A model generated the notes under the pieces. That model saw only the letters and a list, made by a program, of their open reading frames with translations, was not told where the DNA came from and ran no database searches. Source: Hydrogenovibrio crunogenus (lineage in GTDB: Bacteria > Pseudomonadota > Gammaproteobacteria > Thiomicrospirales > Thiomicrospiraceae). From it: DNA of 64,000 bases. Each line of letters opens with the position of its first letter. Position 1 is the first letter of the stretch. Below are positions 1 to 64,000 of this stretch, piece after piece. A program made the position numbers and the translations under genes. The stretch is taken from NCBI RefSeq assembly GCF_004786015.1, contig NZ_CP032096.1:744001-808000 (forward strand). The letters run 5' to 3'.

Positions 1-2
1 AA

Positions 3-320
3 TGCCAGCGTTCATTAAAGCCTTTTGATTATCCTGTGACGTCATCGGTCACAGGGGTGTTTGTTGAGTCAGCGGCTTTGGCAGAAGATTTACCTTCTGA
101 AGTTGAAGTGTATGAGCTTTTAGAAGAAAAGATTTCGTTGATTGAATTGATTGAAGATGAATTGCTTCTAAATATTCCTTTAGCAGCCATTAATGATCAG
201 TCTGAAATGGCATATGACAATCAACTGGAAGATGAAGAGGCTTCTTTAGAAGTCGATGAATTAGAAAAGAAAGAAAATCCTTTTGCAGTATTGCAGGGAT
301 TAAAAAATAACCCGAATTAA
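3..320 (+). CDS. yceD: YceD family (DUF177) protein, 5' end cut by window edge
   Basis: C-terminal part of a YceD/DUF177 protein, the family whose gene precedes rpmF and which is linked to 23S rRNA accumulation. The frame is open from base 3, so the gene starts before the window and the GTG at 36 is internal. The visible start CQRSLKPF matches the family's CQRCGKPF region, with the second cysteine of that motif replaced. An acidic middle follows, then the typical ending with [10 protein letters not shown]. It lies 17 bases before rpmF and is probably co-transcribed. Identity rests on the motif, the ending and the neighbour. Confidence 0.85.
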
Positions 321-337
321 ATTCAGGAGAATATAAA

Positions 338-511
338 ATGGCTGTTCAAAAAAGTCGAAAAACCCCTTCAAGACGTGGTATGCGTCGTTCTCATGATGCA
401 TTGTCTGCAACGGCAATCACTGTTGATGAAACAACTGGTGAACTTCACCGTCGTCACCATGTAACTGCTGATGGTTACTATAAAGGTAAAAAAGTCATTC
501 AAGACAAATAA
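338..511 (+). CDS. rpmF: 50S ribosomal protein L32
   Basis: Small basic ribosomal protein of the large subunit, 57 residues, the usual length. It starts [20 protein letters not shown], the classic L32 N-terminus, and ends with [12 protein letters not shown]. It contains no cysteine, so it is the zinc-free form. A Shine-Dalgarno CAGGAG sits about 9 bases before the ATG. It stands between yceD and plsX, an order conserved in many gammaproteobacteria that couples ribosome and lipid genes. Confidence is high. Confidence 0.97.
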
Positions 512-520
512 TCTTTTTAT

Positions 521-553
521 GAGGATTTAGTTGGCGGCGCTGACTAGATCCTT
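521..553 (+). other. Hairpin between rpmF and plsX
   Basis: Bases 521-531 (GAGGATTTAGT) can pair with 543-553 (ACTAGATCCTT) over 11 pairs, two of them G-U, around a GC-rich loop. It is followed by a T-rich but interrupted stretch, so it is a weak terminator candidate. It could be a partial terminator or an RNA processing site that lowers plsX expression relative to rpmF. The structure is seen; the function is inferred. Confidence 0.4.
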
Positions 554-604
554 CATTTCTTTTGTGTTTCTTCACGTCTACTATTTACTTTTTAGGATCT
601 GACC

Positions 605-1645
605 TTGAGTATTAAAATTGCTATCGATGCGATGGGTGGCGACCATGGTATTAAGGTAACAGTACCTGCTTCATTGGAAGCGCTGTCCAAATTTTCTGAT
701 ATTTCTATTGTGCTGGTAGGGAATCAATCCCTGATTGAAGCCGAACTTGCTAATCATAAGTATGACAAAAACCGTTTGTCTGTTGAGCATGCTGAGCAAG
801 TTGTAGAAATGGACGATTTACCCTCAAAGGCTCTTCGAAATAAACGCAAATCTTCAATGAGAATCGCTTTGAATCTTGTAAAAGACGATGTTGCTCAAGC
901 CTGTGTCAGTGCCGGCAATACTGGTGCTTTGATGGCCGTGTCTAAGTTTGTTCTGAAGACGTTACCGGGCATTGATCGACCAGCGATTTGTACTCAAATG
1001 CCCACCATGAAAGGACATGTTCATGTATTGGATTTGGGGGCCAATGTAGGCGCAGATGGCCAAAGTTTGGCGCAATTTGCTGTGATGGGGTCTGTTCTGG
1101 CGCAAGCGGTTGATAGCAATTCTCGCCCTAGAGTTGGGTTGCTTAATATCGGTGAAGAAGAAATTAAAGGTCATCAGCGCATTAAAGATGCCAATGAGAT
1201 TCTTAAGTCTTCCGATGCGATTAACTATGTCGGCTATGTAGAAGGTGATGAAATCTTTAAGGGTGATGTTGATGTGGTCTCTTGTGATGGGTTTGATGGA
1301 AACGTGGCGTTAAAAGCCAGTGAAGGGGTGGCTAAAATGATTGCTTTTTATCTGCGTGCTGCCTTTAATAAAAACCTTTTGACCAAGCTAGCAGGCCTGG
1401 TGGTTTATCCTGTTTTGAAAGCTTTTAAGGCAAAAGTGGATCCAAGACGTTATAATGGTGCTTCATTTTTAGGGCTACGTAAAATTGTCATCAAAAGCCA
1501 TGGTGGAGCAGATGTTTTTTCCTTCTATCATGCCATTGCGGAAGCGCGCTTAGAAGTGAATAAGAATGTTCCAGAGTTGATTGCAACAGAGGTAAAAACC
1601 ATTCTTGAAACACATCGAGCGGATGATGTTCAAACCAGTGAATAA
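605..1645 (+). CDS. plsX: Phosphate acyltransferase PlsX
   Basis: Converts acyl-ACP to acyl-phosphate, the first step in making phosphatidic acid by the PlsX/PlsY route; a peripheral membrane enzyme. The 346-residue product has the family opening IKIAIDAMGGDHG, then SAGNTGALMA near residue 105 and CDGFDGNVALK near 225. The start is TTG at 605, backed by AGGA at 594-597 with 7-base spacing and by alignment of the N-terminus; no in-frame ATG lies close by. Followed 47 bases later by fabH, linking phospholipid and fatty-acid synthesis. Confidence 0.95.
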   Translation: MSIKIAIDAMGGDHGIKVTVPASLEALSKFSDISIVLVGNQSLIEAELANHKYDKNRLSVEHAEQVVEMDDLPSKALRNKRKSSMRIALNLVKDDVAQACVSAGNTGALMAVSKFVLKTLPGIDRPAICTQMPTMKGHVHVLDLGANVGADGQSLAQFAVMGSVLAQAVDSNSRPRVGLLNIGEEEIKGHQRIKDANEILKSSDAINYVGYVEGDEIFKGDVDVVSCDGFDGNVALKASEGVAKMIAFYLRAAFNKNLLTKLAGLVVYPVLKAFKAKVDPRRYNGASFLGLRKIVIKSHGGADVFSFYHAIAEARLEVNKNVPELIATEVKTILETHRADDVQTSE

Positions 1646-1692
1646 GTAAAAAGAAAGTTAAAATAACTTAAGGCGCAGCTAAAGCAGGTCTC

Positions 1693-2670
1693 ATGAATCA
1701 AAGAATCTATAGTCGAATTGTTGGAACCGGTGGTTATCTTCCAGAGAAGGTAATGACTAATATTGATTTGGAAAAAATAGTCGATACCAGTGATGAGTGG
1801 ATTCGAGAGAGAACAGGAATCGAAGAGCGTCGAATTGCAGCAGAACAGGAAACAACGTGTGATCTTGCTGAAAAAGCATCTTTACAAGCCTTAGAAATGG
1901 CGGGGCTAGAAGGCAAAGATGTCGAATTGATTCTGGTCGCGACTACCACGCCAGATAAAATCTTTCCCAGTACAGCTACCTTGTTACAACACCGTTTAGG
2001 AAATCGAGGTGCGCCAGCATTCGATTTGCAGGCGGTGTGCACCGGCTTTGTTTATGCGTTGAGCGTTGCTGACCAGTATATTAAAAATGGCATGTATAAA
2101 CGGGTATTAGTTGTTGGCGCGGAGACATTGTCTCGTATTACGAACTGGAATGACCGCAATACCTGCGTTTTATTTGGAGATGGCGCTGGAGCGGTTGTTT
2201 TGGAAGCCTCGACTGAAACGGGTATTTTATCCACGCATATTCATGCGGATGGTCAATATGAAGAATTGCTACATGTTCCATCTGGTCCTTCTAAACTTCC
2301 TCAAACCGATGATGTGGCAGAAAAAACGATGTCAATGAAGGGGAATGAAGTCTTTAAGGTGGCAGTGAATACGTTAAGTAAAATTGCAACAGAAACGCTA
2401 GACGCCAACCAAATGCAAAAAGAAGATTTGGATTGGCTCGTGCCGCATCAAGCGAACTTAAGAATTATTAAAGCGACAGCTAAAAAGCTAAAATTAGGTG
2501 ATGATCAAACCGTCATAACGGTTAATAAACACGCGAATACATCAAGTGCCTCTATTCCGCTTGCATTGAATGAAGCGGTGAGAGACGGGCGTATTCAAAA
2601 AGGCCAGACATTATTGTTAGAAGCGTTTGGTGGTGGTTTTACTTGGGGATCGGCTCTGGTTAAATTTTAA
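1693..2670 (+). CDS. fabH: 3-oxoacyl-ACP synthase III (KAS III)
   Basis: Condenses acetyl-CoA with malonyl-ACP to start fatty-acid chains in the cytoplasm. The 325 residues match the usual FabH length. The thiolase-fold Cys-His-Asn triad is visible: C116 in AVCTGF, H252 in VPHQAN and N282 in [10 protein letters not shown]. The ending [13 protein letters not shown] is typical. Part of the plsX-fabH-fabD-fabG run. No anomaly seen. Confidence 0.97.
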
Positions 2671-2756
2671 CCTAAAATTTTTGTATAGCAGATAAATGCT
2701 TATCTCAGTAGCTTGTTAAACGATTAAAGTAACGTATTCGGAAGGACTTAATAATT

Positions 2757-3680
2757 ATGTCATACGCTTTTGTATTTCCCGGTCAAGGCTCTCAGTCACT
2801 AGGTATGATGGCTGATATGGCGGCCAATTACCCTATTGTTAAAACCACCTTTGATGAAGCTTCATCTGCATTGGGCTATGATTTGTGGGATGTTGTGCAA
2901 AATGGTCCAGAAGAGAAATTGAACCAAACCGATATTACCCAGCCAGCAATGTTGACTTCTGGAATTGCAACATGGCGTGCCTTGGCAGAACAAAAAGAAT
3001 TGTCACCAGCCTTTTTGGCTGGTCATTCATTAGGAGAATATTCAGCTTTGGTTGCTGCAGGCGTGATGACTTTGGCGCAAGGCGTTAGACTGGTTGCCGA
3101 AAGAGGTCGTTTAATGCAATCGGCTGTGCCAGCCGGTGAAGGTGCGATGGCCGCTGTTCTAGGGTTAGAAGATCAGCAAATTATGGATATCTGTGCAGAG
3201 CAAGACGGCGTAGTGGAAGCGGTTAACTTTAACTCACCTGGTCAGGTAGTTATAGCGGGTGAAAAGAAAGCAGTGGATGCGGCTTTACCCGCATTTGAAG
3301 CCGCAGGGGCTAAACGTGTGGTTCTGTTATCAGTAAGCGTGCCTTCTCATTGTTCTTTAATGAAGCCTGCCGCGGAGGCATTGGCAAAAGAGCTTGAAGG
3401 TATGACGTTGAATGCTCCCAATATTCCTGTTTTGCATAATGCGAGTGTTGAAAGCTATCAAGATGAAGCGTCAATTAAGCGTGCTTTGATTGAGCAGCTT
3501 TACCGTCCTGTGCAATGGGTTAAAACGATTGAGCAGATGAAAGAAAGTGGCGTAGATTCGCTTTATGAATTAGGTCCAGGCAAAGTTTTGATGGGTTTGA
3601 ACCGTCGTATTGATCGTAAAATGGGGATGCAAGCTGTTTATGATTCGGCTACACTTACCGCATCAATAGAAACACTTTAA
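2757..3680 (+). CDS. fabD: Malonyl-CoA:ACP transacylase
   Basis: Moves malonyl from CoA to ACP for chain elongation. The 307-residue protein carries FPGQGSQ near the N-terminus, the nucleophile S91 in GHSLGEYSAL, R116 in the carboxylate-binding stretch ERGRLMQ and H198 in VPSHC. The ATG follows a GGAAGGA Shine-Dalgarno. It is followed after 9 bases by fabG, so the two are very likely co-transcribed. Confidence 0.97.
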   Translation: MSYAFVFPGQGSQSLGMMADMAANYPIVKTTFDEASSALGYDLWDVVQNGPEEKLNQTDITQPAMLTSGIATWRALAEQKELSPAFLAGHSLGEYSALVAAGVMTLAQGVRLVAERGRLMQSAVPAGEGAMAAVLGLEDQQIMDICAEQDGVVEAVNFNSPGQVVIAGEKKAVDAALPAFEAAGAKRVVLLSVSVPSHCSLMKPAAEALAKELEGMTLNAPNIPVLHNASVESYQDEASIKRALIEQLYRPVQWVKTIEQMKESGVDSLYELGPGKVLMGLNRRIDRKMGMQAVYDSATLTASIETL

Positions 3681-3689
3681 GGAAAGGTT

Positions 3690-4430
3690 ATGTTATCTGG
3701 AAAAATTGCATTTGTAACTGGCGCAAGCCGAGGTATTGGTAAAGCGATCGCTTTGGATCTGGCAGCAAATGGCGCGACAGTTATTGGAACAGCTACCTCT
3801 GAAAAAGGTGCACAAGCGATTTCAGATTATTTGAGTGCTGCAGGTGCTCAAGGTACAGGGAAATGCTTAAATGTTACGGATGCCGATATGATTGCATCGG
3901 TTTTGTCTGAAATTACTCAAGAATTCGGAACCCCTACGATTTTAGTGAATAATGCCGGCATTACGCGTGACAACTTATTGATGCGTATGAAAGATGATGA
4001 ATGGGATGATATTATTGATACCAATCTGAGTTCGGTTTACCGTATGTCAAAAGCCTGTTTACGCGGCATGATGAAAGCAAAACAAGGCGCTATTATTAAT
4101 ATTGCCTCTGTTGTAGGGGTTATGGGGAATGCTGGTCAAACCAACTATGCCGCTGCTAAAGCAGGCATTATGGGCTTTACCAAGTCTTTAGCCCGAGAAA
4201 TCGGTGCGAAGAACGTAACCGTTAATACGGTTGCGCCAGGGTTTATTGACACCGATATGACGCGTGCGTTACCTGAAGAGCAACGTGAAGCATTAACACA
4301 ACAGATTCCTTTAAAACGATTAGGAGAGCCTGAAGACATTGCTAAGACAGTTACTTTTTTAGCGTCAGAAGGCGGTAGTTATATCACCGGCCAAACATTA
4401 AATGTGAATGGTGGTATGTATATGATTTAA
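3690..4430 (+). CDS. fabG: 3-oxoacyl-ACP reductase
   Basis: NADPH-dependent reduction of 3-ketoacyl-ACP, a short-chain dehydrogenase of 246 residues. It has the glycine-rich TGASRGIGKAIA, NNAG near 87-90 and the catalytic set N112, S140, Y153, K157 (YAAAK). It ends with the NVNGGMYMI typical of FabG. The following 171-base gap before acpP includes a perfect palindrome ATTCGCGAAT at 4481-4490 and is AT-rich, so acpP may have its own promoter there. Confidence 0.97.
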   Translation: MLSGKIAFVTGASRGIGKAIALDLAANGATVIGTATSEKGAQAISDYLSAAGAQGTGKCLNVTDADMIASVLSEITQEFGTPTILVNNAGITRDNLLMRMKDDEWDDIIDTNLSSVYRMSKACLRGMMKAKQGAIINIASVVGVMGNAGQTNYAAAKAGIMGFTKSLAREIGAKNVTVNTVAPGFIDTDMTRALPEEQREALTQQIPLKRLGEPEDIAKTVTFLASEGGSYITGQTLNVNGGMYMI

Positions 4431-4601
4431 CTGCCGTTTAATGTCTTTTTGGTCAAGAAGGCTTAAAGGGTTTGATTTGAATTCGCGAATGACGCCAAAT
4501 TAGTTTTCAAAATAGCTTGAAAAAAAACAGAGATAAGGCGAAAATGAGCAAAATTTTTAAAAGATAAATTTTAACTTAATAAATAAACCGGAGAACATTC
4601 C

Positions 4602-4838
4602 ATGAGCAGTATTGAAGAACGCGTCAAAAAAATTGTTGTTGAGCAATTAGGTGTAGAGGAAGATCAAGTTACAGCTGATGCTTCTTTCATCGATGATTTA
4701 GGTGCGGATTCACTAGACACAGTTGAATTGGTAATGGCATTGGAAGAAGAGTTTGATTGTGAAATCCCTGATGAAGAAGCAGAGAAGATTTCTACTCTAG
4801 CGCAAGCTACTTCTTATGTAGAAGCGAACTTAGATTAA
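4602..4838 (+). CDS. acpP: Acyl carrier protein
   Basis: 78-residue acidic carrier that holds growing acyl chains on phosphopantetheine. The attachment serine is S37 in [10 protein letters not shown]; the protein otherwise matches standard ACP, beginning [12 protein letters not shown] and ending near SYVEANLD. Strong Shine-Dalgarno CCGGAGAAC before the ATG. Followed directly by an intrinsic terminator, consistent with a high-abundance separate transcript. AcpS, which modifies it, is encoded at 35824. Confidence 0.98.
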
Positions 4839-4853
4839 TTTCTAAGTGCGATT

Positions 4854-4881
4854 AAAAAAAGCCGTTTTTACGGCTTTTTTT
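4854..4881 (+). terminator. Intrinsic terminator after acpP
   Basis: A-run plus GCCGT pairs with ACGGC plus a T-run around a short T loop, ending in seven T. It lies 15 bases after the acpP stop and separates acpP from fabF. Confidence 0.9.
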
Positions 4882-4944
4882 GTTTCTGATATGTCAAAAT
4901 ATCAGGTAAGGTTTGGTGTGATTAATAATGAACTCTCGACACCT

Positions 4945-4964
4945 TTTATCCCATTATGGATAAA
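4945..4964. promoter_or_regulatory. Inverted repeat upstream of fabF, possible operator
   Basis: Perfect 7-base arms TTTATCC and GGATAAA separated by 6 bases, in the 173-base acpP-fabF gap. It could bind a dimeric regulator of fabF expression; a further small inverted repeat (GTTGC/GCAAC) follows near 4972-4985. The repeat is seen, the role is a guess. Confidence 0.35.
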
Positions 4965-5060
4965 GAATCATGTTGCAGGCGCAACAAGGGGTGGTTAGGT
5001 ACAGGTAATAGACAAAAGGTATCCTTGCCACTTTAGAGTAATGTTTAAGAAGGAATGAAT

Positions 5061-6299
5061 ATGAAAATGCGTCGTGTTGTCATGACGGGTGTCGGATGTG
5101 TGACGCCTCTTGGAAATACTGTAGAACAAACCTGGTCTGGCTTGTTAAAAGGACAAAGTGGGATCGATTTCTTAACGGCTTTTGATACTGAAAATTTCGC
5201 CGTTAAATTTGGAGGTGAGATCAAGGGTTTTGATATTACTGAGTATATTACCGCCAAGGAAGCCAAAAAAATGGATCCTTTTATTCACTATGGTTTGGCC
5301 GCAGGAACACAAGCCCTTAAAGATTCCGGTTTGGAAGTAACAGACGATAATGCATGTCGAATCGGTGTGTCTATCGGCTCTGGTATTGGCGGCATCGGAT
5401 CGATTGAAAAACAACACGGTATTATGGAGAAATCAGGTCCTCGACGTGTTTCACCTTTTTTTGTTCCAAGTTCCATTATTAATATGGTTTCCGGTAATTT
5501 ATCGATTATGCATGGTTTGAAAGGACCAAATATGGCGATTGGAACCGCTTGTGCAACAGGGACTCACAGTATAGGGGATGCCTATCGCATGATTCAGTTT
5601 GGGGATGCCGATGTCATGATTGCAGGCGGTGCTGAACATGCAACAACTCAACTTGGTGTGGCCGGGTTTGCGGCCGCCAAAGCTTTATCGACTCGTAATG
5701 ATGACCCGAAAGGGGCGAGCCGTCCTTGGGATCAAGGGCGTGATGGTTTTGTACTGAGTGATGGTGCTGGTGCCGTCGTGTTAGAAGAGTACGAGCATGC
5801 AAAAGCCCGTGGTGCAGAAATATATTGTGAAATTGTCGGGTTCGGCATGAGTGGAGATGCTTACCACATGACAAAACCGGCTGATGGCGGAGAAGGCGGA
5901 GCGCGTTGTGTAACCAATGCGCTGAATAATGCCGGCATTACGCCAGAGCAAGTAGATTATATTAATGCGCACGGAACTTCTACACCTGCTGGAGATGTCT
6001 GCGAAGCCAGTGCCATTAAATCGGTGTTTGGTGAACATGCCCACCGTTTGGCTGTCAGTTCAACCAAATCCATGACAGGGCATGCTCTAGGTGCTGCAGG
6101 CGCTATGGAAGCAGTCTTTACGGCATTAGCCATCAAAGAACAAGTCTTACCCCCCACAATCAACTTAGAAACACCTGCTGAAGGGTGTGACTTAGATTTT
6201 GTACCTGGTGAGGCACGCCAAGCCAAGGTGACTTACGCTGTTTCCAACTCGTTGGGATTCGGTGGAACAAATGCGTCCCTGGTTTTTGGAAAGGTTTGA
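5061..6299 (+). CDS. fabF: 3-oxoacyl-ACP synthase II (KAS II)
   Basis: Elongation condensing enzyme of fatty-acid synthesis. Starting at ATG 5061 it has 412 residues; the in-frame ATG at 5055 abuts the AAGAAGGA Shine-Dalgarno, whereas 5061 has ideal spacing and aligns with the usual FabF start. The Cys-His-His triad is C164 (TACATG), H304 (NAHGTSTP) and H341 ([13 protein letters not shown]). The C-terminus has [15 protein letters not shown]. Probably the head of a transcript running through pabB, pabC, mltG and onward. Confidence 0.96.
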
Positions 6300-6352
6300 T
6301 GCAGATTGATTATTCAATCTTAAGCCTAAAGTAAGGTCAGAGAATCGTTAAT

Positions 6353-7714
6353 ATGGCCGATATGTCGTCACAGTTGTTTCAAGTCCGTTCTGAGGCTTGT
6401 ACAGCTGTCGATCTTCTTCAACTTCATCAGTTTCATTCTGACCGTTATCCTTTTTTGCTTGAAAGTGTTGCTCATGGCGCTTTGGGTCGTTATGACATTC
6501 TGTTTGCTTTCCCACAAGACAAGAAAATTTTGTCTTCGTTCGAGTCGGCTGAAAAGTTCTTAACCGAGTTTGAAGATTCTTTTAAAGCGGTAAAATGCGA
6601 AACAATTGAAACCGATTTACCCTTTACCGGCGGGTGGTTTGGCTATTTCAGTTATGATTATGCTCAGGTGGTTGAACCCTCCTTATCCCTACCTGTCTCT
6701 GAATTGCCACTCGCTATTTTAGTGCGTGTGCCCGCGGCCATTATTTATGATCATCAGACAGAGCAACTTCATTTCATTGTCGAAACCGATTTTTCACATT
6801 TATTGGATGAAATGCAGCGTGATTTTAACCATGCGAAAGTCGAGCCGCTCAAACGCCAGAAAATTCAAATTCAACAACAATCCGAAGAGCCTGAACAAAA
6901 ATACCTAGAGGGTATAGAGGCCATCAAGGAATATATTTTGGCAGGCGACATCTTTCAGGTGAATTTGTCACGGGAATGGCAGCTGTCACTAGAAAATGAT
7001 GAGTATCTGCCGCTGTATCAATCATTGAGAGAGCATAATCCAGCGCCTTTCGCTGCCTGTGTCAATTGGGGAGATTGGCAAATTTTAAGCTCTTCACCTG
7101 AACGATTGGTGCGCTATCAAGCACCTTGGGTAGAAACCCGTCCGATTGCCGGAACACGGAAACGAAGCCAGGATGACGCCGCAGATAAGGCATTGATTGA
7201 AGAGTTGATTTCTCACCCTAAAGAAATTGCTGAACACATCATGCTGATTGATTTAGAAAGAAACGACCTAGGGCGTATCTGTCAATCAGGATCGGTTGAG
7301 GTCAATGAGTTGATGGGGGTGGAAACGTATGAGCATGTGCATCATATCGTTTCAAATGTCAGAGGGCATTTAAAAGAGGGGATGACACCACTTGAAATCA
7401 TTCATGCCACCTTCCCCGGCGGCACGATAACAGGGTGTCCTAAAATTCGATGTATGGAAATCATCGCAGAACTAGAGAAGATGCCTCGTCAGGCGTATAC
7501 TGGTTCACTCGGTTACATTAATCGAGATGGTTCGTTAGATTTTAATATTCTGATTCGAACCATTTTGAAACAACATAACCAAGTTTCTTTTAGAGCGGGG
7601 GCAGGCATCGTCGCAGACTCTATTCCGGAACGGGAATTAGAAGAGTCCCGTCACAAAGCCAAAGGAATGTTGAATGCCTTAACGCTTTTTAAAGAGGAGA
7701 GTCGTGATGAGTGA
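6353..7714 (+). CDS. pabB: Aminodeoxychorismate synthase component I
   Basis: Chorismate-binding enzyme of 453 residues forming 4-amino-4-deoxychorismate for folate synthesis. Signatures of the anthranilate/ADC synthase family are clear: PIAGTRKR at 264-271, LIDLERNDLGR near 298-308, HHIVSNVRG near 330 and FPGGTITGCPK at 354-364. The PIAGT motif has Ala where E. coli PabB has the reactive Lys (PIKGT), a state shared with TrpE and some PabB proteins. The assignment to PabB rather than TrpE rests on its overlap with pabC. No strong Shine-Dalgarno is visible. Confidence 0.87.
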   Translation: MADMSSQLFQVRSEACTAVDLLQLHQFHSDRYPFLLESVAHGALGRYDILFAFPQDKKILSSFESAEKFLTEFEDSFKAVKCETIETDLPFTGGWFGYFSYDYAQVVEPSLSLPVSELPLAILVRVPAAIIYDHQTEQLHFIVETDFSHLLDEMQRDFNHAKVEPLKRQKIQIQQQSEEPEQKYLEGIEAIKEYILAGDIFQVNLSREWQLSLENDEYLPLYQSLREHNPAPFAACVNWGDWQILSSSPERLVRYQAPWVETRPIAGTRKRSQDDAADKALIEELISHPKEIAEHIMLIDLERNDLGRICQSGSVEVNELMGVETYEHVHHIVSNVRGHLKEGMTPLEIIHATFPGGTITGCPKIRCMEIIAELEKMPRQAYTGSLGYINRDGSLDFNILIRTILKQHNQVSFRAGAGIVADSIPERELEESRHKAKGMLNALTLFKEESRDE

Positions 7715-8594
7715 TATTGTACATACCTGGCTGGATGGTGATCCGATTTCAACGGATAAATTAGATCGTGGATTGTTGTATGGAGATGGTTTTTTCACCA
7801 CTATTTTATTGGTTGATGGACAGTTAGCCAATTGGAACCAACATTGGGCACGGTTGAAAAACAGTGCTGAACGATTAAAGTTTCCGGCTTTGAATCAAGC
7901 CAATTTGCTGAATGACTTAATCAGTATCATTAAGTCGCGTCCAGCAGAGCCGTTCGAAATTTTAAAAATATTGATTACTCGTGGCAAAGGCGGTGTGGGC
8001 TATCAACCCGCAGAAAAAAGTGTACCGAGTATTTATATACAGCGGTTGCCTTTTCCACAAGAGCGAGCCAAAACGGTGCTTAAAAACGACCAGGCCTGGC
8101 CATTTTTTACCGTGACGATGACGGTATCCGACACGCTTTGCTGTCAGCAACCACAATTAGCCGGCATGAAACATTTGAACCGTTTGGAAAATGTCTTGGC
8201 TCGCCAGGAACTAATGAACACCGAATTTGATGAAGCTGTCATGCTGACACAAAACGGGCTGGTCATTTCCGCCACGCAATCGAACTTGGTGTTGATTGAA
8301 GGCCAGCAATTAATTTCACCTTTTTTAGATCAGAGCGGGGTGCAAGGAACCTGCTTGTCATCTTTGCCAGAGGCGTTATCGAAGGACGGGTGGACTCTTG
8401 AATCGCGCCATATCTCTCTGGCAGATTTGGCCACAGCCGATGAAATCTTTTGTTGTAATGCGGTTCGTGGCGTGATGCCGGTTCGGCAGTTTCAGCACAA
8501 GCACTTTGAAACGGAAAAAGGGACAAAAATCGCCCAGGCCTGGTTAGAATGGCAAGGTGCACACTTAACAGATGTTAAAGAACTAAAATCATGA
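7707..8594 (+). CDS. pabC: Aminodeoxychorismate lyase (PLP, class IV)
   Basis: PLP enzyme releasing pyruvate from aminodeoxychorismate to give 4-aminobenzoate. From ATG 7707 it has 295 residues; AGAGGAGA at 7692-7699 is 7 bases upstream, and GTG 7704 is the alternative. It overlaps the end of pabB. The PLP lysine is K155 in MKHLNRLENV; the start carries LDRGLLYGDGFFTT, a class IV hallmark. Where relatives usually read V-T-E before the SNL loop this protein reads V-I-S, so the Glu contacting the PLP ring nitrogen appears to be Ser. Two copies of the CCAGGCCTGG word lie inside the gene. Confidence 0.9.
   Translation: MSDIVHTWLDGDPISTDKLDRGLLYGDGFFTTILLVDGQLANWNQHWARLKNSAERLKFPALNQANLLNDLISIIKSRPAEPFEILKILITRGKGGVGYQPAEKSVPSIYIQRLPFPQERAKTVLKNDQAWPFFTVTMTVSDTLCCQQPQLAGMKHLNRLENVLARQELMNTEFDEAVMLTQNGLVISATQSNLVLIEGQQLISPFLDQSGVQGTCLSSLPEALSKDGWTLESRHISLADLATADEIFCCNAVRGVMPVRQFQHKHFETEKGTKIAQAWLEWQGAHLTDVKELKS
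8082..8108. repeat. CCAGGCCTGG element inside pabC, with A-run and T-run flanks
   Basis: Exact palindrome at 8090-8099, read as Asp-Gln-Ala-Trp-Pro. It is preceded by AAAAA (8082-8086) and followed by TTTTTT (8103-8108), so the full terminator-like layout of the intergenic copies is present within the coding region. Confidence 0.85.
8525..8543. repeat. CCAGGCCTGG element near the 3' end of pabC
   Basis: Exact palindrome at 8534-8543, read as Ala-Gln-Ala-Trp-Leu, with AAAAA at 8525-8529 on the left and no T-run on the right. It is 444 bases from the first copy in the same gene. Confidence 0.85.
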
Positions 8595-9601
8595 TTCAAA
8601 AAACCAAGACTTTTTTATTAACGCTTTTTGTCAGCCTATTTGTTATTTGGCTGTCCGTTGAAGGATGGGCGTTCAAACAATTTTTAACACAGCCGATTTC
8701 TTCATTGCAGGAACCTAAGGTAGTGTCTATTCCGAAAGGGGCATCGGCTAAAAAAGTTGCTTATCTACTGCATCAGGCACAGTTGGTTCGTCACCCAGAG
8801 TGGTTGGTTTGGATATTGAAATGGGAAGGAAAAGCGGAACAGGTCAAGGCAGGTGAAATTGAAATTCAACCGCAATGGACGCTAGAAGAGTTGATTGATG
8901 CTTTGGTTCAAGGCAAAGTGGTCACCTATCCGGTTACGTTTATCGCTGGTGAAACAGTGAAACAAAGCTTGGCCTCTTTGGCAGAATCTCCCAAAATGAA
9001 GTTTGTCGTCATTTCTGATGACGTCTCAAATATTCAATCCAAACTTGGCTTAGAGCGATCTCTGGAAGGTCAGTTTCTTCCGGAAACCTATTTTTATGCT
9101 GCCAATGAAACCGACCTTTCCATCTTAAAGCGTTCTCATGAAGCATTGAAAACGGTGCTAAATGAAGCTTGGAAAAACCGTGCAGAGAATCTACCGATTA
9201 AAACGCCTTATGAAGCATTGATTTTGGCATCCATTGTTGAAAAAGAAACTGGGTATGCGCCTGAACGGCCGATGATTGCAGGCGTATTTGTTAATCGCCT
9301 GAGAAAAGGCATGCGACTTCAATCGGATCCGACGGTAATCTATGGAATTGGTGAGTCCTATGATGGCAATATTCGTAAGAAAGATTTGTTGACTAAGACA
9401 GCCTATAATACGTACCGTATTAATGGCTTGCCACCAACACCGATTGCTCTTGCCAGTGCTGATGCCATTCAAGCGGTTTTGAATCCTGCAAAAACCAGTG
9501 CGTTGTATTTCGTCTCTAAAGGTAATGGACAGCATATTTTTTCTAATACCCTAACCGAACACAATAAAGCGGTTCGCCATTATATTTTGAACCAAAACTA
9601 A
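8591..9601 (+). CDS. mltG: Endolytic peptidoglycan transglycosylase MltG (YceG)
   Basis: Inner-membrane lytic transglycosylase thought to end glycan strand growth. 336 residues with one N-terminal membrane helix (about 7-25) and a periplasmic YceG domain. The catalytic glutamate is E217 in SIVEKETGY, followed by VFVNRLRKGMRLQSDPTVIYG, the best-conserved stretch. It overlaps pabC by four bases (ATGA), so translation is coupled. The pabC-mltG-tmk-holB order is the same as in E. coli. Confidence 0.95.
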   Translation: MIQKTKTFLLTLFVSLFVIWLSVEGWAFKQFLTQPISSLQEPKVVSIPKGASAKKVAYLLHQAQLVRHPEWLVWILKWEGKAEQVKAGEIEIQPQWTLEELIDALVQGKVVTYPVTFIAGETVKQSLASLAESPKMKFVVISDDVSNIQSKLGLERSLEGQFLPETYFYAANETDLSILKRSHEALKTVLNEAWKNRAENLPIKTPYEALILASIVEKETGYAPERPMIAGVFVNRLRKGMRLQSDPTVIYGIGESYDGNIRKKDLLTKTAYNTYRINGLPPTPIALASADAIQAVLNPAKTSALYFVSKGNGQHIFSNTLTEHNKAVRHYILNQN

Positions 9602-9624
9602 TTACTTAATCATTGGGCTCATGC

Positions 9625-10284
9625 ATGACAAACACTCAGTCAAACACGTCTTATTCCGGTAAGTTTCTAACTTTAGAAGGCACCGAAGGAGGGGGGAAGT
9701 CGACCAACCTCGTGTTTATTCAGCAGTGGCTTGCCGATCACAATATTGACGTCGTGGTCACGAGAGAGCCGGGTGGCACAGCAATCAGTGAAGCCGTTCG
9801 TGAAATTTTACTGGATAAACAGTACAGTGAAATGACGCCTGAAACGGAATTGTTGTTGATGTTTGCTGCGCGTAATCAACATTTGCAGGAAAAGATTTTA
9901 CCGGCTTTAGCGGCTGGAAAATGGGTGGTCTCGGATCGTTTTACAGATGCTTCTTATGCCTACCAAGGGGGCGCCAGGGGAATTGCTTACAATCGGATTG
10001 CTGAGATTGAAAATTGGGTGCAACAAGGATGTTATCCAGACATGACTTTTGTGTTTGATTTACCCATCGAAGAAGGCATGAAGCGAGTTGCCGCGCGCTC
10101 ACAAGTATCGGGACAAGCCATTGATCGTTTCGAGCAAGAAAAAAAGGATTTTTTTGAGAAAGTTCGGGCGGCTTATCTGTATCGTGCTGAGCAGGCACCG
10201 CAACGATATTGTGTGCTGGATGCTGCTCGTCCCTTAACGGAAGTACAAGAGAAGTTGGCGAGTCAGTTAGAATCCTTGTTATGA
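9625..10284 (+). CDS. tmk: Thymidylate kinase
   Basis: Phosphorylates dTMP to dTDP. From ATG 9625 it has 219 residues; an in-frame TTG at 9613 would add four. The P-loop is unusual, LEGTEGGGKST at residues 17-27 instead of the common EGAGKTT, but keeps the Lys and Ser. TREPGGT at 46-52 and DRFTDASYAYQGGARG near 104-119 are the other family marks. Start choice is uncertain because neither candidate has a strong Shine-Dalgarno. Confidence 0.94.
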   Translation: MTNTQSNTSYSGKFLTLEGTEGGGKSTNLVFIQQWLADHNIDVVVTREPGGTAISEAVREILLDKQYSEMTPETELLLMFAARNQHLQEKILPALAAGKWVVSDRFTDASYAYQGGARGIAYNRIAEIENWVQQGCYPDMTFVFDLPIEEGMKRVAARSQVSGQAIDRFEQEKKDFFEKVRAAYLYRAEQAPQRYCVLDAARPLTEVQEKLASQLESLL

Positions 10285-10368
10285 TTTAACCGAAATCTCC
10301 TGTTGGGTGTTTCGATTGCAGGATTTATTGCTTTAGAAAAAGTTACAATTTTTTATTAAGGGTTTTCT

Positions 10369-11346
10369 ATGATTTTGCCGTGGCAAACACAACAATGGCA
10401 ACAATGGATACAGCAAACCGGTCACTTAGGCCAAGGGTATTTGCTTTCAGGGGCAGAAGGTATTGGTTTATCTGAATTTGCGATGTCGATGGCAGAAGGT
10501 TTATTGTGTCAAACGAATGCGCTTCAAGGGTGTCAAAATTGTGTGCATTGCCACCAGTTTGCTCAATCAACACATCCTGATTTTTTTCAGTTAAAGGTCT
10601 TAGAAGATAAAAAAGAAATTTCTATTGATCAAATTCGTGCCTTAACGGATAAAATTTATACCACCTCTCATCAAGGCGGTTATAAAGTTGCCTTGATTGA
10701 ACAAGTTGAATTACTCAATGTGTCAGCGTTTAATGCGTTGTTGAAAACTCTGGAAGAGCCGCCTGTAAAGACGATATTGATTTTAACTTCTTATCAAACC
10801 AGTTTGTTGCCAGCGACGATTATCAGCCGTTGCCGACAAATATCCTTCGCTTCTCCGCCACGGGAAGAGGCTTTGGCTTGGTTACAACAGGCATTGCCTC
10901 AAGCAGATATGCCTTTACTGAAAAAAGCCCTGAAAATTAATTGGGGTGGGCCTTTGAAAGCCAAAACTTGGATTGAAGAAAAATCTTTTGAGTTGGAGGC
11001 CGCCTGGCAAGACGATATCAAAGGGCTGCAACAAGGTCGATTTACAGTGTCTCAAGTGGTTGAAAAATGGAAAAAATATCCGCACCCCGAAGTGGTGCTG
11101 GACTACTTTTATGCCTGGTCGGTCAATGTGGTTCGAGCGGCCTTGTATCTCAATAAAATTCCTTATAATCCGAATTGGTTGATGTTTCAAAAGTCGGTCT
11201 TACAAGCCCGTCAATTTTGGCATCAAAATGTGAATAAAGATTTATTACTGGAAGGGGTTTGCCTGGAATGGTTGCAGCATCAACAGGATAACTATGAACC
11301 AAGTGATGTTTTTCAACAACGTTGGATTCGAGGCACCCAAGTTTAA
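10369..11346 (+). CDS. holB: DNA polymerase III subunit delta prime
   Basis: Clamp-loader subunit, 325 residues. As in known delta-prime proteins the P-loop is degenerate (GAEGIGLSEFA, no Lys), so it does not bind ATP productively. A zinc-binding set is visible: C47, C55, C58, C61. The LLKTLEEPP stretch near 124-132 and the SRC arginine-finger motif at 153-155 are intact. Follows tmk as in E. coli and is followed by a TatD nuclease. Confidence 0.94.
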   Translation: MILPWQTQQWQQWIQQTGHLGQGYLLSGAEGIGLSEFAMSMAEGLLCQTNALQGCQNCVHCHQFAQSTHPDFFQLKVLEDKKEISIDQIRALTDKIYTTSHQGGYKVALIEQVELLNVSAFNALLKTLEEPPVKTILILTSYQTSLLPATIISRCRQISFASPPREEALAWLQQALPQADMPLLKKALKINWGGPLKAKTWIEEKSFELEAAWQDDIKGLQQGRFTVSQVVEKWKKYPHPEVVLDYFYAWSVNVVRAALYLNKIPYNPNWLMFQKSVLQARQFWHQNVNKDLLLEGVCLEWLQHQQDNYEPSDVFQQRWIRGTQV

Positions 11347-11374
11347 TCAAAAACTAAGGAAGACAAAACCATTT

Positions 11375-12148
11375 ATGATTATTGATTCTCACTGTCATTT
11401 AAATATTTTGCCAGAAGATATTGGTACCACTGAAGAAGTGATTCAACAGGCTCATGATTTGGGCGTTGATAAAATGATGTGTATTGCGATTGGACCTGAT
11501 CAATGGCATGAAGTGCTCGCCCTGGCCGATACTCATGAAGAGGTGTACGCTGCAATTGGGGTGCACCCGTGTGAGACGAAAGATGTTGTGGTGACTGATG
11601 AAGCAGTGCTGGAAGCTGCAAAGCACCCAAAGGTGTTGGCCATTGGTGAAGTGGGGCTGGATTATTATCACTTTGATGCTGAAAAGGAAGATATGACTTG
11701 GCAGGCAGATCGGTTCCGCCAAATGATTCGGTTGGCGATTCAGCTCAACAAGCCTTTGATTATTCATACCCGTTATTCCACTCCAGATTGTTTACAAATT
11801 TTGCAAGAAGAAGGTGCCGACCAGGTCGGAGGCATTATGCACTGCTTTGTGGAAGATATTGAAACCGCAGAAGCCGCCATGGCCTTAGGGTTTTATATTT
11901 CATTTTCCGGAATTGTTACCTTTAAAAATGCCAAAGAGCTTAAAGAAGTTGCAAAAATGGTTCCGCTTGATCGAATTTTAGTGGAAACCGATGCGCCTTA
12001 TTTAGCTCCTGTTCCTTATCGCGGTAAAACCAATCAACCCGGTTATACACGCTATGTGGTTGAAGAAATTGCTCATCTCAGAGAGTTATCTGTCGAAGAA
12101 GTGGCCAACGCGACCACCGAGAATTTCAAAAGGCTCTTTAAATTATGA
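11375..12148 (+). CDS. TatD family metal-dependent hydrolase (YcfH-like)
   Basis: TIM-barrel hydrolase of the TatD/YcfH family, proposed to be a DNase; 257 residues from ATG 11375, which gives the family start MIIDSHCHLN. The frame is open further upstream into holB but that part does not match the family. Metal ligands are visible: H6, H8, E92 (GEVGLDYY), H131 (IIHTR), H156 and D206 (ETDAPYLAP). Its stop overlaps the ABC transporter start by four bases. In the holB context it corresponds to ycfH. Confidence 0.92.
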   Translation: MIIDSHCHLNILPEDIGTTEEVIQQAHDLGVDKMMCIAIGPDQWHEVLALADTHEEVYAAIGVHPCETKDVVVTDEAVLEAAKHPKVLAIGEVGLDYYHFDAEKEDMTWQADRFRQMIRLAIQLNKPLIIHTRYSTPDCLQILQEEGADQVGGIMHCFVEDIETAEAAMALGFYISFSGIVTFKNAKELKEVAKMVPLDRILVETDAPYLAPVPYRGKTNQPGYTRYVVEEIAHLRELSVEEVANATTENFKRLFKL

Positions 12149-14010
12149 GTCAAGCATCCAGCAACATTTCATCGAATGAGTCATCTCTAGATAGAAATGT
12201 TGAGGGAGCAAATGACTCTTACTTAAACGATACCCAGCCGACTCAAGTAGCCTATAGCTGGCAGCGTATTTTTGATTTGGTGGTGCAGCATAAACCACGT
12301 TTGATTAAAGCCCATATTATTGCGTTCTTGGCAATGATGGCCACGGTGCCGCTCCCTTTGTTATTACCGCTCTTGGTAGATGAAGTGTTGCTTCAACAAC
12401 CAGGATGGATTGTTCACTCACTCAACCATATTATTCCAGAAAGCTGGCAAACGGCACTGGGGTATATCCTAATCGTGACGTTGGCCACGATTCTGCTACG
12501 CATCCTCGGTGTGGCCTTTGGAGTCTGGCAGGTTCAGCAATTCACTCTAATTTCTAAAGACGTCACGTATCGTATTCGCACCGATCTTTTAGCGCGTATT
12601 CAAGGCGTAGCCATGTCTCAGTATGAAACGATGGGCAGTGGCAGTGTGACTGCGACGATGGTGAACGATGTCAATACGTTGGACACCTTTTTGGGGACAA
12701 CCGTTGGAAAACTCATTTTAGCGGTCTTTTCTCTGGTTGGGGTAACCGCCGTTCTATTATGGTTACACTGGGAACTGGCGCTGTTTATTTTATTTATGAA
12801 CCCTGTTGTAGTGTATTTTACGATGCGTATGGGGCGTAAGGTAAAAACGCTGAAAAAAGATGAAAACAGTGCGGTGGATGCCTTTCAACAGTCTTTATCC
12901 GAAACGTTGGATGCTTTGCAGCAAGTTCGAGCAGCGAATCAGGACAGTCCTTTTTTCCAGCGCATCCGTGGGAGTGCTTATGAAATTAAGCGTCATTCAG
13001 AAGCGTTTACCTGGAAATCAGAAGCGGCCAGTCGACTCTCTTTTCTCATTTTCTTGATTGGGTTTGATATTTTCCGTGGTGTCAGTTTTCTGATGGTGGT
13101 CTTTTCTAATTTATCCATTGGGGAGATGATGGCCGTGTTCGGTTATCTTTGGTTTATGATGGGGCCTGTTCAGGAAATTTTAGCGATTCAATACTCTTAC
13201 AGTGCCGGGAGTGGTGCCTTGCAGCGTATCAATCAAGTATTGGATTTAAAACAGGAACCGCGTTATCCAGCGTTGAAAAACCCTTTTGATGCCAAAGAAG
13301 TATCTGTTGAAGTTAAAAATGTTTCTTTCCACTATCCTGGTAAAGAAGAAGCGGTATTGCATAACCTGAACTTTACCATTGAGCCTGGGGAGAAATTAGC
13401 TTTTGTTGGAGCCAGCGGTGGCGGTAAGACCACGTTGGTACAGTTGTTACTCGGCTTTTATGAACAAGAGTCTGGAGATATTTGCTATAACGGTGTGTCT
13501 ATTAAAGAAATTGGTCAACAGCGTGTGCGTGAAAATATCGCAACCGTATTGCAACAGCCTGTGTTATTTCAGCAGAGTGTTCGGTTTAATTTGTCTTTAG
13601 GTCAGGACTTACCGGATGAGAAGCTGTGGCAAGCATTAGAAATGGCTCAGTTAAAAGAGGTCATTGAGGCATTGGAATATCAGCTTGAAACAGTGGTGGG
13701 CCGAAATGGCATTAAACTCTCCGGGGGTCAAAGACAAAGACTCGCGATTGCAAGAATGATTTTACAAGACCCTAAAGTGGTGATTATGGATGAGGCCACC
13801 TCTGCATTGGATATGGAAACCGAGCGTAAGTTATATGTTGATTTGGCACCGTTCCTGGCAGGGCGGACAACGCTTATTGTGGCGCATCGTTTAAGTTCGA
13901 TTAAACAAGCCGATCGTATTTTGGTGTTTGAAGATGGTCATATTATAGAATCCGGTAGTCATGAAGATTTGGTTGTGTCGGGCGGAACTTATCAGCGGTT
14001 GTATCGCTAA
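12145..14010 (+). CDS. ABC transporter, fused membrane and ATPase domains (MsbA-like)
   Basis: 621-residue half-transporter expected to work as a homodimeric exporter. The N-terminal third to half holds about six membrane helices (roughly 50-330). The ATPase has Walker A GASGGGKTT at 422-430, signature LSGGQRQR from 525, Walker B VVIMDEATSALD with D549/E550 and the H-loop VAHRLSS. The substrate cannot be read from sequence; lipid, lipid A or peptide export are all possible. It is translationally coupled to the TatD gene by an ATGA overlap and ends at a CCAGGCCTGG hairpin. Confidence 0.88.
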   Translation: MSQASSNISSNESSLDRNVEGANDSYLNDTQPTQVAYSWQRIFDLVVQHKPRLIKAHIIAFLAMMATVPLPLLLPLLVDEVLLQQPGWIVHSLNHIIPESWQTALGYILIVTLATILLRILGVAFGVWQVQQFTLISKDVTYRIRTDLLARIQGVAMSQYETMGSGSVTATMVNDVNTLDTFLGTTVGKLILAVFSLVGVTAVLLWLHWELALFILFMNPVVVYFTMRMGRKVKTLKKDENSAVDAFQQSLSETLDALQQVRAANQDSPFFQRIRGSAYEIKRHSEAFTWKSEAASRLSFLIFLIGFDIFRGVSFLMVVFSNLSIGEMMAVFGYLWFMMGPVQEILAIQYSYSAGSGALQRINQVLDLKQEPRYPALKNPFDAKEVSVEVKNVSFHYPGKEEAVLHNLNFTIEPGEKLAFVGASGGGKTTLVQLLLGFYEQESGDICYNGVSIKEIGQQRVRENIATVLQQPVLFQQSVRFNLSLGQDLPDEKLWQALEMAQLKEVIEALEYQLETVVGRNGIKLSGGQRQRLAIARMILQDPKVVIMDEATSALDMETERKLYVDLAPFLAGRTTLIVAHRLSSIKQADRILVFEDGHIIESGSHEDLVVSGGTYQRLYR

Positions 14011-14013
14011 TAA

Positions 14014-14037
14014 AAAACCACCAGGCCTGGTGGTTTT
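14014..14037. terminator. Bidirectional terminator with CCAGGCCTGG core
   Basis: Perfect 24-base palindrome with A-run on the left and T-run on the right, core at 14021-14030. It lies between the ABC transporter stop (14010) and the convergent chemoreceptor stop (14069), so it can serve both strands. Confidence 0.85.
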
Positions 14038-14068
14038 AGATGTGTTGCTTACCTCAAAAAACAGTTGT

Positions 14069-16366
14069 TTAAAACTCATCCCACTCATTTGAAGAGGAGG
14101 CAGAAGCTTTTGTCATTTCTGTCTTTGACTCGTTTTGTTTTTTAGTTGAAGGCAAACTGGCAGGCTTGGCTACCGACTTTGATGGGCTGGTGGACTGAGG
14201 TTGTGAAGGAACAGATTTCTCCGCTACAGCCTTGGTAAGGGTTTCTCTTTTGGCTGCTTGAGTCAACTTCATTGTTTGATTGGTTTTGAAAAAGGTCATG
14301 TTTCTGTCTAAGCTTTCAGCTTGTTCGTTCATGCTGTCAGCGGCGGCAGCTGTTTGTTCTACTAATGCCGCATTTTGTTGAGTTACTTCATCGATTTGGT
14401 TAACTGCTTTATGAACTTGAACGATGCCTTCCATTTGTTGGCTTGATGCCTGAGCGATTTGTTCAATCATCTGTGTGACTTCATTGATCGATTGATTAAT
14501 TCCAGACAAAACTTCACCTGACTCGGATGCCAGTTGTGTGCCTTGATCAATACGTGTAACACTTTCGGTGATTAAGCCCGTAATTTCTTTGGCGGCATCG
14601 GCTGATTTTTGCGCCAGAGAGCGCACCTCTCCTGCCACCACTGCAAAACCACGTCCGTGGTCACCGGCTCGTGCGGCTTCCACCGCTGCATTGAGTGCCA
14701 GTAAGTTAGTTTGGAAGGCAATGCCGTCAATTAACGTGACAATATCCGAAATCTTATGACTGGATTCCTGGATGGCACTCATTGCTTCAATAGTTTGTTT
14801 CATAACCGTAGAACCGGTGTTGGATTGGCCTTGTACCGTCTGTGCCACATCTGCTGCTTCTTTTGCCTGTTCAGCATTGCTTTTGACACTGGACGTCATT
14901 TCTTCCATGGTCGAAGAAGTTTCTTCAATGGCTGCTGCTTGTTGCTGTACGCGTTGACTTAAATCCATTGCGCCCTGAGCCACTTCTTGAGAACCTTGAG
15001 AGACAATTTGTGATGCATATGTTGTCTGATCAATGACGTCCGACAACTTAATGACCGTATTGTTGACGGTTTGCTTAAAGTCATTCAGATGACCTTTGTA
15101 ATCTCCGGTGACAGTCTGGGTCAGGTTACCTTGTTCAATTTCTCTGAGTACGCTAATGGCTTCATTAAGGGGATGAACGATACCGTCTAATATCCGGTTA
15201 ATCCCTTCAATCATTTGTTTCCAGTCACCTTGGAGCTGCTTAGCATCTGCGCGTTTATCAAGATTTCCGTTCGTGACTGCCTGAATCAACATATTGGTAT
15301 CATCGGTAATGGTTTTAAGGTTGTGGCGAACCGCTTCAATGGCTTCATTGATAAAAGCTTTTTTACCGGGCAGTTTTTCAATATGGGCATTGAAGTCACC
15401 TTTTCCGAAAGATTCAAAAACAGCCATGGCTTTTTTATTGACGTTAATGTGTTCACCGACCATTGTATTGACACCTATGGCCATTTTTCGGAAATCGCCC
15501 TGGAATTTATTTTCGTCAAGATTGACATCAATGTTGCCGGCATCATGTTGTTGAGACATATGTTGCATATCTTCTAATAAAGATTTTAGGGTGTCTTGTA
15601 CATGTTTCATTGCGCCCAGCATTTGGCCGGTTTCATCTCTAGTTTCGATGTTGATCTGGGTGGATAAATTACCATTAGCAATGGTGTTGGCTGTGTCGAT
15701 GGAGTGGTGTAATTGTCGGGAGATGTTTTTTGGAATTGAATAACCAAGCCATAGAGCACCGAGTAGAATCACACCTAGTATCGCGGTGGCAATGTTCTGA
15801 AATTGATCAAGCTGTTGTGCTAAATGTTCGCGCATTTCAATTGATTTGGATAGAGCTGCTTCGCCGGCTTTATCCAAATTGTCTCGTAGTGCGGAGAAAT
15901 GATGATCAGCCTTCTTTCGCAGGGCTAGAATTTCTGCTTGACTAGCCTGTTGTTCTATCGCAGCCACCAGATTGTCCGATTGCTTTTTCCAAGCATCAAA
16001 ATCAGACTTAAAATTCGCCGATTTGGCTAACACATCAGGGTAATCATGCATGTTTTCTTGGTATTTCGCATAACGATCGAAAACCTGTTGAGCATTTTCG
16101 AGGCGAGATTTATTTTCTTCCTCGAATGAACCATAGTGAGCTAATAAGTTTAGCTCGGCTTCTTTTGCTTGATATAGATCACGGTCTGCATTGAGAGTTA
16201 AAGATATTGACTGAACAAATTTTTCTGCCTGTAACTGGATGGAATGTTCTTGCATTTTAAGCATCCAAGAAAAAATGACCAGTAAAAGGATAATTGAAAC
16301 CGCCAGAGTGATTATTGGTATAGAACTTTTGATTCGAATACTATTAAGGTTTTTTGCTGTAAGCAT
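14069..16366 (-). CDS. Methyl-accepting chemotaxis protein with poly-HAMP linker
   Basis: 765-residue chemoreceptor. TM1 about 16-35, a helical periplasmic sensor about 40-190 (likely four-helix bundle), TM2 192-210, HAMP about 211-265, then further HAMP-like repeats to about 450. The signalling hairpin is at 547-580 with [21 protein letters not shown]. The C-terminus ends in EWDEF (761-765) after a long flexible Ser/Lys-rich stretch, resembling the xWxxF tether that docks CheR/CheB in high-abundance receptors. Convergent with the ABC transporter and divergent from the metal ATPase. The ligand is unknown. Confidence 0.93.
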
Positions 16367-16733
16367 AGAAAATACCGCCCTTTATATTAAGTTCTTTTAT
16401 ACGTATTTTAAATTATAATTTATTGTCGTTTTTGAAGTGGAAACTTTTTAATATTGATTAACCACGTTTTTGTTTAAGTTTTTGATGTCGTGTTTTTACG
16501 TTATTACTCATTGTTTTTTATACAAAAATTGATAGTAGTTAAAAAGTGAGAGGAAAAAGTAAATATTGCTGTTAGTTTTGATAAAGTCTAATGGAACCGC
16601 AAAGTAGGCATTTGTTTGAATGGTTATCAACGATTGTATTGTTAAAGGCTGAAGAATCACGGGCAATGATTATGAATATTATCTTTTTTTCTTTATGGTT
16701 TAATCCATTCACACTTGATTAAAGGGCTTTTAA
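16367..16733. other. Divergent AT-rich intergenic region
   Basis: 367 bases between the chemoreceptor (leftward) and the metal ATPase (rightward). Very AT-rich with several T-runs; no gene-sized frame. I see no convincing sigma-54 or sigma-28 promoter for the receptor. The one element of note is the Fur-like site listed separately. Confidence 0.6.
16665..16683 (+). promoter_or_regulatory. Possible Fur-like box upstream of metal ATPase
   Basis: The 19 bases beginning AATGATTATGAAT match the classical Fur consensus at 13 of 19 positions and end in ATTATC. It lies about 50 bases before the ATPase GTG start. In such AT-rich DNA a chance match is quite possible, so this is only suggestive. Confidence 0.3.
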
Positions 16734-19013
16734 GTGCATCTATTAAAACATGTAATTTTACTGTGGGTGTTTTTAACAACGCTATTCGGTGTGGTAGCGC
16801 TTTATGCTTTTGATGAAGCGAACTTGGCCGATAAAGTCTGGATTATCGGCGCTATCCCAATTTTCATTTGGGTGGTCTGGGATATCATAAAAAGTCTACA
16901 CTATAAAAAAATCGGTGTGGATGTTATAGCAGCCCTCGCAATTGCCGGTGCTTTTCTGTTAACGGAATACCTTGCAGCAGCCGTTATTACACTTATGTAT
17001 GCCAGTGGGCAATCGCTAGAGCAATATGCCGCCAACCGTGCCAAGCAGGAATTGACCAAATTACTCAGTCGAGTGCCAACAATGGCGGATTGTTATGTGG
17101 ATGGAACCATAAAAAGTGTCCCGGTTGCAGAGCTTCAACCGGGAGATCGGCTGATGATTAAAACAGGTGCCGTGCTGCCTGTTGATGGTTATGTTTCAGG
17201 TGGTCCTGCAATACTCGATGAGTCTTCTTTAACAGGAGAATCACTTCCCGTGACACATGCCGAAGGGCAAGCCGCCAGCAGTGGTACGCTGAATATGGGA
17301 CAGCCTTTTGATTTAATAACGGTGCATGATGCTGCTAACAGTGCTTATGCAGGAATTATTCGCCTTGTGCAGGAAGCACAAAAGGGCAAAGCGCCTTTTA
17401 CCCGCATGGCTGATCGTTATGCTTTATGGTTCATTCCCTTAACACTAATGGTGGCAGGGGGAGCTTGGTTGTTTTCCGGAGATCCTGTCAGGGCGCTAGC
17501 CGTTTTGGTGGTGGCAACGCCTTGCCCTCTGATTCTCGCAGCACCAATTGCGATGGTCGCAGGCATATCTACCGCAGCTCGACAAGGTTTGTTGATTAAG
17601 AATGGCGCAGCACTGGAAGCTTTGGCTAACAGTGAACGGATTATTTTAGATAAAACTGGAACTTTAACGACGGGAAATCCACGGTTACTTGATATTAAGT
17701 CGGATGGCCGTTTAACTTATGAAGACATTCTCCAGTTGGCTGCTTCTCTGGAACAAGCCTCTTTCCATGTGGTTTCAAATGCGATTGTCGAGTCTGCTAA
17801 ACAGCGGAATATAGCTCTCTTAATACCAAAACAGGTTAAAGATGTCGCTGGAAAAGGCGTGCAGGGAATGTTGAATAATCAACAGATCATGATTGGTCAA
17901 CCTTCATGGGTGCTGGACTCAATGCAAACGCCTACCTCTGATTGGGTGGTTTCATTGCTTAAACGCTCCAGTCATAACGGTCAAATGCTATTGCTGTTAT
18001 CTGTAGACCATCAGGTTCGCGGCGCTCTGATTTTGCAAGACGAAATCCGTACTGATGCTCCGAGAGCTTTAAGAAGTCTTCGAGCTTCGGGCGTCCAAAG
18101 CCTTTCAATGGCCAGTGGTGATCAAGTTGAGATTGCAAAAAGTATCGGTCACGTTCTCGGGATGGATCACGTTTATGCAGGGCTTCATCCTGGTGATAAA
18201 GTAAAGATTATTCGTCAGGAACGCCAGCAAGGCACCACAATGATGGTGGGAGATGGTGTTAATGACGCGCCAGCGCTGGCCACCGCTGATATTGGGGTTG
18301 CAATGGGAGCAGAAGGCGCGGGGGCGAGTTCAGAGGCCGCAGATGCTGTATTAATGGTTGAACGGATTGATGTGCTAGCCGATGGGGTGCAAATTGCTAG
18401 GCGCAGTCAAGCAATTGCCAAACAAAGTGTGGTGGTGGGGATGACGTTGTCCTTGATTGCCATGCTGTTTGCTGCATTTGGGTATCTTACCCCCTTGGTT
18501 GGAGCACTGCTGCAAGAAGGGATTGATGTATTAGTCATTATTAATGCGCTTCGAGCGTTGCGTTTTCCTGTAACGCATGACAGTATTCTGAATGTTGAGC
18601 AACAAGAAAAACTGCAAAAACAGCATGCTGACTTACAGCCTACGCTCGATCAAATGCGTCAACTGGCAGACCGTTTAGCCAGCCATCAACAAGTGACGGC
18701 TGAAGAAATAGCTGAATTAGCACGTTTGATTGAACAAAAACTGATACCACATGAACAAATAGATGAACGAAAGCTACATCCTGAGTTGGCCCATAAAATG
18801 GTGGGGAATGATCCAATGGCCATGTTAAGTCGAACTCATGGAGAAATTCTTCAGTTATGTAATCAATATTTGTCGCTGGTGAATCAACCGCGGGACGAAC
18901 ATCAACGCAATGCTATGATTGGCGTGCTTTATGGGTTGGAAGCTATTTTAAAATTGCACTTTGCTCAAGAAGATGAGTTGTATTCTTTGTTGGCCAATAA
19001 TTACCAAGCCTAG
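16734..19013 (+). CDS. P1B-type heavy-metal ATPase with C-terminal hemerythrin-like tail
   Basis: 759-residue metal pump. Actuator TGES at 167-170, membrane metal motif TPCPL at 262-266, phosphorylation site DKTGT at 306-310 and hinge GDGVNDAP at 506-513 are intact. There is no N-terminal CxxC metal domain. The usual nucleotide-domain His-Pro dipeptide reads His-Val (H345-V346). After the last membrane helix a helical tail of about 150 residues has spaced His/Glu/Asp (H673, H702, H742, E746, D747), like a hemerythrin/HHE di-iron domain. TPC plus a hemerythrin tail is the hallmark of the P1B-5 subgroup, linked to Fe/Ni/Co. Start is GTG; metal specificity is inferred. Confidence 0.87.
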   Translation: MHLLKHVILLWVFLTTLFGVVALYAFDEANLADKVWIIGAIPIFIWVVWDIIKSLHYKKIGVDVIAALAIAGAFLLTEYLAAAVITLMYASGQSLEQYAANRAKQELTKLLSRVPTMADCYVDGTIKSVPVAELQPGDRLMIKTGAVLPVDGYVSGGPAILDESSLTGESLPVTHAEGQAASSGTLNMGQPFDLITVHDAANSAYAGIIRLVQEAQKGKAPFTRMADRYALWFIPLTLMVAGGAWLFSGDPVRALAVLVVATPCPLILAAPIAMVAGISTAARQGLLIKNGAALEALANSERIILDKTGTLTTGNPRLLDIKSDGRLTYEDILQLAASLEQASFHVVSNAIVESAKQRNIALLIPKQVKDVAGKGVQGMLNNQQIMIGQPSWVLDSMQTPTSDWVVSLLKRSSHNGQMLLLLSVDHQVRGALILQDEIRTDAPRALRSLRASGVQSLSMASGDQVEIAKSIGHVLGMDHVYAGLHPGDKVKIIRQERQQGTTMMVGDGVNDAPALATADIGVAMGAEGAGASSEAADAVLMVERIDVLADGVQIARRSQAIAKQSVVVGMTLSLIAMLFAAFGYLTPLVGALLQEGIDVLVIINALRALRFPVTHDSILNVEQQEKLQKQHADLQPTLDQMRQLADRLASHQQVTAEEIAELARLIEQKLIPHEQIDERKLHPELAHKMVGNDPMAMLSRTHGEILQLCNQYLSLVNQPRDEHQRNAMIGVLYGLEAILKLHFAQEDELYSLLANNYQA

Positions 19014-19134
19014 CATTATAAAAAGCAGTTATATCAACGGTGAATGTTTTGAGGCGTTAAACTAATGACGTTTTAGAAACTAACGTAGTTAGATAATGGT
19101 TGCTTTAGTTTGAAAAGTAAGGGGGGAAGAAAAA

Positions 19135-19210
19135 TGGGGCGAATGACGGGGATCGAACCCGCGACAACAGGAATCACAATCCTGGGCTCTACCAACTGAG
19201 CTACATCCGC
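19135..19210 (-). tRNA. tRNA-His (GTG)
   Basis: Full cloverleaf on the minus strand with anticodon GTG in GATTGTGATTC, TTCGATCC in the T arm and encoded CCA. Residue 73 is C and the base at 19211 reads G, giving the G(-1):C73 pair diagnostic of tRNA-His. Third gene of a three-tRNA operon. Confidence 0.97.
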
Positions 19211-19238
19211 CATAGTGGTGTGAAAGACATACCGTAAA

Positions 19239-19315
19239 TGGCACGCCCATCAGGATTCGAACCTGAAACCCTCGCCTTAGAAGGGCGATGCTCTATCCAG
19301 TTGAGCTATGGGCGC
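19239..19315 (-). tRNA. tRNA-Arg (TCT)
   Basis: 77-base cloverleaf on the minus strand starting GCGCCCATAGCTCAACTGGA, anticodon TCT in CCTTCTAAG, T arm GGTTCGAATCC and encoded CCA. Middle gene of the operon, 28 bases upstream of tRNA-His. Confidence 0.97.
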
Positions 19316-19376
19316 TCTATCGAACCTCTCGATACCGTGTTGATAGACAATCAATAAGCATCAACAAGATAAAAAT

Positions 19377-19453
19377 TGGTCGGAGTAGAGGGATTTGAAC
19401 CCCCGACCACCTGTACCCAAAACAGGTGCGCTACCAAACTGCGCTATACTCCG
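19377..19453 (-). tRNA. tRNA-Pro (TGG)
   Basis: 77-base cloverleaf on the minus strand starting CGGAGTATAGCGCAGTTTGG, anticodon TGG in GTTTTGGGTAC, T arm GGTTCAAATCC and encoded CCA. First gene behind the promoter at 19468-19496. Confidence 0.97.
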
Positions 19454-19467
19454 AAAAGATGCGGCGT

Positions 19468-19496
19468 ATTGTATAGAGCGAAAGCAAAGCTGTCAA
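19468..19496 (-). promoter_or_regulatory. Strong sigma-70 promoter of the tRNA operon
   Basis: On the minus strand TTGACA (19496-19491) and TACAAT (19473-19468) are separated by exactly 17 bases. The -35 is perfect and the -10 has one mismatch. It points into tRNA-Pro, 15 bases away. Such near-consensus promoters are usual for stable RNA. Confidence 0.88.
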
Positions 19497-19605
19497 TAAC
19501 TAAAATTCGCTTTTATTAAAAATTTTTTGCTCTGAGTTTTGTTACACGGAAATCGAAATCAGTTATCATATCGCGTATTCCGTGACTTTTAATAAGGATA
19601 TCAAT

Positions 19606-20460
19606 ATGTCAGCACAGATCTTGGATGGAAAAGCCATCGCATTGGAATTAAGAGACTCGATTCAAAAAGAAGTGGCAGCGCAGGTGGCAGAAGGAAAAAT
19701 GCCTCCTGGGCTTGCGGTTATTCTGGTCGGGGAAGACCCTGCGTCACAAGTGTATGTTAAGAATAAGAAGATTGCTTGTGAAAAAGCTGGGTTTAACGAT
19801 GTGTCGATGGTGTTGCCTGCTGAAACGTCTCAAGCCGAACTGTTGGCTAAGATTGATGAGCTGAATGCACGAGACGATGTGCATGGCATCATCGTTCAGT
19901 TGCCTGTGCCTGACCATATTGATCCGGAAGAAATTATTGAACGAATTGATCCGAAAAAAGATGTGGATGGGTTTCACCCATATAACATGGGACGTTTAGC
20001 GACACGCTTGCCTGAATTAGCCCCTTGTACACCACATGGCGTGATGACGATGCTGGCAAAAACGGGCATTCCACTGCGTGGTTTGAATGCGGTTGTGGTC
20101 GGTGCTTCGAATATTGTAGGGGTGCCAATGGCGTTGGAACTGTTAAATGAACGTGCAACGGTCACAGTCTGCCACAGTGCAACCAAAGATTTACCTCAGA
20201 AAGTTGCGGAAGCGGATTTGGTGGTCGTCGGTGTCGGGATTCCGAACATGGTGAAAGGCGACTGGATTAAAGACGGCGCCATAGTCATTGATGTGGGGAT
20301 AAACCGTCTGGATGATGGTTCGCTGTGCGGTGATGTTGAGTATGATGTTGCCAAAGAAAAAGCCAGTTGGATTACGCCGGTTCCGGGTGGGGTTGGCCCG
20401 ATGACGATCGCAACATTGTTGCAGAATACCTTACAAGCTGCTTATGGCGTAAAAGCATAA
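19606..20460 (+). CDS. folD: Methylene-THF dehydrogenase / methenyl-THF cyclohydrolase
   Basis: Bifunctional one-carbon enzyme interconverting methylene-, methenyl- and formyl-THF with NADP. From ATG 19606 (AAGGA 7 bases upstream) it has 284 residues. [13 protein letters not shown] near 50-62 carries the catalytic Tyr/Lys pair, DVDGFHP is near 120, [13 protein letters not shown] is the nucleotide fold and [11 protein letters not shown] is the C-terminal mark. An upstream GTG at 19582 is unlikely. Followed by two successive hairpins. Confidence 0.96.
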
Positions 20461-20489
20461 GTGTAATTAGCGTTGTGTAGTGTTGTGTA

Positions 20490-20513
20490 AAAATAGCCAG
20501 GCCTGGCTATTTT
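20490..20513. terminator. Terminator-like hairpin with CCAGGCCTGG core after folD
   Basis: 24-base perfect palindrome with A and T flanks, core 20497-20506, 29 bases after the folD stop. It is the first of two tandem hairpins at this convergent junction. Confidence 0.8.
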
Positions 20514-20532
20514 GGGATCAACAAAGTTTGAT

Positions 20533-20566
20533 ATCAAAAAGCCCTCAATATTGAGGGCTTTTTGAT
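20533..20566. terminator. Second bidirectional terminator between folD and DUF5610 gene
   Basis: 34-base perfect palindrome centred on CAATATTG, arms containing AAAAAGCCCT and AGGGCTTTTT. It serves folD and the convergent gene ending at 20587. Confidence 0.9.
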
Positions 20567-20586
20567 GTTGCTGTCTTGTTTAAATT

Positions 20587-21258
20587 TTAAGTGTTAGGCT
20601 CAGAAGGCACTTGCTCTTCTTCAGCAGAGTCAGTCACTTCCGCTTCTTCTAAAGGCGGTAAGCCTAAAAATTCACGTCTGAAGTTTTCCATGCCTTTTGA
20701 GACCAAATCGGTCGTCGCCGAAAACGTGTCTTTGACCTGTCCATCAAATACATTCAAATCACTCAAAATGCCTTGTGCTTCATCAAACCCTTGTTGCAGT
20801 CCGCCACCAACAACGCTCATGAATTCCTGCATTAAAGCTTCGCCTTCCAGTTCAGGGTGAGCTTTTTGAAAAGCCGGCAAGAAAGCGGTGGCGCCACTGA
20901 CGATTCGGCCAGCGGTATTTTCCGGCGTCCAATATTCCATGCCACCTTGTTTTTTCAGTGCTTCCTGACTGATGGCGTTTTCACCCAGTTCGGGCGTCAA
21001 GGTTTCATTCAGTTTTTCAATCGCCGCCTGAAAGGTCATTTTGAGCGAGTTTTCAATGGCTTTGCTTGAATCGCCAAATAAGTGCGCCACCAAGCTGGCT
21101 TGTCGCTCATTTCGGATGGTCATTTGATCGGCTTTGATTTGGCCTTGTCCAGGATGCTGTTCAGACTTGTTAGCGGATTGTGCTTGCTCGTTTCGGTTGT
21201 CGTGTCCCGCAAGTTTTTGATAAGCCATTAACCCGGGAGGGATGTTTGAGATGGGCAT
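20587..21258 (-). CDS. DUF5610-like protein of unknown function
   Basis: 223-residue soluble protein, start at 21258 chosen because AAAAGGA precedes it by 7 bases (a frame seven codons longer exists). It starts MPISNIPPGLMAYQKLAGHD, has a Gln/Asn-rich stretch, then a helical region including GGMEYWTPENTAGRIVSG and FLPAFQKAHPELEG near 130-150, and an acidic tail. This pattern resembles the DUF5610 family, often seen near motility genes; the call is from memory of the family. No signal peptide or membrane helix. Function unknown. Confidence 0.62.
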   Translation of the reverse strand: MPISNIPPGLMAYQKLAGHDNRNEQAQSANKSEQHPGQGQIKADQMTIRNERQASLVAHLFGDSSKAIENSLKMTFQAAIEKLNETLTPELGENAISQEALKKQGGMEYWTPENTAGRIVSGATAFLPAFQKAHPELEGEALMQEFMSVVGGGLQQGFDEAQGILSDLNVFDGQVKDTFSATTDLVSKGMENFRREFLGLPPLEEAEVTDSAEEEQVPSEPNT

Positions 21259-21581
21259 AACAATTTCCTTTTCTGGCAATGTAAAAAAACAAATGGAAAG
21301 TGATTTGGTTCAAGTCTCTGTTCCATTTCAAATAGAGAATTCTTATAAGTTTTTGTATTTGTTGTGTTTAGTGCTTATCTTATCGGTAATTTAATGTTTA
21401 AGAAAGCATTTTCTCTAATCTGGGTAACGGCCGTTTTGGTAAAAACTTAAGTAAAAATGGATGCGTCGAAAATAAAAGCGATTGTTTCGGGGCTAAGCGA
21501 AAAATTGTCGCGTTACACTGCTGATAATAAAGGTGAAAAATGGTATTATTTCGCTTTTAAGATGAAAGCCTATTAAAAGTT
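21259..21581. other. AT-rich divergent region between DUF5610 gene and prfB
   Basis: 323 bases without a gene-sized frame. It must hold promoters for both flanking genes. A GATAAT-like -10 near 21522 could serve prfB, but no matching -35 is convincing. TTATCGGT near 21380 resembles a reversed sigma-28 -10 but lacks a -35 at the right distance. Confidence 0.5.
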
Positions 21582-22677
21582 ATGGAATTAAATCCAATTT
21601 ACACCCAAATCAAAGATTTTACTGAGCGCACCGAAGTGCTTAGGGGGTATCTTTGACTATGATACCAAGCAAGAACGATTGGTTGAAGTTGAACGCGAAT
21701 TAGAAGACCCTAGTGTTTGGAATGAACCGGAGCGTGCACAAGCCTTAGGAAAAGAAAAATCTCAACTCGATAATGTGGTGACCACCATTCAGGACTTGGA
21801 GAGCAGTCTGGAGTCGGCACATGAGATTTTGGAAATGGCGGAAATGGATGCCGATCAGGAAATGGTCGATGAAGTGGTGTCTGAGTTGGCGCGTTTGGAA
21901 GAAAAGCTGGAGCAACTTGAATTTCAACGTATGTTTTCCGGTGAATTGGATGCCAATAACTGTTATTTAGAGATTCAATCTGGCTCAGGTGGCACCGAAG
22001 CGCAGGACTGGGCGAATATGATCCTTCGTATGTATTTGCGCTGGGCGGAAAGTCATGGCTTTAAGGCTGAGATTTTAGAAATATCGGCCGGAGATGTGGC
22101 TGGTATCAAAGGAGCTACCGTTCATGTGCAAGGCGATTATGCTTTCGGTTGGTTAAGAACGGAAACCGGGGTACACCGTCTGGTACGTAAGTCACCATTT
22201 GATTCCGGGAATCGACGTCATACCTCATTTGCATCGGTTTTCATTTCGCCAGAAATTGATGACAGTTTTGAAGTCGAAATCAATCCAGCTGATTTACGCA
22301 TCGATGTGTATCGTGCCAGTGGTGCGGGTGGGCAGCATGTCAACAAAACCGAATCGGCGGTACGGATTACGCATTTACCAACCAATACGGTGACACAGTG
22401 TCAAAACGGTCGTTCTCAGCATCAAAACAAGGCTGAAGCAATGAAGCAGTTACGTGCCAAGTTATATGAGCTGGAAATGTTGAGCCGCAACGCTGAGAAA
22501 CAAGAAATGGAAGAAAATAAGTCGGACATTGGCTGGGGAAGTCAGATCCGTTCTTACGTGCTGGATTCCGGACGGATTAAAGATTTACGTACCAACGTCG
22601 AAACCGGTAACACCAATGGCGTATTGGATGGGGATTTGGATCAGTTTATCATCCCTAGTTTAAAGGCCGGTGTCTAA
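21582..22677 (+). CDS. prfB: Peptide chain release factor 2, programmed +1 frameshift
   Basis: Recognises UGA and UAA stop codons and releases peptides. The 24-codon first frame from ATG 21582 ends CTT TGA (21651-21656). A Shine-Dalgarno-like AGGGGG lies just upstream, and slipping from CTT onto TTT continues as GAC TAT in the +1 frame. This is the conserved autoregulatory frameshift: low RF2 favours slippage. The joined product is 364 residues, matching RF2. The anticodon-like SPF (KSPFDSG) and catalytic GGQ (AGGQHVNKT) are present. Confidence 0.96.
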
Positions 22678-22747
22678 AGTAAAAGAAGATTAATTATAAC
22701 AATAGAATTCAACCCTAACTAACTACAAGTATTGAATAGGAAGCAAC

Positions 22748-24262
22748 ATGGCAAACCCTGAAAACCCAACTCCTGAAGTCGATGAAAATAAAATCATTGC
22801 GGAACGACGTGCGAAATTAGCGGCACTGCGTGAAGCCGGCCACTCTTACCCAAATACGTTTAGACGTAACGATGTGTCGAGTGACCTTCATGAACAATAT
22901 GACGCCTTCAGTAAAGAAGAACTGGCTGAGATGGAACCTGTTCGTGTCAAAGTCGCTGGTCGTATGTTATTGCGTCGTATTATGGGGAAAGCCAGTTTTG
23001 CTACTTTGCAGGATACACATGGTCGTATTCAGATTTATGTGACACGTGATGAGTTGCCTGAAGGGTTCTACAATACGCAATTCAAAAAATGGGACTTAGG
23101 GGATATAGTTGGTGCAGAAGGGTATTTATTTAAAACCAATACCGGCGAGTTGTCTGTTCATGTTGAGCATATTGAGCTGATTACCAAATCGTTGCGTCCT
23201 TTACCGGATAAATTTCACGGCCTGCAAGATCAGGAAATCAAATATCGTCAACGCTATGTGGATTTGATTGTGAACGAAGAAAGTCGTGACACTTTTATGG
23301 TTCGTTCAAAAATCGTACAACATGTTCGCAACTTTTTGATTCAAAAAGGTTTTATGGAAGTTGAAACGCCGATGATGCATGTGATTCCGGGTGGAGCAAC
23401 GGCCAAACCGTTCCATACGCATCATAACGCGTTGGATATGCCGCTTTATTTACGAATTGCGCCTGAGCTTTATCTAAAGCGCTTGGTTGTGGGCGGGTTT
23501 GAAAAAGTTTTTGAAATCAATCGAAGCTTTCGTAATGAAGGGTTGTCAACTCGTCATAATCCAGAGTTCACGATGGTTGAATTCTATTCTGCCTACACCG
23601 ATTACAATCAATTGATGGATTACACGGAAGAATTGTTAAAAGAGTTGGCAGAAATGACGGTTGGCTCTTCTCAGGTGCCTTACCAAGGTCAGGTGTTTGA
23701 TTTCGGTAAACCGTTTGCGCGTTTAACCATGAAAGATGCAATTTTGAAATACAACTCAAGTGCCACAGCCGAAAACCTGGATGACTTAGAATCGGCTCGT
23801 GCATTGGCGAAGTCGTTGAATGTGCATGTGGAAGACAGCTATGGGCTAGGCAAGGTCTGGACGGAAATTTTCGAAGAAACCGTGGAAGAAAAGCTGATGG
23901 ACCCAACGTTCATTACAGAATATCCAGCAGAAGTGTCGCCTCTGGCGCGTCGTAATGACGATAATCAGTTTATTACTGATCGTTTTGAATTATTCATTGG
24001 TGGACGAGAGTTGGCGAATGGCTTTAACGAGTTGAACGATGCGGAAGATCAAGCGGAACGCTTTAAAGCACAGGTTGAAGCGAAAGATGCCGGAGATGAC
24101 GAAGCGATGCATTATGATGAAGATTATATTGTGGCGCTTGAGCATGGTATGCCGCCAACCGCAGGGGAAGGAATCGGGATTGACCGCTTGGTGATGTTGT
24201 TTACCGACAAACCAACGATTCGAGATGTTTTGTTGTTCCCGCATATGAGGCAAGCAGATTAA
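22748..24262 (+). CDS. lysS: Lysyl-tRNA synthetase, class II
   Basis: Charges tRNA-Lys. 504 residues: N-terminal OB-fold anticodon domain about 60-165 ([20 protein letters not shown]), then the class II catalytic core with motif 2 near [17 protein letters not shown] and motif 3 [11 protein letters not shown] near the end. Adjacent to prfB as in E. coli. Good Shine-Dalgarno AGGAAGC before the ATG. Ends at an intrinsic terminator. Confidence 0.97.
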
Positions 24263-24282
24263 TTTAGCTGCCTTAAAGCAAT

Positions 24283-24311
24283 AAAAAAGCCGCAGACAAT
24301 GCGGCTTTTTT
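24283..24311 (+). terminator. Intrinsic terminator after lysS
   Basis: AAAAAAGCCGC pairs with GCGGCTTTTTT around a 7-base loop, 20 bases after the lysS stop. Confidence 0.92.
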
Positions 24312-24350
24312 GTTTCTGACTGTCTACAAGAGACAAGGAAAAGATTGAAT

Positions 24351-24376
24351 AAAAACAGCCAGGCCTGGCTGTTTTT
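24351..24376. terminator. Terminator-like palindrome with CCAGGCCTGG core, before ygfZ end
   Basis: 26-base perfect palindrome, core 24359-24368, between the lysS terminator and the convergent ygfZ stop at 24389. It is likely to terminate ygfZ. Confidence 0.82.
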
Positions 24377-24388
24377 ATTTATCCGATC

Positions 24389-25453
24389 TTACTCTTCCGT
24401 TAAATCGTAAGGTAGGGGTTCGATATTTGCAACCGCACCATTTTCAGTTCTTAACTGACCTTGTATGCTTTCCAATGGTTTTATCGTGGTGACCGCCAAG
24501 CAAACGGTGCCCTCATAAATATCTGGTGCAGACAAAACGGTGGTGAATTTATAGTTTTTGTCTGCCTCATCCACCAGTTTAAAGGTTTCACCAGTCTCGA
24601 GAGGCAACACTTCTTCCAAGTGAAGTCGCATCATACGCTTGGTGGCCTTACCACGGTAAAACATGCGTGCAATGACTTCCTGCCCTGGAAAGCAGCCTTT
24701 TTTGAAGTTAATGGCATCGAGTTTGTCTAAGTTTAAGAATTGGGCGATGAACTCATTGGATGTGGTGTCATTGACTTGCGGTTGTCCGCTGACAATATGG
24801 AGCAAGTTCCAGTCTTGGGTGTTGGTGAATTCACCGTTGTTTTTCAAGGTGTTCCAAAGTAATTTGGTTTGTTCAACCGGACCAAAGAAACTATAGCAGT
24901 GGTAAGGTCCAGGCAGCTTGACCGCGATGATATCCGAAAGCGTCTCATCTTGAACTTGCTCTACTTCATAAATATTTTTGATTTTGGTTGAAAGCAAACG
25001 TTGCACATCCAAGTCTGCGAAATCGCCTGCATAACCGACTTGAATCATTTGTTCCGAAACGTCTTCCAGTTCTACTTTGGAGCGCATTTTAAACATGGTT
25101 AGGCGTTGCAAGATGGATTGCTTTAAAGAACCATCAAAACTGAGGTAAAGCGCGCCTTGATGTTTAAAGACGGTCATGATCGCAAGTACTTTACCTTGCG
25201 GTTCACAATAAGCAGATAGTTGTGCTTGTTGTTCAGAGATGTCTTTTAAATCATTGGTTAGCTGACCTTGAAGAAAATCAAATGCTTCTTCACCGGTCAC
25301 TTTAATTAATGCCTGATGTGCCAAGCTGGCGATGACTGGTCCATTCTTTACCATGAATCGTTCGATTTCGGGTTGACCAAAGGTGATGATTTCTTCTTTA
25401 TCGTTAAAAATCGCGCCTTTATCGGCTAAAAAAGCTTTCCAATCTACATTCAT
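24389..25453 (-). CDS. ygfZ: Folate-binding Fe-S maintenance protein YgfZ
   Basis: Tetrahydrofolate-dependent protein that helps keep certain Fe-S enzymes active; related to the GcvT fold. 354 residues with the diagnostic KGCFPGQE at 252-259, including C254. LTNDLKD near 65-71 is also typical. A plausible sigma-70 promoter lies upstream on the minus strand with TATAAT at 25488-25483. Divergent from an orphan cheW. Confidence 0.92.
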   Translation of the reverse strand: MNVDWKAFLADKGAIFNDKEEIITFGQPEIERFMVKNGPVIASLAHQALIKVTGEEAFDFLQGQLTNDLKDISEQQAQLSAYCEPQGKVLAIMTVFKHQGALYLSFDGSLKQSILQRLTMFKMRSKVELEDVSEQMIQVGYAGDFADLDVQRLLSTKIKNIYEVEQVQDETLSDIIAVKLPGPYHCYSFFGPVEQTKLLWNTLKNNGEFTNTQDWNLLHIVSGQPQVNDTTSNEFIAQFLNLDKLDAINFKKGCFPGQEVIARMFYRGKATKRMMRLHLEEVLPLETGETFKLVDEADKNYKFTTVLSAPDIYEGTVCLAVTTIKPLESIQGQLRTENGAVANIEPLPYDLTEE

Positions 25454-25482
25454 AATTCTTCCTTGGATTGAGTGTTAGGCTT

Positions 25483-25511
25483 ATTATACATTGATAAGGC
25501 GAGGTTGTTGA
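25483..25511 (-). promoter_or_regulatory. Possible ygfZ promoter
   Basis: On the minus strand a perfect TATAAT (25488-25483) follows a 4-of-6 match to the -35 (TCAACA) at 17-base spacing. It lies 30 bases before the ygfZ start. Confidence 0.5.
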
Positions 25512-25620
25512 ACCACTCTCATGCCTTGGTGTCATTTGAAATGATAAAAAATTAGTGATTGATAATCTCAAGCTGAGTCGGTAATATCTCTTAAATAAAG
25601 TAGGATTTTGGAGAAATGCA

Positions 25621-26178
25621 GTGTCGGAACAAAATAAAGAGTTTTTAACGTTTAAACTGAGGAAAGAAGAGTTTGCCATCGCGATTGATCGTGTGCAAGA
25701 AATCCGCGGTTGGCAGGAGCCGAACCCGCTTCCGAATGTTCCGGCTTTTGTCAAAGGGGTGATTGATATCCGTGGAACGATTGTACCGATTTTAGATTTA
25801 CGTGAGCGGTTTAAGATGGCTGCGGAATTCAGTGCAACCACTGTGGTCATTGTGGTGAATATCGCTACCAGTCAAGGTGAAAGAATTGTTGGGCTGGTCG
25901 TGGATGCCGTTTCTGACGTACACCAGTTTGATATGAATGCCTTGCAGTCGCCGCCTGATATTTCAAACTCGATTGACAGTCAATATATCCAAGGGTTAAC
26001 CACCATTAAAGACCCAGAAGCAGCAGATAAAGACAAAGAAGACACTAAAGAGATTGCGATGTCGAAGAGTTCTAAGGGACGCATGGTCATTGTGATTGAT
26101 ATAGATAAGTTGGCGTCTGAAGGTTTAATTGAGCAAGTCGCAAATGCGGATGAGTCCATTCCGTTGCGCAATGGCTAA
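25621..26178 (+). CDS. CheW-like coupling protein, orphan
   Basis: 185-residue single CheW domain, which links receptors to CheA. GTG start with GGAG 7 bases upstream. EEFAIAIDRVQEIRGW near 17-32 and FVKGVIDIRGTIVPILDLR near 43-61 are the family core. Compared with the CheW at 49647 it has an extra charged stretch of about 20 residues (DPEAADKDKEDTKEIAMSKS) before the last strands. It stands alone between ygfZ and nadB, away from the che cluster, so it may serve a particular receptor. Confidence 0.9.
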   Translation: MSEQNKEFLTFKLRKEEFAIAIDRVQEIRGWQEPNPLPNVPAFVKGVIDIRGTIVPILDLRERFKMAAEFSATTVVIVVNIATSQGERIVGLVVDAVSDVHQFDMNALQSPPDISNSIDSQYIQGLTTIKDPEAADKDKEDTKEIAMSKSSKGRMVIVIDIDKLASEGLIEQVANADESIPLRNG

Positions 26179-26205
26179 AACGTGAAGATGGTTTAACCGG
26201 CTAAT

Positions 26206-26229
26206 AAAACCCACTTTTAAGTGGGTTTT
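26206..26229. terminator. Bidirectional terminator between cheW-like gene and nadB
   Basis: AAAACCCACTT pairs with AAGTGGGTTTT around TT. The nadB stop codon (26217-26219, minus strand) lies within the hairpin. Confidence 0.85.
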
Positions 26230-27818
26230 GTTTTTTTAGGCCTCAGTACCGTCGGTCGACTGCGTTTTTTCATATCAGGGTAGTCGAGGTTGTAGTTGAG
26301 TCCGCGGCTTTCTTTACGGCGCAGTGCGCTTTTAACCATTAGTTCGGCTACTTGGGTGAGATTTCTGAGTTCAAGTAAGTCTGAGTTCAGGGTATGTGCT
26401 CGATAGTACTCGTTGATTTCTTCTTTCAAGACCTTGATACGTTTTAGAGCGCGTTTGAGGCGTTTGTCGGTTCTGACGATACCAACATAATCCCACATCA
26501 ATCGGCGAACTTCGTCCCAATCGTGACTGATTAGAATTTTTTCTTTCGGAACGGTGACGTATCGATCATCCCAATCTTTGATGCAGTCTTTTTGAATAGG
26601 GGGTTGCTTGTTAAATGCTTTATGAATCGATTGATAGGCGGTTTCAGCAAAGACTAACCCTTCAACCAACGAATTGCTGGCTAAGCGGTTTGCACCGTGT
26701 AAGCCAGTGTAAGCGGTTTCACCGATGGCGAATAAGTTTTGAATGTCGGTTTGTCCATTGAGGTCGGTTGAAATGCCACCACAGGTATAATGTGCCGCCG
26801 GCACAACTGGAATGGCTTCTTTGGTAATATCAATACCGACTTTTAAGCAACGAGCATAAATGGTTGGAAAGTGATGAATGATGAATTCCGTAGGTTTGTG
26901 CGAAATGTCTAAATAGACGCAGTCCACACCATGTTTTTTCATTTCCTGGTCAATGGCTCGTGCCACTATGTCTCTAGGTGCCAGGTCTGCACGTTCGTCG
27001 TACTGTTGCATGAAGGCTTCGCCAGATGGCAGTTTCAAAATACCGCCTTCACCTCGAACCGCCTCTGAAATTAAGAAGGAACGATCTTTTGGATGAAACA
27101 AACAAGTCGGGTGGAATTGGTTAAATTCCATATTGGTAACAGAACACCCGGCACGCCACGCCATGGCAATACCATCGCCTGTCGAGGTGTCTGGGTTGCT
27201 GGTATACAGATACGTTTTACTGGCTCCCCCTGTGGCTAAAACCGTGTAATGTGCCAAAAGGGTTTTGACATGGTTGTTCGATTGATCCAAAACATAGCAA
27301 CCAATACAACGAGTGCGGCTGGAATTTAAAATCAAATCTACCGTCATATGGTTGGGCATCATTGTAATATTTGGTGTGTTTTTAACCAGATCTACTAAGG
27401 TTTCCGTAACCGTTTTTCCTGTATGGTCCGCTGCATGAATGACGCGACGATGGCTGTGGCCGCCTTCTTTTGTGAGGTGGTAACGATCAGACTGGGCTTG
27501 CTTACTAAAAGGAACGCCCATTTCAATTAATTCATAGATGGATTGAACGCCTTTTTCAGCCACCATGCGTACGGTTTTTTTATCACATAAACCTGCGCCC
27601 GCATTCATTGTGTCTTTGATGTGGGATTCAACCGAATCAAAAGGATCCAGAACCGCTGCAATGCCACCTTGCGCATAAGCCGAGCTGCCTTCTTGCAATG
27701 AAGCTTTCGCAATTAAAGTCACTGAATAATGACGTGCTAACTTAAGGGCGATTGATAACCCTGCAATGCCGCTTCCGATGACGAGTACATCTGTTTCTTG
27801 TGCGTTCGTTGCGTTCAA
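26217..27818 (-). CDS. nadB: L-aspartate oxidase
   Basis: FAD enzyme oxidising aspartate to iminoaspartate, first step of NAD synthesis. 533 residues. FAD fold VLVIGSGIAGLS near 11-22, SSAYAQGGIAAV near 45, the HRR stretch in GGHSHRRVIHAADHTG, and LHGANRLASNSLVEGLVFA near 375 are all characteristic. Divergent from rseC with only 81 bases between them; in many gammaproteobacteria rpoE occupies that position. Confidence 0.96.
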   Translation of the reverse strand: MNATNAQETDVLVIGSGIAGLSIALKLARHYSVTLIAKASLQEGSSAYAQGGIAAVLDPFDSVESHIKDTMNAGAGLCDKKTVRMVAEKGVQSIYELIEMGVPFSKQAQSDRYHLTKEGGHSHRRVIHAADHTGKTVTETLVDLVKNTPNITMMPNHMTVDLILNSSRTRCIGCYVLDQSNNHVKTLLAHYTVLATGGASKTYLYTSNPDTSTGDGIAMAWRAGCSVTNMEFNQFHPTCLFHPKDRSFLISEAVRGEGGILKLPSGEAFMQQYDERADLAPRDIVARAIDQEMKKHGVDCVYLDISHKPTEFIIHHFPTIYARCLKVGIDITKEAIPVVPAAHYTCGGISTDLNGQTDIQNLFAIGETAYTGLHGANRLASNSLVEGLVFAETAYQSIHKAFNKQPPIQKDCIKDWDDRYVTVPKEKILISHDWDEVRRLMWDYVGIVRTDKRLKRALKRIKVLKEEINEYYRAHTLNSDLLELRNLTQVAELMVKSALRRKESRGLNYNLDYPDMKKRSRPTVLRPKKTKPT

Positions 27819-27840
27819 TGAAATTCCTGCCTGATCCTTC

Positions 27841-27868
27841 TTGAAAAACCAAATAATGTTACCATAAT
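27841..27868 (+). promoter_or_regulatory. Candidate sigma-70 promoter of rseC-degP
   Basis: TTGAAA (27841-27846) and CATAAT (27863-27868) with 16-base spacing, each one mismatch from consensus, 31 bases before the rseC ATG. No sigma-E type site was recognised. Confidence 0.5.
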
Positions 27869-27899
27869 CTTAAGAATAAAAGGGCGGGGTTGTTGAAAG

Positions 27900-28403
27900 A
27901 TGAAAGGTCGGAACTTGTTACAAACTGAGGCGGAGGCGGAATCTGTTTCCGAACTCGGTGAATTGCTTGCTCAGGGCACAGTAGAAAAAGTTAAGGATGG
28001 CATGGCTTATGTTTCAACACAACGTGAAACAGGCTGTAGCGGGTGTCAGACGCAAAAAAGTTGCGGTACCTCGGTACTGGCACAATTGTTTTCGCCTAAA
28101 GCGACAGCGCCAATCCAGGTCATTAATACATTAGGAGCGAGAGAAGGTGATAAAGTTATTCTCTCAATGGATGAGTCACAGTTAATTAAACATTCTTTAA
28201 TGGGATATGGCTTACCATTATTAGGACTTTTTATTGGTGCAATCTTGTTCAAAGTTGCCATCGCTTTTTTATTTGAAGTATCGTCGCAAGATGGTGTTGC
28301 GATTGTCGGTGGTGTTATAGGGTTGCTCCTTGGGTGGGGAATCACAAAAAAATATTATCGGCCCCAGTTACCTGTTTTAAAACAAATAGTTCAATCTTCG
28401 TAA
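27900..28403 (+). CDS. rseC: RseC/MucC family membrane protein
   Basis: 167-residue RseC-type protein: N-terminal cytoplasmic part with a cysteine cluster C46, C49, C55 (TGCSGCQTQKSC), then two membrane helices at about 98-120 and 126-145. In E. coli RseC is encoded after rpoE-rseA-rseB and also helps reduce SoxR. Here those three genes are absent upstream, and the next gene 9 bases on is a DegP/MucD protease. The start codon is uncertain because no clear Shine-Dalgarno is present. Confidence 0.87.
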   Translation: MKGRNLLQTEAEAESVSELGELLAQGTVEKVKDGMAYVSTQRETGCSGCQTQKSCGTSVLAQLFSPKATAPIQVINTLGAREGDKVILSMDESQLIKHSLMGYGLPLLGLFIGAILFKVAIAFLFEVSSQDGVAIVGGVIGLLLGWGITKKYYRPQLPVLKQIVQSS

Positions 28404-28412
28404 GGAGACAAA

Positions 28413-29816
28413 ATGAAAATACAACTAAAATCTTTGTATGGTATTTGGGTGGCTCTGGTGCTGGCACTGAGCTTTTCTTCAGTACATGCCTCTGGACCGA
28501 CAGTTACACTCCCCGACTTTTCTCAGTTGGCTTCTGAAAATAGCCCAGTAGTGGTGAACATCAGTACTTTGAAGAAAGTTGAAAGACCTGACCATCCTCA
28601 ATTAAGAGGAATGCCTGATGAGATGTTGCGTTACTTCTTTGGAATTCCTGAAGGGCAAGATCCTAGGGGCGGTCATCAAGAACAGGTGAGCTCGTTGGGG
28701 TCAGGGTTTATTATTTCATCGGATGGCTACATCATTACCAATCACCATGTGGTCGCGGATGCAGATGATATTGTTGTGAAGCTGAGCAATCGCCGAGAAT
28801 TGAAAGCGAAGGTGATTGGTAGTGACGAGCGTTCAGATATTGCCGTGATAAAAGTGGATGCCAAAAATCTGCCGGTTGCCAAAATCGGAACGTCTAAAGA
28901 TTTAAAAGTGGGTCAATGGGTAATGGCGATTGGTGAACCTTTTGGGTTGGATTACACCGTCACGCATGGCATTATCAGTGCTTTGGGTCGCTCACTTCCC
29001 GATGATACTTATGTGCCGTTTATCCAGACTGATGTTGCGATAAACCCTGGAAACTCTGGCGGGCCGCTCTTAAACACAAGCGGTGAAGTCATTGGTGTTA
29101 ATGCTCAAATTTACAGTAATAGTGGCGGTTCAATGGGGCTTTCATTTTCAATTCCAATCGATATTGCGATGGATGTTGCACATCAGCTTAAAACCAAAGG
29201 GCGTGTTGAACGAGGCTATCTAGGAGTTGGTGTTCAAGAAGTGTCAGGTGATTTAGCCAAATCATTTGATATGAAAAGACCGATGGGAGCGTTAGTTACC
29301 TCAACGGAAAAAGGTTCGGCAGCCAGTGAGGCGGGGATTCAACCGGGTGATATTATTATTGAATTTGCCGGTCGAACAATCCAAAAGTCAGCAGATTTAC
29401 CTCCCATTGTAGGGAACTCCGCTGTGGGAGAGTCAATCAAAGTTAAAATCTTAAGGAATGGAGATTATAAAACGCTGACAGTTCGCTTGAAGTCGTTAGA
29501 TGATATGAAGTTGGCTTCTGCTGGTGCAGAGGCTGAAAATACGACTTTGGGTGTGATGATGAAAGAAATCGATCCGAAGGTGCTTGATAAATTGAATTTG
29601 CCTTTTGGTGTCGGTGTTTCTAAAGTCAAACGAGGCAGTGCAGCAGACCGTGCAGGCATTATGCCGGGAGATATTTTGGTAACAATTAATTTCAAACCCA
29701 TTAAATCCGTTAAGGCTTTGAATGAAATTGTTTCTGCAGCTCCGAAAGGTCGTTCGCTTCCTGTCAGGGTGGTTAGAGGGAAACGTTCCGTGTTCCTTCC
29801 TCTGGTATTAAATTAA
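28413..29816 (+). CDS. degP: Periplasmic serine protease DegP/MucD
   Basis: HtrA-family protease and chaperone for misfolded envelope proteins. 467 residues: signal peptide about 1-26 (cleavage after VHA), trypsin-like domain with H112, D142 and S215 (NPGNSGGPL), then two PDZ domains at roughly 245-340 and 370-460. Strong AAGGAG before the ATG. Its placement after rseC matches the algU-mucABCD layout of Pseudomonas, giving MucD as the closest functional guess. Confidence 0.94.
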   Translation: MKIQLKSLYGIWVALVLALSFSSVHASGPTVTLPDFSQLASENSPVVVNISTLKKVERPDHPQLRGMPDEMLRYFFGIPEGQDPRGGHQEQVSSLGSGFIISSDGYIITNHHVVADADDIVVKLSNRRELKAKVIGSDERSDIAVIKVDAKNLPVAKIGTSKDLKVGQWVMAIGEPFGLDYTVTHGIISALGRSLPDDTYVPFIQTDVAINPGNSGGPLLNTSGEVIGVNAQIYSNSGGSMGLSFSIPIDIAMDVAHQLKTKGRVERGYLGVGVQEVSGDLAKSFDMKRPMGALVTSTEKGSAASEAGIQPGDIIIEFAGRTIQKSADLPPIVGNSAVGESIKVKILRNGDYKTLTVRLKSLDDMKLASAGAEAENTTLGVMMKEIDPKVLDKLNLPFGVGVSKVKRGSAADRAGIMPGDILVTINFKPIKSVKALNEIVSAAPKGRSLPVRVVRGKRSVFLPLVLN

Positions 29817-29930
29817 TTATGATTGGGTTTGAGAGAACTAAATCTTATAAACAAGTGAGATTTATAACAATTTAGCGTAAAATACGCGGATATTTGTTAT
29901 CAAACGATTCATTCATGTTTTTGATGCGAA

Positions 29931-29966
29931 GGGTGTCTAGCTTAAAAGAACTAGACACCCTTTTTT
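29931..29966 (+). terminator. Intrinsic terminator between degP and lepA
   Basis: GGGTGTCTAG pairs with CTAGACACCC around a 10-base loop, then six T. It lies 114 bases after degP and 59 before lepA, and is enclosed by outer arms CGATTCATT (29905-29913) and AATGAATCG (29990-29998). Confidence 0.88.
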
Positions 29967-30024
29967 GTAACTTTTTTAAGTTTGTTTTTAATGAATCGAT
30001 TACTGTTTAAAAATTGAGGCATAA

Positions 30025-31830
30025 ATGTCAAACCAGCTTGAACATATTCGTAACTTTTCAATTATTGCTCATATCGACCATGGTAAATCGACCATTGCAG
30101 ATCGATTTATTCATTTGTGCGGTGGTTTAACAGACCGGGAAATGGCTGCTCAGGTTTTAGATTCAATGGATCTGGAGCGTGAACGAGGCATCACCATTAA
30201 AGCACAAAGTGTGACATTGAATTATTTGTCGGATGATGGTCAGACATATCAATTGAACTTTATCGATACGCCAGGCCATGTGGATTTTTCTTATGAAGTT
30301 TCTCGTTCTCTGGCAGCTTGTGAAGGTGCTTTACTGGTTGTTGATGCCTCGCAAGGGGTTGAGGCACAAACCGTAGCTAATTGTTATACTGCGATTGAGC
30401 AGGGGTTGGAAGTTTTACCTGTGCTTAATAAAATTGATTTGCCAGCGGCAGAGCCTGAACGTGTGGTGGATGAAATTGAAGAGATTATTGGGATTGAAGC
30501 CCATGATGCCGTGCATGCCAGTGCTAAATCAGGAATCGGCATCAAAGAGACACTAGAAGAAATTGTGCGAAAAATCCCATCTCCAGAAGGCGATTTAGAG
30601 TCACCATTAAAGGCGTTGATTATTGATTCATGGTTCGATAATTATTTAGGGGTTGTGTCACTGGTTCGAGTCATTGACGGTAAAATCAGTAAGAAAACCA
30701 AAATGAAAATCATGTCAACAAAGGAAGAGTATGTTGTTGACGAGGTGGGGATTTTCACACCGAAACGTACGCCTAGAGAGGCATTGTCAGCGGGTGAAGT
30801 AGGATATGTTATTGCAGGTATTAAAGATATCGACGGCGCACCTGTTGGGGATACGATTACCATTTCCGGAAATGAGTCTGATCCTTTGCCTGGATTTAAG
30901 CCTGTCAAACCGCGCGTTTTTGCAGGTCTTTTCCCGATCAGTTCAGAAGACTTTGAAGATTTAAGAGAGGCTTTGCGTAAGTTACGCTTGAATGATGCGG
31001 CGCTTCATTTTGAACCGGAAAGTTCCGATGCACTTGGTTTTGGCTTTCGTTGTGGCTTTTTGGGAATGCTGCATATGGAGATCATTCAGGAACGGCTTGA
31101 ACGTGAGTATAACCTGGATCTGATCACGACAGCGCCGACTGTTATTTATGAAGTGTTAACGAAAAAAGGTGAGTTGTTAGATATTGATAACCCTTCAAGT
31201 TTGCCTGACCCGAGTTTGATTGAAGAGATTCGTGAGCCGATCATCCAAGCTAATATTTTAGTGCCGAACGAGTATGTGGGTGCTGTGATGAAGCTATGTT
31301 TGGAGAAACGTGGCGTTCAAAAAGATATGCAGTATGTCGGGAACCAGGTATCTATCCATTATGAATTGCCTTTGAATGAAGTGGTTCTAGACTTTTTTGA
31401 TCGTTTGAAATCAACCAGTCGAGGGTATGCTTCGATGGAATATGATTTCAAACGTTTCCAAGCAGATGACCTTGTGAAGCTTGAATTCTTGGTGAACAGT
31501 GAACCTGTTGATGCATTAGCGATTATTGTTCATAAAGCCACGGCAGTACAACGAGGCAAGGTGTTGATTGAGAAGCTGAGAAAGATTATTCCTCGTCAAA
31601 TGTTCGATGTTGCGATACAAGCAGCAATTGGTGCTAAAATTATCGGCAGAACAAATGTGAAGGCATTGCGCAAGAATGTAACGGCAAAATGTTATGGGGG
31701 CGATGTTTCACGTAAGAAAAAACTACTGCAGAAACAAAAAGAGGGTAAAAAACGAATGAAATCCATCGGGAGTGTTGAGCTTCCACAGGAAGCGTTTTTA
31801 GCCGTGTTAAATACTTCAGAAGAAGATTAA
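30025..31830 (+). CDS. lepA: Elongation factor 4 (LepA)
   Basis: Ribosome-associated GTPase, 601 residues, normal length. G1 AHIDHGKST, switch region [19 protein letters not shown] and NKIDLP are present, and the C-terminal LepA domain ends with [17 protein letters not shown]. First gene of the conserved lepA-lepB-rnc-era-recO-pdxJ-acpS operon. A TAAAAT -10-like site at 29878-29883 precedes the terminator, so some transcripts may begin before it. Confidence 0.97.
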
Positions 31831-31844
31831 AGAGAAATATCCCA

Positions 31845-32612
31845 ATGAGTTTTGAGTTAATTTTAGTTATTATCACGGCCATTACAGGTGTTGTCGTTTA
31901 TGTAGATCGAACCGTTTGGCGTCCAAAAAGAGAGCGCTCGGTTACAACCGAAAAAGAACCGATTCTTGTTGAGTATTCGCGTTCCTTATTTCCTGTTTTT
32001 TTAATTGTTCTAGTACTTCGTTCTTTTGTGATCGAACCTTTTAGAATCCCTTCTGGTTCGATGTACCCAACGTTAGAGATTGGCGATTTTATTGTCGTGA
32101 ATAAATTTGCTTACGGCATTAAGTTACCTGTAACGCAAACGAAGATTTTACCGATTGGCGAGCCTAAACGCGGGGATGTCGTGGTTTTTAAATATCCTAA
32201 AGATCCTGATGTGGACTATATTAAAAGAGTCGTTGGATTGCCTGGAGATGAAATTACGTATATCGGTAGAACGGTTTTCATTAACGGAAAGCCTGCTAAG
32301 CAAACTTTTTTGAGTGAATACCAAGGAGAAGGGTCCGGTAAAGTAATGAATGGCGCTTCTTTAATGCAAGAAAATTTAGGAGATGCTTCGCATCTGATTT
32401 TATCTGATCGAGAAAAAACCAGCCAGGATATGAATACTGTCGTGGTGCCTGAAGGTCATTATTTCATGATGGGCGATAATCGAGATCACAGTAATGACAG
32501 TCGTTTTTGGGGGTTTGTACCTGAAAAAAATCTTAAAGGGAAAGCTTTTGGGATATGGATGAATTGGGATGATGGTATTCAATTTGACCGTATTGGAAAG
32601 GGAATCGAATAA
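31845..32612 (+). CDS. lepB: Signal peptidase I
   Basis: Removes signal peptides at the periplasmic face of the inner membrane. 255 residues with two N-terminal membrane helices (about 3-20 and 47-65). The Ser-Lys dyad is S72 in RIPSGSMYPT and K127 in DYIKRVVG; MGDNRDHSNDSRFWG is the box E motif. Starts 14 bases after lepA and is followed at once by rnc. Confidence 0.97.
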   Translation: MSFELILVIITAITGVVVYVDRTVWRPKRERSVTTEKEPILVEYSRSLFPVFLIVLVLRSFVIEPFRIPSGSMYPTLEIGDFIVVNKFAYGIKLPVTQTKILPIGEPKRGDVVVFKYPKDPDVDYIKRVVGLPGDEITYIGRTVFINGKPAKQTFLSEYQGEGSGKVMNGASLMQENLGDASHLILSDREKTSQDMNTVVVPEGHYFMMGDNRDHSNDSRFWGFVPEKNLKGKAFGIWMNWDDGIQFDRIGKGIE

Positions 32613-32613
32613 G

Positions 32614-33315
32614 ATGTCTGAAGTGGAAAAGCAGGCCAAGCTTAATCGGCTTTCTAAATCATTAGGTTATCAATATAAGAATATTGAGTTTCTGCAAAGA
32701 GCTTTGACGCATAGAAGTATGGGAGCCAAGAATAACGAGCGACTAGAATTTCTAGGAGACAGCCTGGTTAACTTTATGATTGCAGATGCATTATTCCACC
32801 AATTTCATAAGATTTCAGAAGGAGATTTAAGTCGAATTCGAGCTTTTTTAGTTAAAGGTGAGACATTGGCTAAAATTGGAAAAGAGTATCAGTTATCTGA
32901 TTATTTGATGCTAGGACCTGGCGAGTTGAAGAGTGGCGGTTATCGCCGTGAATCGATCATTGCCGATACCGTTGAAGCGATTATTGCGTCTGTTTACGAA
33001 GATGGTGGGTTAGATGCTTGCCGTGCTTTTGTAATGCGCCTTTATGAAAATCGATTGAAAGAATTAGACCCCTCTAAAATTGGAAAAGATCCAAAAACAC
33101 GATTACAAGAGTTCTTGCAGTCAAATCGTGAACAACTGCCTGAGTACAGTGTGATGACGGTGAATGGTCCGGCACATGCACAAGAGTTTACTGTGTCGTG
33201 TTATGTGGCAAAATTAAATAGAAAATTTGAAGCCACAGCGACAAATCGTAGAAAAGCTGAACAAGTCGCTGCTCAAGAAGCCTTAGATATTTTGGAGAAC
33301 AATCATCATGACTGA
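32614..33315 (+). CDS. rnc: Ribonuclease III
   Basis: Double-strand RNA endonuclease for rRNA and mRNA processing. From ATG 32614 it has 233 residues; a longer frame from 32569 overlaps lepB and does not fit the family. The catalytic signature NERLEFLGDSLV at 41-52 (E42, E45, D49) and ADTVEAIIASVYEDGG are present, with a double-stranded RNA-binding domain from about 160 to the end. Overlaps era by 8 bases. Confidence 0.97.
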   Translation: MSEVEKQAKLNRLSKSLGYQYKNIEFLQRALTHRSMGAKNNERLEFLGDSLVNFMIADALFHQFHKISEGDLSRIRAFLVKGETLAKIGKEYQLSDYLMLGPGELKSGGYRRESIIADTVEAIIASVYEDGGLDACRAFVMRLYENRLKELDPSKIGKDPKTRLQEFLQSNREQLPEYSVMTVNGPAHAQEFTVSCYVAKLNRKFEATATNRRKAEQVAAQEALDILENNHHD

Positions 33316-34252
33316 AGAAATAAACACTCCAGAAAATACGGCTATGAGCTCGCCTTATCATGCAGGTTTTGTGGCGGTTATTGGGCGTCCAAATGTCGGT
33401 AAGTCGACCATCATGAATGGATTGTTGGGGCAAAAATTAAGTATTACGTCACCCAAGCCGCAAACCACACGCCATCGAATTCATGGCATTCATACGACAG
33501 AGCACTTTCAAATTGTATTTGTGGATACACCGGGCATGCATTTGGGAGCTTCAAAGTCAATTAATCGTTATATGAACAGAGCGGCTAACAGTGCTTTTGG
33601 GGACGTTGATGCTGTTTTATTTGTTGTAGAGGCAGGACGATGGTCAAAAGAAGATCAAGCCGTCGCGGATAAGTGTCAAAACTTAGATGTTCCTGTGATT
33701 GTGCTGGTCAATAAAATTGATAAGTTCAAGCAGAAAGAAGAATTGTTTCCTTTTCTACAAAAAGTGGGAGAAAAAGTGCCTTTTGAAGCATTGATTCCGG
33801 TTTCAGCCTATACCAAATCTGGATTTGATGCCATTGAAACAGAAATTCTAAAGCATATACCTGAGCAGCCTGCTATTTTTCCTGAAGACTATATCACTGA
33901 TCGATCGACACGTTTTTTGGCATCAGAAATTGTACGTGAGAAATTGATGCGTACCTTGGGTGATGAAGTGCCTTATGGAGCGACAGTTGAGATCGAACAG
34001 TTTAAATTTGACGAAGAAGAAAATCGTTGGCATATCAATGCCTTGATTTTGGTGGAAAGACCTGGTCAAAAACAAATTGTGATTGGGAAGAAAGGTGAGC
34101 AAATCAAACAAATGGGGATTCAGGCCAGAAAAGACTTGATGCACTTATTGGATAGCCGAGTGCATCTTGAGTTGTGGGTCAAGGTGAAGGAAAATTGGTC
34201 AGATGATGAACGCGCTTTGGCAAGCTTAGGATATACCGAAGATCACCGTTAA
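33308..34252 (+). CDS. era: GTPase Era
   Basis: Essential GTPase that binds the 3' end of 16S rRNA during 30S assembly. 314 residues. G1 GRPNVGKST at 26-34, DTPG near 74, NKID near 134, and a C-terminal KH domain with RPGQKQIVIGKKGEQIK. Its start overlaps the rnc end, so the two are translationally coupled as in other proteobacteria. Confidence 0.97.
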   Translation: MTEEINTPENTAMSSPYHAGFVAVIGRPNVGKSTIMNGLLGQKLSITSPKPQTTRHRIHGIHTTEHFQIVFVDTPGMHLGASKSINRYMNRAANSAFGDVDAVLFVVEAGRWSKEDQAVADKCQNLDVPVIVLVNKIDKFKQKEELFPFLQKVGEKVPFEALIPVSAYTKSGFDAIETEILKHIPEQPAIFPEDYITDRSTRFLASEIVREKLMRTLGDEVPYGATVEIEQFKFDEEENRWHINALILVERPGQKQIVIGKKGEQIKQMGIQARKDLMHLLDSRVHLELWVKVKENWSDDERALASLGYTEDHR

Positions 34253-34286
34253 TCATCTCGAAGCCAGTACTGAGTAGGAGAGCGAC

Positions 34287-35027
34287 TTGGCGACAGATAT
34301 CGAACAACAGGCTTTTGTGTTACATCGTCGTCCTTATCGTGAAACGAGTCTACTGGTCACTTTTTTTACCCCTGACTATGGTAAACAGAATGCGGTGATT
34401 AAAGGGGTACGTTCAAGCAGTAAAACAGCTCGGGCCAAACAAGCTTGGTTACAACCTTTTCAAGGTTTGAATATCAGTTGGCGAGAAAAAACCAATCATT
34501 CATCGGATTTGGTTTCCCTAAGACAGTTAGAACCAAATCATGTTCGCTTTCCATTGGGGGGCGAGGGCAGTATTTGTGGTCTGTACCTAAATGAACTGTT
34601 GTATCGGTTATTGTACCCTTCCTTGGAGGTAACCGGACTGTTTGAAGAGTATCAGCAGGCACTTTATGATTTGGCGCTTGCTGAAGATCGTTACCAGCAA
34701 GCTTGGGTTTTAAGGCAGTTTGAGTTTGCTTTGTTGTCAGAGTTAGGATATGCGTTTCAGACGGAAGTCGATTATTATCAGCAACCAATTCAGGCCGACA
34801 AAAAATACCTTTTTCATTTAGAGTTAGGTCTCTTCCCGGAGCCTTTTTCTCAAATCTCGTTGGATCAAAATCAGGGCGTTGTTATTTCGGGCCAATGTCT
34901 GTTGTTGTTCGCACAAAAAACGTATTGTGAATCATGTTTGACTGAATGGAAGCGGTTGTTTCGATATGTTCTCACACCATACTTAGGGCAAAAGCCTATT
35001 CAGACCCGATCATTGTTTCAATCATAA
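34287..35027 (+). CDS. recO: DNA repair protein RecO
   Basis: Helps RecR load RecA on SSB-coated DNA. 246 residues starting at TTG 34287, supported by AGGAG at 34276-34280 with 6-base spacing and the family start with QAFVLHRRPYRETSLLVTFF, the OB-fold. VKGVRSSS near 35-42 and the C-terminal helical part follow. Position between era and pdxJ is conserved. Confidence 0.93.
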   Translation: MATDIEQQAFVLHRRPYRETSLLVTFFTPDYGKQNAVIKGVRSSSKTARAKQAWLQPFQGLNISWREKTNHSSDLVSLRQLEPNHVRFPLGGEGSICGLYLNELLYRLLYPSLEVTGLFEEYQQALYDLALAEDRYQQAWVLRQFEFALLSELGYAFQTEVDYYQQPIQADKKYLFHLELGLFPEPFSQISLDQNQGVVISGQCLLLFAQKTYCESCLTEWKRLFRYVLTPYLGQKPIQTRSLFQS

Positions 35028-35072
35028 TGTAATAAACCTATTGGGTTTATGCATCAGTACGAAGGAAAAACT

Positions 35073-35819
35073 ATGAATCCTATTTTTTTAGGTTTAAATA
35101 TTGATCATGTTGCTACATTACGCCAGGCCAGAGGCACGCGTTATCCAGATCCGATTAAGGCGGCTCTAGATGCAGAAATGGCAGGAGCGGACAGTATTAC
35201 CTTGCACTTACGTGAAGATCGTAGACATATTCAGGATGCGGACGTTTATCGCTTGTCTGAACTGCGCCAGACGAAAGTCAATTTGGAAATGGCAGCGACG
35301 CAAGAAATGCTGGAAATTGCTTTAAAGTGTCAACCGGAAGATGTCTGCCTGGTTCCTGAAAAGCGAGAAGAGTTGACTACTGAAGGCGGCTTGGATGTGG
35401 TTTCCCAGAAAGCCTGGTTGACGGATTACTGCGCGCAGTTAGCAGACAATAAAACACGTGTTTCCTTGTTTATTGATGCGGATGATGATCAAATTTATGC
35501 GGCGAAAGAGGTCGGTGCGCCTGTGATTGAGATTCACACAGGGACCTATGCCGAACTCACGGATCCTGTCGCAATCAACATGGAACTGGATCGGATTCGT
35601 AAAGCCACTGATTTAGCTGTTTCCTTAGGGCTGACAGTTAACGCCGGGCATGGTCTGCATTACCATAATGTTCAAGCTATTGCGGCGATTAAAGAGATCG
35701 AAGAGCTTAATATTGGGCACGCGATTATCGCGCAAGCTATTTTTTCCGGGTTGCCTGGAGCAGTTTCAGAGATGAAGCGCTTGATGATCGAGGCTCGTCA
35801 ACAGGCGTATCTGGGATAG
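35073..35819 (+). CDS. pdxJ: Pyridoxine 5'-phosphate synthase
   Basis: Last ring-closing step of de novo vitamin B6 synthesis, combining 1-deoxyxylulose 5-phosphate with an aminoacetone phosphate. From ATG 35073 (AAGGA 6 bases upstream) it has 248 residues, starting with [19 protein letters not shown]45 in [11 protein letters not shown] and the GHGLHYHN phosphate region are present. The longer frame from 35049 lacks a ribosome site. Confidence 0.96.
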
Positions 35820-35823
35820 GAAT

Positions 35824-36207
35824 ATGATTGTCGGTATCGGAACAGACCTTGTCGAAATCGCTAGAATAGCTGCTTTGATGGCGAAAAGAAATGAGGTGTT
35901 TGCAAAGCGCATTCTGGTACAAAGCGAACTGGAGTGCTTTGAACAGCATGCACAACCTGAAAAATTTTTAGCCAAGCGATGGGCGGCAAAAGAAGCCATT
36001 TCTAAGGCACTGGGGACAGGGTTTACGCAAGGGGTGTCCTTTACCGATATGATGATCACTCATACAGACCAAGGTCAGCCACTTGTTGAGTTGACGGGAA
36101 AAACAGCAGATATCGCCCAGCAATTGGGAATCAATTCTTGGTCCATCAGTATCAGCGATGAAGTCCATTACGCAGTGGCTTTTGTCATTGCTGAAAATCA
36201 CGCTTAA
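35824..36207 (+). CDS. acpS: Holo-ACP synthase
   Basis: Transfers phosphopantetheine from CoA to ACP. 127 residues. D8 in IGTDLVEIARI and E57 in AAKEAISKALGTG are the magnesium ligands. The ribosome site overlaps the pdxJ stop, so coupling is likely. Its substrate acpP is encoded at 4602. Last gene of the lepA operon. Confidence 0.96.
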   Translation: MIVGIGTDLVEIARIAALMAKRNEVFAKRILVQSELECFEQHAQPEKFLAKRWAAKEAISKALGTGFTQGVSFTDMMITHTDQGQPLVELTGKTADIAQQLGINSWSISISDEVHYAVAFVIAENHA

Positions 36208-36293
36208 CCTCTGTTAGAAAGGATGCCTGGTGCGAATAAAAGGCTTCGTGAAATTTCTTACACTTTAGGGCGTTATCCTTTACAATTGAAGGT

Positions 36294-36740
36294 ATGAAAT
36301 ATTTACATCATAAAATCTTCCAGGCCTGGTTGTTTTTTGCTCTTTTAGGGGCTAATTTTTCTGTTTTTTCAGCAACCGCTGAAACGCAACCTCTTTCCTC
36401 TACGCTTGAACCGAGTAGTTATATCACCCAAATTTCCCTGTCACTTATTTTTATATTGCTGATAATTTTTGCTGCGGCGTGGTTATTGAAACGCTTTGGC
36501 AGAATTAACGGTTTGGCAGGTTCTCAAATGAAAGTGTTAGGGGTTATGAGCCTAGGGCAGCGAGAGCGAGTGGTATTGATGGAAGTTGGTCAAAAACAGT
36601 TATTGATTGGTGTGACCGCAAGCCGTGTTTCTTTGCTTCATGAACTTGAAGAGCGGGTTGAGGTTGAAGAAACACAACCTGTCGGAAACGCTTTTGCAAA
36701 ACGTTTACAAGAAGCGTTGAATAGAAAAGAAAGTTCTTAA
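36294..36740 (+). CDS. fliO: Flagellar biosynthesis protein FliO
   Basis: Assembly factor for the flagellar export gate. 148 residues: a hydrophobic, signal-like N-terminus (about 8-28), then a membrane helix (about 46-66) and the cytoplasmic MKVLGVMSLGQRERVVLMEV stretch typical of FliO. First gene of fliOPQR-flhBA. A CCAGGCCTGG element sits within the N-terminal codons. No sigma-54 or sigma-28 site was recognised in the 86-base upstream gap. Confidence 0.9.
   Translation: MKYLHHKIFQAWLFFALLGANFSVFSATAETQPLSSTLEPSSYITQISLSLIFILLIIFAAAWLLKRFGRINGLAGSQMKVLGVMSLGQRERVVLMEVGQKQLLIGVTASRVSLLHELEERVEVEETQPVGNAFAKRLQEALNRKESS
36312..36338. repeat. CCAGGCCTGG element at the start of fliO
   Basis: Exact palindrome at 36320-36329, read as Phe-Gln-Ala-Trp-Leu (codons 9-13), with AAAA at 36312-36315 and TTTTTT at 36333-36338. 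The layout matches the intergenic terminator copies. Confidence 0.85.
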
Positions 36741-36752
36741 GGCATGTAATAA

Positions 36753-37511
36753 ATGAAAAAATACCTTCACTCCTTGTTTGGCATTGGTCTTTTACTTTTT
36801 CCTATTTTGGCTTTTTCTGAACCGGGGATTCCTGCCTTTACTGTAGAAACGGATGCGTCAGGGAATCAAGACTATACCCTCACCATGCAGATATTGTTGT
36901 TGATGACGGGGTTGACCCTGTTGCCGGCAGCGCTGATTGCCATGACGTCATTTCTGCGAATTGTGGTGGTGTTGGCGTTACTCCGCCAAGCTTTGGGAAC
37001 CATGCAGACACCATCCAATCAGGTTCTGATAGGTTTGGCCTTGTTTTTAACCTTATTTATTATGTCTCCGGTGTTGGATAAAATTTATGACACGGCAGTC
37101 AGTCCTTATTTAGAGGAACAAATTAAGTTTAAAGAAGCCATTGATATCGCGAAAACCCCTGTCCACCAGTTTATGATTCAACAGACCCGAGCTGATGATT
37201 TAGGGATGTTTGCCGAAATGGCTGACATTCAGTTGACGGATCCTCAATCGGTTCCTTTTAAGGTTTTGATTCCGGCCTACATGACCAGTGAATTGAAAAC
37301 GGCTTTCCAGATTGGGTTTATGATTTTTATCCCATTTTTAATTATTGATTTGGTGGTGGCGACCCTATTGATGTCGATGGGGATGATGATGTTGTCGCCG
37401 ATGATTATCTCATTGCCATTCAAGATTATGCTGTTTGTGCTGATTGATGGCTGGGCTTTGATTATGGGAACGCTCGCTAATAGCTTTGTTGTATCAGGGG
37501 GAAGTATCTGA
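36753..37511 (+). CDS. fliP: Flagellar export gate protein FliP
   Basis: Core subunit of the export gate. 252 residues with a cleavable N-terminal signal (about 1-22), as in FliP, followed by membrane helices. [20 protein letters not shown] near 65-84 and [12 protein letters not shown] near 208 are strong family signatures. Its stop overlaps the fliQ start (ATGA-type junction). Confidence 0.97.
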
Positions 37512-37780
37512 TGACACCCGAATTTGTATTGACGATTGGTCAAAAAATGTTAGAAGTGGTTGCTATGTTAGCAGCCCCTTTGTTGTTGCCGGCTTTGGCG
37601 GTTGGGTTACTGGTCGGTATGTTTCAGGCCGCTACTCAGATTAACGAAATGACCTTGAGTTTTATTCCAAAAGTTGCTGTAGTTGGGCTTGTTTTGGTCT
37701 TGGCAGGGCCTTGGATGCTAACGACATTAATCTCTTTTTCACGAGAGTTGATTGAAAATATTCCGGCCTTTATCGGTTAA
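37511..37780 (+). CDS. fliQ: Flagellar export gate protein FliQ
   Basis: 89-residue protein with two membrane helices (about 15-40 and 50-72). ATQINEMTLSFIPK between the helices is the family hallmark. Translationally coupled to fliP. Confidence 0.96.
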   Translation: MTPEFVLTIGQKMLEVVAMLAAPLLLPALAVGLLVGMFQAATQINEMTLSFIPKVAVVGLVLVLAGPWMLTTLISFSRELIENIPAFIG

Positions 37781-37824
37781 AGCCTATTTTCAGTGTCTAT
37801 AAACGTTATTGACGGACGGAGTGT

Positions 37825-38601
37825 ATGAGCTTTAGCTATACGGAGTTTCTTCAATTGTTGGGGCTTTATTTTTGGCCTTTTATCCGTATTAGCGGCATGC
37901 TATTAATGGTTCCGATTTTATCGGGTAGTTATGTCCCGATAAATGTTCGATTGTTGGTTGCTGTGTTTATCACGCTTGCCATTGCGCCTTCTATGACGTT
38001 GCCTCCACCAGTTGATCCATTTACTTGGCATGGTATTTTGTTGATTGTGCAGCAACTGGGGATTGGGGTAACGATTGGGCTGATCTTTGCACTTGTTTTC
38101 CAAGCCTTTGTTATAGCCGGGCATTTGGCTTCTATGTCAATGGGGCTGGCAATGGCGAGTATGGTTGACCCCGCGACGGGGGTGAATACTCCCATCATTG
38201 GGCGCTATTTTACGATTATAGCCACGTTGCTGTTTTTGTTGATGAATGGCCATGTATTGGTTTTTAAAGCTGTTTTACAAAGTTTTGAAACTTTGCCGAT
38301 TGGATTGCACTTTTTTACGCAAGACAGTTTAAAGTTGATTTACGGCTTTGGTAGCCAGATGTTTGAATCAGGGGTGACGATTGCATTGCCTCTAGTAACG
38401 GCTTTGCTTTTAGTCAATATCGCATTTGGGATCGTGGCGAGGGCAGCACCAGCGTTAAATATTTTTGCAGTCGGGTTTCCGGTTACGTTATTGGCGGGCT
38501 TGATTATGTTGGTCTTTATTACGCCGTTGTTGTATCCGAACTTACAAATTCTAATGAGAGCAAGTGTTGAGTTGTTGGCTCAGTTGAAATTAAATTCATG
38601 A
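37825..38601 (+). CDS. fliR: Flagellar export gate protein FliR
   Basis: 258-residue membrane protein with about six helices, completing the FliPQR gate. FWPFIRISGMLLMVPILSG near 16-34 and the MSMGLAMASMVDPATGVNTP region near 105-124 are typical. Starts 44 bases after fliQ. Confidence 0.95.
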   Translation: MSFSYTEFLQLLGLYFWPFIRISGMLLMVPILSGSYVPINVRLLVAVFITLAIAPSMTLPPPVDPFTWHGILLIVQQLGIGVTIGLIFALVFQAFVIAGHLASMSMGLAMASMVDPATGVNTPIIGRYFTIIATLLFLLMNGHVLVFKAVLQSFETLPIGLHFFTQDSLKLIYGFGSQMFESGVTIALPLVTALLLVNIAFGIVARAAPALNIFAVGFPVTLLAGLIMLVFITPLLYPNLQILMRASVELLAQLKLNS

Positions 38602-38642
38602 ATGGATTTTTAGGCGGCTGCCTAGAATAGGTTTTCTAAAGT

Positions 38643-39788
38643 ATGGCTGAAAACGAAGACGGTACAGAAAAATCCGAAGAACCCTCCGAGAAAAAGCTTC
38701 GGGAAGCTCGTGAAAAAGGGCAGGTCCCTCGTTCTAGGGAGTTGACAACGCTGTTGATGACATTAGGGGCGGCGGTCTTCTTGTATTTTTTCGGCGCACA
38801 AATGATGCAGGACTTTGAAACCCTATTCGTTAAAGGGTTAAGTTTTGATCGTTCTCATGCTTATGATTTCGAGATGGCGACTAACCTTATTTTGGGGTTG
38901 GTTGTTCACTCAATCTATATGATTGTACCTTTTTTGCTGCTGATGGTTCTGATTGCTGTTGTTTCACCTATGTTGTTAGGGGGATGGAATTTCAGCACGC
39001 AAGCATTGGCACCCAAAATCAGCAAGTTAAATCCCGTGAGTGGGATTAAGAAAATGTTTTCGATGAATGCGCTGATGGAGTTATTTAAGGCCTTCGCGAA
39101 ATTTACATTGGTTTCGGTCGTTGCAGGTTTCTTTTTGTGGTATTCCTATGAAGAAATTATCAGTATCGGAATAGAACCACCTAAGCAGGCTTTAGCGCAT
39201 GCGGGTCAGTTGATTGTGGAAGCGTTTATTTTTGTCAGCTTATCTTTAATAGTGATTGCCGCCATTGATGTTCCGTTTCAGGTTCATCAGCATGTGACAC
39301 AGCTTAAGATGACCAAGCAGGAAGTTAAGGAAGAGCATAAGCAGCAAGAAGGGAGTCCTGAGGTTAAAGGGCGTATTCGACAACTTCAAAGAGAGATGTC
39401 GCAAAAGCGGATGATGCAAAAAGTGCCTGAGGCGGATGTGGTGATTACGAACCCAACGCATTTTGCAGTCGCATTGAAGTATGCGCCTGACGAAATGGCT
39501 GAACCGATGGTTTTAGCACTGGGATCGGATTTTATGGCCGCCCAAATCAGGACCTTAGCAAAAGAACATAATATTCCGTTAATAGAAGCTCCCCCTCTAG
39601 CGCGTGCTTTATACTATAATGCGGAAGTTGATCGTCCAATTCCGTATGAATTATTTAGAGCGGTAGCTGCGATACTGGCTTATGTATATCAGTTACGGGA
39701 TGGTAAACGAGCCGATCGTGTAGATTTTGACAACCTTCCTATTCCAGAGGAAATGAAAACCGATGAAGTGCCAGGCGGAAGTGAATAA
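38643..39788 (+). CDS. flhB: Flagellar export switch protein FlhB
   Basis: Controls the switch from hook to filament substrate export. 381 residues: charged N-terminus (EKSEEPSEKKLREAREKGQV), four membrane helices to about 210, then the cytoplasmic domain with the self-cleaving N270-P271-T272-H273. It has a second, partial relative at 48533. Followed 13 bases later by flhA. Confidence 0.97.
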   Translation: MAENEDGTEKSEEPSEKKLREAREKGQVPRSRELTTLLMTLGAAVFLYFFGAQMMQDFETLFVKGLSFDRSHAYDFEMATNLILGLVVHSIYMIVPFLLLMVLIAVVSPMLLGGWNFSTQALAPKISKLNPVSGIKKMFSMNALMELFKAFAKFTLVSVVAGFFLWYSYEEIISIGIEPPKQALAHAGQLIVEAFIFVSLSLIVIAAIDVPFQVHQHVTQLKMTKQEVKEEHKQQEGSPEVKGRIRQLQREMSQKRMMQKVPEADVVITNPTHFAVALKYAPDEMAEPMVLALGSDFMAAQIRTLAKEHNIPLIEAPPLARALYYNAEVDRPIPYELFRAVAAILAYVYQLRDGKRADRVDFDNLPIPEEMKTDEVPGGSE

Positions 39789-39801
39789 AAGCTGAGTTTG
39801 A

Positions 39802-41895
39802 ATGGATTTTAATCAGATATTGAATCAAATAAAAACATCTTTCAAAAATGGTTTGGGGATTCCTATTGCCATTTTAGCCTTATTGGCAATGGTGGTTGTG
39901 CCGTTGCCTCCGTTTTTACTCGATGTCTTTTTTACTTTTAATATCGCGCTGTCCCTTGTCGTTTTGATGGTGACGTTATATGCCAAACGTCCTTTAGATT
40001 TCGCTGTTTTTCCAACCATCATCTTATTAGCCACCCTTTTTAGATTAGCGTTAAATATTGCCTCCACTCGCGTTATTTTATTGGAAGGACATAGTGGACC
40101 TGGTGCAGCCGGTAATGTTATCGAAGCCTTTGGTGAGTTCGTAATTGGAGGGAACTTCGCTGTGGGGCTGGTTGTGTTTGCAATTCTTGTCGTCATTAAC
40201 TTCGTCGTTATCACGAAAGGGGCAGGTCGTGTCGCAGAAGTCAGTGCACGATTTACCTTGGACTCGATGCCTGGGAAGCAAATGGCTATTGATGCAGATT
40301 TAAATGCAGGCCTGATTACACAGGAAGAGGCGCAGCTTAGACGAATAGAAGTGACTTCTGAAGCCGATTTCTATGGTTCCATGGACGGTGCCAGTAAGTT
40401 TGTCCGAGGGGATGCAGTTGCCGGTATTGTAATCTTATTTATCAACTTGATTGGTGGGTTTGCAATCGGGATGGGGCAGCATGATATGACCTTTTCCAGT
40501 GCGATTGAAGTCTATACCCTTTTAACATTAGGGGATGGATTGGTCGCTCAGATTCCTTCCTTACTCTTATCAACAGCTACCGCCATTATTGTCACACGTG
40601 TATCGGGTGATAAAGAGGATATGACGCAACAAGTGCAAACGCAGATGTTTGCCAATCCTAAAGCACTGGGAATGACAGCAGGTATTGTTGCAGTATTCGG
40701 TGTGATTCCCGGTATGCCAAACTTAGCGTTTTTATCTTTTGCGGCAATCGCAGGTGGAGGGGCGTACTTAATTTATAAGAAACAACAGGAAACCCCACTC
40801 CCAGAAGCGGTTTCAGCAGAGGAATCTGAGGAGGAAGAAACCAGTGCGCCAGAACTGAGTTGGGACGATGTTCAGGCTGTCGATGTGTTAGGGTTGGAAG
40901 TAGGGTATCGTCTGATTCCAATGGTTGACCAAGCACAAAATGGTCAGTTACTTGAGCGGGTCAAAGGGGTGCGCCGTAAAGTCTCGCAAGAGCTAGGTTT
41001 CTTGGTGCCTCCTGTCCATATTCGTGATAATTTGGATTTAAAACCCAATCAATATAAAATTATGCTGATGGGCGTCGCATCGGGAGAAGGGGAAGTTTTT
41101 TCCGATAAAGAATTGGCAATCAATCCTGGACAAGTTTTTGGTGAAATAGCGGGGACACAGACCAAAGATCCTACGTTTGGTCTTGACGCGGTTTGGATTG
41201 ACCCGTCTGATCGAGAACAAGCACAAGCACTTGGTTACACAGTGGTTGATTCCAGTACGGTTGTTGCTACGCATATCAGTCAAATCATTCAAGACTATGC
41301 TTCTGAACTATTGGGGCATGATGAGGCGCAAAAACTACTTGATAAGCTGAAGCAGAATTCACCTAAATTGGTGGATGAGTTGGTGCCTGATCGCATGTCT
41401 TTAGCGGTTGTTGTGAAAGTGCTACAAAACTTGTTAATGGAAAAAGTGTCTATTCGAGACTTGCGAACCATTTTAGAGACATTGACAGAGCGAGCGTCCT
41501 CAACTCAAGACCCAATGGAGTTAACAATGCATGTTCGAGCCGCATTAGGCCGGTCTATTGTTCAAGGGATTGTCGGTTCAAATGATGAATTGAAAGTGAT
41601 TACATTAGAGCCAGGATTGGAACAGTTGTTGCTTCAAGCTTCACAAGGAGCACCTGAGGGACAATTGGCCATTGAGCCAGGGTTAGCTGAAAGGTTGCAT
41701 ACGACGTTAAAAGAAGAAGCGCAGAAAGTAGAAATGACGGGACAATCAGCGGTTTTATTGGTCGCGCCTCAGATTCGAGCGCAGTTAGCAAGATTGTTTA
41801 GGTTTAGCTTAGCGAATTTGCATATTTTAGCCTATTCAGAAGTGCCAGAAAACCGTCGCATCAGTGTGGTCGCGAATGTGGGGCAAGGGGGATAG
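39802..41895 (+). CDS. flhA: Flagellar export protein FlhA
   Basis: Largest membrane component of the export apparatus, 697 residues. About eight membrane helices to residue 330, including the FHIPEP-family stretch FVVITKGAGRVAEVSARFTL and ALDSMPGKQM-type region (SMPGKQMAIDADLNAGLI). The C-terminal cytoplasmic half binds chaperones and substrates. Its stop abuts the flhF start. Confidence 0.97.
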   Translation: MDFNQILNQIKTSFKNGLGIPIAILALLAMVVVPLPPFLLDVFFTFNIALSLVVLMVTLYAKRPLDFAVFPTIILLATLFRLALNIASTRVILLEGHSGPGAAGNVIEAFGEFVIGGNFAVGLVVFAILVVINFVVITKGAGRVAEVSARFTLDSMPGKQMAIDADLNAGLITQEEAQLRRIEVTSEADFYGSMDGASKFVRGDAVAGIVILFINLIGGFAIGMGQHDMTFSSAIEVYTLLTLGDGLVAQIPSLLLSTATAIIVTRVSGDKEDMTQQVQTQMFANPKALGMTAGIVAVFGVIPGMPNLAFLSFAAIAGGGAYLIYKKQQETPLPEAVSAEESEEEETSAPELSWDDVQAVDVLGLEVGYRLIPMVDQAQNGQLLERVKGVRRKVSQELGFLVPPVHIRDNLDLKPNQYKIMLMGVASGEGEVFSDKELAINPGQVFGEIAGTQTKDPTFGLDAVWIDPSDREQAQALGYTVVDSSTVVATHISQIIQDYASELLGHDEAQKLLDKLKQNSPKLVDELVPDRMSLAVVVKVLQNLLMEKVSIRDLRTILETLTERASSTQDPMELTMHVRAALGRSIVQGIVGSNDELKVITLEPGLEQLLLQASQGAPEGQLAIEPGLAERLHTTLKEEAQKVEMTGQSAVLLVAPQIRAQLARLFRFSLANLHILAYSEVPENRRISVVANVGQGG

Positions 41896-43071
41896 ATGAA
41901 GCTCAAAAGATATCTTGCGCCCAATATGCGAAAAGCAATGATCCTGGTAAGAGACGAATTGGGCGACGATGCGGTGATTATGTCAACCCGTAACACGGAT
42001 GACGGCGTCGAAGTGGTGGCGGCAATTGATCCTGAAGCGCAGCAGTTTAAAGAAGAGGTTCCTGCGCAGGGACAGGCACGTTCAAGCTATCAGTCGCCAG
42101 AGCCTGATATGCAATATAGTGCCGGTGCTGCGGTACAGAGCAACACTGAAATTGCCAAAATGGCGGATGAGCTGAAAGCCGTTAAGCAGATGTTAGAAAA
42201 TCAGCTTTCAGGCTTGGCGTGGAATCAGACAGAAACACAGGACCCAAATAAAATTCACCTGATTAAACGATTGGTGAAGCTTGGTATTGGTTGGGATCTT
42301 GCTCAGCGATTAGTGTCGGATATTAATGCAAATAACGACCAGGCCTGGTCAGAAGTTTTGGCTTCGATTGAGGCCATGTTACCTGTTGATGAAAAAGATA
42401 TTATTGAATCCGGTGGGATTGTTGCTTTAGTTGGACCGACCGGTGTGGGAAAAACCACGACGATTGCCAAGATGGCCAGTCGCTTTGTGATGCGAAACAG
42501 TTCAAACCAAATTGCACTGGTGACAACGGATTGTTACAAAATTGGCGCACAGGCTCAATTGAAAACATTTGCCGACTTGATGGGCGTGCCCGTTCATGTT
42601 GTGAACTCAGAAGGTGAAATGTATAGCCTGTTAAGTTCTTTAGCGACTAAAAAGCTTATTTTGATTGATACCGCTGGTATCAGTCAGAAAGATATTTTAT
42701 TGACACAGCAGCTGACCAAACAGAAGGCAGGATTAAATCATATCCGGAACTATTTGGTGATGTCTGCAGCAACGCAGCTCAGTGTGATGAAAGATATTGT
42801 GCGGTCATTTGAACAAGTTGGGCTGAAGGGCTGCATATTGACAAAAGTTGACGAAGCATTACAACTAGGCAATATTTTAACGGTATTGATTGAAAACCAG
42901 TTACCGTTATCTTATTTATCAGGAGGGCAAAGAGTGCCAGAAGACTTAGAGCCTGTAAAAGCAAGAGATTTACTGGATAAAGCAATGGTACTTGGGCATC
43001 AAAACCAGCATTTAAAAGAAGATGAAGCATTCCGCATGGGAATGGGGAAGGAGATTTCAGATGCTCAATGA
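41896..43071 (+). CDS. flhF: Flagellar SRP-like GTPase FlhF
   Basis: SRP-family GTPase that sets the polar site of flagella. 391 residues; a basic N-terminus MKLKRYLAPNMRKAM, a variable middle, then the NG domain with GPTGVGKTTT at 180-189, TTDCYKIGA and DTAG. Presence with FlhG implies polar flagellation. Starts immediately after flhA and overlaps flhG by 11 bases. Contains a CCAGGCCTGG copy at 42339-42348. Confidence 0.95.
   Translation: MKLKRYLAPNMRKAMILVRDELGDDAVIMSTRNTDDGVEVVAAIDPEAQQFKEEVPAQGQARSSYQSPEPDMQYSAGAAVQSNTEIAKMADELKAVKQMLENQLSGLAWNQTETQDPNKIHLIKRLVKLGIGWDLAQRLVSDINANNDQAWSEVLASIEAMLPVDEKDIIESGGIVALVGPTGVGKTTTIAKMASRFVMRNSSNQIALVTTDCYKIGAQAQLKTFADLMGVPVHVVNSEGEMYSLLSSLATKKLILIDTAGISQKDILLTQQLTKQKAGLNHIRNYLVMSAATQLSVMKDIVRSFEQVGLKGCILTKVDEALQLGNILTVLIENQLPLSYLSGGQRVPEDLEPVKARDLLDKAMVLGHQNQHLKEDEAFRMGMGKEISDAQ
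42339..42348. repeat. CCAGGCCTGG element inside flhF
   Basis: Exact palindrome read as Asp-Gln-Ala-Trp-Ser. Left context AACGA and right TC match the intergenic copy at 48510, so GACCAGGCCTGGTC is shared. There is no close T-run. Confidence 0.85.
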
Positions 43072-43954
43072 TCAAGCAGCTGGATTAAGAGCAATGCAAA
43101 CCAATAAAAATGGTGAATCAAAAGTGAAACCAGAGCGTAAGAAAAAACCTGTCAGAGTAATTGCCGTTGCCAGTGGTAAAGGCGGCGTTGGCAAAACCAA
43201 TGTATCAGTTAATTTAGGGGTCTCCTTAAGTAAAATGGGAAATCGCGTTTTGTTGATGGATGCTGATATGGGGTTGGCAAACGTTGATATTATGTTAGGT
43301 CTGCAAACCAAGTATAATTTATCGCATGTTCTGGATGGGGAAAAAACATTAAGAGAAGTCATGGTGGATGCTCCGGGAGGCTTGAAAATCATTCCTGCTG
43401 CTTCGGGTGTAAAAAGAATGGCTCAATTGACCCCGATGGAAAATGCTGGAATAATTAACGCGTTTTCTGAGTTAGATGGAATTCTGGATGTTTTAATTAT
43501 CGATACGGCTGCGGGGATTGCTGATAGTGTGGTCAGTTTTTGTCGAGCGTCACAAGAAGTGGTGGTAGTGGTTACAGACGAACCTGCTTCAATGACAGAT
43601 GCCTATGCTTTGATTAAAGTCTTAAGTCGTGAGTATAAATTAACTAACTTTAAGTTACTTGCGAATATGGCGCGTTCGGAGAAACACGGTAGAATGCTTT
43701 ATGATAAGTTCTCCCAAGTTTGTGAACAGTTCTTAGATGTTACAATTGATTATTTAGGAACCATTCCATTTGACCATGATCTAAGAGAGGCGATTCAAAA
43801 ACAGTCACCTGTTACCATTGGGAAGCCAATGAGTGAATCTGCAAAAGCCTTCCGAGAAGTTGCACAAAAAATTGAAGACTGGCCCATTCCAAGCGGAGTA
43901 ACGGGATATTTACAGTTTTTTGTAGAAAGCTTATTTCAGACAACGTCTGACTAG
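43061..43954 (+). CDS. flhG: Flagellar number regulator FlhG (FleN), MinD-like ATPase
   Basis: MinD/ParA-type ATPase that limits flagellar number and balances FlhF. From ATG 43061 (AAGGAGA 6 bases upstream) it has 297 residues; a longer in-frame start at 43022 lies deep in flhF. Deviant Walker A SGKGGVGKTN near 30-39, LMDADMGLANVDIMLG near 60-75 and DTAAGI are present. Confidence 0.95.
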   Translation: MLNDQAAGLRAMQTNKNGESKVKPERKKKPVRVIAVASGKGGVGKTNVSVNLGVSLSKMGNRVLLMDADMGLANVDIMLGLQTKYNLSHVLDGEKTLREVMVDAPGGLKIIPAASGVKRMAQLTPMENAGIINAFSELDGILDVLIIDTAAGIADSVVSFCRASQEVVVVVTDEPASMTDAYALIKVLSREYKLTNFKLLANMARSEKHGRMLYDKFSQVCEQFLDVTIDYLGTIPFDHDLREAIQKQSPVTIGKPMSESAKAFREVAQKIEDWPIPSGVTGYLQFFVESLFQTTSD

Positions 43955-43972
43955 ATAGGGAATGTACTCTTT

Positions 43973-44698
43973 ATGACTGGCACGGAAGCTTACGCCAATG
44001 TCCATAAACAAACATCGGGTGCAGCAATGAATATAGAGGCTTTCTTGCCTTTAGTAAAACGCATTGCTTATCACCTGAAAGGACGATTACCAGATAGTGT
44101 TATGGTGGATGATCTCATTCAATCTGGCATTATAGGGCTGATTGAGTCATCTCAAAAATTTGATGCGACTCAAGGTGCGAGTTTTGAGACCTATGCTGGA
44201 ATCCGAATTCGTGGGGCGATGCTGGATGAGATTCGTAAAGGGGACTGGACGCCGCGATCGGTTTATCGAAAGTCCAGAGAAGTGTCTGAAGCGATTTTAA
44301 AAGTGGAATCGGAAAAGGGACGTGAGGCTCGTGATGAAGAAATTGCTGAGGTCATGGAGGTTTCGCTTGAAGAGTATTACCATATTCTTCAGGATACCAA
44401 TTCAGCGCAATTGTTATCCATTGACGAGCCAGACCATGATGAGCTGGCAGAAGACCGAATGGTCGGGACAATTAAAACGCCTATTACAGAATTGGTAGAG
44501 TCCGATTTTCAGGGTGCGTTGGCAGAACAAATTAAAGACTTGCCAGAGAAAGAACAGCTGGTAATGGCACTTTATTATGATGAAGAGCTGAATTTAAAAG
44601 AAATTGGTGAAGTTTTAGAAGTCAGTGAGTCTCGTGTGAGCCAGATTCACAGTCAAGCGATAAAACGTTTGAAATCAAGACTTAGAGATTGGATTTAA
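43973..44698 (+). CDS. fliA: Flagellar sigma factor sigma-28
   Basis: RNA polymerase sigma factor for late flagellar and chemotaxis genes. 241 residues with region 2 (LPDSVMVDDLIQSGIIGLIE), region 3 and region 4 (KEIGEVLEVSESRVSQIHSQ). Follows flhG by 18 bases in the order flhF-flhG-fliA-cheY, as in Pseudomonas and Vibrio. No anti-sigma FlgM gene is in the window. Confidence 0.97.
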   Translation: MTGTEAYANVHKQTSGAAMNIEAFLPLVKRIAYHLKGRLPDSVMVDDLIQSGIIGLIESSQKFDATQGASFETYAGIRIRGAMLDEIRKGDWTPRSVYRKSREVSEAILKVESEKGREARDEEIAEVMEVSLEEYYHILQDTNSAQLLSIDEPDHDELAEDRMVGTIKTPITELVESDFQGALAEQIKDLPEKEQLVMALYYDEELNLKEIGEVLEVSESRVSQIHSQAIKRLKSRLRDWI

Positions 44699-44718
44699 AG
44701 TAGATTTGAGGAAAAAAG

Positions 44719-45132
44719 ATGCAAATCGATAGAGATATGAATATTTTGGTAGTGGATGATTTTTCGACGATGAGAAGAATTGTCAAAAACCTATTGAAAG
44801 AGTTAGGGTTTAGCAAGTTTGATGAAGCGGATGATGGGTCAACAGCCTGGCCGATGATTCAAAGTGGTAAGTATGATTTTATTGTCAGTGATTGGAATAT
44901 GCCGCAAATGACAGGGATTGATTTACTTCGTCATGTGAGAGCTGATGAAAAACTGAAAGAAACGCCTTTCTTGCTGATTACGGCAGAAGCAAAGCGAAGC
45001 CAAATATTAGAGGCCGCTGAAGCTGGGGTTGATGGTTACATTGTTAAGCCGTTCACTGCAGCAACACTGAATGGTAAAATTCAAAAGATTTTTGAGCGTG
45101 TTGAAGAGCGAAAAAAAGCAGCGGGTGCTTGA
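44719..45132 (+). CDS. cheY: Chemotaxis response regulator CheY
   Basis: Single receiver domain that binds the flagellar motor when phosphorylated. 137 residues with acidic pocket D13/D14, phospho-acceptor D58 (DFIVSDWNMPQMTG), a conserved Thr near 88 and Lys in YIVKPF. Located between fliA and cheZ as expected for the motor-controlling CheY. Followed by a strong terminator. Confidence 0.95.
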   Translation: MQIDRDMNILVVDDFSTMRRIVKNLLKELGFSKFDEADDGSTAWPMIQSGKYDFIVSDWNMPQMTGIDLLRHVRADEKLKETPFLLITAEAKRSQILEAAEAGVDGYIVKPFTAATLNGKIQKIFERVEERKKAAGA

Positions 45133-45160
45133 TTTGCAAGTTTTTGATAAGAAGAAGTTG

Positions 45161-45202
45161 AAAAAGCCTTATGCACTTACTAGTGCATAAGGCTTTTTTT
45201 TT
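45161..45202 (+). terminator. Intrinsic terminator between cheY and cheZ
   Basis: 17-base arms (45161-45177 and 45182-45198) around a 4-base loop, with the T-run continuing to 45202. It ends only 16 bases before the cheZ GTG, leaving no room for a promoter after it. Confidence 0.9.
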
Positions 45203-45217
45203 GAGTGAGGGGGAACT

Positions 45218-45871
45218 GTGAAAAATATAAAAATAAAACAAATAAAAACTTTATTGAAGGCCATGGAAAAAGAAGATTACGATAAAGCATCCCAAGCCTT
45301 GGATGAGATTATCGCGACTAGAGATGACAATTTATTGGAGCAAGTTGAGCAAATTGCTCAAAATTTACATGATACATTAGAACAGTTTGGCACAGATTCT
45401 TTGTTGCTTCAGCATACAAAACATGGATTGCCGGATGCCACAGAACGATTAGAATATGTAATTGAAACGACCGAAGAAGCAAGCAATAAAACACTGTCAG
45501 CGGCAGAAAATGCCATCGCTTTATTGGAAACGTTGGAATCACAAGCGACAGATGATTCTCAGAAAGAGTTAATCTCTAAAGCTCAATCCGAAGTAACTGA
45601 AATCATGATGGCTCAATCGTTTCAAGATCTTACCGGCCAAGTGCTAAACCGTGTCATCATGCTGGTGACCAGCCTTGAGCAGAGTCTGATGGAACTGATT
45701 GATAAATCAGGCATTCATATTGATGATATTCCCGATCCTTCCGATTCGGAAGAGGAACGTAAAGCACAAGAAATGAAAGGAATTGGACCTAATGTGACAA
45801 AATCCAGTCAACAGAATGCGGTTAGTTCTCAAGATGAGGTGGATGACCTTTTAGGAGATTTAGGGATTTAG
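45218..45871 (+). CDS. cheZ: CheY phosphatase CheZ
   Basis: Dephosphorylates CheY-P. 217 residues, GTG start with GAGGGGGA just upstream. The catalytic segment MAQSFQDLTGQVLNRV lies near 129-144 and the C-terminus QDEVDDLLGDLGI is the CheY-binding helix. The intervening part is a long helical hairpin. Sits right behind the cheY terminator, so its level must depend on read-through. Confidence 0.94.
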   Translation: MKNIKIKQIKTLLKAMEKEDYDKASQALDEIIATRDDNLLEQVEQIAQNLHDTLEQFGTDSLLLQHTKHGLPDATERLEYVIETTEEASNKTLSAAENAIALLETLESQATDDSQKELISKAQSEVTEIMMAQSFQDLTGQVLNRVIMLVTSLEQSLMELIDKSGIHIDDIPDPSDSEEERKAQEMKGIGPNVTKSSQQNAVSSQDEVDDLLGDLGI

Positions 45872-45893
45872 AGGCTTTTGTGGATTGTTTGGT

Positions 45894-45907
45894 GGCATGG
45901 TCATTGC
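45894..45907 (+). promoter_or_regulatory. Sigma-54 promoter upstream of cheA
   Basis: TGGCATGGTCATTGC core with GG at 45894-45895 and GC at 45906-45907, exactly ten bases between, matching the -24/-12 consensus TGGCACG-N4-TTGC with one mismatch. It lies about 90 bases before the cheA GTG. Confidence 0.7.
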
Positions 45908-45997
45908 TTAATGTTTAGCAGTTAAAAATAGATGATTTGAGTGGTGGGTTTTTGACACATTGCAGCCACACGATAAAGCTTTAAGAGGGTTCACATT

Positions 45998-47947
45998 GTG
46001 GATGAGGAAATTTTACAGGACTTTTTAGTCGAAGCGTCAGAGTTGGTTGAACAGCTTGATGAACAGCTTGTTGAACTAGAAAACTCTCCATCGGATTCGG
46101 ATTTATTGAATGCCATTTTCAGAGGGTTTCACACGATTAAAGGGGGAGCCGGGTTTTTAGGCGTCACACCGTTAATTGAAGTGTGTCATCGTGCTGAAAA
46201 TGTGTTCGATAAAATTCGAAACGGTGATGTTGAATATGATTCAACGGCTGCAGATGTCATTATGCGCGCCTTTGATGCTATTTCCGATTATATTCAACAG
46301 CTTAACGACGGTGCCCGTGAACTGGAAGATGCTGATGACGGATTGTTGTCCGAATTGGATGCACTTTGGAAAGGGGGTGCAGCTCCACAAGATACTTCTG
46401 AACCTGCTCAAGAAGAAGCAGTAGCTCATCCTAAGTTGGAATTGCCGGAAGGTGTCGATCCTGATGGTGAAATTTCAGATGATGAATTTGAAGCCCTGTT
46501 AAATCAACGTGACGCGTTAACCAGCTCGGATTCTAATGAGCCAGACGCAGAAGAAGTCAAATTAGCGTTGCCAGATGATGTGGACCCTGATGGTGATATT
46601 ACGGATGATGAGTTTGAAGCACTTTTAAATCAAAGAGATATGTTGGAAGGTATGCAAGAACCTCAGGAAGCAGCGCCTCCAACACCACCTGCTCCCGAGC
46701 CAGCTAAACCAACCCCTCCGCCAGCGCCTAAAAAAGAATCAAAGCCTGAAGTACCTAAGCCGGAAGCTGCTAAGGCAGCTACGGCAGAGTCGACCGTACG
46801 CGTTGATACTCGACGACTCGACGAAATTATGAATTTAGTTGGGGAGTTGGTTCTCGTTCGAAATCGCTTGCTGACGTTAAGGTCGAGTGAAGGTCCAGAA
46901 GAGGCATTATCAAATGCTGTGGGGAATTTGGATCATGTGACAACCGATTTGCAAGCATCGGTGATGAAAACTCGTATGCAGCCTGTTAAAAAAGTGTTTG
47001 GGCGTTTCCCTCGAGTTGTTCGAGACCTTGCCCGTAAACTTGGGAAGGAAATTGAGCTTGAGCTGAAAGGGGAAGAAACCGATTTAGATAAGAATTTAGT
47101 GGAAGCCTTAGCGGATCCGCTTGTTCATTTGGTTCGAAACTCGGTTGACCACGGGGTTGAGATGCCGGATGTGCGTGAGCAAGCCGGGAAACCACGTAAA
47201 GGTACGGTTATTCTAGCAGCCGAGCAGGAAGGGGATCATATTCTGTTGTCGATTACAGATGATGGTAAAGGAATGGACCCTGATGTTTTGCGTCGTAAAG
47301 CCGTTGAAAAAGGCATGATGGATGAAGTCTCAGCGAATCAGCTGGATGATAAGGCTGCTTTTGAATTAATCATGTCCGCTGGGTTTTCAACAGCCGATCA
47401 GATCAGTGATATTTCCGGACGTGGTGTCGGGATGGACGTGGTTAAAAGCATGATTACCAAGCTGAACGGCAGTATTGATATTAACTCTGTTTTAGGAGAA
47501 GGCACACAAATTAAAATACGAGTGCCTTTAACTTTGGCAATATTGCCGACACTAATGGTCTCTTTTGAAGACGATAGTTATGCAATCCCTTTGACCAGCG
47601 TGCAAGAAATATTTGATTATGATGCGTCTCAGATCAATCGAATTGACGGTCAAATGATGGTTCGCTTACGAGAGAAAAGCATTCCTTTACTATTCTTATC
47701 AGATTGGCTGGCGCCTGACCAGGTAAAAGAAAACTATGAGGGCGATAAAGTCATTATCGTTTCGATCGGAAATCAAAGGGCCGGTCTGGTGGTTGAGCAG
47801 GTAAACGGCCAGGAAGAAGTTGTCATTAAACCGTTAGGCGTTATGATGAAGCATCTTGAAGGATATGCAGGGGCGACCATTACGGGTAACGGAAACATTG
47901 CCTTGATCTTAGATTTACCGGGCGTGATTCAACGCTTTCAATATTAA
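45998..47947 (+). CDS. cheA: Chemotaxis histidine kinase CheA
   Basis: Kinase that phosphorylates CheY and CheB. 649 residues, GTG start. HPt domain 1-105 with phospho-site H45 (FHTIKGGAGFLG); dimerisation domain from about 267; ATPase with HLVRNSVDHGVE, DDGKGMD and GRGVGMDVV; CheW-like regulatory domain to the end. There is no recognisable P2 domain. Instead the linker holds two copies of a 28-residue block (147-174 and 188-215) sharing VDPDG, DDEFEALLNQRD, then a Pro/Lys-rich hinge. Followed by cheW. Confidence 0.95.
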   Translation: MDEEILQDFLVEASELVEQLDEQLVELENSPSDSDLLNAIFRGFHTIKGGAGFLGVTPLIEVCHRAENVFDKIRNGDVEYDSTAADVIMRAFDAISDYIQQLNDGARELEDADDGLLSELDALWKGGAAPQDTSEPAQEEAVAHPKLELPEGVDPDGEISDDEFEALLNQRDALTSSDSNEPDAEEVKLALPDDVDPDGDITDDEFEALLNQRDMLEGMQEPQEAAPPTPPAPEPAKPTPPPAPKKESKPEVPKPEAAKAATAESTVRVDTRRLDEIMNLVGELVLVRNRLLTLRSSEGPEEALSNAVGNLDHVTTDLQASVMKTRMQPVKKVFGRFPRVVRDLARKLGKEIELELKGEETDLDKNLVEALADPLVHLVRNSVDHGVEMPDVREQAGKPRKGTVILAAEQEGDHILLSITDDGKGMDPDVLRRKAVEKGMMDEVSANQLDDKAAFELIMSAGFSTADQISDISGRGVGMDVVKSMITKLNGSIDINSVLGEGTQIKIRVPLTLAILPTLMVSFEDDSYAIPLTSVQEIFDYDASQINRIDGQMMVRLREKSIPLLFLSDWLAPDQVKENYEGDKVIIVSIGNQRAGLVVEQVNGQEEVVIKPLGVMMKHLEGYAGATITGNGNIALILDLPGVIQRFQY

Positions 47948-47961
47948 AACGGAGAGTAGAA

Positions 47962-48471
47962 ATGGACTCTGAATCGAATATGCAGTCAACTAATAATTTG
48001 TTAGACGGGGTCATCACGGATGAAGATGATGAAAAGTATGTTGGTCCCAGTATTCGTTGCGTGATGTTTAACTTAGATTCTGAAGTCTACGGAATCAATG
48101 TTAAGAAAATTCGAGAAGTTTTAAGAGTCGGTGCGATTCGTAAAGTGGAAGGTTCCGCACCTAGTGTACTCGGTGTTATTAATGTTCGTGGCGTCATTGT
48201 CACGGTTGTGGATACCCGTCTTACCTATGGATTACCGACGAAACCCGTTGATGATTTATCACGTATTATCATTGTCGAACTGGATACTGATAATATTGTT
48301 GGAATGATGGTCGATTGTGTGATGGAAGTAAAAGATATTCCAGAATCCCAATTCGAACCAATGTCAGCGACCAAAGAGGGAGCGTCTCGATACTTGCAAG
48401 GGATTGCACATTACAATGGTGATGTGATTGTTCTTATTGATGTGGACAGTATGTTTTCAGGTCAAACCTAA
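47962..48471 (+). CDS. cheW: Coupling protein CheW
   Basis: 169-residue CheW domain protein linking CheA to receptors, 14 bases after cheA and with a good GGAGAG ribosome site. It has an N-terminal extension of about 30 acidic residues before the domain, then VYGINVKKIREVLRVG and VLGVINVRGVIVTVVDTR. As CheA's immediate neighbour it is the probable main CheW. Confidence 0.93.
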   Translation: MDSESNMQSTNNLLDGVITDEDDEKYVGPSIRCVMFNLDSEVYGINVKKIREVLRVGAIRKVEGSAPSVLGVINVRGVIVTVVDTRLTYGLPTKPVDDLSRIIIVELDTDNIVGMMVDCVMEVKDIPESQFEPMSATKEGASRYLQGIAHYNGDVIVLIDVDSMFSGQT

Positions 48472-48502
48472 AGCTTTGTAAGTTTTATAGTTAAAGCATT
48501 CT

Positions 48503-48528
48503 AAAACGACCAGGCCTGGTCGTTTTTT
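48503..48528. terminator. Bidirectional terminator with CCAGGCCTGG core after cheW
   Basis: 24-base perfect palindrome (48503-48526), core 48510-48519, followed by further T. Lies between cheW (stop 48471) and the convergent FlhB-like gene (stop 48533). Confidence 0.87.
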
Positions 48529-48532
48529 GTTT

Positions 48533-48862
48533 TTATTCATTAGATGATTCGTTGGTTTCTAACTCTCTAGAGGGGGATGGGATTTCTTTCTCAGAGAGTT
48601 GGTATGCAAAGATTAATACCTGCACAACTGCTTCATAGAGTAGCTCCGGTATCTCTTGATCTAATTCTACCTGAGCGAGAAGTTGTACCAGTTCGTGATC
48701 TTCGGTAATCGGAATATTATTTTCTTTTGCAACCTTAATGATTTGTTCGGCCAGGGTACCAGATCCTTTTGCCGTTACTTTAGGGGCAGACTCACCGTCA
48801 TATTCCAATGTAATGGCAACTTTTTGATCTAGCGTGGTATTGCGAGGCGTCTCTTTTGTCAT
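48533..48862 (-). CDS. FlhB-like C-terminal domain protein
   Basis: 109-residue soluble protein resembling only the cytoplasmic domain of FlhB: KVAITLEYDGESAPKVTAKG, IIKVAKENNIPITED and QEIPELLYEAVVQVLIFAYQ align with the part of FlhB after the cleavage site. The NPTH motif and membrane helices are absent, so it is a stand-alone FlhB2/FhlB type. Related proteins can partly replace the FlhB C-terminus. A terminator sits 18 bases upstream of its start. Confidence 0.8.
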   Translation of the reverse strand: MTKETPRNTTLDQKVAITLEYDGESAPKVTAKGSGTLAEQIIKVAKENNIPITEDHELVQLLAQVELDQEIPELLYEAVVQVLIFAYQLSEKEIPSPSRELETNESSNE

Positions 48863-48880
48863 TGTTTTGGCGTTATGAAT

Positions 48881-48910
48881 AAAAAAGCCACTGAAAACAG
48901 TGGCTTTTTT
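48881..48910 (-). terminator. Intrinsic terminator between STAS gene and FlhB-like gene
   Basis: AAAAAAGCCACTG pairs with CAGTGGCTTTTTT around AAAA. It follows the STAS stop (48916) by five bases and precedes the FlhB-like ATG by 18, repeating the cheY-cheZ arrangement. Confidence 0.88.
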
Positions 48911-48915
48911 GATGA

Positions 48916-49197
48916 CTAAGAGGTGAGGCCGAGTTTCTCGGTGAGGCCGAGTTTTTCAGCCCCCATTTTTAAAGTATCTGTTGGCGATTCCCATTGAATT
49001 TTTTTCTGGTTCGCCATGGCACTTTTGATAAGTGAGAGTAAAGCTTGTAAACCGGAGGTATCAATGGATTCAACATTTCCAGCCACTAACTTATAAGTCT
49101 CGGCATCGGACTGAAAAGCGATTTTTAAATTACCAAACTCTTCTTCAATATGATGAATGGTCAGGTTTTCAGGTAATTCGATCGTATTTTCACTCAT
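48916..49197 (-). CDS. STAS domain protein
   Basis: 93-residue STAS domain, related to anti-sigma-factor antagonists. VESIDTSGLQALLSLI has the conserved serine at S48 that is phosphorylated in SpoIIAA-type proteins. The C-terminus carries an exact peptide repeat EKLGLT-type (KLGLTEKLGLTS) from an 18-base tandem duplication. Neighbours are a CheY-like regulator and a CheW, and STAS proteins do occur in chemotaxis-like clusters. No partner kinase is present here. Confidence 0.85.
   Translation of the reverse strand: MSENTIELPENLTIHHIEEEFGNLKIAFQSDAETYKLVAGNVESIDTSGLQALLSLIKSAMANQKKIQWESPTDTLKMGAEKLGLTEKLGLTS
48922..48957. repeat. 18-bp tandem duplication at the STAS gene 3' end
   Basis: Two units of GGTGAGGCCGAGTTTCTC (48922-48939 and 48940-48957), 17 of 18 identical, in frame, duplicating six residues at the C-terminus. 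Confidence 0.9.
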
Positions 49198-49227
49198 AAG
49201 AACCTCTATGCATTTAGGTGAGGTGTT

Positions 49228-49590
49228 TTACAAAACACGATTAATGACGGATAGCAATTTTTCTGGGCTGAATGGTTTTACAATCCATCCCGTCGCTCCT
49301 GCTTCTTTCCCTTTTGTTTTCATGTCTCCGGACGATTCGGTTGTTAAACATAAAATAGGAGTGAATTTGTAGTTCGGTAGAGTAGTACGAACGGCTTGAA
49401 TGAGTTCGATGCCATTCATATTAGGCATGTTAATATCGGTTACGATTAAGTCAAACTGTTCTTTTTTAGCAATATCTAATGCCATTGCTCCATCTTCCGC
49501 TTCTGTCACATCGTGACCGGCAGATTTTAGTGACATACTCACCATTTGGCGCATTGACTTTGAATCGTCTACTGCAAGAATTTTGGACAT
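49228..49590 (-). CDS. CheY-like response regulator
   Basis: 120-residue single receiver domain. Acidic D8/D9, phospho-acceptor D52 (DLIVTDINMPNMNG) and GWIVKPFSPEKLL with the conserved Lys. Second CheY in the window; its sequence differs from the one beside fliA, so it may act as a phosphate sink or control an output other than the motor. Lies between cheW and the STAS gene in a leftward unit. Confidence 0.92.
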   Translation of the reverse strand: MSKILAVDDSKSMRQMVSMSLKSAGHDVTEAEDGAMALDIAKKEQFDLIVTDINMPNMNGIELIQAVRTTLPNYKFTPILCLTTESSGDMKTKGKEAGATGWIVKPFSPEKLLSVINRVL

Positions 49591-49646
49591 TGTTACCCTC
49601 TCACTATCTCTTTAAAACTTAAATTAAATTTGTCGTCATTATACAA

Positions 49647-50177
49647 TTATTCGTCAATATTCAGGCTTTTTTTGATTTCACTTAAGATGCCTGATGAGAC
49701 GAGTTCGTCAACATGCAATACGATGACCATTTTATCTGTTACTGTCGCAAGGCCTTTTACATACTCGGTATGAATCGTGCCATTGATTTCTGGTGAGGCC
49801 TGTAGGCTGCTTAAGTCAATGGCATGCACATCAGATACGCCATCTACGACAACTCCGATAATTTTTTGCGTGTTGGATGACGCGTCGGTCGCACGTAAAA
49901 TAATGACAACCGTGCTTTCGTCATAGGTAATGTCTTGAAGTCCAAATCGAATTCTTAGGTCGACAACAGGAACCACTGCGCCCCGCAGGTTGATGACACC
50001 TTTGACGTAATCTGGTGCATTTGGAATGGTGGTGGTGCGCTCCCAGCCTTTGATTTCTTGTACTCTCAAAATATCAACGCCGTATTCTTCGCCGCCAAGG
50101 ATAAAGCTTAAGATTTGATCATCTGAGCCTTCATTCTGCTCAATTTGCTCTTGAATCGCCTCCACTTCAGCACTCAT
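49647..50177 (-). CDS. CheW-like coupling protein
   Basis: 176-residue CheW domain protein. EEYGVDILRVQEIKGW and YVKGVINLRGAVVPVVDLR are the family core. It is closer in pattern to the orphan CheW at 25621 than to the one next to cheA, but lacks the charged insert. First gene of the leftward cheW-cheY-STAS unit behind a sigma-54 type promoter. Confidence 0.92.
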   Translation of the reverse strand: MSAEVEAIQEQIEQNEGSDDQILSFILGGEEYGVDILRVQEIKGWERTTTIPNAPDYVKGVINLRGAVVPVVDLRIRFGLQDITYDESTVVIILRATDASSNTQKIIGVVVDGVSDVHAIDLSSLQASPEINGTIHTEYVKGLATVTDKMVIVLHVDELVSSGILSEIKKSLNIDE

Positions 50178-50321
50178 CTATTCAGCCCCACAGTTATAAT
50201 ATTCAGTATGTTCATTAATATTTGCATTAAGTTACCTTATTTACTCTAAAACGTCTAGTTTAATCCAGTCTATTTTTGGATATTTTATTTAAAAAATAGA
50301 CGTAAAATTAAGTACCGATAA

Positions 50322-50335
50322 GCAATTAATTAGCC
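50322..50335 (-). promoter_or_regulatory. Sigma-54 promoter of the leftward cheW-cheY-STAS unit
   Basis: On the minus strand TTGGCTAATTAATTGCTT: GG at 50335-50334 and GC at 50323-50322, ten bases between. It lies 12 bases beyond the stop of the FliK-like gene and about 145 before the cheW start. Confidence 0.7.
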
Positions 50336-50346
50336 AAATAGGTTGA

Positions 50347-51378
50347 TTAAATATGAATGTCAATTAAAGCGACTTTTTCTGCTTGTGTGGTATTGGTCGG
50401 TTTTTCTTTTGACATCATTATGTGCTTTAAAGGAATCAACGCTTCATGAAATTGCTCTTTTAACTTAGGCAGTTTGTCAGAGACAGTGTTTTCTAAGGTT
50501 GTATTGTCCGCCCAGAGCATGATTGAAACCACATCTTCTTGAATCACCAATTTGCTTGAAAGCTCGCCAGCAGGAAGCTGTAAATTCATAATTACTTCCC
50601 AAAGAGGCGGTGTCGCTTTCTTTTGCTTTCGAATATCAATCGAAATCTCTTGTAAATGATCGTTGGGTGCGAGAGGCAATTGAATGTTCGTCAAGTGAGC
50701 GCTTTCGATGGTTTGTAATTGTTGCAGTGTTAAGCGGTTTAAGGTTTGATTGAGAAGAGTTGACAGTCTGCTCAGTTCCGGTTGTTTGTTTGAAGGGGTT
50801 TGATTCACCATTTGAAGCAGTTGCAAGAGTTTGGCTTTAAAGTCGCCAGGATGTGGTTTGCCGGATTTTGACAAACTGCTTTCTAGGAAAAGACCACTTG
50901 ATAGGAGTTGTCTTTTCAATTCTTTGGCTGAAGTTTGGGCGCTGGGTTTGAATAATTGTTCCAGTAAAGATGAAAGCTGTGATTGTATGGCTGAAGGTAA
51001 CAACCCCGTATTCGTTAATGAGGTTAATTGTTGTACTCCTTGTGCAATCGGGATTTGATTAGGCAGCAATTGGCGAAAGGCTGACTGCATCAAAGCCTGA
51101 TTTTTTGCGGCAGTGTCCACAGGTAAGGATTTCGGTTGGATTTGTAAAACAAGATTCGGTTGCGTTTGTGTGACCTTAACCGTTAAAGGTTTTCCTTCGG
51201 TTAACGGTTGTTGAGTGGTGGCGGTTAAAGGTTTGCCGGCTAAAGTAAAGTTAACCTGATTTCCATCCACTTTTGTAATATTAACAGTATAGGTACTGCC
51301 AATGGCGAGTTTTAACGCTTGTGCAGAGGTCGCATTTAGCGTTAAATTTGGAGAGGCCCCTGTTGGAGTAAGTGCCAT
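50347..51378 (-). CDS. FliK-like protein (hook-length control C-terminal domain)
   Basis: 343-residue Gln/Leu/Thr-rich protein without signal peptide or membrane helix. The long N-terminal part is low in complexity. The C-terminal 120 residues (SIDIRKQKKATPPLWEVIMN through VSIMLWADNTTLENTVSDKL) look like the Flg_hook/FliK C-terminal domain that interacts with FlhB. Location among flagellar genes agrees. It could be a FliK paralogue rather than the true hook ruler. Moderately sure. Confidence 0.6.
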   Translation of the reverse strand: MALTPTGASPNLTLNATSAQALKLAIGSTYTVNITKVDGNQVNFTLAGKPLTATTQQPLTEGKPLTVKVTQTQPNLVLQIQPKSLPVDTAAKNQALMQSAFRQLLPNQIPIAQGVQQLTSLTNTGLLPSAIQSQLSSLLEQLFKPSAQTSAKELKRQLLSSGLFLESSLSKSGKPHPGDFKAKLLQLLQMVNQTPSNKQPELSRLSTLLNQTLNRLTLQQLQTIESAHLTNIQLPLAPNDHLQEISIDIRKQKKATPPLWEVIMNLQLPAGELSSKLVIQEDVVSIMLWADNTTLENTVSDKLPKLKEQFHEALIPLKHIMMSKEKPTNTTQAEKVALIDIHI

Positions 51379-51395
51379 AGCGTATCGGTCCGGTT

Positions 51396-51452
51396 ATAAT
51401 TGCGTTTCACAAAATTAAATAATAAACTGTAACCGTTAAGTGAAGCAATTAT
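51396..51452. repeat. Inverted repeat between FliK-like gene and cheR
   Basis: ATAATTGCGTTTCAC (51396-51410) and GTGAAGCAATTAT (51440-51452) are inverted copies differing by a two-base insertion. They flank the middle of the divergent promoter region and could be regulator half-sites. Confidence 0.4.
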
Positions 51453-51497
51453 AATTATTGATAGCACAGTCGTGTTGATAATGGAAGGAAACCCCGG

Positions 51498-52325
51498 GTG
51501 AGTGAAAGAGAATTTGACTTTACAGAGCAAGATTTCACGAGAGTTAAGACACTTGTATATGACTTCGCAGGGATCGATTTAAACGATTCTAAGAAAAACT
51601 TAGTTTACAACCGGTTAGCGAAACGCATTCGTTTTTTGGAACTGAACTCCTTCAAACAGTATTTAAACTTTGTTGAAGAGCAGGGTGAGTCAGAATTCGT
51701 TCACCTGATTAACGCTATCACCACTAACTTAACCTTCTTTTTTAGAGAAGATCATCACTTTGAATACCTCGCAAATACCGTTATTCCGGCCATTATAGAG
51801 CGCAATAAAGGTAGTAAAAAAATTCGAATTTGGTCAGCAGGCTGCTCCACTGGCGAAGAACCTTACTCTTTAGCGATTGTATTAAAAGAGACTGTTCCTG
51901 CAGGATGGGATGCCCGTGTATTAGCGACAGACTTGGATACCAATGTTGTTGAAACGGGACGTACAGGTGTTTATAAAATGGATCGCCTGAAAGGCGTTTC
52001 CGAGGCACGCAAAAAACGTTGGTTTTTAAAGGGAAGTGGCTCGATGGAAGGGTATGTCAGGGTTAAACCTGAACTACAGCAGATTATTGACTTCGGCCAA
52101 ATCAATTTAATGAATGAATGGCCAATCAAAGATGCCATAGATGTTATTTTTTGTCGAAATGTCGTGATTTATTTTGATAAAGAAACCCAAGCAAGGTTAT
52201 TTGACCGCTATGCTAATTTACTGCCGGATAATGGGCATTTGTTTATTGGGCATTCGGAGTCACTTTATAAAGTCTGCGATCGGTTTGAGCTTCTTGGTCA
52301 AACGATTTATAAAAAAATAAGATAA
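51498..52325 (+). CDS. cheR: Chemotaxis methyltransferase CheR
   Basis: Methylates receptor glutamates using S-adenosylmethionine. 275 residues, GTG start with AAGGAA 8 bases upstream. NLTFFFREDHHF near 75-86 and the SAM motif WSAGCSTGEEPYSLAI near 110-125 are clear, followed by CRNVVIYFD. Paired with cheB 51 bases downstream. Confidence 0.96.
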   Translation: MSEREFDFTEQDFTRVKTLVYDFAGIDLNDSKKNLVYNRLAKRIRFLELNSFKQYLNFVEEQGESEFVHLINAITTNLTFFFREDHHFEYLANTVIPAIIERNKGSKKIRIWSAGCSTGEEPYSLAIVLKETVPAGWDARVLATDLDTNVVETGRTGVYKMDRLKGVSEARKKRWFLKGSGSMEGYVRVKPELQQIIDFGQINLMNEWPIKDAIDVIFCRNVVIYFDKETQARLFDRYANLLPDNGHLFIGHSESLYKVCDRFELLGQTIYKKIR

Positions 52326-52376
52326 ACACACAAACGCTCTGCAAAAGAGTGTGATGAATGTAAAGAAGGGGGGAAG

Positions 52377-53507
52377 ATGTCAAAGGTGAAGGTATTAATC
52401 GTTGATGATTCTGCTTTAGTTCGACAAATGTTACAAGAGATGTTGAAGTCAGACCCAGAGATTGAAGTGGTCGGCACGGCATCTGACCCTTATGATGCAA
52501 GAGAAAAAGTGAAGCAACTTCATCCGGATGTATTGACACTGGATGTCGAAATGCCTCGTATGGATGGCGTGACGTTTTTAAAAAATTTAATGCGATTGCA
52601 TCCTTTGCCGGTGGTGATGATTTCGACCTTGACCGAGAAAGGGGCGGATATCACGTTTGAAGCACTTGATTTGGGCGCGGTTGACTTTGTTGCAAAACCT
52701 AAGATTGATTTACAACATACCTTTGAAGACTATACCGATGAAATCTGCCGCAAAGTAAAAACCGCTTCCAAGGTGTCCAAATGGCAGCTTGAAAGACAAT
52801 ATGCACGTTATGTCGCTAACAAGGAAAGCAAGCCCAAAGTGTTGTCCAAGCCTGGGTCTTTGGTTTCTAAAGTTGTTGAGAAATTTACAACGGATGCCAT
52901 TGTTCCCAAAAAAGCCCCTTCGGATTTTTCCAAACCCTCACATAAAGTGATTGCGTTAGGGGCTTCAACCGGTGGTACAGAAGCCATTAAAGAAGTCTTG
53001 ATGCGCTTGCCATCAACAACCCCTGCTATCGTTATTACACAGCACATTCCGGCGTCGTTTAGTTTGCCTTTTGCGCAACGAATGAATAGCATTTCAGAAA
53101 TGGAAGTGACGCAGGCAGAGGATCGTCAACCTATTTTGGCGGGGCATGTTTATATTGCACCGGGCGATAAACATTTATTGGTTGAGCGGACATCTTCTGG
53201 CTATATCTGCCGTTTAAATGACGGCCCGCCAGTAAACCGTCACAAGCCGTCGGTAGATGTGATGTTTCGTACCGTTGTGCAAAGTGTTGGCAAAAATGCG
53301 GTCGGCGTGCTATTGACAGGAATGGGAGCCGATGGTGCTAAGGGAATGAAAGAGTTGCAAGAGATTGGTGTTCCGACGATTGCGCAAGATGAAAAAACCT
53401 GTGTTGTTTGGGGGATGCCTGGAGAGGCTGTTAAGCTCGGTGCGGCTGATTATGTTTTACCCTTGGGATCAATCCCTGAAAAAATTCTGTCACTCATTAA
53501 AAAATAA
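52377..53507 (+). CDS. cheB: Receptor methylesterase CheB
   Basis: Removes receptor methyl groups and deamidates glutamines when phosphorylated. 376 residues: receiver domain with D56 (LTLDVEMPRMDG), linker, then the esterase with S197 (LGASTGGTEAI), H223 (QHIPASFS) and D319 (TGMGADGA). Follows cheR. Strong ribosome site GAAGGGGGG before the ATG. Confidence 0.96.
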   Translation: MSKVKVLIVDDSALVRQMLQEMLKSDPEIEVVGTASDPYDAREKVKQLHPDVLTLDVEMPRMDGVTFLKNLMRLHPLPVVMISTLTEKGADITFEALDLGAVDFVAKPKIDLQHTFEDYTDEICRKVKTASKVSKWQLERQYARYVANKESKPKVLSKPGSLVSKVVEKFTTDAIVPKKAPSDFSKPSHKVIALGASTGGTEAIKEVLMRLPSTTPAIVITQHIPASFSLPFAQRMNSISEMEVTQAEDRQPILAGHVYIAPGDKHLLVERTSSGYICRLNDGPPVNRHKPSVDVMFRTVVQSVGKNAVGVLLTGMGADGAKGMKELQEIGVPTIAQDEKTCVVWGMPGEAVKLGAADYVLPLGSIPEKILSLIKK

Positions 53508-53667
53508 TCTCGCCTTTGAGTTGAGTTGTTTAAATATCTTTGCGTTTAAGCTTCCTGTTTTTAGAGAGCTTAAACCCTTGCCTTATACGTGTGTTTAATG
53601 GAAACACATCCTAATCTTTCAATAAGTTTTATATAATGACTCAAACACTTTTTTATAGAATTTTCTT

Positions 53668-53681
53668 GGCATGTAATATGC
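53668..53681 (+). promoter_or_regulatory. Sigma-54 promoter of the small chemoreceptor
   Basis: TTGGCATGTAATATGCTTT with GG at 53668-53669 and GC at 53680-53681, ten bases between. It lies about 40 bases before the ATG, which fits a short leader. The best placed of the three sigma-54 sites. Confidence 0.75.
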
Positions 53682-53719
53682 TTTGTATATTCAAAATATT
53701 TTGATTGGGGAAAAGATAC

Positions 53720-54940
53720 ATGTTGCAGATTATGAAGCAATATTGGGGTGCTTGGCTAGTTACCATCGTAGGTGTCGGGCTGACGTTTGTTGAGATTCCA
53801 TTTATTGGCGCCATTGTGGCGGTTTTGGTGTCGGTGACATGGACACTGACCGTGGCAAGAATTGCCAGGTTAGAAAAGCAGCCTCAGCAAGTTACGACCC
53901 CGTCAGTTGCTTCCCATGCAAACGACTTTGATGCCGAAGTGATTGATGATGCATTACAGGTCATCATGAATGATATTGATGCCGTCGTTGATCAAGAAGT
54001 GGAAGTTGTTCGTGGTGAGTTATTGCAGGTTAAGGAATTGGTTGCAGAAGCGATTGAAACCTTGAACAACAGTTTCTCTGGGTTGCACAGTCAAACGCAA
54101 GCTGAATATCAGCTGGTTGTTTCGTTACTGGATAATCTTGGTGGCAGCGGAGAAGGGATGAGTATCCAAAAATTCTCTTCTGAAATTAAAGAAGTCTTAA
54201 GCTATTTGATTTCACTGTTAAAAAGCTCCAGTCAACGCAGTAATGAAACTGTCGGTAAAATCGATGATATGGTCGAGCAGATTGAATCTATCTTTATTTT
54301 GCTGGAAGACGTCAAAGGGATTGCGGATCAAACCAACTTGCTGGCATTGAACGCGGCTATTGAAGCAGCCCGAGCAGGTGAAGCCGGGCGAGGCTTTGCA
54401 GTGGTTGCTGATGAAGTAAGAAAGCTGTCTTTGAATTCCAACTTACTGAATGAGCAGATTCGTAAGCAAGCGGAAAAAGCAAAACAAACGGTTGATCATG
54501 TCCGTCAGTTAGTCAGTGATACCGCTGCAAAAGATATGCAGGAAGCCAATACGTCTCAGGAACAGGTAACAGTACTTGTTACGGATCTTGAAGATATGAA
54601 TAGTGGTATTTCTAATAAACTGGGGGATGTTTCAGGCATTATTTCTGAAATTGAAGTCAGTGTGTCCAATGCGATGCGTTCATTGCAATTTGAAGATATT
54701 GTTCGTCAGTTGGTTGAACAGGTTCTTAATCACCTTGAGAACTTAAGTGGTTTCTCTCACAAAATTAATCACTTTATCGAAGAAAGCAAAAATGATCCGG
54801 TGAAATCTGTCGCTGAACATAAGGCACGCTTAGAGAGTTTTAGAAACACCATTCACCAAGAGCGTGAAGAGATTGAATCGAAACGTATGAGACGAGTCTC
54901 TTCGGATTCAATGGAAGAAGGTGAGATTGATCTGTTCTAA
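53720..54940 (+). CDS. Methyl-accepting chemotaxis protein lacking a periplasmic sensor
   Basis: 406 residues from ATG 53720 (GGGGA upstream); a TTG at 53705 would add five. Two membrane helices form a tight hairpin (about 9-26 and 28-46) with almost no periplasmic loop and no HAMP. A signalling region follows with [20 protein letters not shown] and [15 protein letters not shown] near 210-245. The rest is a coiled coil, with a region [20 protein letters not shown] similar to other sensorless receptors. It may sense membrane or cytoplasmic state. Ends at a terminator. Confidence 0.88.
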
Positions 54941-54964
54941 ATCCGTTGGTTGAACCCTAATATT

Positions 54965-54991
54965 AAAAAAGCCCCTTTATAGGGGCTTTTT
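54965..54991. terminator. Terminator after the small chemoreceptor
   Basis: AAAAAAGCCCCT pairs with AGGGGCTTTTT around TTAT. Convergent junction, so it can also serve the leftward small membrane protein. Confidence 0.9.
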
Positions 54992-55013
54992 ATTTTAGAA
55001 AGAAAACAATGGC

Positions 55014-55289
55014 TTAAACCATATTTCCCATTTCGCTGTTCCAAAAGCTTCCAAAAAGTAAGCTGAAGAGGATACCTGTCCCAAAAACTATATACCAATA
55101 GCGTCTCATTTTTGCGGCATGTTGTGCCTCTTCTTCTGTTAAATCGGTCGGTTGGTCTTTGAAAAACACCACCATAAACCCAACCGCAGAAATAAACCCT
55201 GCAATGTTAGCAAGATAATGAATGCCGGTTACCATCGAACTGATGCCAAGAGCCAGTATAATGGAGTAGGTAATTAGGATGTTTTTCAT
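55014..55289 (-). CDS. Small membrane protein of unknown function
   Basis: 91 residues with three predicted membrane stretches (about 4-20, 26-43 and 68-83) and a charged middle DLTEEEAQHAAKMRRYWY. I do not recognise the family. Ribosome site GAGGC precedes the ATG. Isolated between convergent receptor and divergent NIF3-like gene. Confidence 0.7.
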   Translation of the reverse strand: MKNILITYSIILALGISSMVTGIHYLANIAGFISAVGFMVVFFKDQPTDLTEEEAQHAAKMRRYWYIVFGTGILFSLLFGSFWNSEMGNMV

Positions 55290-55359
55290 GTAATGCCTCC
55301 GTCTAACGTAATCTTTGTGGATGAAATGGCATTTATTCTAGTAGGTTTTAAGGATAAAT

Positions 55360-55683
55360 ATGTATAAATTCTGTTTTTTTGTTCCGGAATCTCACGTTGA
55401 ATCGGTTAAGTCGGCTGTATTTGAAGCTGGTGCGGGTCGTATCGGCGATTATGACTGTTGTAGTTGGCAAATAAAAGGGGAGGGGCAATTTCGAGCTTTA
55501 CCGGGAAGTCAGCCTTATATTGGTGAACAGAATCAGTTGGAAAAGGTTGAAGAATATCGAGTGGAAATGGTGGTGGAACCTTCTAAAATGAAAGCGGTTT
55601 TGTCGGCGTTTTTTGATGCCCATCCTTATGAAGAGCCCGCGTTTGACGTGATGGCGGTAGTCGATATTCATACGGAGTTTTAA
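55360..55683 (+). CDS. NIF3-like / YqfO-type small protein
   Basis: 107 residues resembling the inserted middle domain of some NIF3/YqfO proteins as a stand-alone, with a CutA/PII-like fold expected. CFFVPESHVESVKSAVFEAG, GRIGDYDCCSW, and the ending AHPYEEPAFDVMAV are the family marks. Biochemical role not established. Good AAGGA before the ATG. Confidence 0.82.
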   Translation: MYKFCFFVPESHVESVKSAVFEAGAGRIGDYDCCSWQIKGEGQFRALPGSQPYIGEQNQLEKVEEYRVEMVVEPSKMKAVLSAFFDAHPYEEPAFDVMAVVDIHTEF

Positions 55684-55768
55684 ATAATAATAGCAGGGGG
55701 TGTCCAGAGATAAATTTTATCTATATGAATAGATGAATTTTATATTAGGAAAATGTAATGTTAGTGAT

Positions 55769-55856
55769 TATACTAGCTGCAGTTGAGTCTTCAACTAATC
55801 CTCCCTTAGTATTAAATAATACAGCCCAAGTACATGGATGGTACTTGGGCTTTTTT
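55769..55856 (+). ncRNA. Possible short transcript ending at a strong terminator
   Basis: A TATACT -10-like site at 55769-55774, with only a weak -35, precedes a terminator whose 11-base arms are 55823-55833 and 55841-55851, followed by T. A transcript of about 75 bases would result. Alternatively the hairpin simply ends the NIF3-like transcript or the convergent fkpA transcript. Confidence 0.25.
55823..55856. terminator. Terminator between NIF3-like gene and fkpA
   Basis: AGCCCAAGTAC pairs with GTACTTGGGCT around a 7-base loop, then six T. It immediately adjoins the fkpA stop (55861, minus strand). Confidence 0.88.
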
Positions 55857-55860
55857 ATTT

Positions 55861-56565
55861 CTACTGATCCGTGTTTTTATCCACTTTGATCAATTCAATA
55901 GTAAATATCAGTGTTTCATTCGGTCCGATGACATCACCAGCGCCTTTTGATCCGTACCCTAAAGAAGGCGGTACATAAATTTCCCACTTAGCGCCGGGCT
56001 TCATTCTTTTAAGTGCTTCGCCCCAGCCCGTAATGACATCTCCCATTTGGAATTCAAGCGGAATCCCTCGGCTGTAAGAACTATCAAACTCTGTCCCGTC
56101 GATTAATGTTCCGCGATAATGTGCCGTGATTTTATCGTCTGCTGTTGGAGGGGTTCCTTTTCCTTCTTTGATCACTTTATATTGAAGGCCACTTTTGGTG
56201 ACATGAACATCATCATTCTTTTTGTTTTGTTTCAGGAAAGCTTCACCTTTTTGAGCATTTTGTTCTGCTTGCTTTTTACGCGCTTCAGCTTGTTTTTGCA
56301 TGACTTGTTCTTTTACTTGGTTAACGGCCTCTTGCATCTCTTTATCCGTTAAGCGTAGCTCGCGCTTTTGCATCACATCTTTCATACCCAAGACAAGCGC
56401 AGGAATATCAATGGTAACTCCCTGTTTTTCAAAGTTTTTAGCTAAATCTGTTCCCAGTGTGTAGCTTGCTTTCTGATCAACGGTTTCCAGTTTTGGGTCA
56501 GCTGCAAAAACATGCGTACCATAAAGAGCTGTGACAAGAAATGTTGCCAATATTGTTTTTTTCAT
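55861..56565 (-). CDS. FKBP-type peptidyl-prolyl isomerase, periplasmic (FkpA/Mip-like)
   Basis: 234 residues: signal peptide 1-21 (cleavage after VFA), a helical dimerisation part to about 115 (ASYTLGTDLAKNFEKQGV and a Lys/Gln-rich helix), then the FKBP domain with TAHYRGTLIDGTEFDSSY and GWGEALKRMKPGAKWEIYVP. It assists periplasmic protein folding. fkpA is the likely name; Mip-type proteins share the layout. Downstream of trxB but separated by a hairpin. Confidence 0.92.
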   Translation of the reverse strand: MKKTILATFLVTALYGTHVFAADPKLETVDQKASYTLGTDLAKNFEKQGVTIDIPALVLGMKDVMQKRELRLTDKEMQEAVNQVKEQVMQKQAEARKKQAEQNAQKGEAFLKQNKKNDDVHVTKSGLQYKVIKEGKGTPPTADDKITAHYRGTLIDGTEFDSSYSRGIPLEFQMGDVITGWGEALKRMKPGAKWEIYVPPSLGYGSKGAGDVIGPNETLIFTIELIKVDKNTDQ

Positions 56566-56606
56566 ATTATCCTCAAAAATTAACAGTGATAACTGTAGTA
56601 AGGCCT

Positions 56607-56632
56607 AAAACTAGCCAGGCCTGGCTAGTTTT
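56607..56632 (-). terminator. Terminator-like palindrome with CCAGGCCTGG core, after trxB
   Basis: 26-base perfect palindrome, core 56615-56624, 30 bases after the trxB stop and 42 before the fkpA start. The only intergenic copy at a tandem rather than a convergent junction. Confidence 0.82.
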
Positions 56633-56661
56633 AGAAGAGTGATCTATGTTGAAGGAAAGGG

Positions 56662-58000
<1,339 letters not shown>

Positions 58001-60472
58001 ATGTCTTTTAAGCCCTCAAAACCTTCCTCAAGCACCCATGAAGCAGATCTGACTGAGGGGGGCGATCAGCCCAGATTTCATTGGGTCATTAAAGATGCTA
58101 TTTTGCTTGCTTGTATTGGCCTGGCTTTTTTTCTGTTCATTGTACTGTTCAGCTACCACCCGGCAGATCCAGGGTTTGATACGGTCAACGAAGGGCAAGA
58201 GGTCAAGAACTACGGCGGTCAAACAGGTGCCTGGGTTTCTTCCTTTATTTTGTATCTTTTTGGTCTGTTTGGATTCTTAATCCCATTCGGACTGCTGTTT
58301 GCAGGAATGGTGACATTGAAAATTCGAGCGGGCTCAGAAATGGATTATGTGCATTTTGCTTTGAGCATGTTGGGGCTTTTGTTATTGATTATGGCCGGTT
58401 CAGGGCTTTCTTCACTCTATTTAGAACCTAACAATTTTCTGATCCACCTGCCATATTCTGGTGGTGGCGTGCTGGGATATGAAATCAGTAACGCTTTGGT
58501 AGATATGGTTGATTTATTGGGCGCCACATTGTTTTTGTTAGTGGTTTTCGCCATCGCCTTCAGTCTATTGACCAGCTTTTCCTGGATTACCATTATCGAC
58601 TACAGTGGCATGATGATTTGGAAATTGATTAATGTACTGGTCGCGCAACTTAATAATTTTAAAAACGATCACGAGACTCAAAGTGCGGGTTTACCATCAT
58701 CTCAGCGAAGAGAAGAAAAGTCGGCACCTGCAATCTTAACGACATCAACGTCAGAAGAATCCCAGGCTAAGCGCAAAACCAAAGTGCTTGAAGCGTTGGC
58801 AGAAAAAATGAAGTCCAAGAATAAACTCAAGAATGATTCAAGCGCAGTTGAAACCGAAGCCAAAGTTGAGCCACGTATCGCATTGGAACAAAAAGCACCC
58901 AATGCTGAAAAAGATAAATCAACACCCGATGTTAAAGTCGGTAAGCGGGCCGCTTCCAATAGCTTGGTTCCTGTTATGGAATCGGGAGAACTTCCGAGCG
59001 TAGAATTATTGAATCCGGTCCCTGAGTATGAAGAAGGGTTTTCGGAAGATGAATTGACCGCCTTGTCGTTACTGCTAGAGCAGCGTTTAAAAGAATTTGG
59101 CGTGACAGTAAAAGTGGAAGCGGTTCAGCCGGGGCCCGTGGTGACACGTTTTGAAGTGTTGCCCGCACCTGGAGTAAAAGTCAGCCAAATCAATAACTTG
59201 GCAAAAGATTTGGCGCGCGTTTTATCGGTTAAATCGGTGCGTGTCGTGGATGTCATTCCCGGGAAATCAGTGGTCGGTATCGAGATTCCGAATGATGAGC
59301 GAGAAGTGGTCAGTTTCCGAGAAGTGATTTCGTCTGATGAATTCCAAAAGTCGAAATCTCCGTTGACTGTTGCACTTGGAAAAGACATTGCCGGTAAAGC
59401 CGTGGTGGCTGATATTGCTAAGATGCCGCATCTGTTGGTGGCAGGGACAACCGGTTCCGGGAAGTCGGTCGGGGTCAACAGCATGATTCTAAGTTTGCTT
59501 TATAAAAGCACTCCGGAAGAAGTCCGCTTGATTATGGTTGATCCAAAAATGTTGGAATTATCGGTTTATGAAGACATTCCGCATTTGTTAACGCCAGTGG
59601 TGACGGATATGTCTGAAGCGGCGAATGCCTTGCGCTGGAGTGTCTATGAAATGGATCGCCGTTATCAATTGATGGCGAAGTTGGGTGTGCGTAACATTGC
59701 AGGCTATAACGCGAAAGTGAAAGCGGCAATTGATAAAGGGGAGCCTTTGATTGATCCGCTTTACCAGCAGCCAGCGAACTTTGGCCATGAGTTAGGCGAG
59801 CAACCTCCCACGTTAGAACCCTTACCGTATATTGTTGTGGTGGTCGACGAATTTGCCGATATGATTATGGTAGTCGGGAAAGAAGTCGAGCAATTGATTG
59901 CCCGTATTGCACAAAAAGCCCGTGCCGCCGGAATTCATTTGATTTTGGCGACTCAGCGCCCCTCGGTGAATGTGATTACCGGCTTGATTAAAGCGAATAT
60001 TCCAACGCGTATTTCTTTTATGGTCAACACTAAAATTGATTCAAGAACCATTTTAGATCAGGGCGGCGCAGAGCAACTGCTTGGAATGGGGGATATGCTC
60101 TTTATGCCACCTGGAACAGGGAATCCTAAGCGTGTTCATGGCGCGTTTATGACGGACGAAGAAGTCCATGCTGTCGCGGAGTTTGTGAAATCACAAGGCG
60201 AGCCGCAATATTTGGAAAGCGTGACACAAGCCAATCAGATGGACAACAATAAAACGTTGGAAGAAGATGCCGAACAAGATATGCTTTACGATCAAGTGGT
60301 GGCATTCGTGATTGACAATCAACGCGTGTCAGTCTCGTTGGTTCAACGACAGTTTAAAATCGGTTATAACCGCGCGGCCAGAATCGTTGAAGCGATGGAA
60401 TCCGCCGGGGTAGTGTCGCCAATGAAAGCGAATGGTAACCGAGATGTCCTCGCGCCTAAAGTATCGGATTAA
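58001..60472 (+). CDS. ftsK: DNA translocase FtsK
   Basis: Septal DNA pump that segregates chromosome ends at division. 823 residues from ATG 58001; the frame stays open back to TTG 57902, so the start is unsettled. N-terminal domain with about four membrane helices (30-190), a charged linker to about 330, then the motor with Walker A GTTGSGKSVG at 482-491 and Walker B VVVVDEFADMI. The C-terminal gamma winged helix SLVQRQFKIGYNRAARIVE reads KOPS sequences. Followed by lolA. Confidence 0.95.
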   Translation: MSFKPSKPSSSTHEADLTEGGDQPRFHWVIKDAILLACIGLAFFLFIVLFSYHPADPGFDTVNEGQEVKNYGGQTGAWVSSFILYLFGLFGFLIPFGLLFAGMVTLKIRAGSEMDYVHFALSMLGLLLLIMAGSGLSSLYLEPNNFLIHLPYSGGGVLGYEISNALVDMVDLLGATLFLLVVFAIAFSLLTSFSWITIIDYSGMMIWKLINVLVAQLNNFKNDHETQSAGLPSSQRREEKSAPAILTTSTSEESQAKRKTKVLEALAEKMKSKNKLKNDSSAVETEAKVEPRIALEQKAPNAEKDKSTPDVKVGKRAASNSLVPVMESGELPSVELLNPVPEYEEGFSEDELTALSLLLEQRLKEFGVTVKVEAVQPGPVVTRFEVLPAPGVKVSQINNLAKDLARVLSVKSVRVVDVIPGKSVVGIEIPNDEREVVSFREVISSDEFQKSKSPLTVALGKDIAGKAVVADIAKMPHLLVAGTTGSGKSVGVNSMILSLLYKSTPEEVRLIMVDPKMLELSVYEDIPHLLTPVVTDMSEAANALRWSVYEMDRRYQLMAKLGVRNIAGYNAKVKAAIDKGEPLIDPLYQQPANFGHELGEQPPTLEPLPYIVVVVDEFADMIMVVGKEVEQLIARIAQKARAAGIHLILATQRPSVNVITGLIKANIPTRISFMVNTKIDSRTILDQGGAEQLLGMGDMLFMPPGTGNPKRVHGAFMTDEEVHAVAEFVKSQGEPQYLESVTQANQMDNNKTLEEDAEQDMLYDQVVAFVIDNQRVSVSLVQRQFKIGYNRAARIVEAMESAGVVSPMKANGNRDVLAPKVSD

Positions 60473-60521
60473 AAAAACTTCGGCAGACACCCCCCATCAA
60501 CCAAATTTTAGGAAACTTTAT

Positions 60522-61175
60522 ATGCTTTTGAAAGCACTGTTAAAACAGAGTATTTTACGCTTGAGTATGGCTTGCATGCTTATTGTACCCATCATCGTTT
60601 CTGCGAATGAGCGCGCGAAACTGTCGGATTTGAATGCATTTGTCGCTAATTTGGATACATTCAGTGCCAAGTTTGAACAAACCCAACCTGATGAAAGTTT
60701 GTTTGCCTTGAACCGCTCAACCGGTTATTTTGCCATGAAACGCCCAGGGCAATTACTCTGGGTCTATGAAAAACCTGAGCCTCAGAAAATTATTGCCGAT
60801 GGTCGTAATGTCTGGGTCTATGATGTCGATTTGGATCAAGCAACCGTAAGAGCTTTAGCTAATGTGGAAGCCGATTTTCCGTTGAGTTGGTTGCTTTACA
60901 GAGAGCCGTTGTCTGAACGTTTCAATATTATTCCAGGTTCCGTCAAAGATGGTGTGAGTTGGTATAACTTAACCCCGAAAGAAGGGACCTTTTTTCAAAG
61001 CCTGGAAGTGGCCATTGCCAACGGTAAAATGGTGCAGATTTGGATGTATCAAAATGCGGATAATGTCACTAAAGTGGTGTTCAACGACATTAAGCAAAAC
61101 CAACCGGTTCGTGACCAACAATTCGACTTCCATCCACCAAAAGGGGTGGATGTGATTGGTCAAGCCTTGCCTTAG
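60522..61175 (+). CDS. lolA: Outer-membrane lipoprotein carrier LolA
   Basis: Periplasmic chaperone that carries lipoproteins from LolCDE to LolB. 217 residues from ATG 60522 (AGGAAAC upstream); signal peptide about 1-32 (cleavage after VSA). FSAKFEQTQ near 48-56 and FAMKRPGQLLWVYEKP near 72-87 are the core motifs. A longer frame from 60432 overlaps ftsK and lacks a signal peptide start. Confidence 0.93.
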   Translation: MLLKALLKQSILRLSMACMLIVPIIVSANERAKLSDLNAFVANLDTFSAKFEQTQPDESLFALNRSTGYFAMKRPGQLLWVYEKPEPQKIIADGRNVWVYDVDLDQATVRALANVEADFPLSWLLYREPLSERFNIIPGSVKDGVSWYNLTPKEGTFFQSLEVAIANGKMVQIWMYQNADNVTKVVFNDIKQNQPVRDQQFDFHPPKGVDVIGQALP

Positions 61176-61184
61176 AGAGAACGC

Positions 61185-62546
61185 ATGGAGTACCAAGCTT
61201 ACCAACCTTTATCGGATCGACTGCGTCCACAAAGCCTAGACGACTTTGTCGGGCAAACGCATTTGCTGGGTAAAGGGCGCGCCTTGTCCAAGATGTTTGA
61301 ATCGGGGCGGATGCATTCTATGATTTTTTGGGGACCGCCAGGCACGGGTAAAACCACGTTGGCCAGATTGATTGCCAAGCAGTCGGATTTACAGTTCCTG
61401 AATTTGTCCGCAGTATTGGATGGTGTTAAAGAAGTGCGTGCTGCGGTGGAACAAGCCAAATTACATCGTCAACAGTTTCAGCAAGGTTCTTTGTTGTTTG
61501 TGGACGAAGTGCATCGCTTTAATAAAGCCCAGCAAGACGCGTTTTTACCTTTTGTAGAAGATGGCACCTTTATCTTTATCGGAGCCACCACTGAAAACCC
61601 GTCATTTGAATTAAACAACGCCTTGTTATCACGCGCCAGAGTGTACGTGCTTCGCTCTTTGGATGAAGACGATTTGCAGCAGGTGTTGAACCGTGCGACA
61701 GCGTTGCTAAATCAAGAACTGTCGCAACCATTGAGAATCGAACCCGATGCGCAAGCTGCATTGATTCAGTTTTCCGACGGCGACGCGCGTCGTTTATTAA
61801 ACTTACTGGAACAAGCAGTCGATTTTGCCGAAGTCATTCCGAGCAATGATCCGGATGCCGAGACGGGTGAAAATCCGCCAGGCCTGGTGGTTTTAACGGT
61901 TGAAAATTGTCGTGAAGTGATTCAAGGCGGGGTGCGACGATTTGATAAAGGGGGCGAAGCCTTTTATGATCAGATCTCAGCATTGCATAAATCCATTCGT
62001 GGTTCGGATGCGAATGCGGCCCTATATTGGTTAACACGCATGTTGGATGGCGGGGTCGATGCTCGTTACCTAGCTCGCCGTCTGATCCGTATGGCCAGTG
62101 AAGACATTGGTAATGCGGATATTCGAGCGTTGGATGTCACAGTCAATGCTGCGGAAGCTTACGAACGTTTGGGTTCGCCAGAAGGTGATTTGGCGTTGGC
62201 GCAAGCTGCCGTTTATCTGGCCGTGGCGCCGAAATCGAATGCCGTGTATATGGGCTATAAAGCCGCCCTGAAAGATATTAAAGAGCATGGCTCTTATGAA
62301 GTCCCCTTACACTTACGAAATGCGCCGACTAAGCTCATGCAGAATTTGAGTTATGGAGAAGGTTACCGCTATGCTCATGACGAGCCGGAAGCCTATGCGG
62401 CCGGAGAAAGTTATTTCCCAGAAGAAATGTTGGAAAGAGAATATTATCAACCCGTTAACCGTGGGTTGGAAATTAAGATTGCCGATAAAATGCAGCGTTT
62501 AGCGCAAATGGATGCGGCCTCACCACTCAAACGGAGACAAGACTGA
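61185..62546 (+). CDS. rarA: Replication-associated recombination protein A (AAA+ ATPase)
   Basis: MgsA/RarA ATPase acting at stalled replication forks, related to clamp loaders. 453 residues. RPQSLDDFVGQTHLLG at 14-29, Walker A GPPGTGKTT at 50-58, Walker B with D107/E108 (LLFVDEVHRFN), sensor 1 IGATTENPSFE. Gene order ftsK-lolA-rarA-(crcB)-serS is the usual one. Holds one CCAGGCCTGG copy. Overlaps crcB by one base. Confidence 0.96.
   Translation: MEYQAYQPLSDRLRPQSLDDFVGQTHLLGKGRALSKMFESGRMHSMIFWGPPGTGKTTLARLIAKQSDLQFLNLSAVLDGVKEVRAAVEQAKLHRQQFQQGSLLFVDEVHRFNKAQQDAFLPFVEDGTFIFIGATTENPSFELNNALLSRARVYVLRSLDEDDLQQVLNRATALLNQELSQPLRIEPDAQAALIQFSDGDARRLLNLLEQAVDFAEVIPSNDPDAETGENPPGLVVLTVENCREVIQGGVRRFDKGGEAFYDQISALHKSIRGSDANAALYWLTRMLDGGVDARYLARRLIRMASEDIGNADIRALDVTVNAAEAYERLGSPEGDLALAQAAVYLAVAPKSNAVYMGYKAALKDIKEHGSYEVPLHLRNAPTKLMQNLSYGEGYRYAHDEPEAYAAGESYFPEEMLEREYYQPVNRGLEIKIADKMQRLAQMDAASPLKRRQD
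61870..61894. repeat. CCAGGCCTGG element inside rarA
   Basis: Exact palindrome at 61878-61887, read as Pro-Gly-Leu, the only coding copy in this frame. AAAA at 61870-61873 and TTTT at 61891-61894 flank it. The stretch CAGGCCTGGTGGTTTT is shared with the 14021 terminator and, for 15 bases, with a near-copy in plsX at 1392-1406. Confidence 0.85.
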
Positions 62547-62944
62547 TGCAGTCCTTTCACGTATTACAATTGGTTGCCGTAGGCTTTGGCGGCGCGTTGG
62601 GCGCTATGGCGCGTTTTGTCGTGTCAAATCAGGTTTATGCTTGGTGGGGGCGAGACTTTGCCTGGGGAACTCTTGTGGTAAACTCGCTTGGTTCTTTCGC
62701 CATCGGCTTGTTGATGATTTTGATGATCGATAAGTTCCATGCCTCGGTGGAAATGCGATCCTTCTTGATTGTTGGGTTTTTAGGTGCCTTTACCACCTTT
62801 TCAACGTTTTCGTTTGAAACCTACTCCTTTTTGCAGACCGGTGAAATCACCAAAGCCATGCTGAACATCGGTGTGAGTGTACTGACTGGATTATTTGCGG
62901 TTTGGTTAGGCATTTGGACTGGTAAACAGTTTTTCAGTCCGTAA
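62546..62944 (+). CDS. crcB: Fluoride channel Fluc/CrcB
   Basis: 132-residue, four-helix membrane protein exporting fluoride as an antiparallel dimer. GGALGAMARF near 12-21, TLVVNSLGSFAIG near 40-52 with the conserved Asn, and GFLGAFTTFSTFSFE near 73-87 with the Phe box and sodium-site Thr-Phe-Ser. Start overlaps the rarA stop (TGATG). No fluoride riboswitch was seen; coupling to rarA makes one unlikely. Confidence 0.95.
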   Translation: MQSFHVLQLVAVGFGGALGAMARFVVSNQVYAWWGRDFAWGTLVVNSLGSFAIGLLMILMIDKFHASVEMRSFLIVGFLGAFTTFSTFSFETYSFLQTGEITKAMLNIGVSVLTGLFAVWLGIWTGKQFFSP

Positions 62945-63005
62945 AATAAACCCTATTTTTAAATCTTGGGTGCATTAGGCTTCCAAGTACAGAGTTATTA
63001 TTTAA

Positions 63006-64000
<995 letters not shown>

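Follow-up and report, generated by a model that had tools for sequence, protein, structure and literature searches.

What does the P-type ATPase gene at positions 16734 to 19013 of the window (the whole stretch of Hydrogenovibrio crunogenus DNA analysed here, 64,000 nucleotides) export, what does its hemerythrin-like C-terminal tail do, and is the His-Val in its nucleotide domain, where His-Pro is usual, a sign of damage? Few P1B-5 pumps with hemerythrin-like tails have been studied, and the available part of a 2022 review describes the role of the domain in these pumps as unclear (PMC9388753). The gene starts with GTG, runs for 759 codons, and contains the following features.

16734..19013, plus strand: P1B-5-type metal-transporting P-type ATPase with C-terminal HHE domain, 759 aa (ORF, profiles, tree, model)
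16721..16726, plus strand: putative ribosome-binding site aaaggg, 7 nt 5' of the GTG (sequence reading)
17517..17531, plus strand: TPCPL membrane motif, candidate metal site (residues 262-266)
17649..17663, plus strand: DKTGT phosphorylation motif (residues 306-310)
17760..17771, plus strand: S-F-H-V at the usual Ser-x-His-Pro position (residues 343-346; His345 invariant in alignment A3)
18513..18527, plus strand: QEGID in the last membrane helix (residues 594-598; Q594, E595, I597 and D598 invariant in A3)
18594..18995, plus strand: C-terminal four-helix hemerythrin/HHE domain (residues 621-754)

The product has the hallmarks of a P1B-type ATPase, namely an actuator, DKTGT and GDGxND motifs, and a match to the heavy-metal P-type subfamily profile (NCBIfam TIGR01525; 519.9 bits against a cut-off of 346). 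Pfam matches comprised E1-E2_ATPase (PF00122; residues 114-284, E 1.6e-44), Hydrolase (PF00702; residues 303-519, E 3.8e-22), and Hemerythrin (PF01814, IPR012312; residues 625-750, E 3.5e-10, 40.9 bits against a cut-off of 25.3), and included no HMA or N-terminal metal domain, whose absence the earlier note had reported. The tail is the sole PF01814 match at E ≤ 0.001 in the H. crunogenus genome. When the whole pump was compared with solved structures using phmmer, the top matches were other kinds of pump, with the Zn ATPase 4umv first.

Subgroup membership was evaluated from motifs and phylogeny. The metal-site helix carries TPCP (residues 262-265) and not CPC or SPCA, and the last membrane helix carries QExxD at the position where, in the alignment, SPCA pumps have HEGS/T; TPCP is the label of P1B-5 pumps and QExxD their defining motif, the latter judged partly from our alignment. 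In a tree of 57 rows, 18 of them outgroup pumps and with L054, L131, L153 and L153b omitted, the H. crunogenus pump and three orthologues from the same family grouped together (support 100/100). The clade that also contains the Nia row (L036) comprised 35 rows, 32 with hemerythrin tails and three without (support 99/97), within a wider clade of 41 TPCP/SPCP pumps (support 100/99). Motifs and clade together place the H. crunogenus pump, as a predicted protein, in the P1B-5 group proposed for it in the earlier note; it is one more example of a small, already described group of pumps. Its nearest complete relatives are the three proteins from its own family (66, 65, and 62% identity), and a fourth, L131, is ended by a contig edge and is 66% identical over its own length. 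The three tail-less TPCP pumps nest among hemerythrin-tailed ones, which suggests that the tail may have been lost in them. Two Lactobacillaceae pumps (L049 and L051) have SPCP and QExxD, lack the HHE tail, and fall inside the TPCP clade. Lactobacillus has a P-type manganese transporter, and against this background L049 and L051 are possible manganese transporters.

The earlier note had singled out the His-Val pair as an altered His-Pro motif. The pair is indeed present (residues 345-346), but nothing about it is peculiar to this protein, as proline follows the nucleotide-domain histidine in none of the 34 hemerythrin-tailed pumps (Val 28, Ala 3, Ile 1, Leu 1, Thr 1). This count includes the H. 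crunogenus pump and the split pump L153; L054, whose frame ends before the tail and which also has His-Val, was kept out of the counts. Because proline is missing throughout the group, His-Val is ordinary for it, the wording "altered motif" misleads, and a special alteration in this pump can be ruled out; the pair is a group trait and not damage. Among seven tail-less TPCP pumps, proline and valine occupy the position in four and three cases, respectively, and among 25 further P1B pumps of relatives in which the motif can be recognised, proline, serine, and alanine occur 11, 11, and 3 times. A general dispensability of the proline is disfavoured by its presence in 15 of the 18 outgroup pumps of the tree, three of which (L006, L017, and L020) are shared with the set of 25. 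The histidine itself is kept in all listed rows.

The domain search and structure prediction that the earlier note had suggested for the tail bore out its four-helix character: in addition to the Hemerythrin match, AlphaFold2 predicts helices at residues 621-649, 656-688, 694-716, and 722-754, with a candidate ligand group in each. The model of the whole pump, built with 27 sequences, had a mean pLDDT of 83.7 and a pTM of 0.71, and the tail modelled alone reached a mean pLDDT of 93.2. Eight further predicted helices (2-26, 29-56, 63-75, 79-112, 224-248, 251-283, which is broken, 545-581, and 587-609) are membrane-like in our reading of the model, and a hydropathy scan recovers seven of them. 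With the whole model as Foldseek query, the best 50 matches listed were all P-type ATPases; with the tail model there were no matches with E < 0.001, and FBXL5 (3v5x) ranked 43. Against solved structures, the tail scored highest with 3cax (Z 12.9) and 2p0n (Z 12.7), both of which we take to be HHE-domain proteins, followed by the p130Cas bundle 3t6g_D (Z 12.6); 3cax is also a profile match to the tail (E 0.044). Since unrelated four-helix bundles score almost equally (12.6 against 12.9), fold comparison alone is no proof of a di-iron domain, and the case for a putative HHE domain is carried by the sequence profile and the candidate ligands listed below.

18624..18626, plus strand: candidate iron ligand H631, helix A (31/31 tails)
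18750..18764, plus strand: candidate iron ligands H673, E674 and D677, helix B (H and E 31/31; at position 677, 25 tails have D and 6 have E)
18837..18845, plus strand: candidate iron ligands H702 and E704, helix C (31/31 each)
18957..18971, plus strand: candidate iron ligands H742 and E746, helix D (31/31 each)

These positions were read from alignment A4, which holds 31 tails including that of H. crunogenus, with identity to the latter as low as 24%; the plasmid rows L036-L038 are absent from A3 and A4, and so stand outside the count of 31, and their ligands agree. The invariance of seven candidate ligands at such low identity argues for a maintained metal site, and the hemerythrin-like tail first noticed by eye thus comes with a complete candidate ligand set. 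Q745 is likewise invariant in all 31 tails. The set H - HExx(D/E) - HxE - HxxxE matches the pattern H-HxxxE-H-HxxxE of HHE di-iron domains when D is allowed at 677, a pattern given for BRUTUS in the available text of PMC12022348. It is common to the HHE domains of BRUTUS, FBXL5, and YtfE and to the pump tail, with Asp or Glu at the second acidic position of the tail. Unlike those proteins, the pump tail is fused to a P-type ATPase, has mostly Asp as the first acid of the pattern, and contains the additional invariant residues E674 and E704. A profile of the tail aligned weakly with YtfE (E 0.007), such that H631, H673, D677, and H702 correspond to His84, His129, Glu133, and His160, which we take to be crystallographic iron ligands; His105 of YtfE, presumably also an iron ligand, has no counterpart of the tail opposite it in this alignment. 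The five-His motif of oxygen-carrying hemerythrin, quoted in the accessible part of PMC9388753 as H-HxxxE-HxxxH-HxxxxD, does not occur in the 31 tails, which have only four conserved histidines, with HxE in helix C and no conserved HxxxH. The same portion of that review gives the P1B-5 tail motif as H-HxxxE-HxE-HxxxxD, whereas the last acid is that of HxxxE in all 31 tails, the next position being D in 7, N in 4, and E in 20. The ligand set read from our alignment is tighter than the motif quoted in that portion of the review, and can be tested. His682 (18777-18779) occupies a position that is Tyr or Phe in most tails; histidine occurs there in 5 of the 31 tails, all from the family of the H. 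crunogenus pump, and could be an extra ligand near the candidate di-iron site.

The pump closely resembles a named system. A protein encoded at 637505-639784 of pSymA shares 44% identity with it over 99% of the query, and by position we take this protein to be Sinorhizobium meliloti Nia (SMa1163), the record being without annotation there. Like the H. crunogenus pump, Nia has TPCP, QExxD, and S-x-H-V, lacks an N-terminal metal domain, and carries a hemerythrin/HHE tail with the same ligands; it differs in having Tyr in place of His682, and the H. crunogenus gene differs in being solitary and beside tRNA genes. According to the accessible portion of PMC4932525, Nia is induced by Fe2+ and Ni2+ and a nia mutant accumulated nickel and iron, while deletion of nia in another strain left tolerance to Cu, Zn, Cd, Pb, and Ni unchanged, iron being outside the list of metals given. 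The Acidothermus cellulolyticus P1B-5 ATPase A0LQU2 has the same domain order, as far as the description in the available part of a review allows comparison (PMC9388753).

Genome context was examined for clues to regulation, and involves the following features.

16662..16686, no strand assigned: Fur-box-like stretch in overlapping registers, up to 14/19, 48-72 nt before the start codon (consensus match)
19135-19453, minus strand: tRNA-His, tRNA-Arg and tRNA-Pro in a row, directly behind the pump gene

The pump gene is solitary, with a divergent MCP-type chemotaxis gene upstream and the tRNA genes and folD beyond (MCP and folD are names from our own reading of the translations), and no metal-homeostasis gene adjoins it among these neighbours. 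The genome encodes one Fur homologue, as well as SoxB (731 bits against a cut-off of 550), in keeping with the description of the source organism as a sulfur oxidiser in the earlier note. Six consensus patterns were scanned upstream, two of them for Fur. The 367-bp intergenic region contains five Fur matches of at least 13/19, a number equalled in 4 of 2000 first-order Markov simulations, and its best match (14/19) was equalled in 64 of 2000. As six patterns were tried, and the best single matches to the two Fur patterns were equalled in 14 and 46 of 200 mononucleotide shuffles, the figure of 4/2000 is optimistic. The window as a whole has 29 Fur matches of at least 13/19, and four of its five matches of 14/19 lie elsewhere than upstream of the pump. 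The Fur-like site is not shared by the three nearest complete orthologues, upstream of which matches were at chance in L034 (200/200 shuffles) and L035 (181/200) and reached 13/19 in L033 (51/200). Given the number of patterns tried and the lack of sharing by orthologues, the cluster at 16662-16686 is a weak hint of a candidate Fur site. Sites for NsrR, FNR, NikR, and Irr upstream of the pump are unproven, being equalled in 44, 107, 187, and 33 of 200 mononucleotide shuffles, respectively. A sigma-70 promoter scan found 6 sites against 6.5 expected, and terminator-like sites numbered 9 against 3.5 expected, eight inside the pump gene and the other at 19571-19585.

In our judgement the protein is probably an Fe(II)/Ni(II) exporter of the Nia type, whose HHE tail would bind two irons and modulate the pump. 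From the gene, its domain order, motifs, fold prediction, invariant ligands, and kinship, we infer metal identity, transport direction, iron occupancy, and tail-pump coupling as follows. Fe(II), along with Ni(II) and perhaps Co(II), would be bound in the membrane via Cys264 and QExxD; Asp306 of DKTGT would be phosphorylated by ATP, and the ion would exit the cytoplasm. The four-helix tail would hold two irons in its His- and carboxylate-rich site and, as a switch beside the last membrane helix, would probably tune pump activity or stability to the iron or redox state of the cytoplasm. Iron or oxygen sensing by the tail, as raised in the earlier note, is a plausible candidate role. A more specific version, in which the tail is an on-protein iron/redox gauge gating a pump for Fe(II) efflux that is additionally under Fur control in H. 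crunogenus and has an NO or low-oxygen role in relatives, strikes us as doubtful; if true, it would be a bacterial counterpart of FBXL5-type iron sensing that acts directly on the transporter.

The tail of the same pump could instead mainly answer O2 or NO, with the pump taking part in a low-oxygen or NO response and removing iron set free by damaged Fe-S clusters. In the congeneric genome G010 (L033, 9115-15558), the orthologue adjoins two genes for NsrR-like Rrf2 regulators, which score below NCBI's NsrR cut-off and above that of the Rrf2 superfamily, and a gene for an NO-inducible flavohemoprotein above cut-off, which suggests an NO-response neighbourhood. Universal-stress-protein genes occur at 9 of 32 hemerythrin-pump loci (L036, L037, L045, L143, L144, L147, L154, L155, and L161; two of the nine from one genome) and at one of the 63 control loci, which carry other P1B pumps, although six of the nine loci (all but L045, L147, and L155) had themselves supplied the seeds, picked by eye, for the profile, and the controls came from other taxa. 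FNR-type boxes lie in the stretch from 350 nt upstream to 150 nt downstream of the start at 3 of 32 hemerythrin-pump loci against 0.46 expected, and the HHE relatives include YtfE, named as an Fe-S cluster repair protein. These contexts suggest low-oxygen or stress use in other members of the pump group and not at the H. crunogenus locus (L032), where there is no universal-stress-protein match, no FNR box, and an NsrR match at chance (44/200 shuffles); the tail also has no five-His motif of the oxygen-carrier type, and an O2- or NO-answering tail is to our mind unlikely here.

Somewhat less likely again is a tail without regulatory influence on the pump, which would be a store or scavenger of iron or else a structural relic. 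The nesting of three tail-less TPCP pumps within the hemerythrin-tailed group indicates that the pump core can apparently work without a tail, while the invariance of seven candidate ligands in 31/31 tails, at identities down to 24%, weighs against this view. We consider it improbable that Mn(II), Co(II), or some other divalent metal is what the pump moves and that the tail is an iron-dependent metal-balance switch: QExxD does accompany SPCP in place of TPCP in the two Lactobacillaceae pumps inside the clade, but both lack the HHE tail and begin the motif with another residue, and the nearest characterised protein, Nia, is reported for Ni and Fe in the available text of PMC4932525.

Hemerythrin-tailed pumps are patchily distributed. 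Counting the H. crunogenus genome, the tail match was found in 5 of 62 genomes of the family and in at least 9 of 398 sampled genomes of the phylum, and it was found in at least 15 of 297 genomes of one order; the phylum and order counts are lower bounds, as 8 or 11 candidates were scored per large genome. Related loci were sought using two generic ATPase motifs, and consequently most of the 80 loci are other P1B pumps. In genome G502 (L153, 3498-5787), two reading frames, of 603 and 259 aa, together make up the pump ORF, reflecting either a broken gene or an assembly error. Downstream of the pump in the H. crunogenus window, AGGGGGTATCTTTGAC (within 21640-21680) stands just 5' of a release-factor-2-like ORF at 21679 and resembles a programmed +1 frameshift site; we take the ORF to be prfB and AGGGGGTATCTTTGAC to be its usual programmed +1 frameshift motif.
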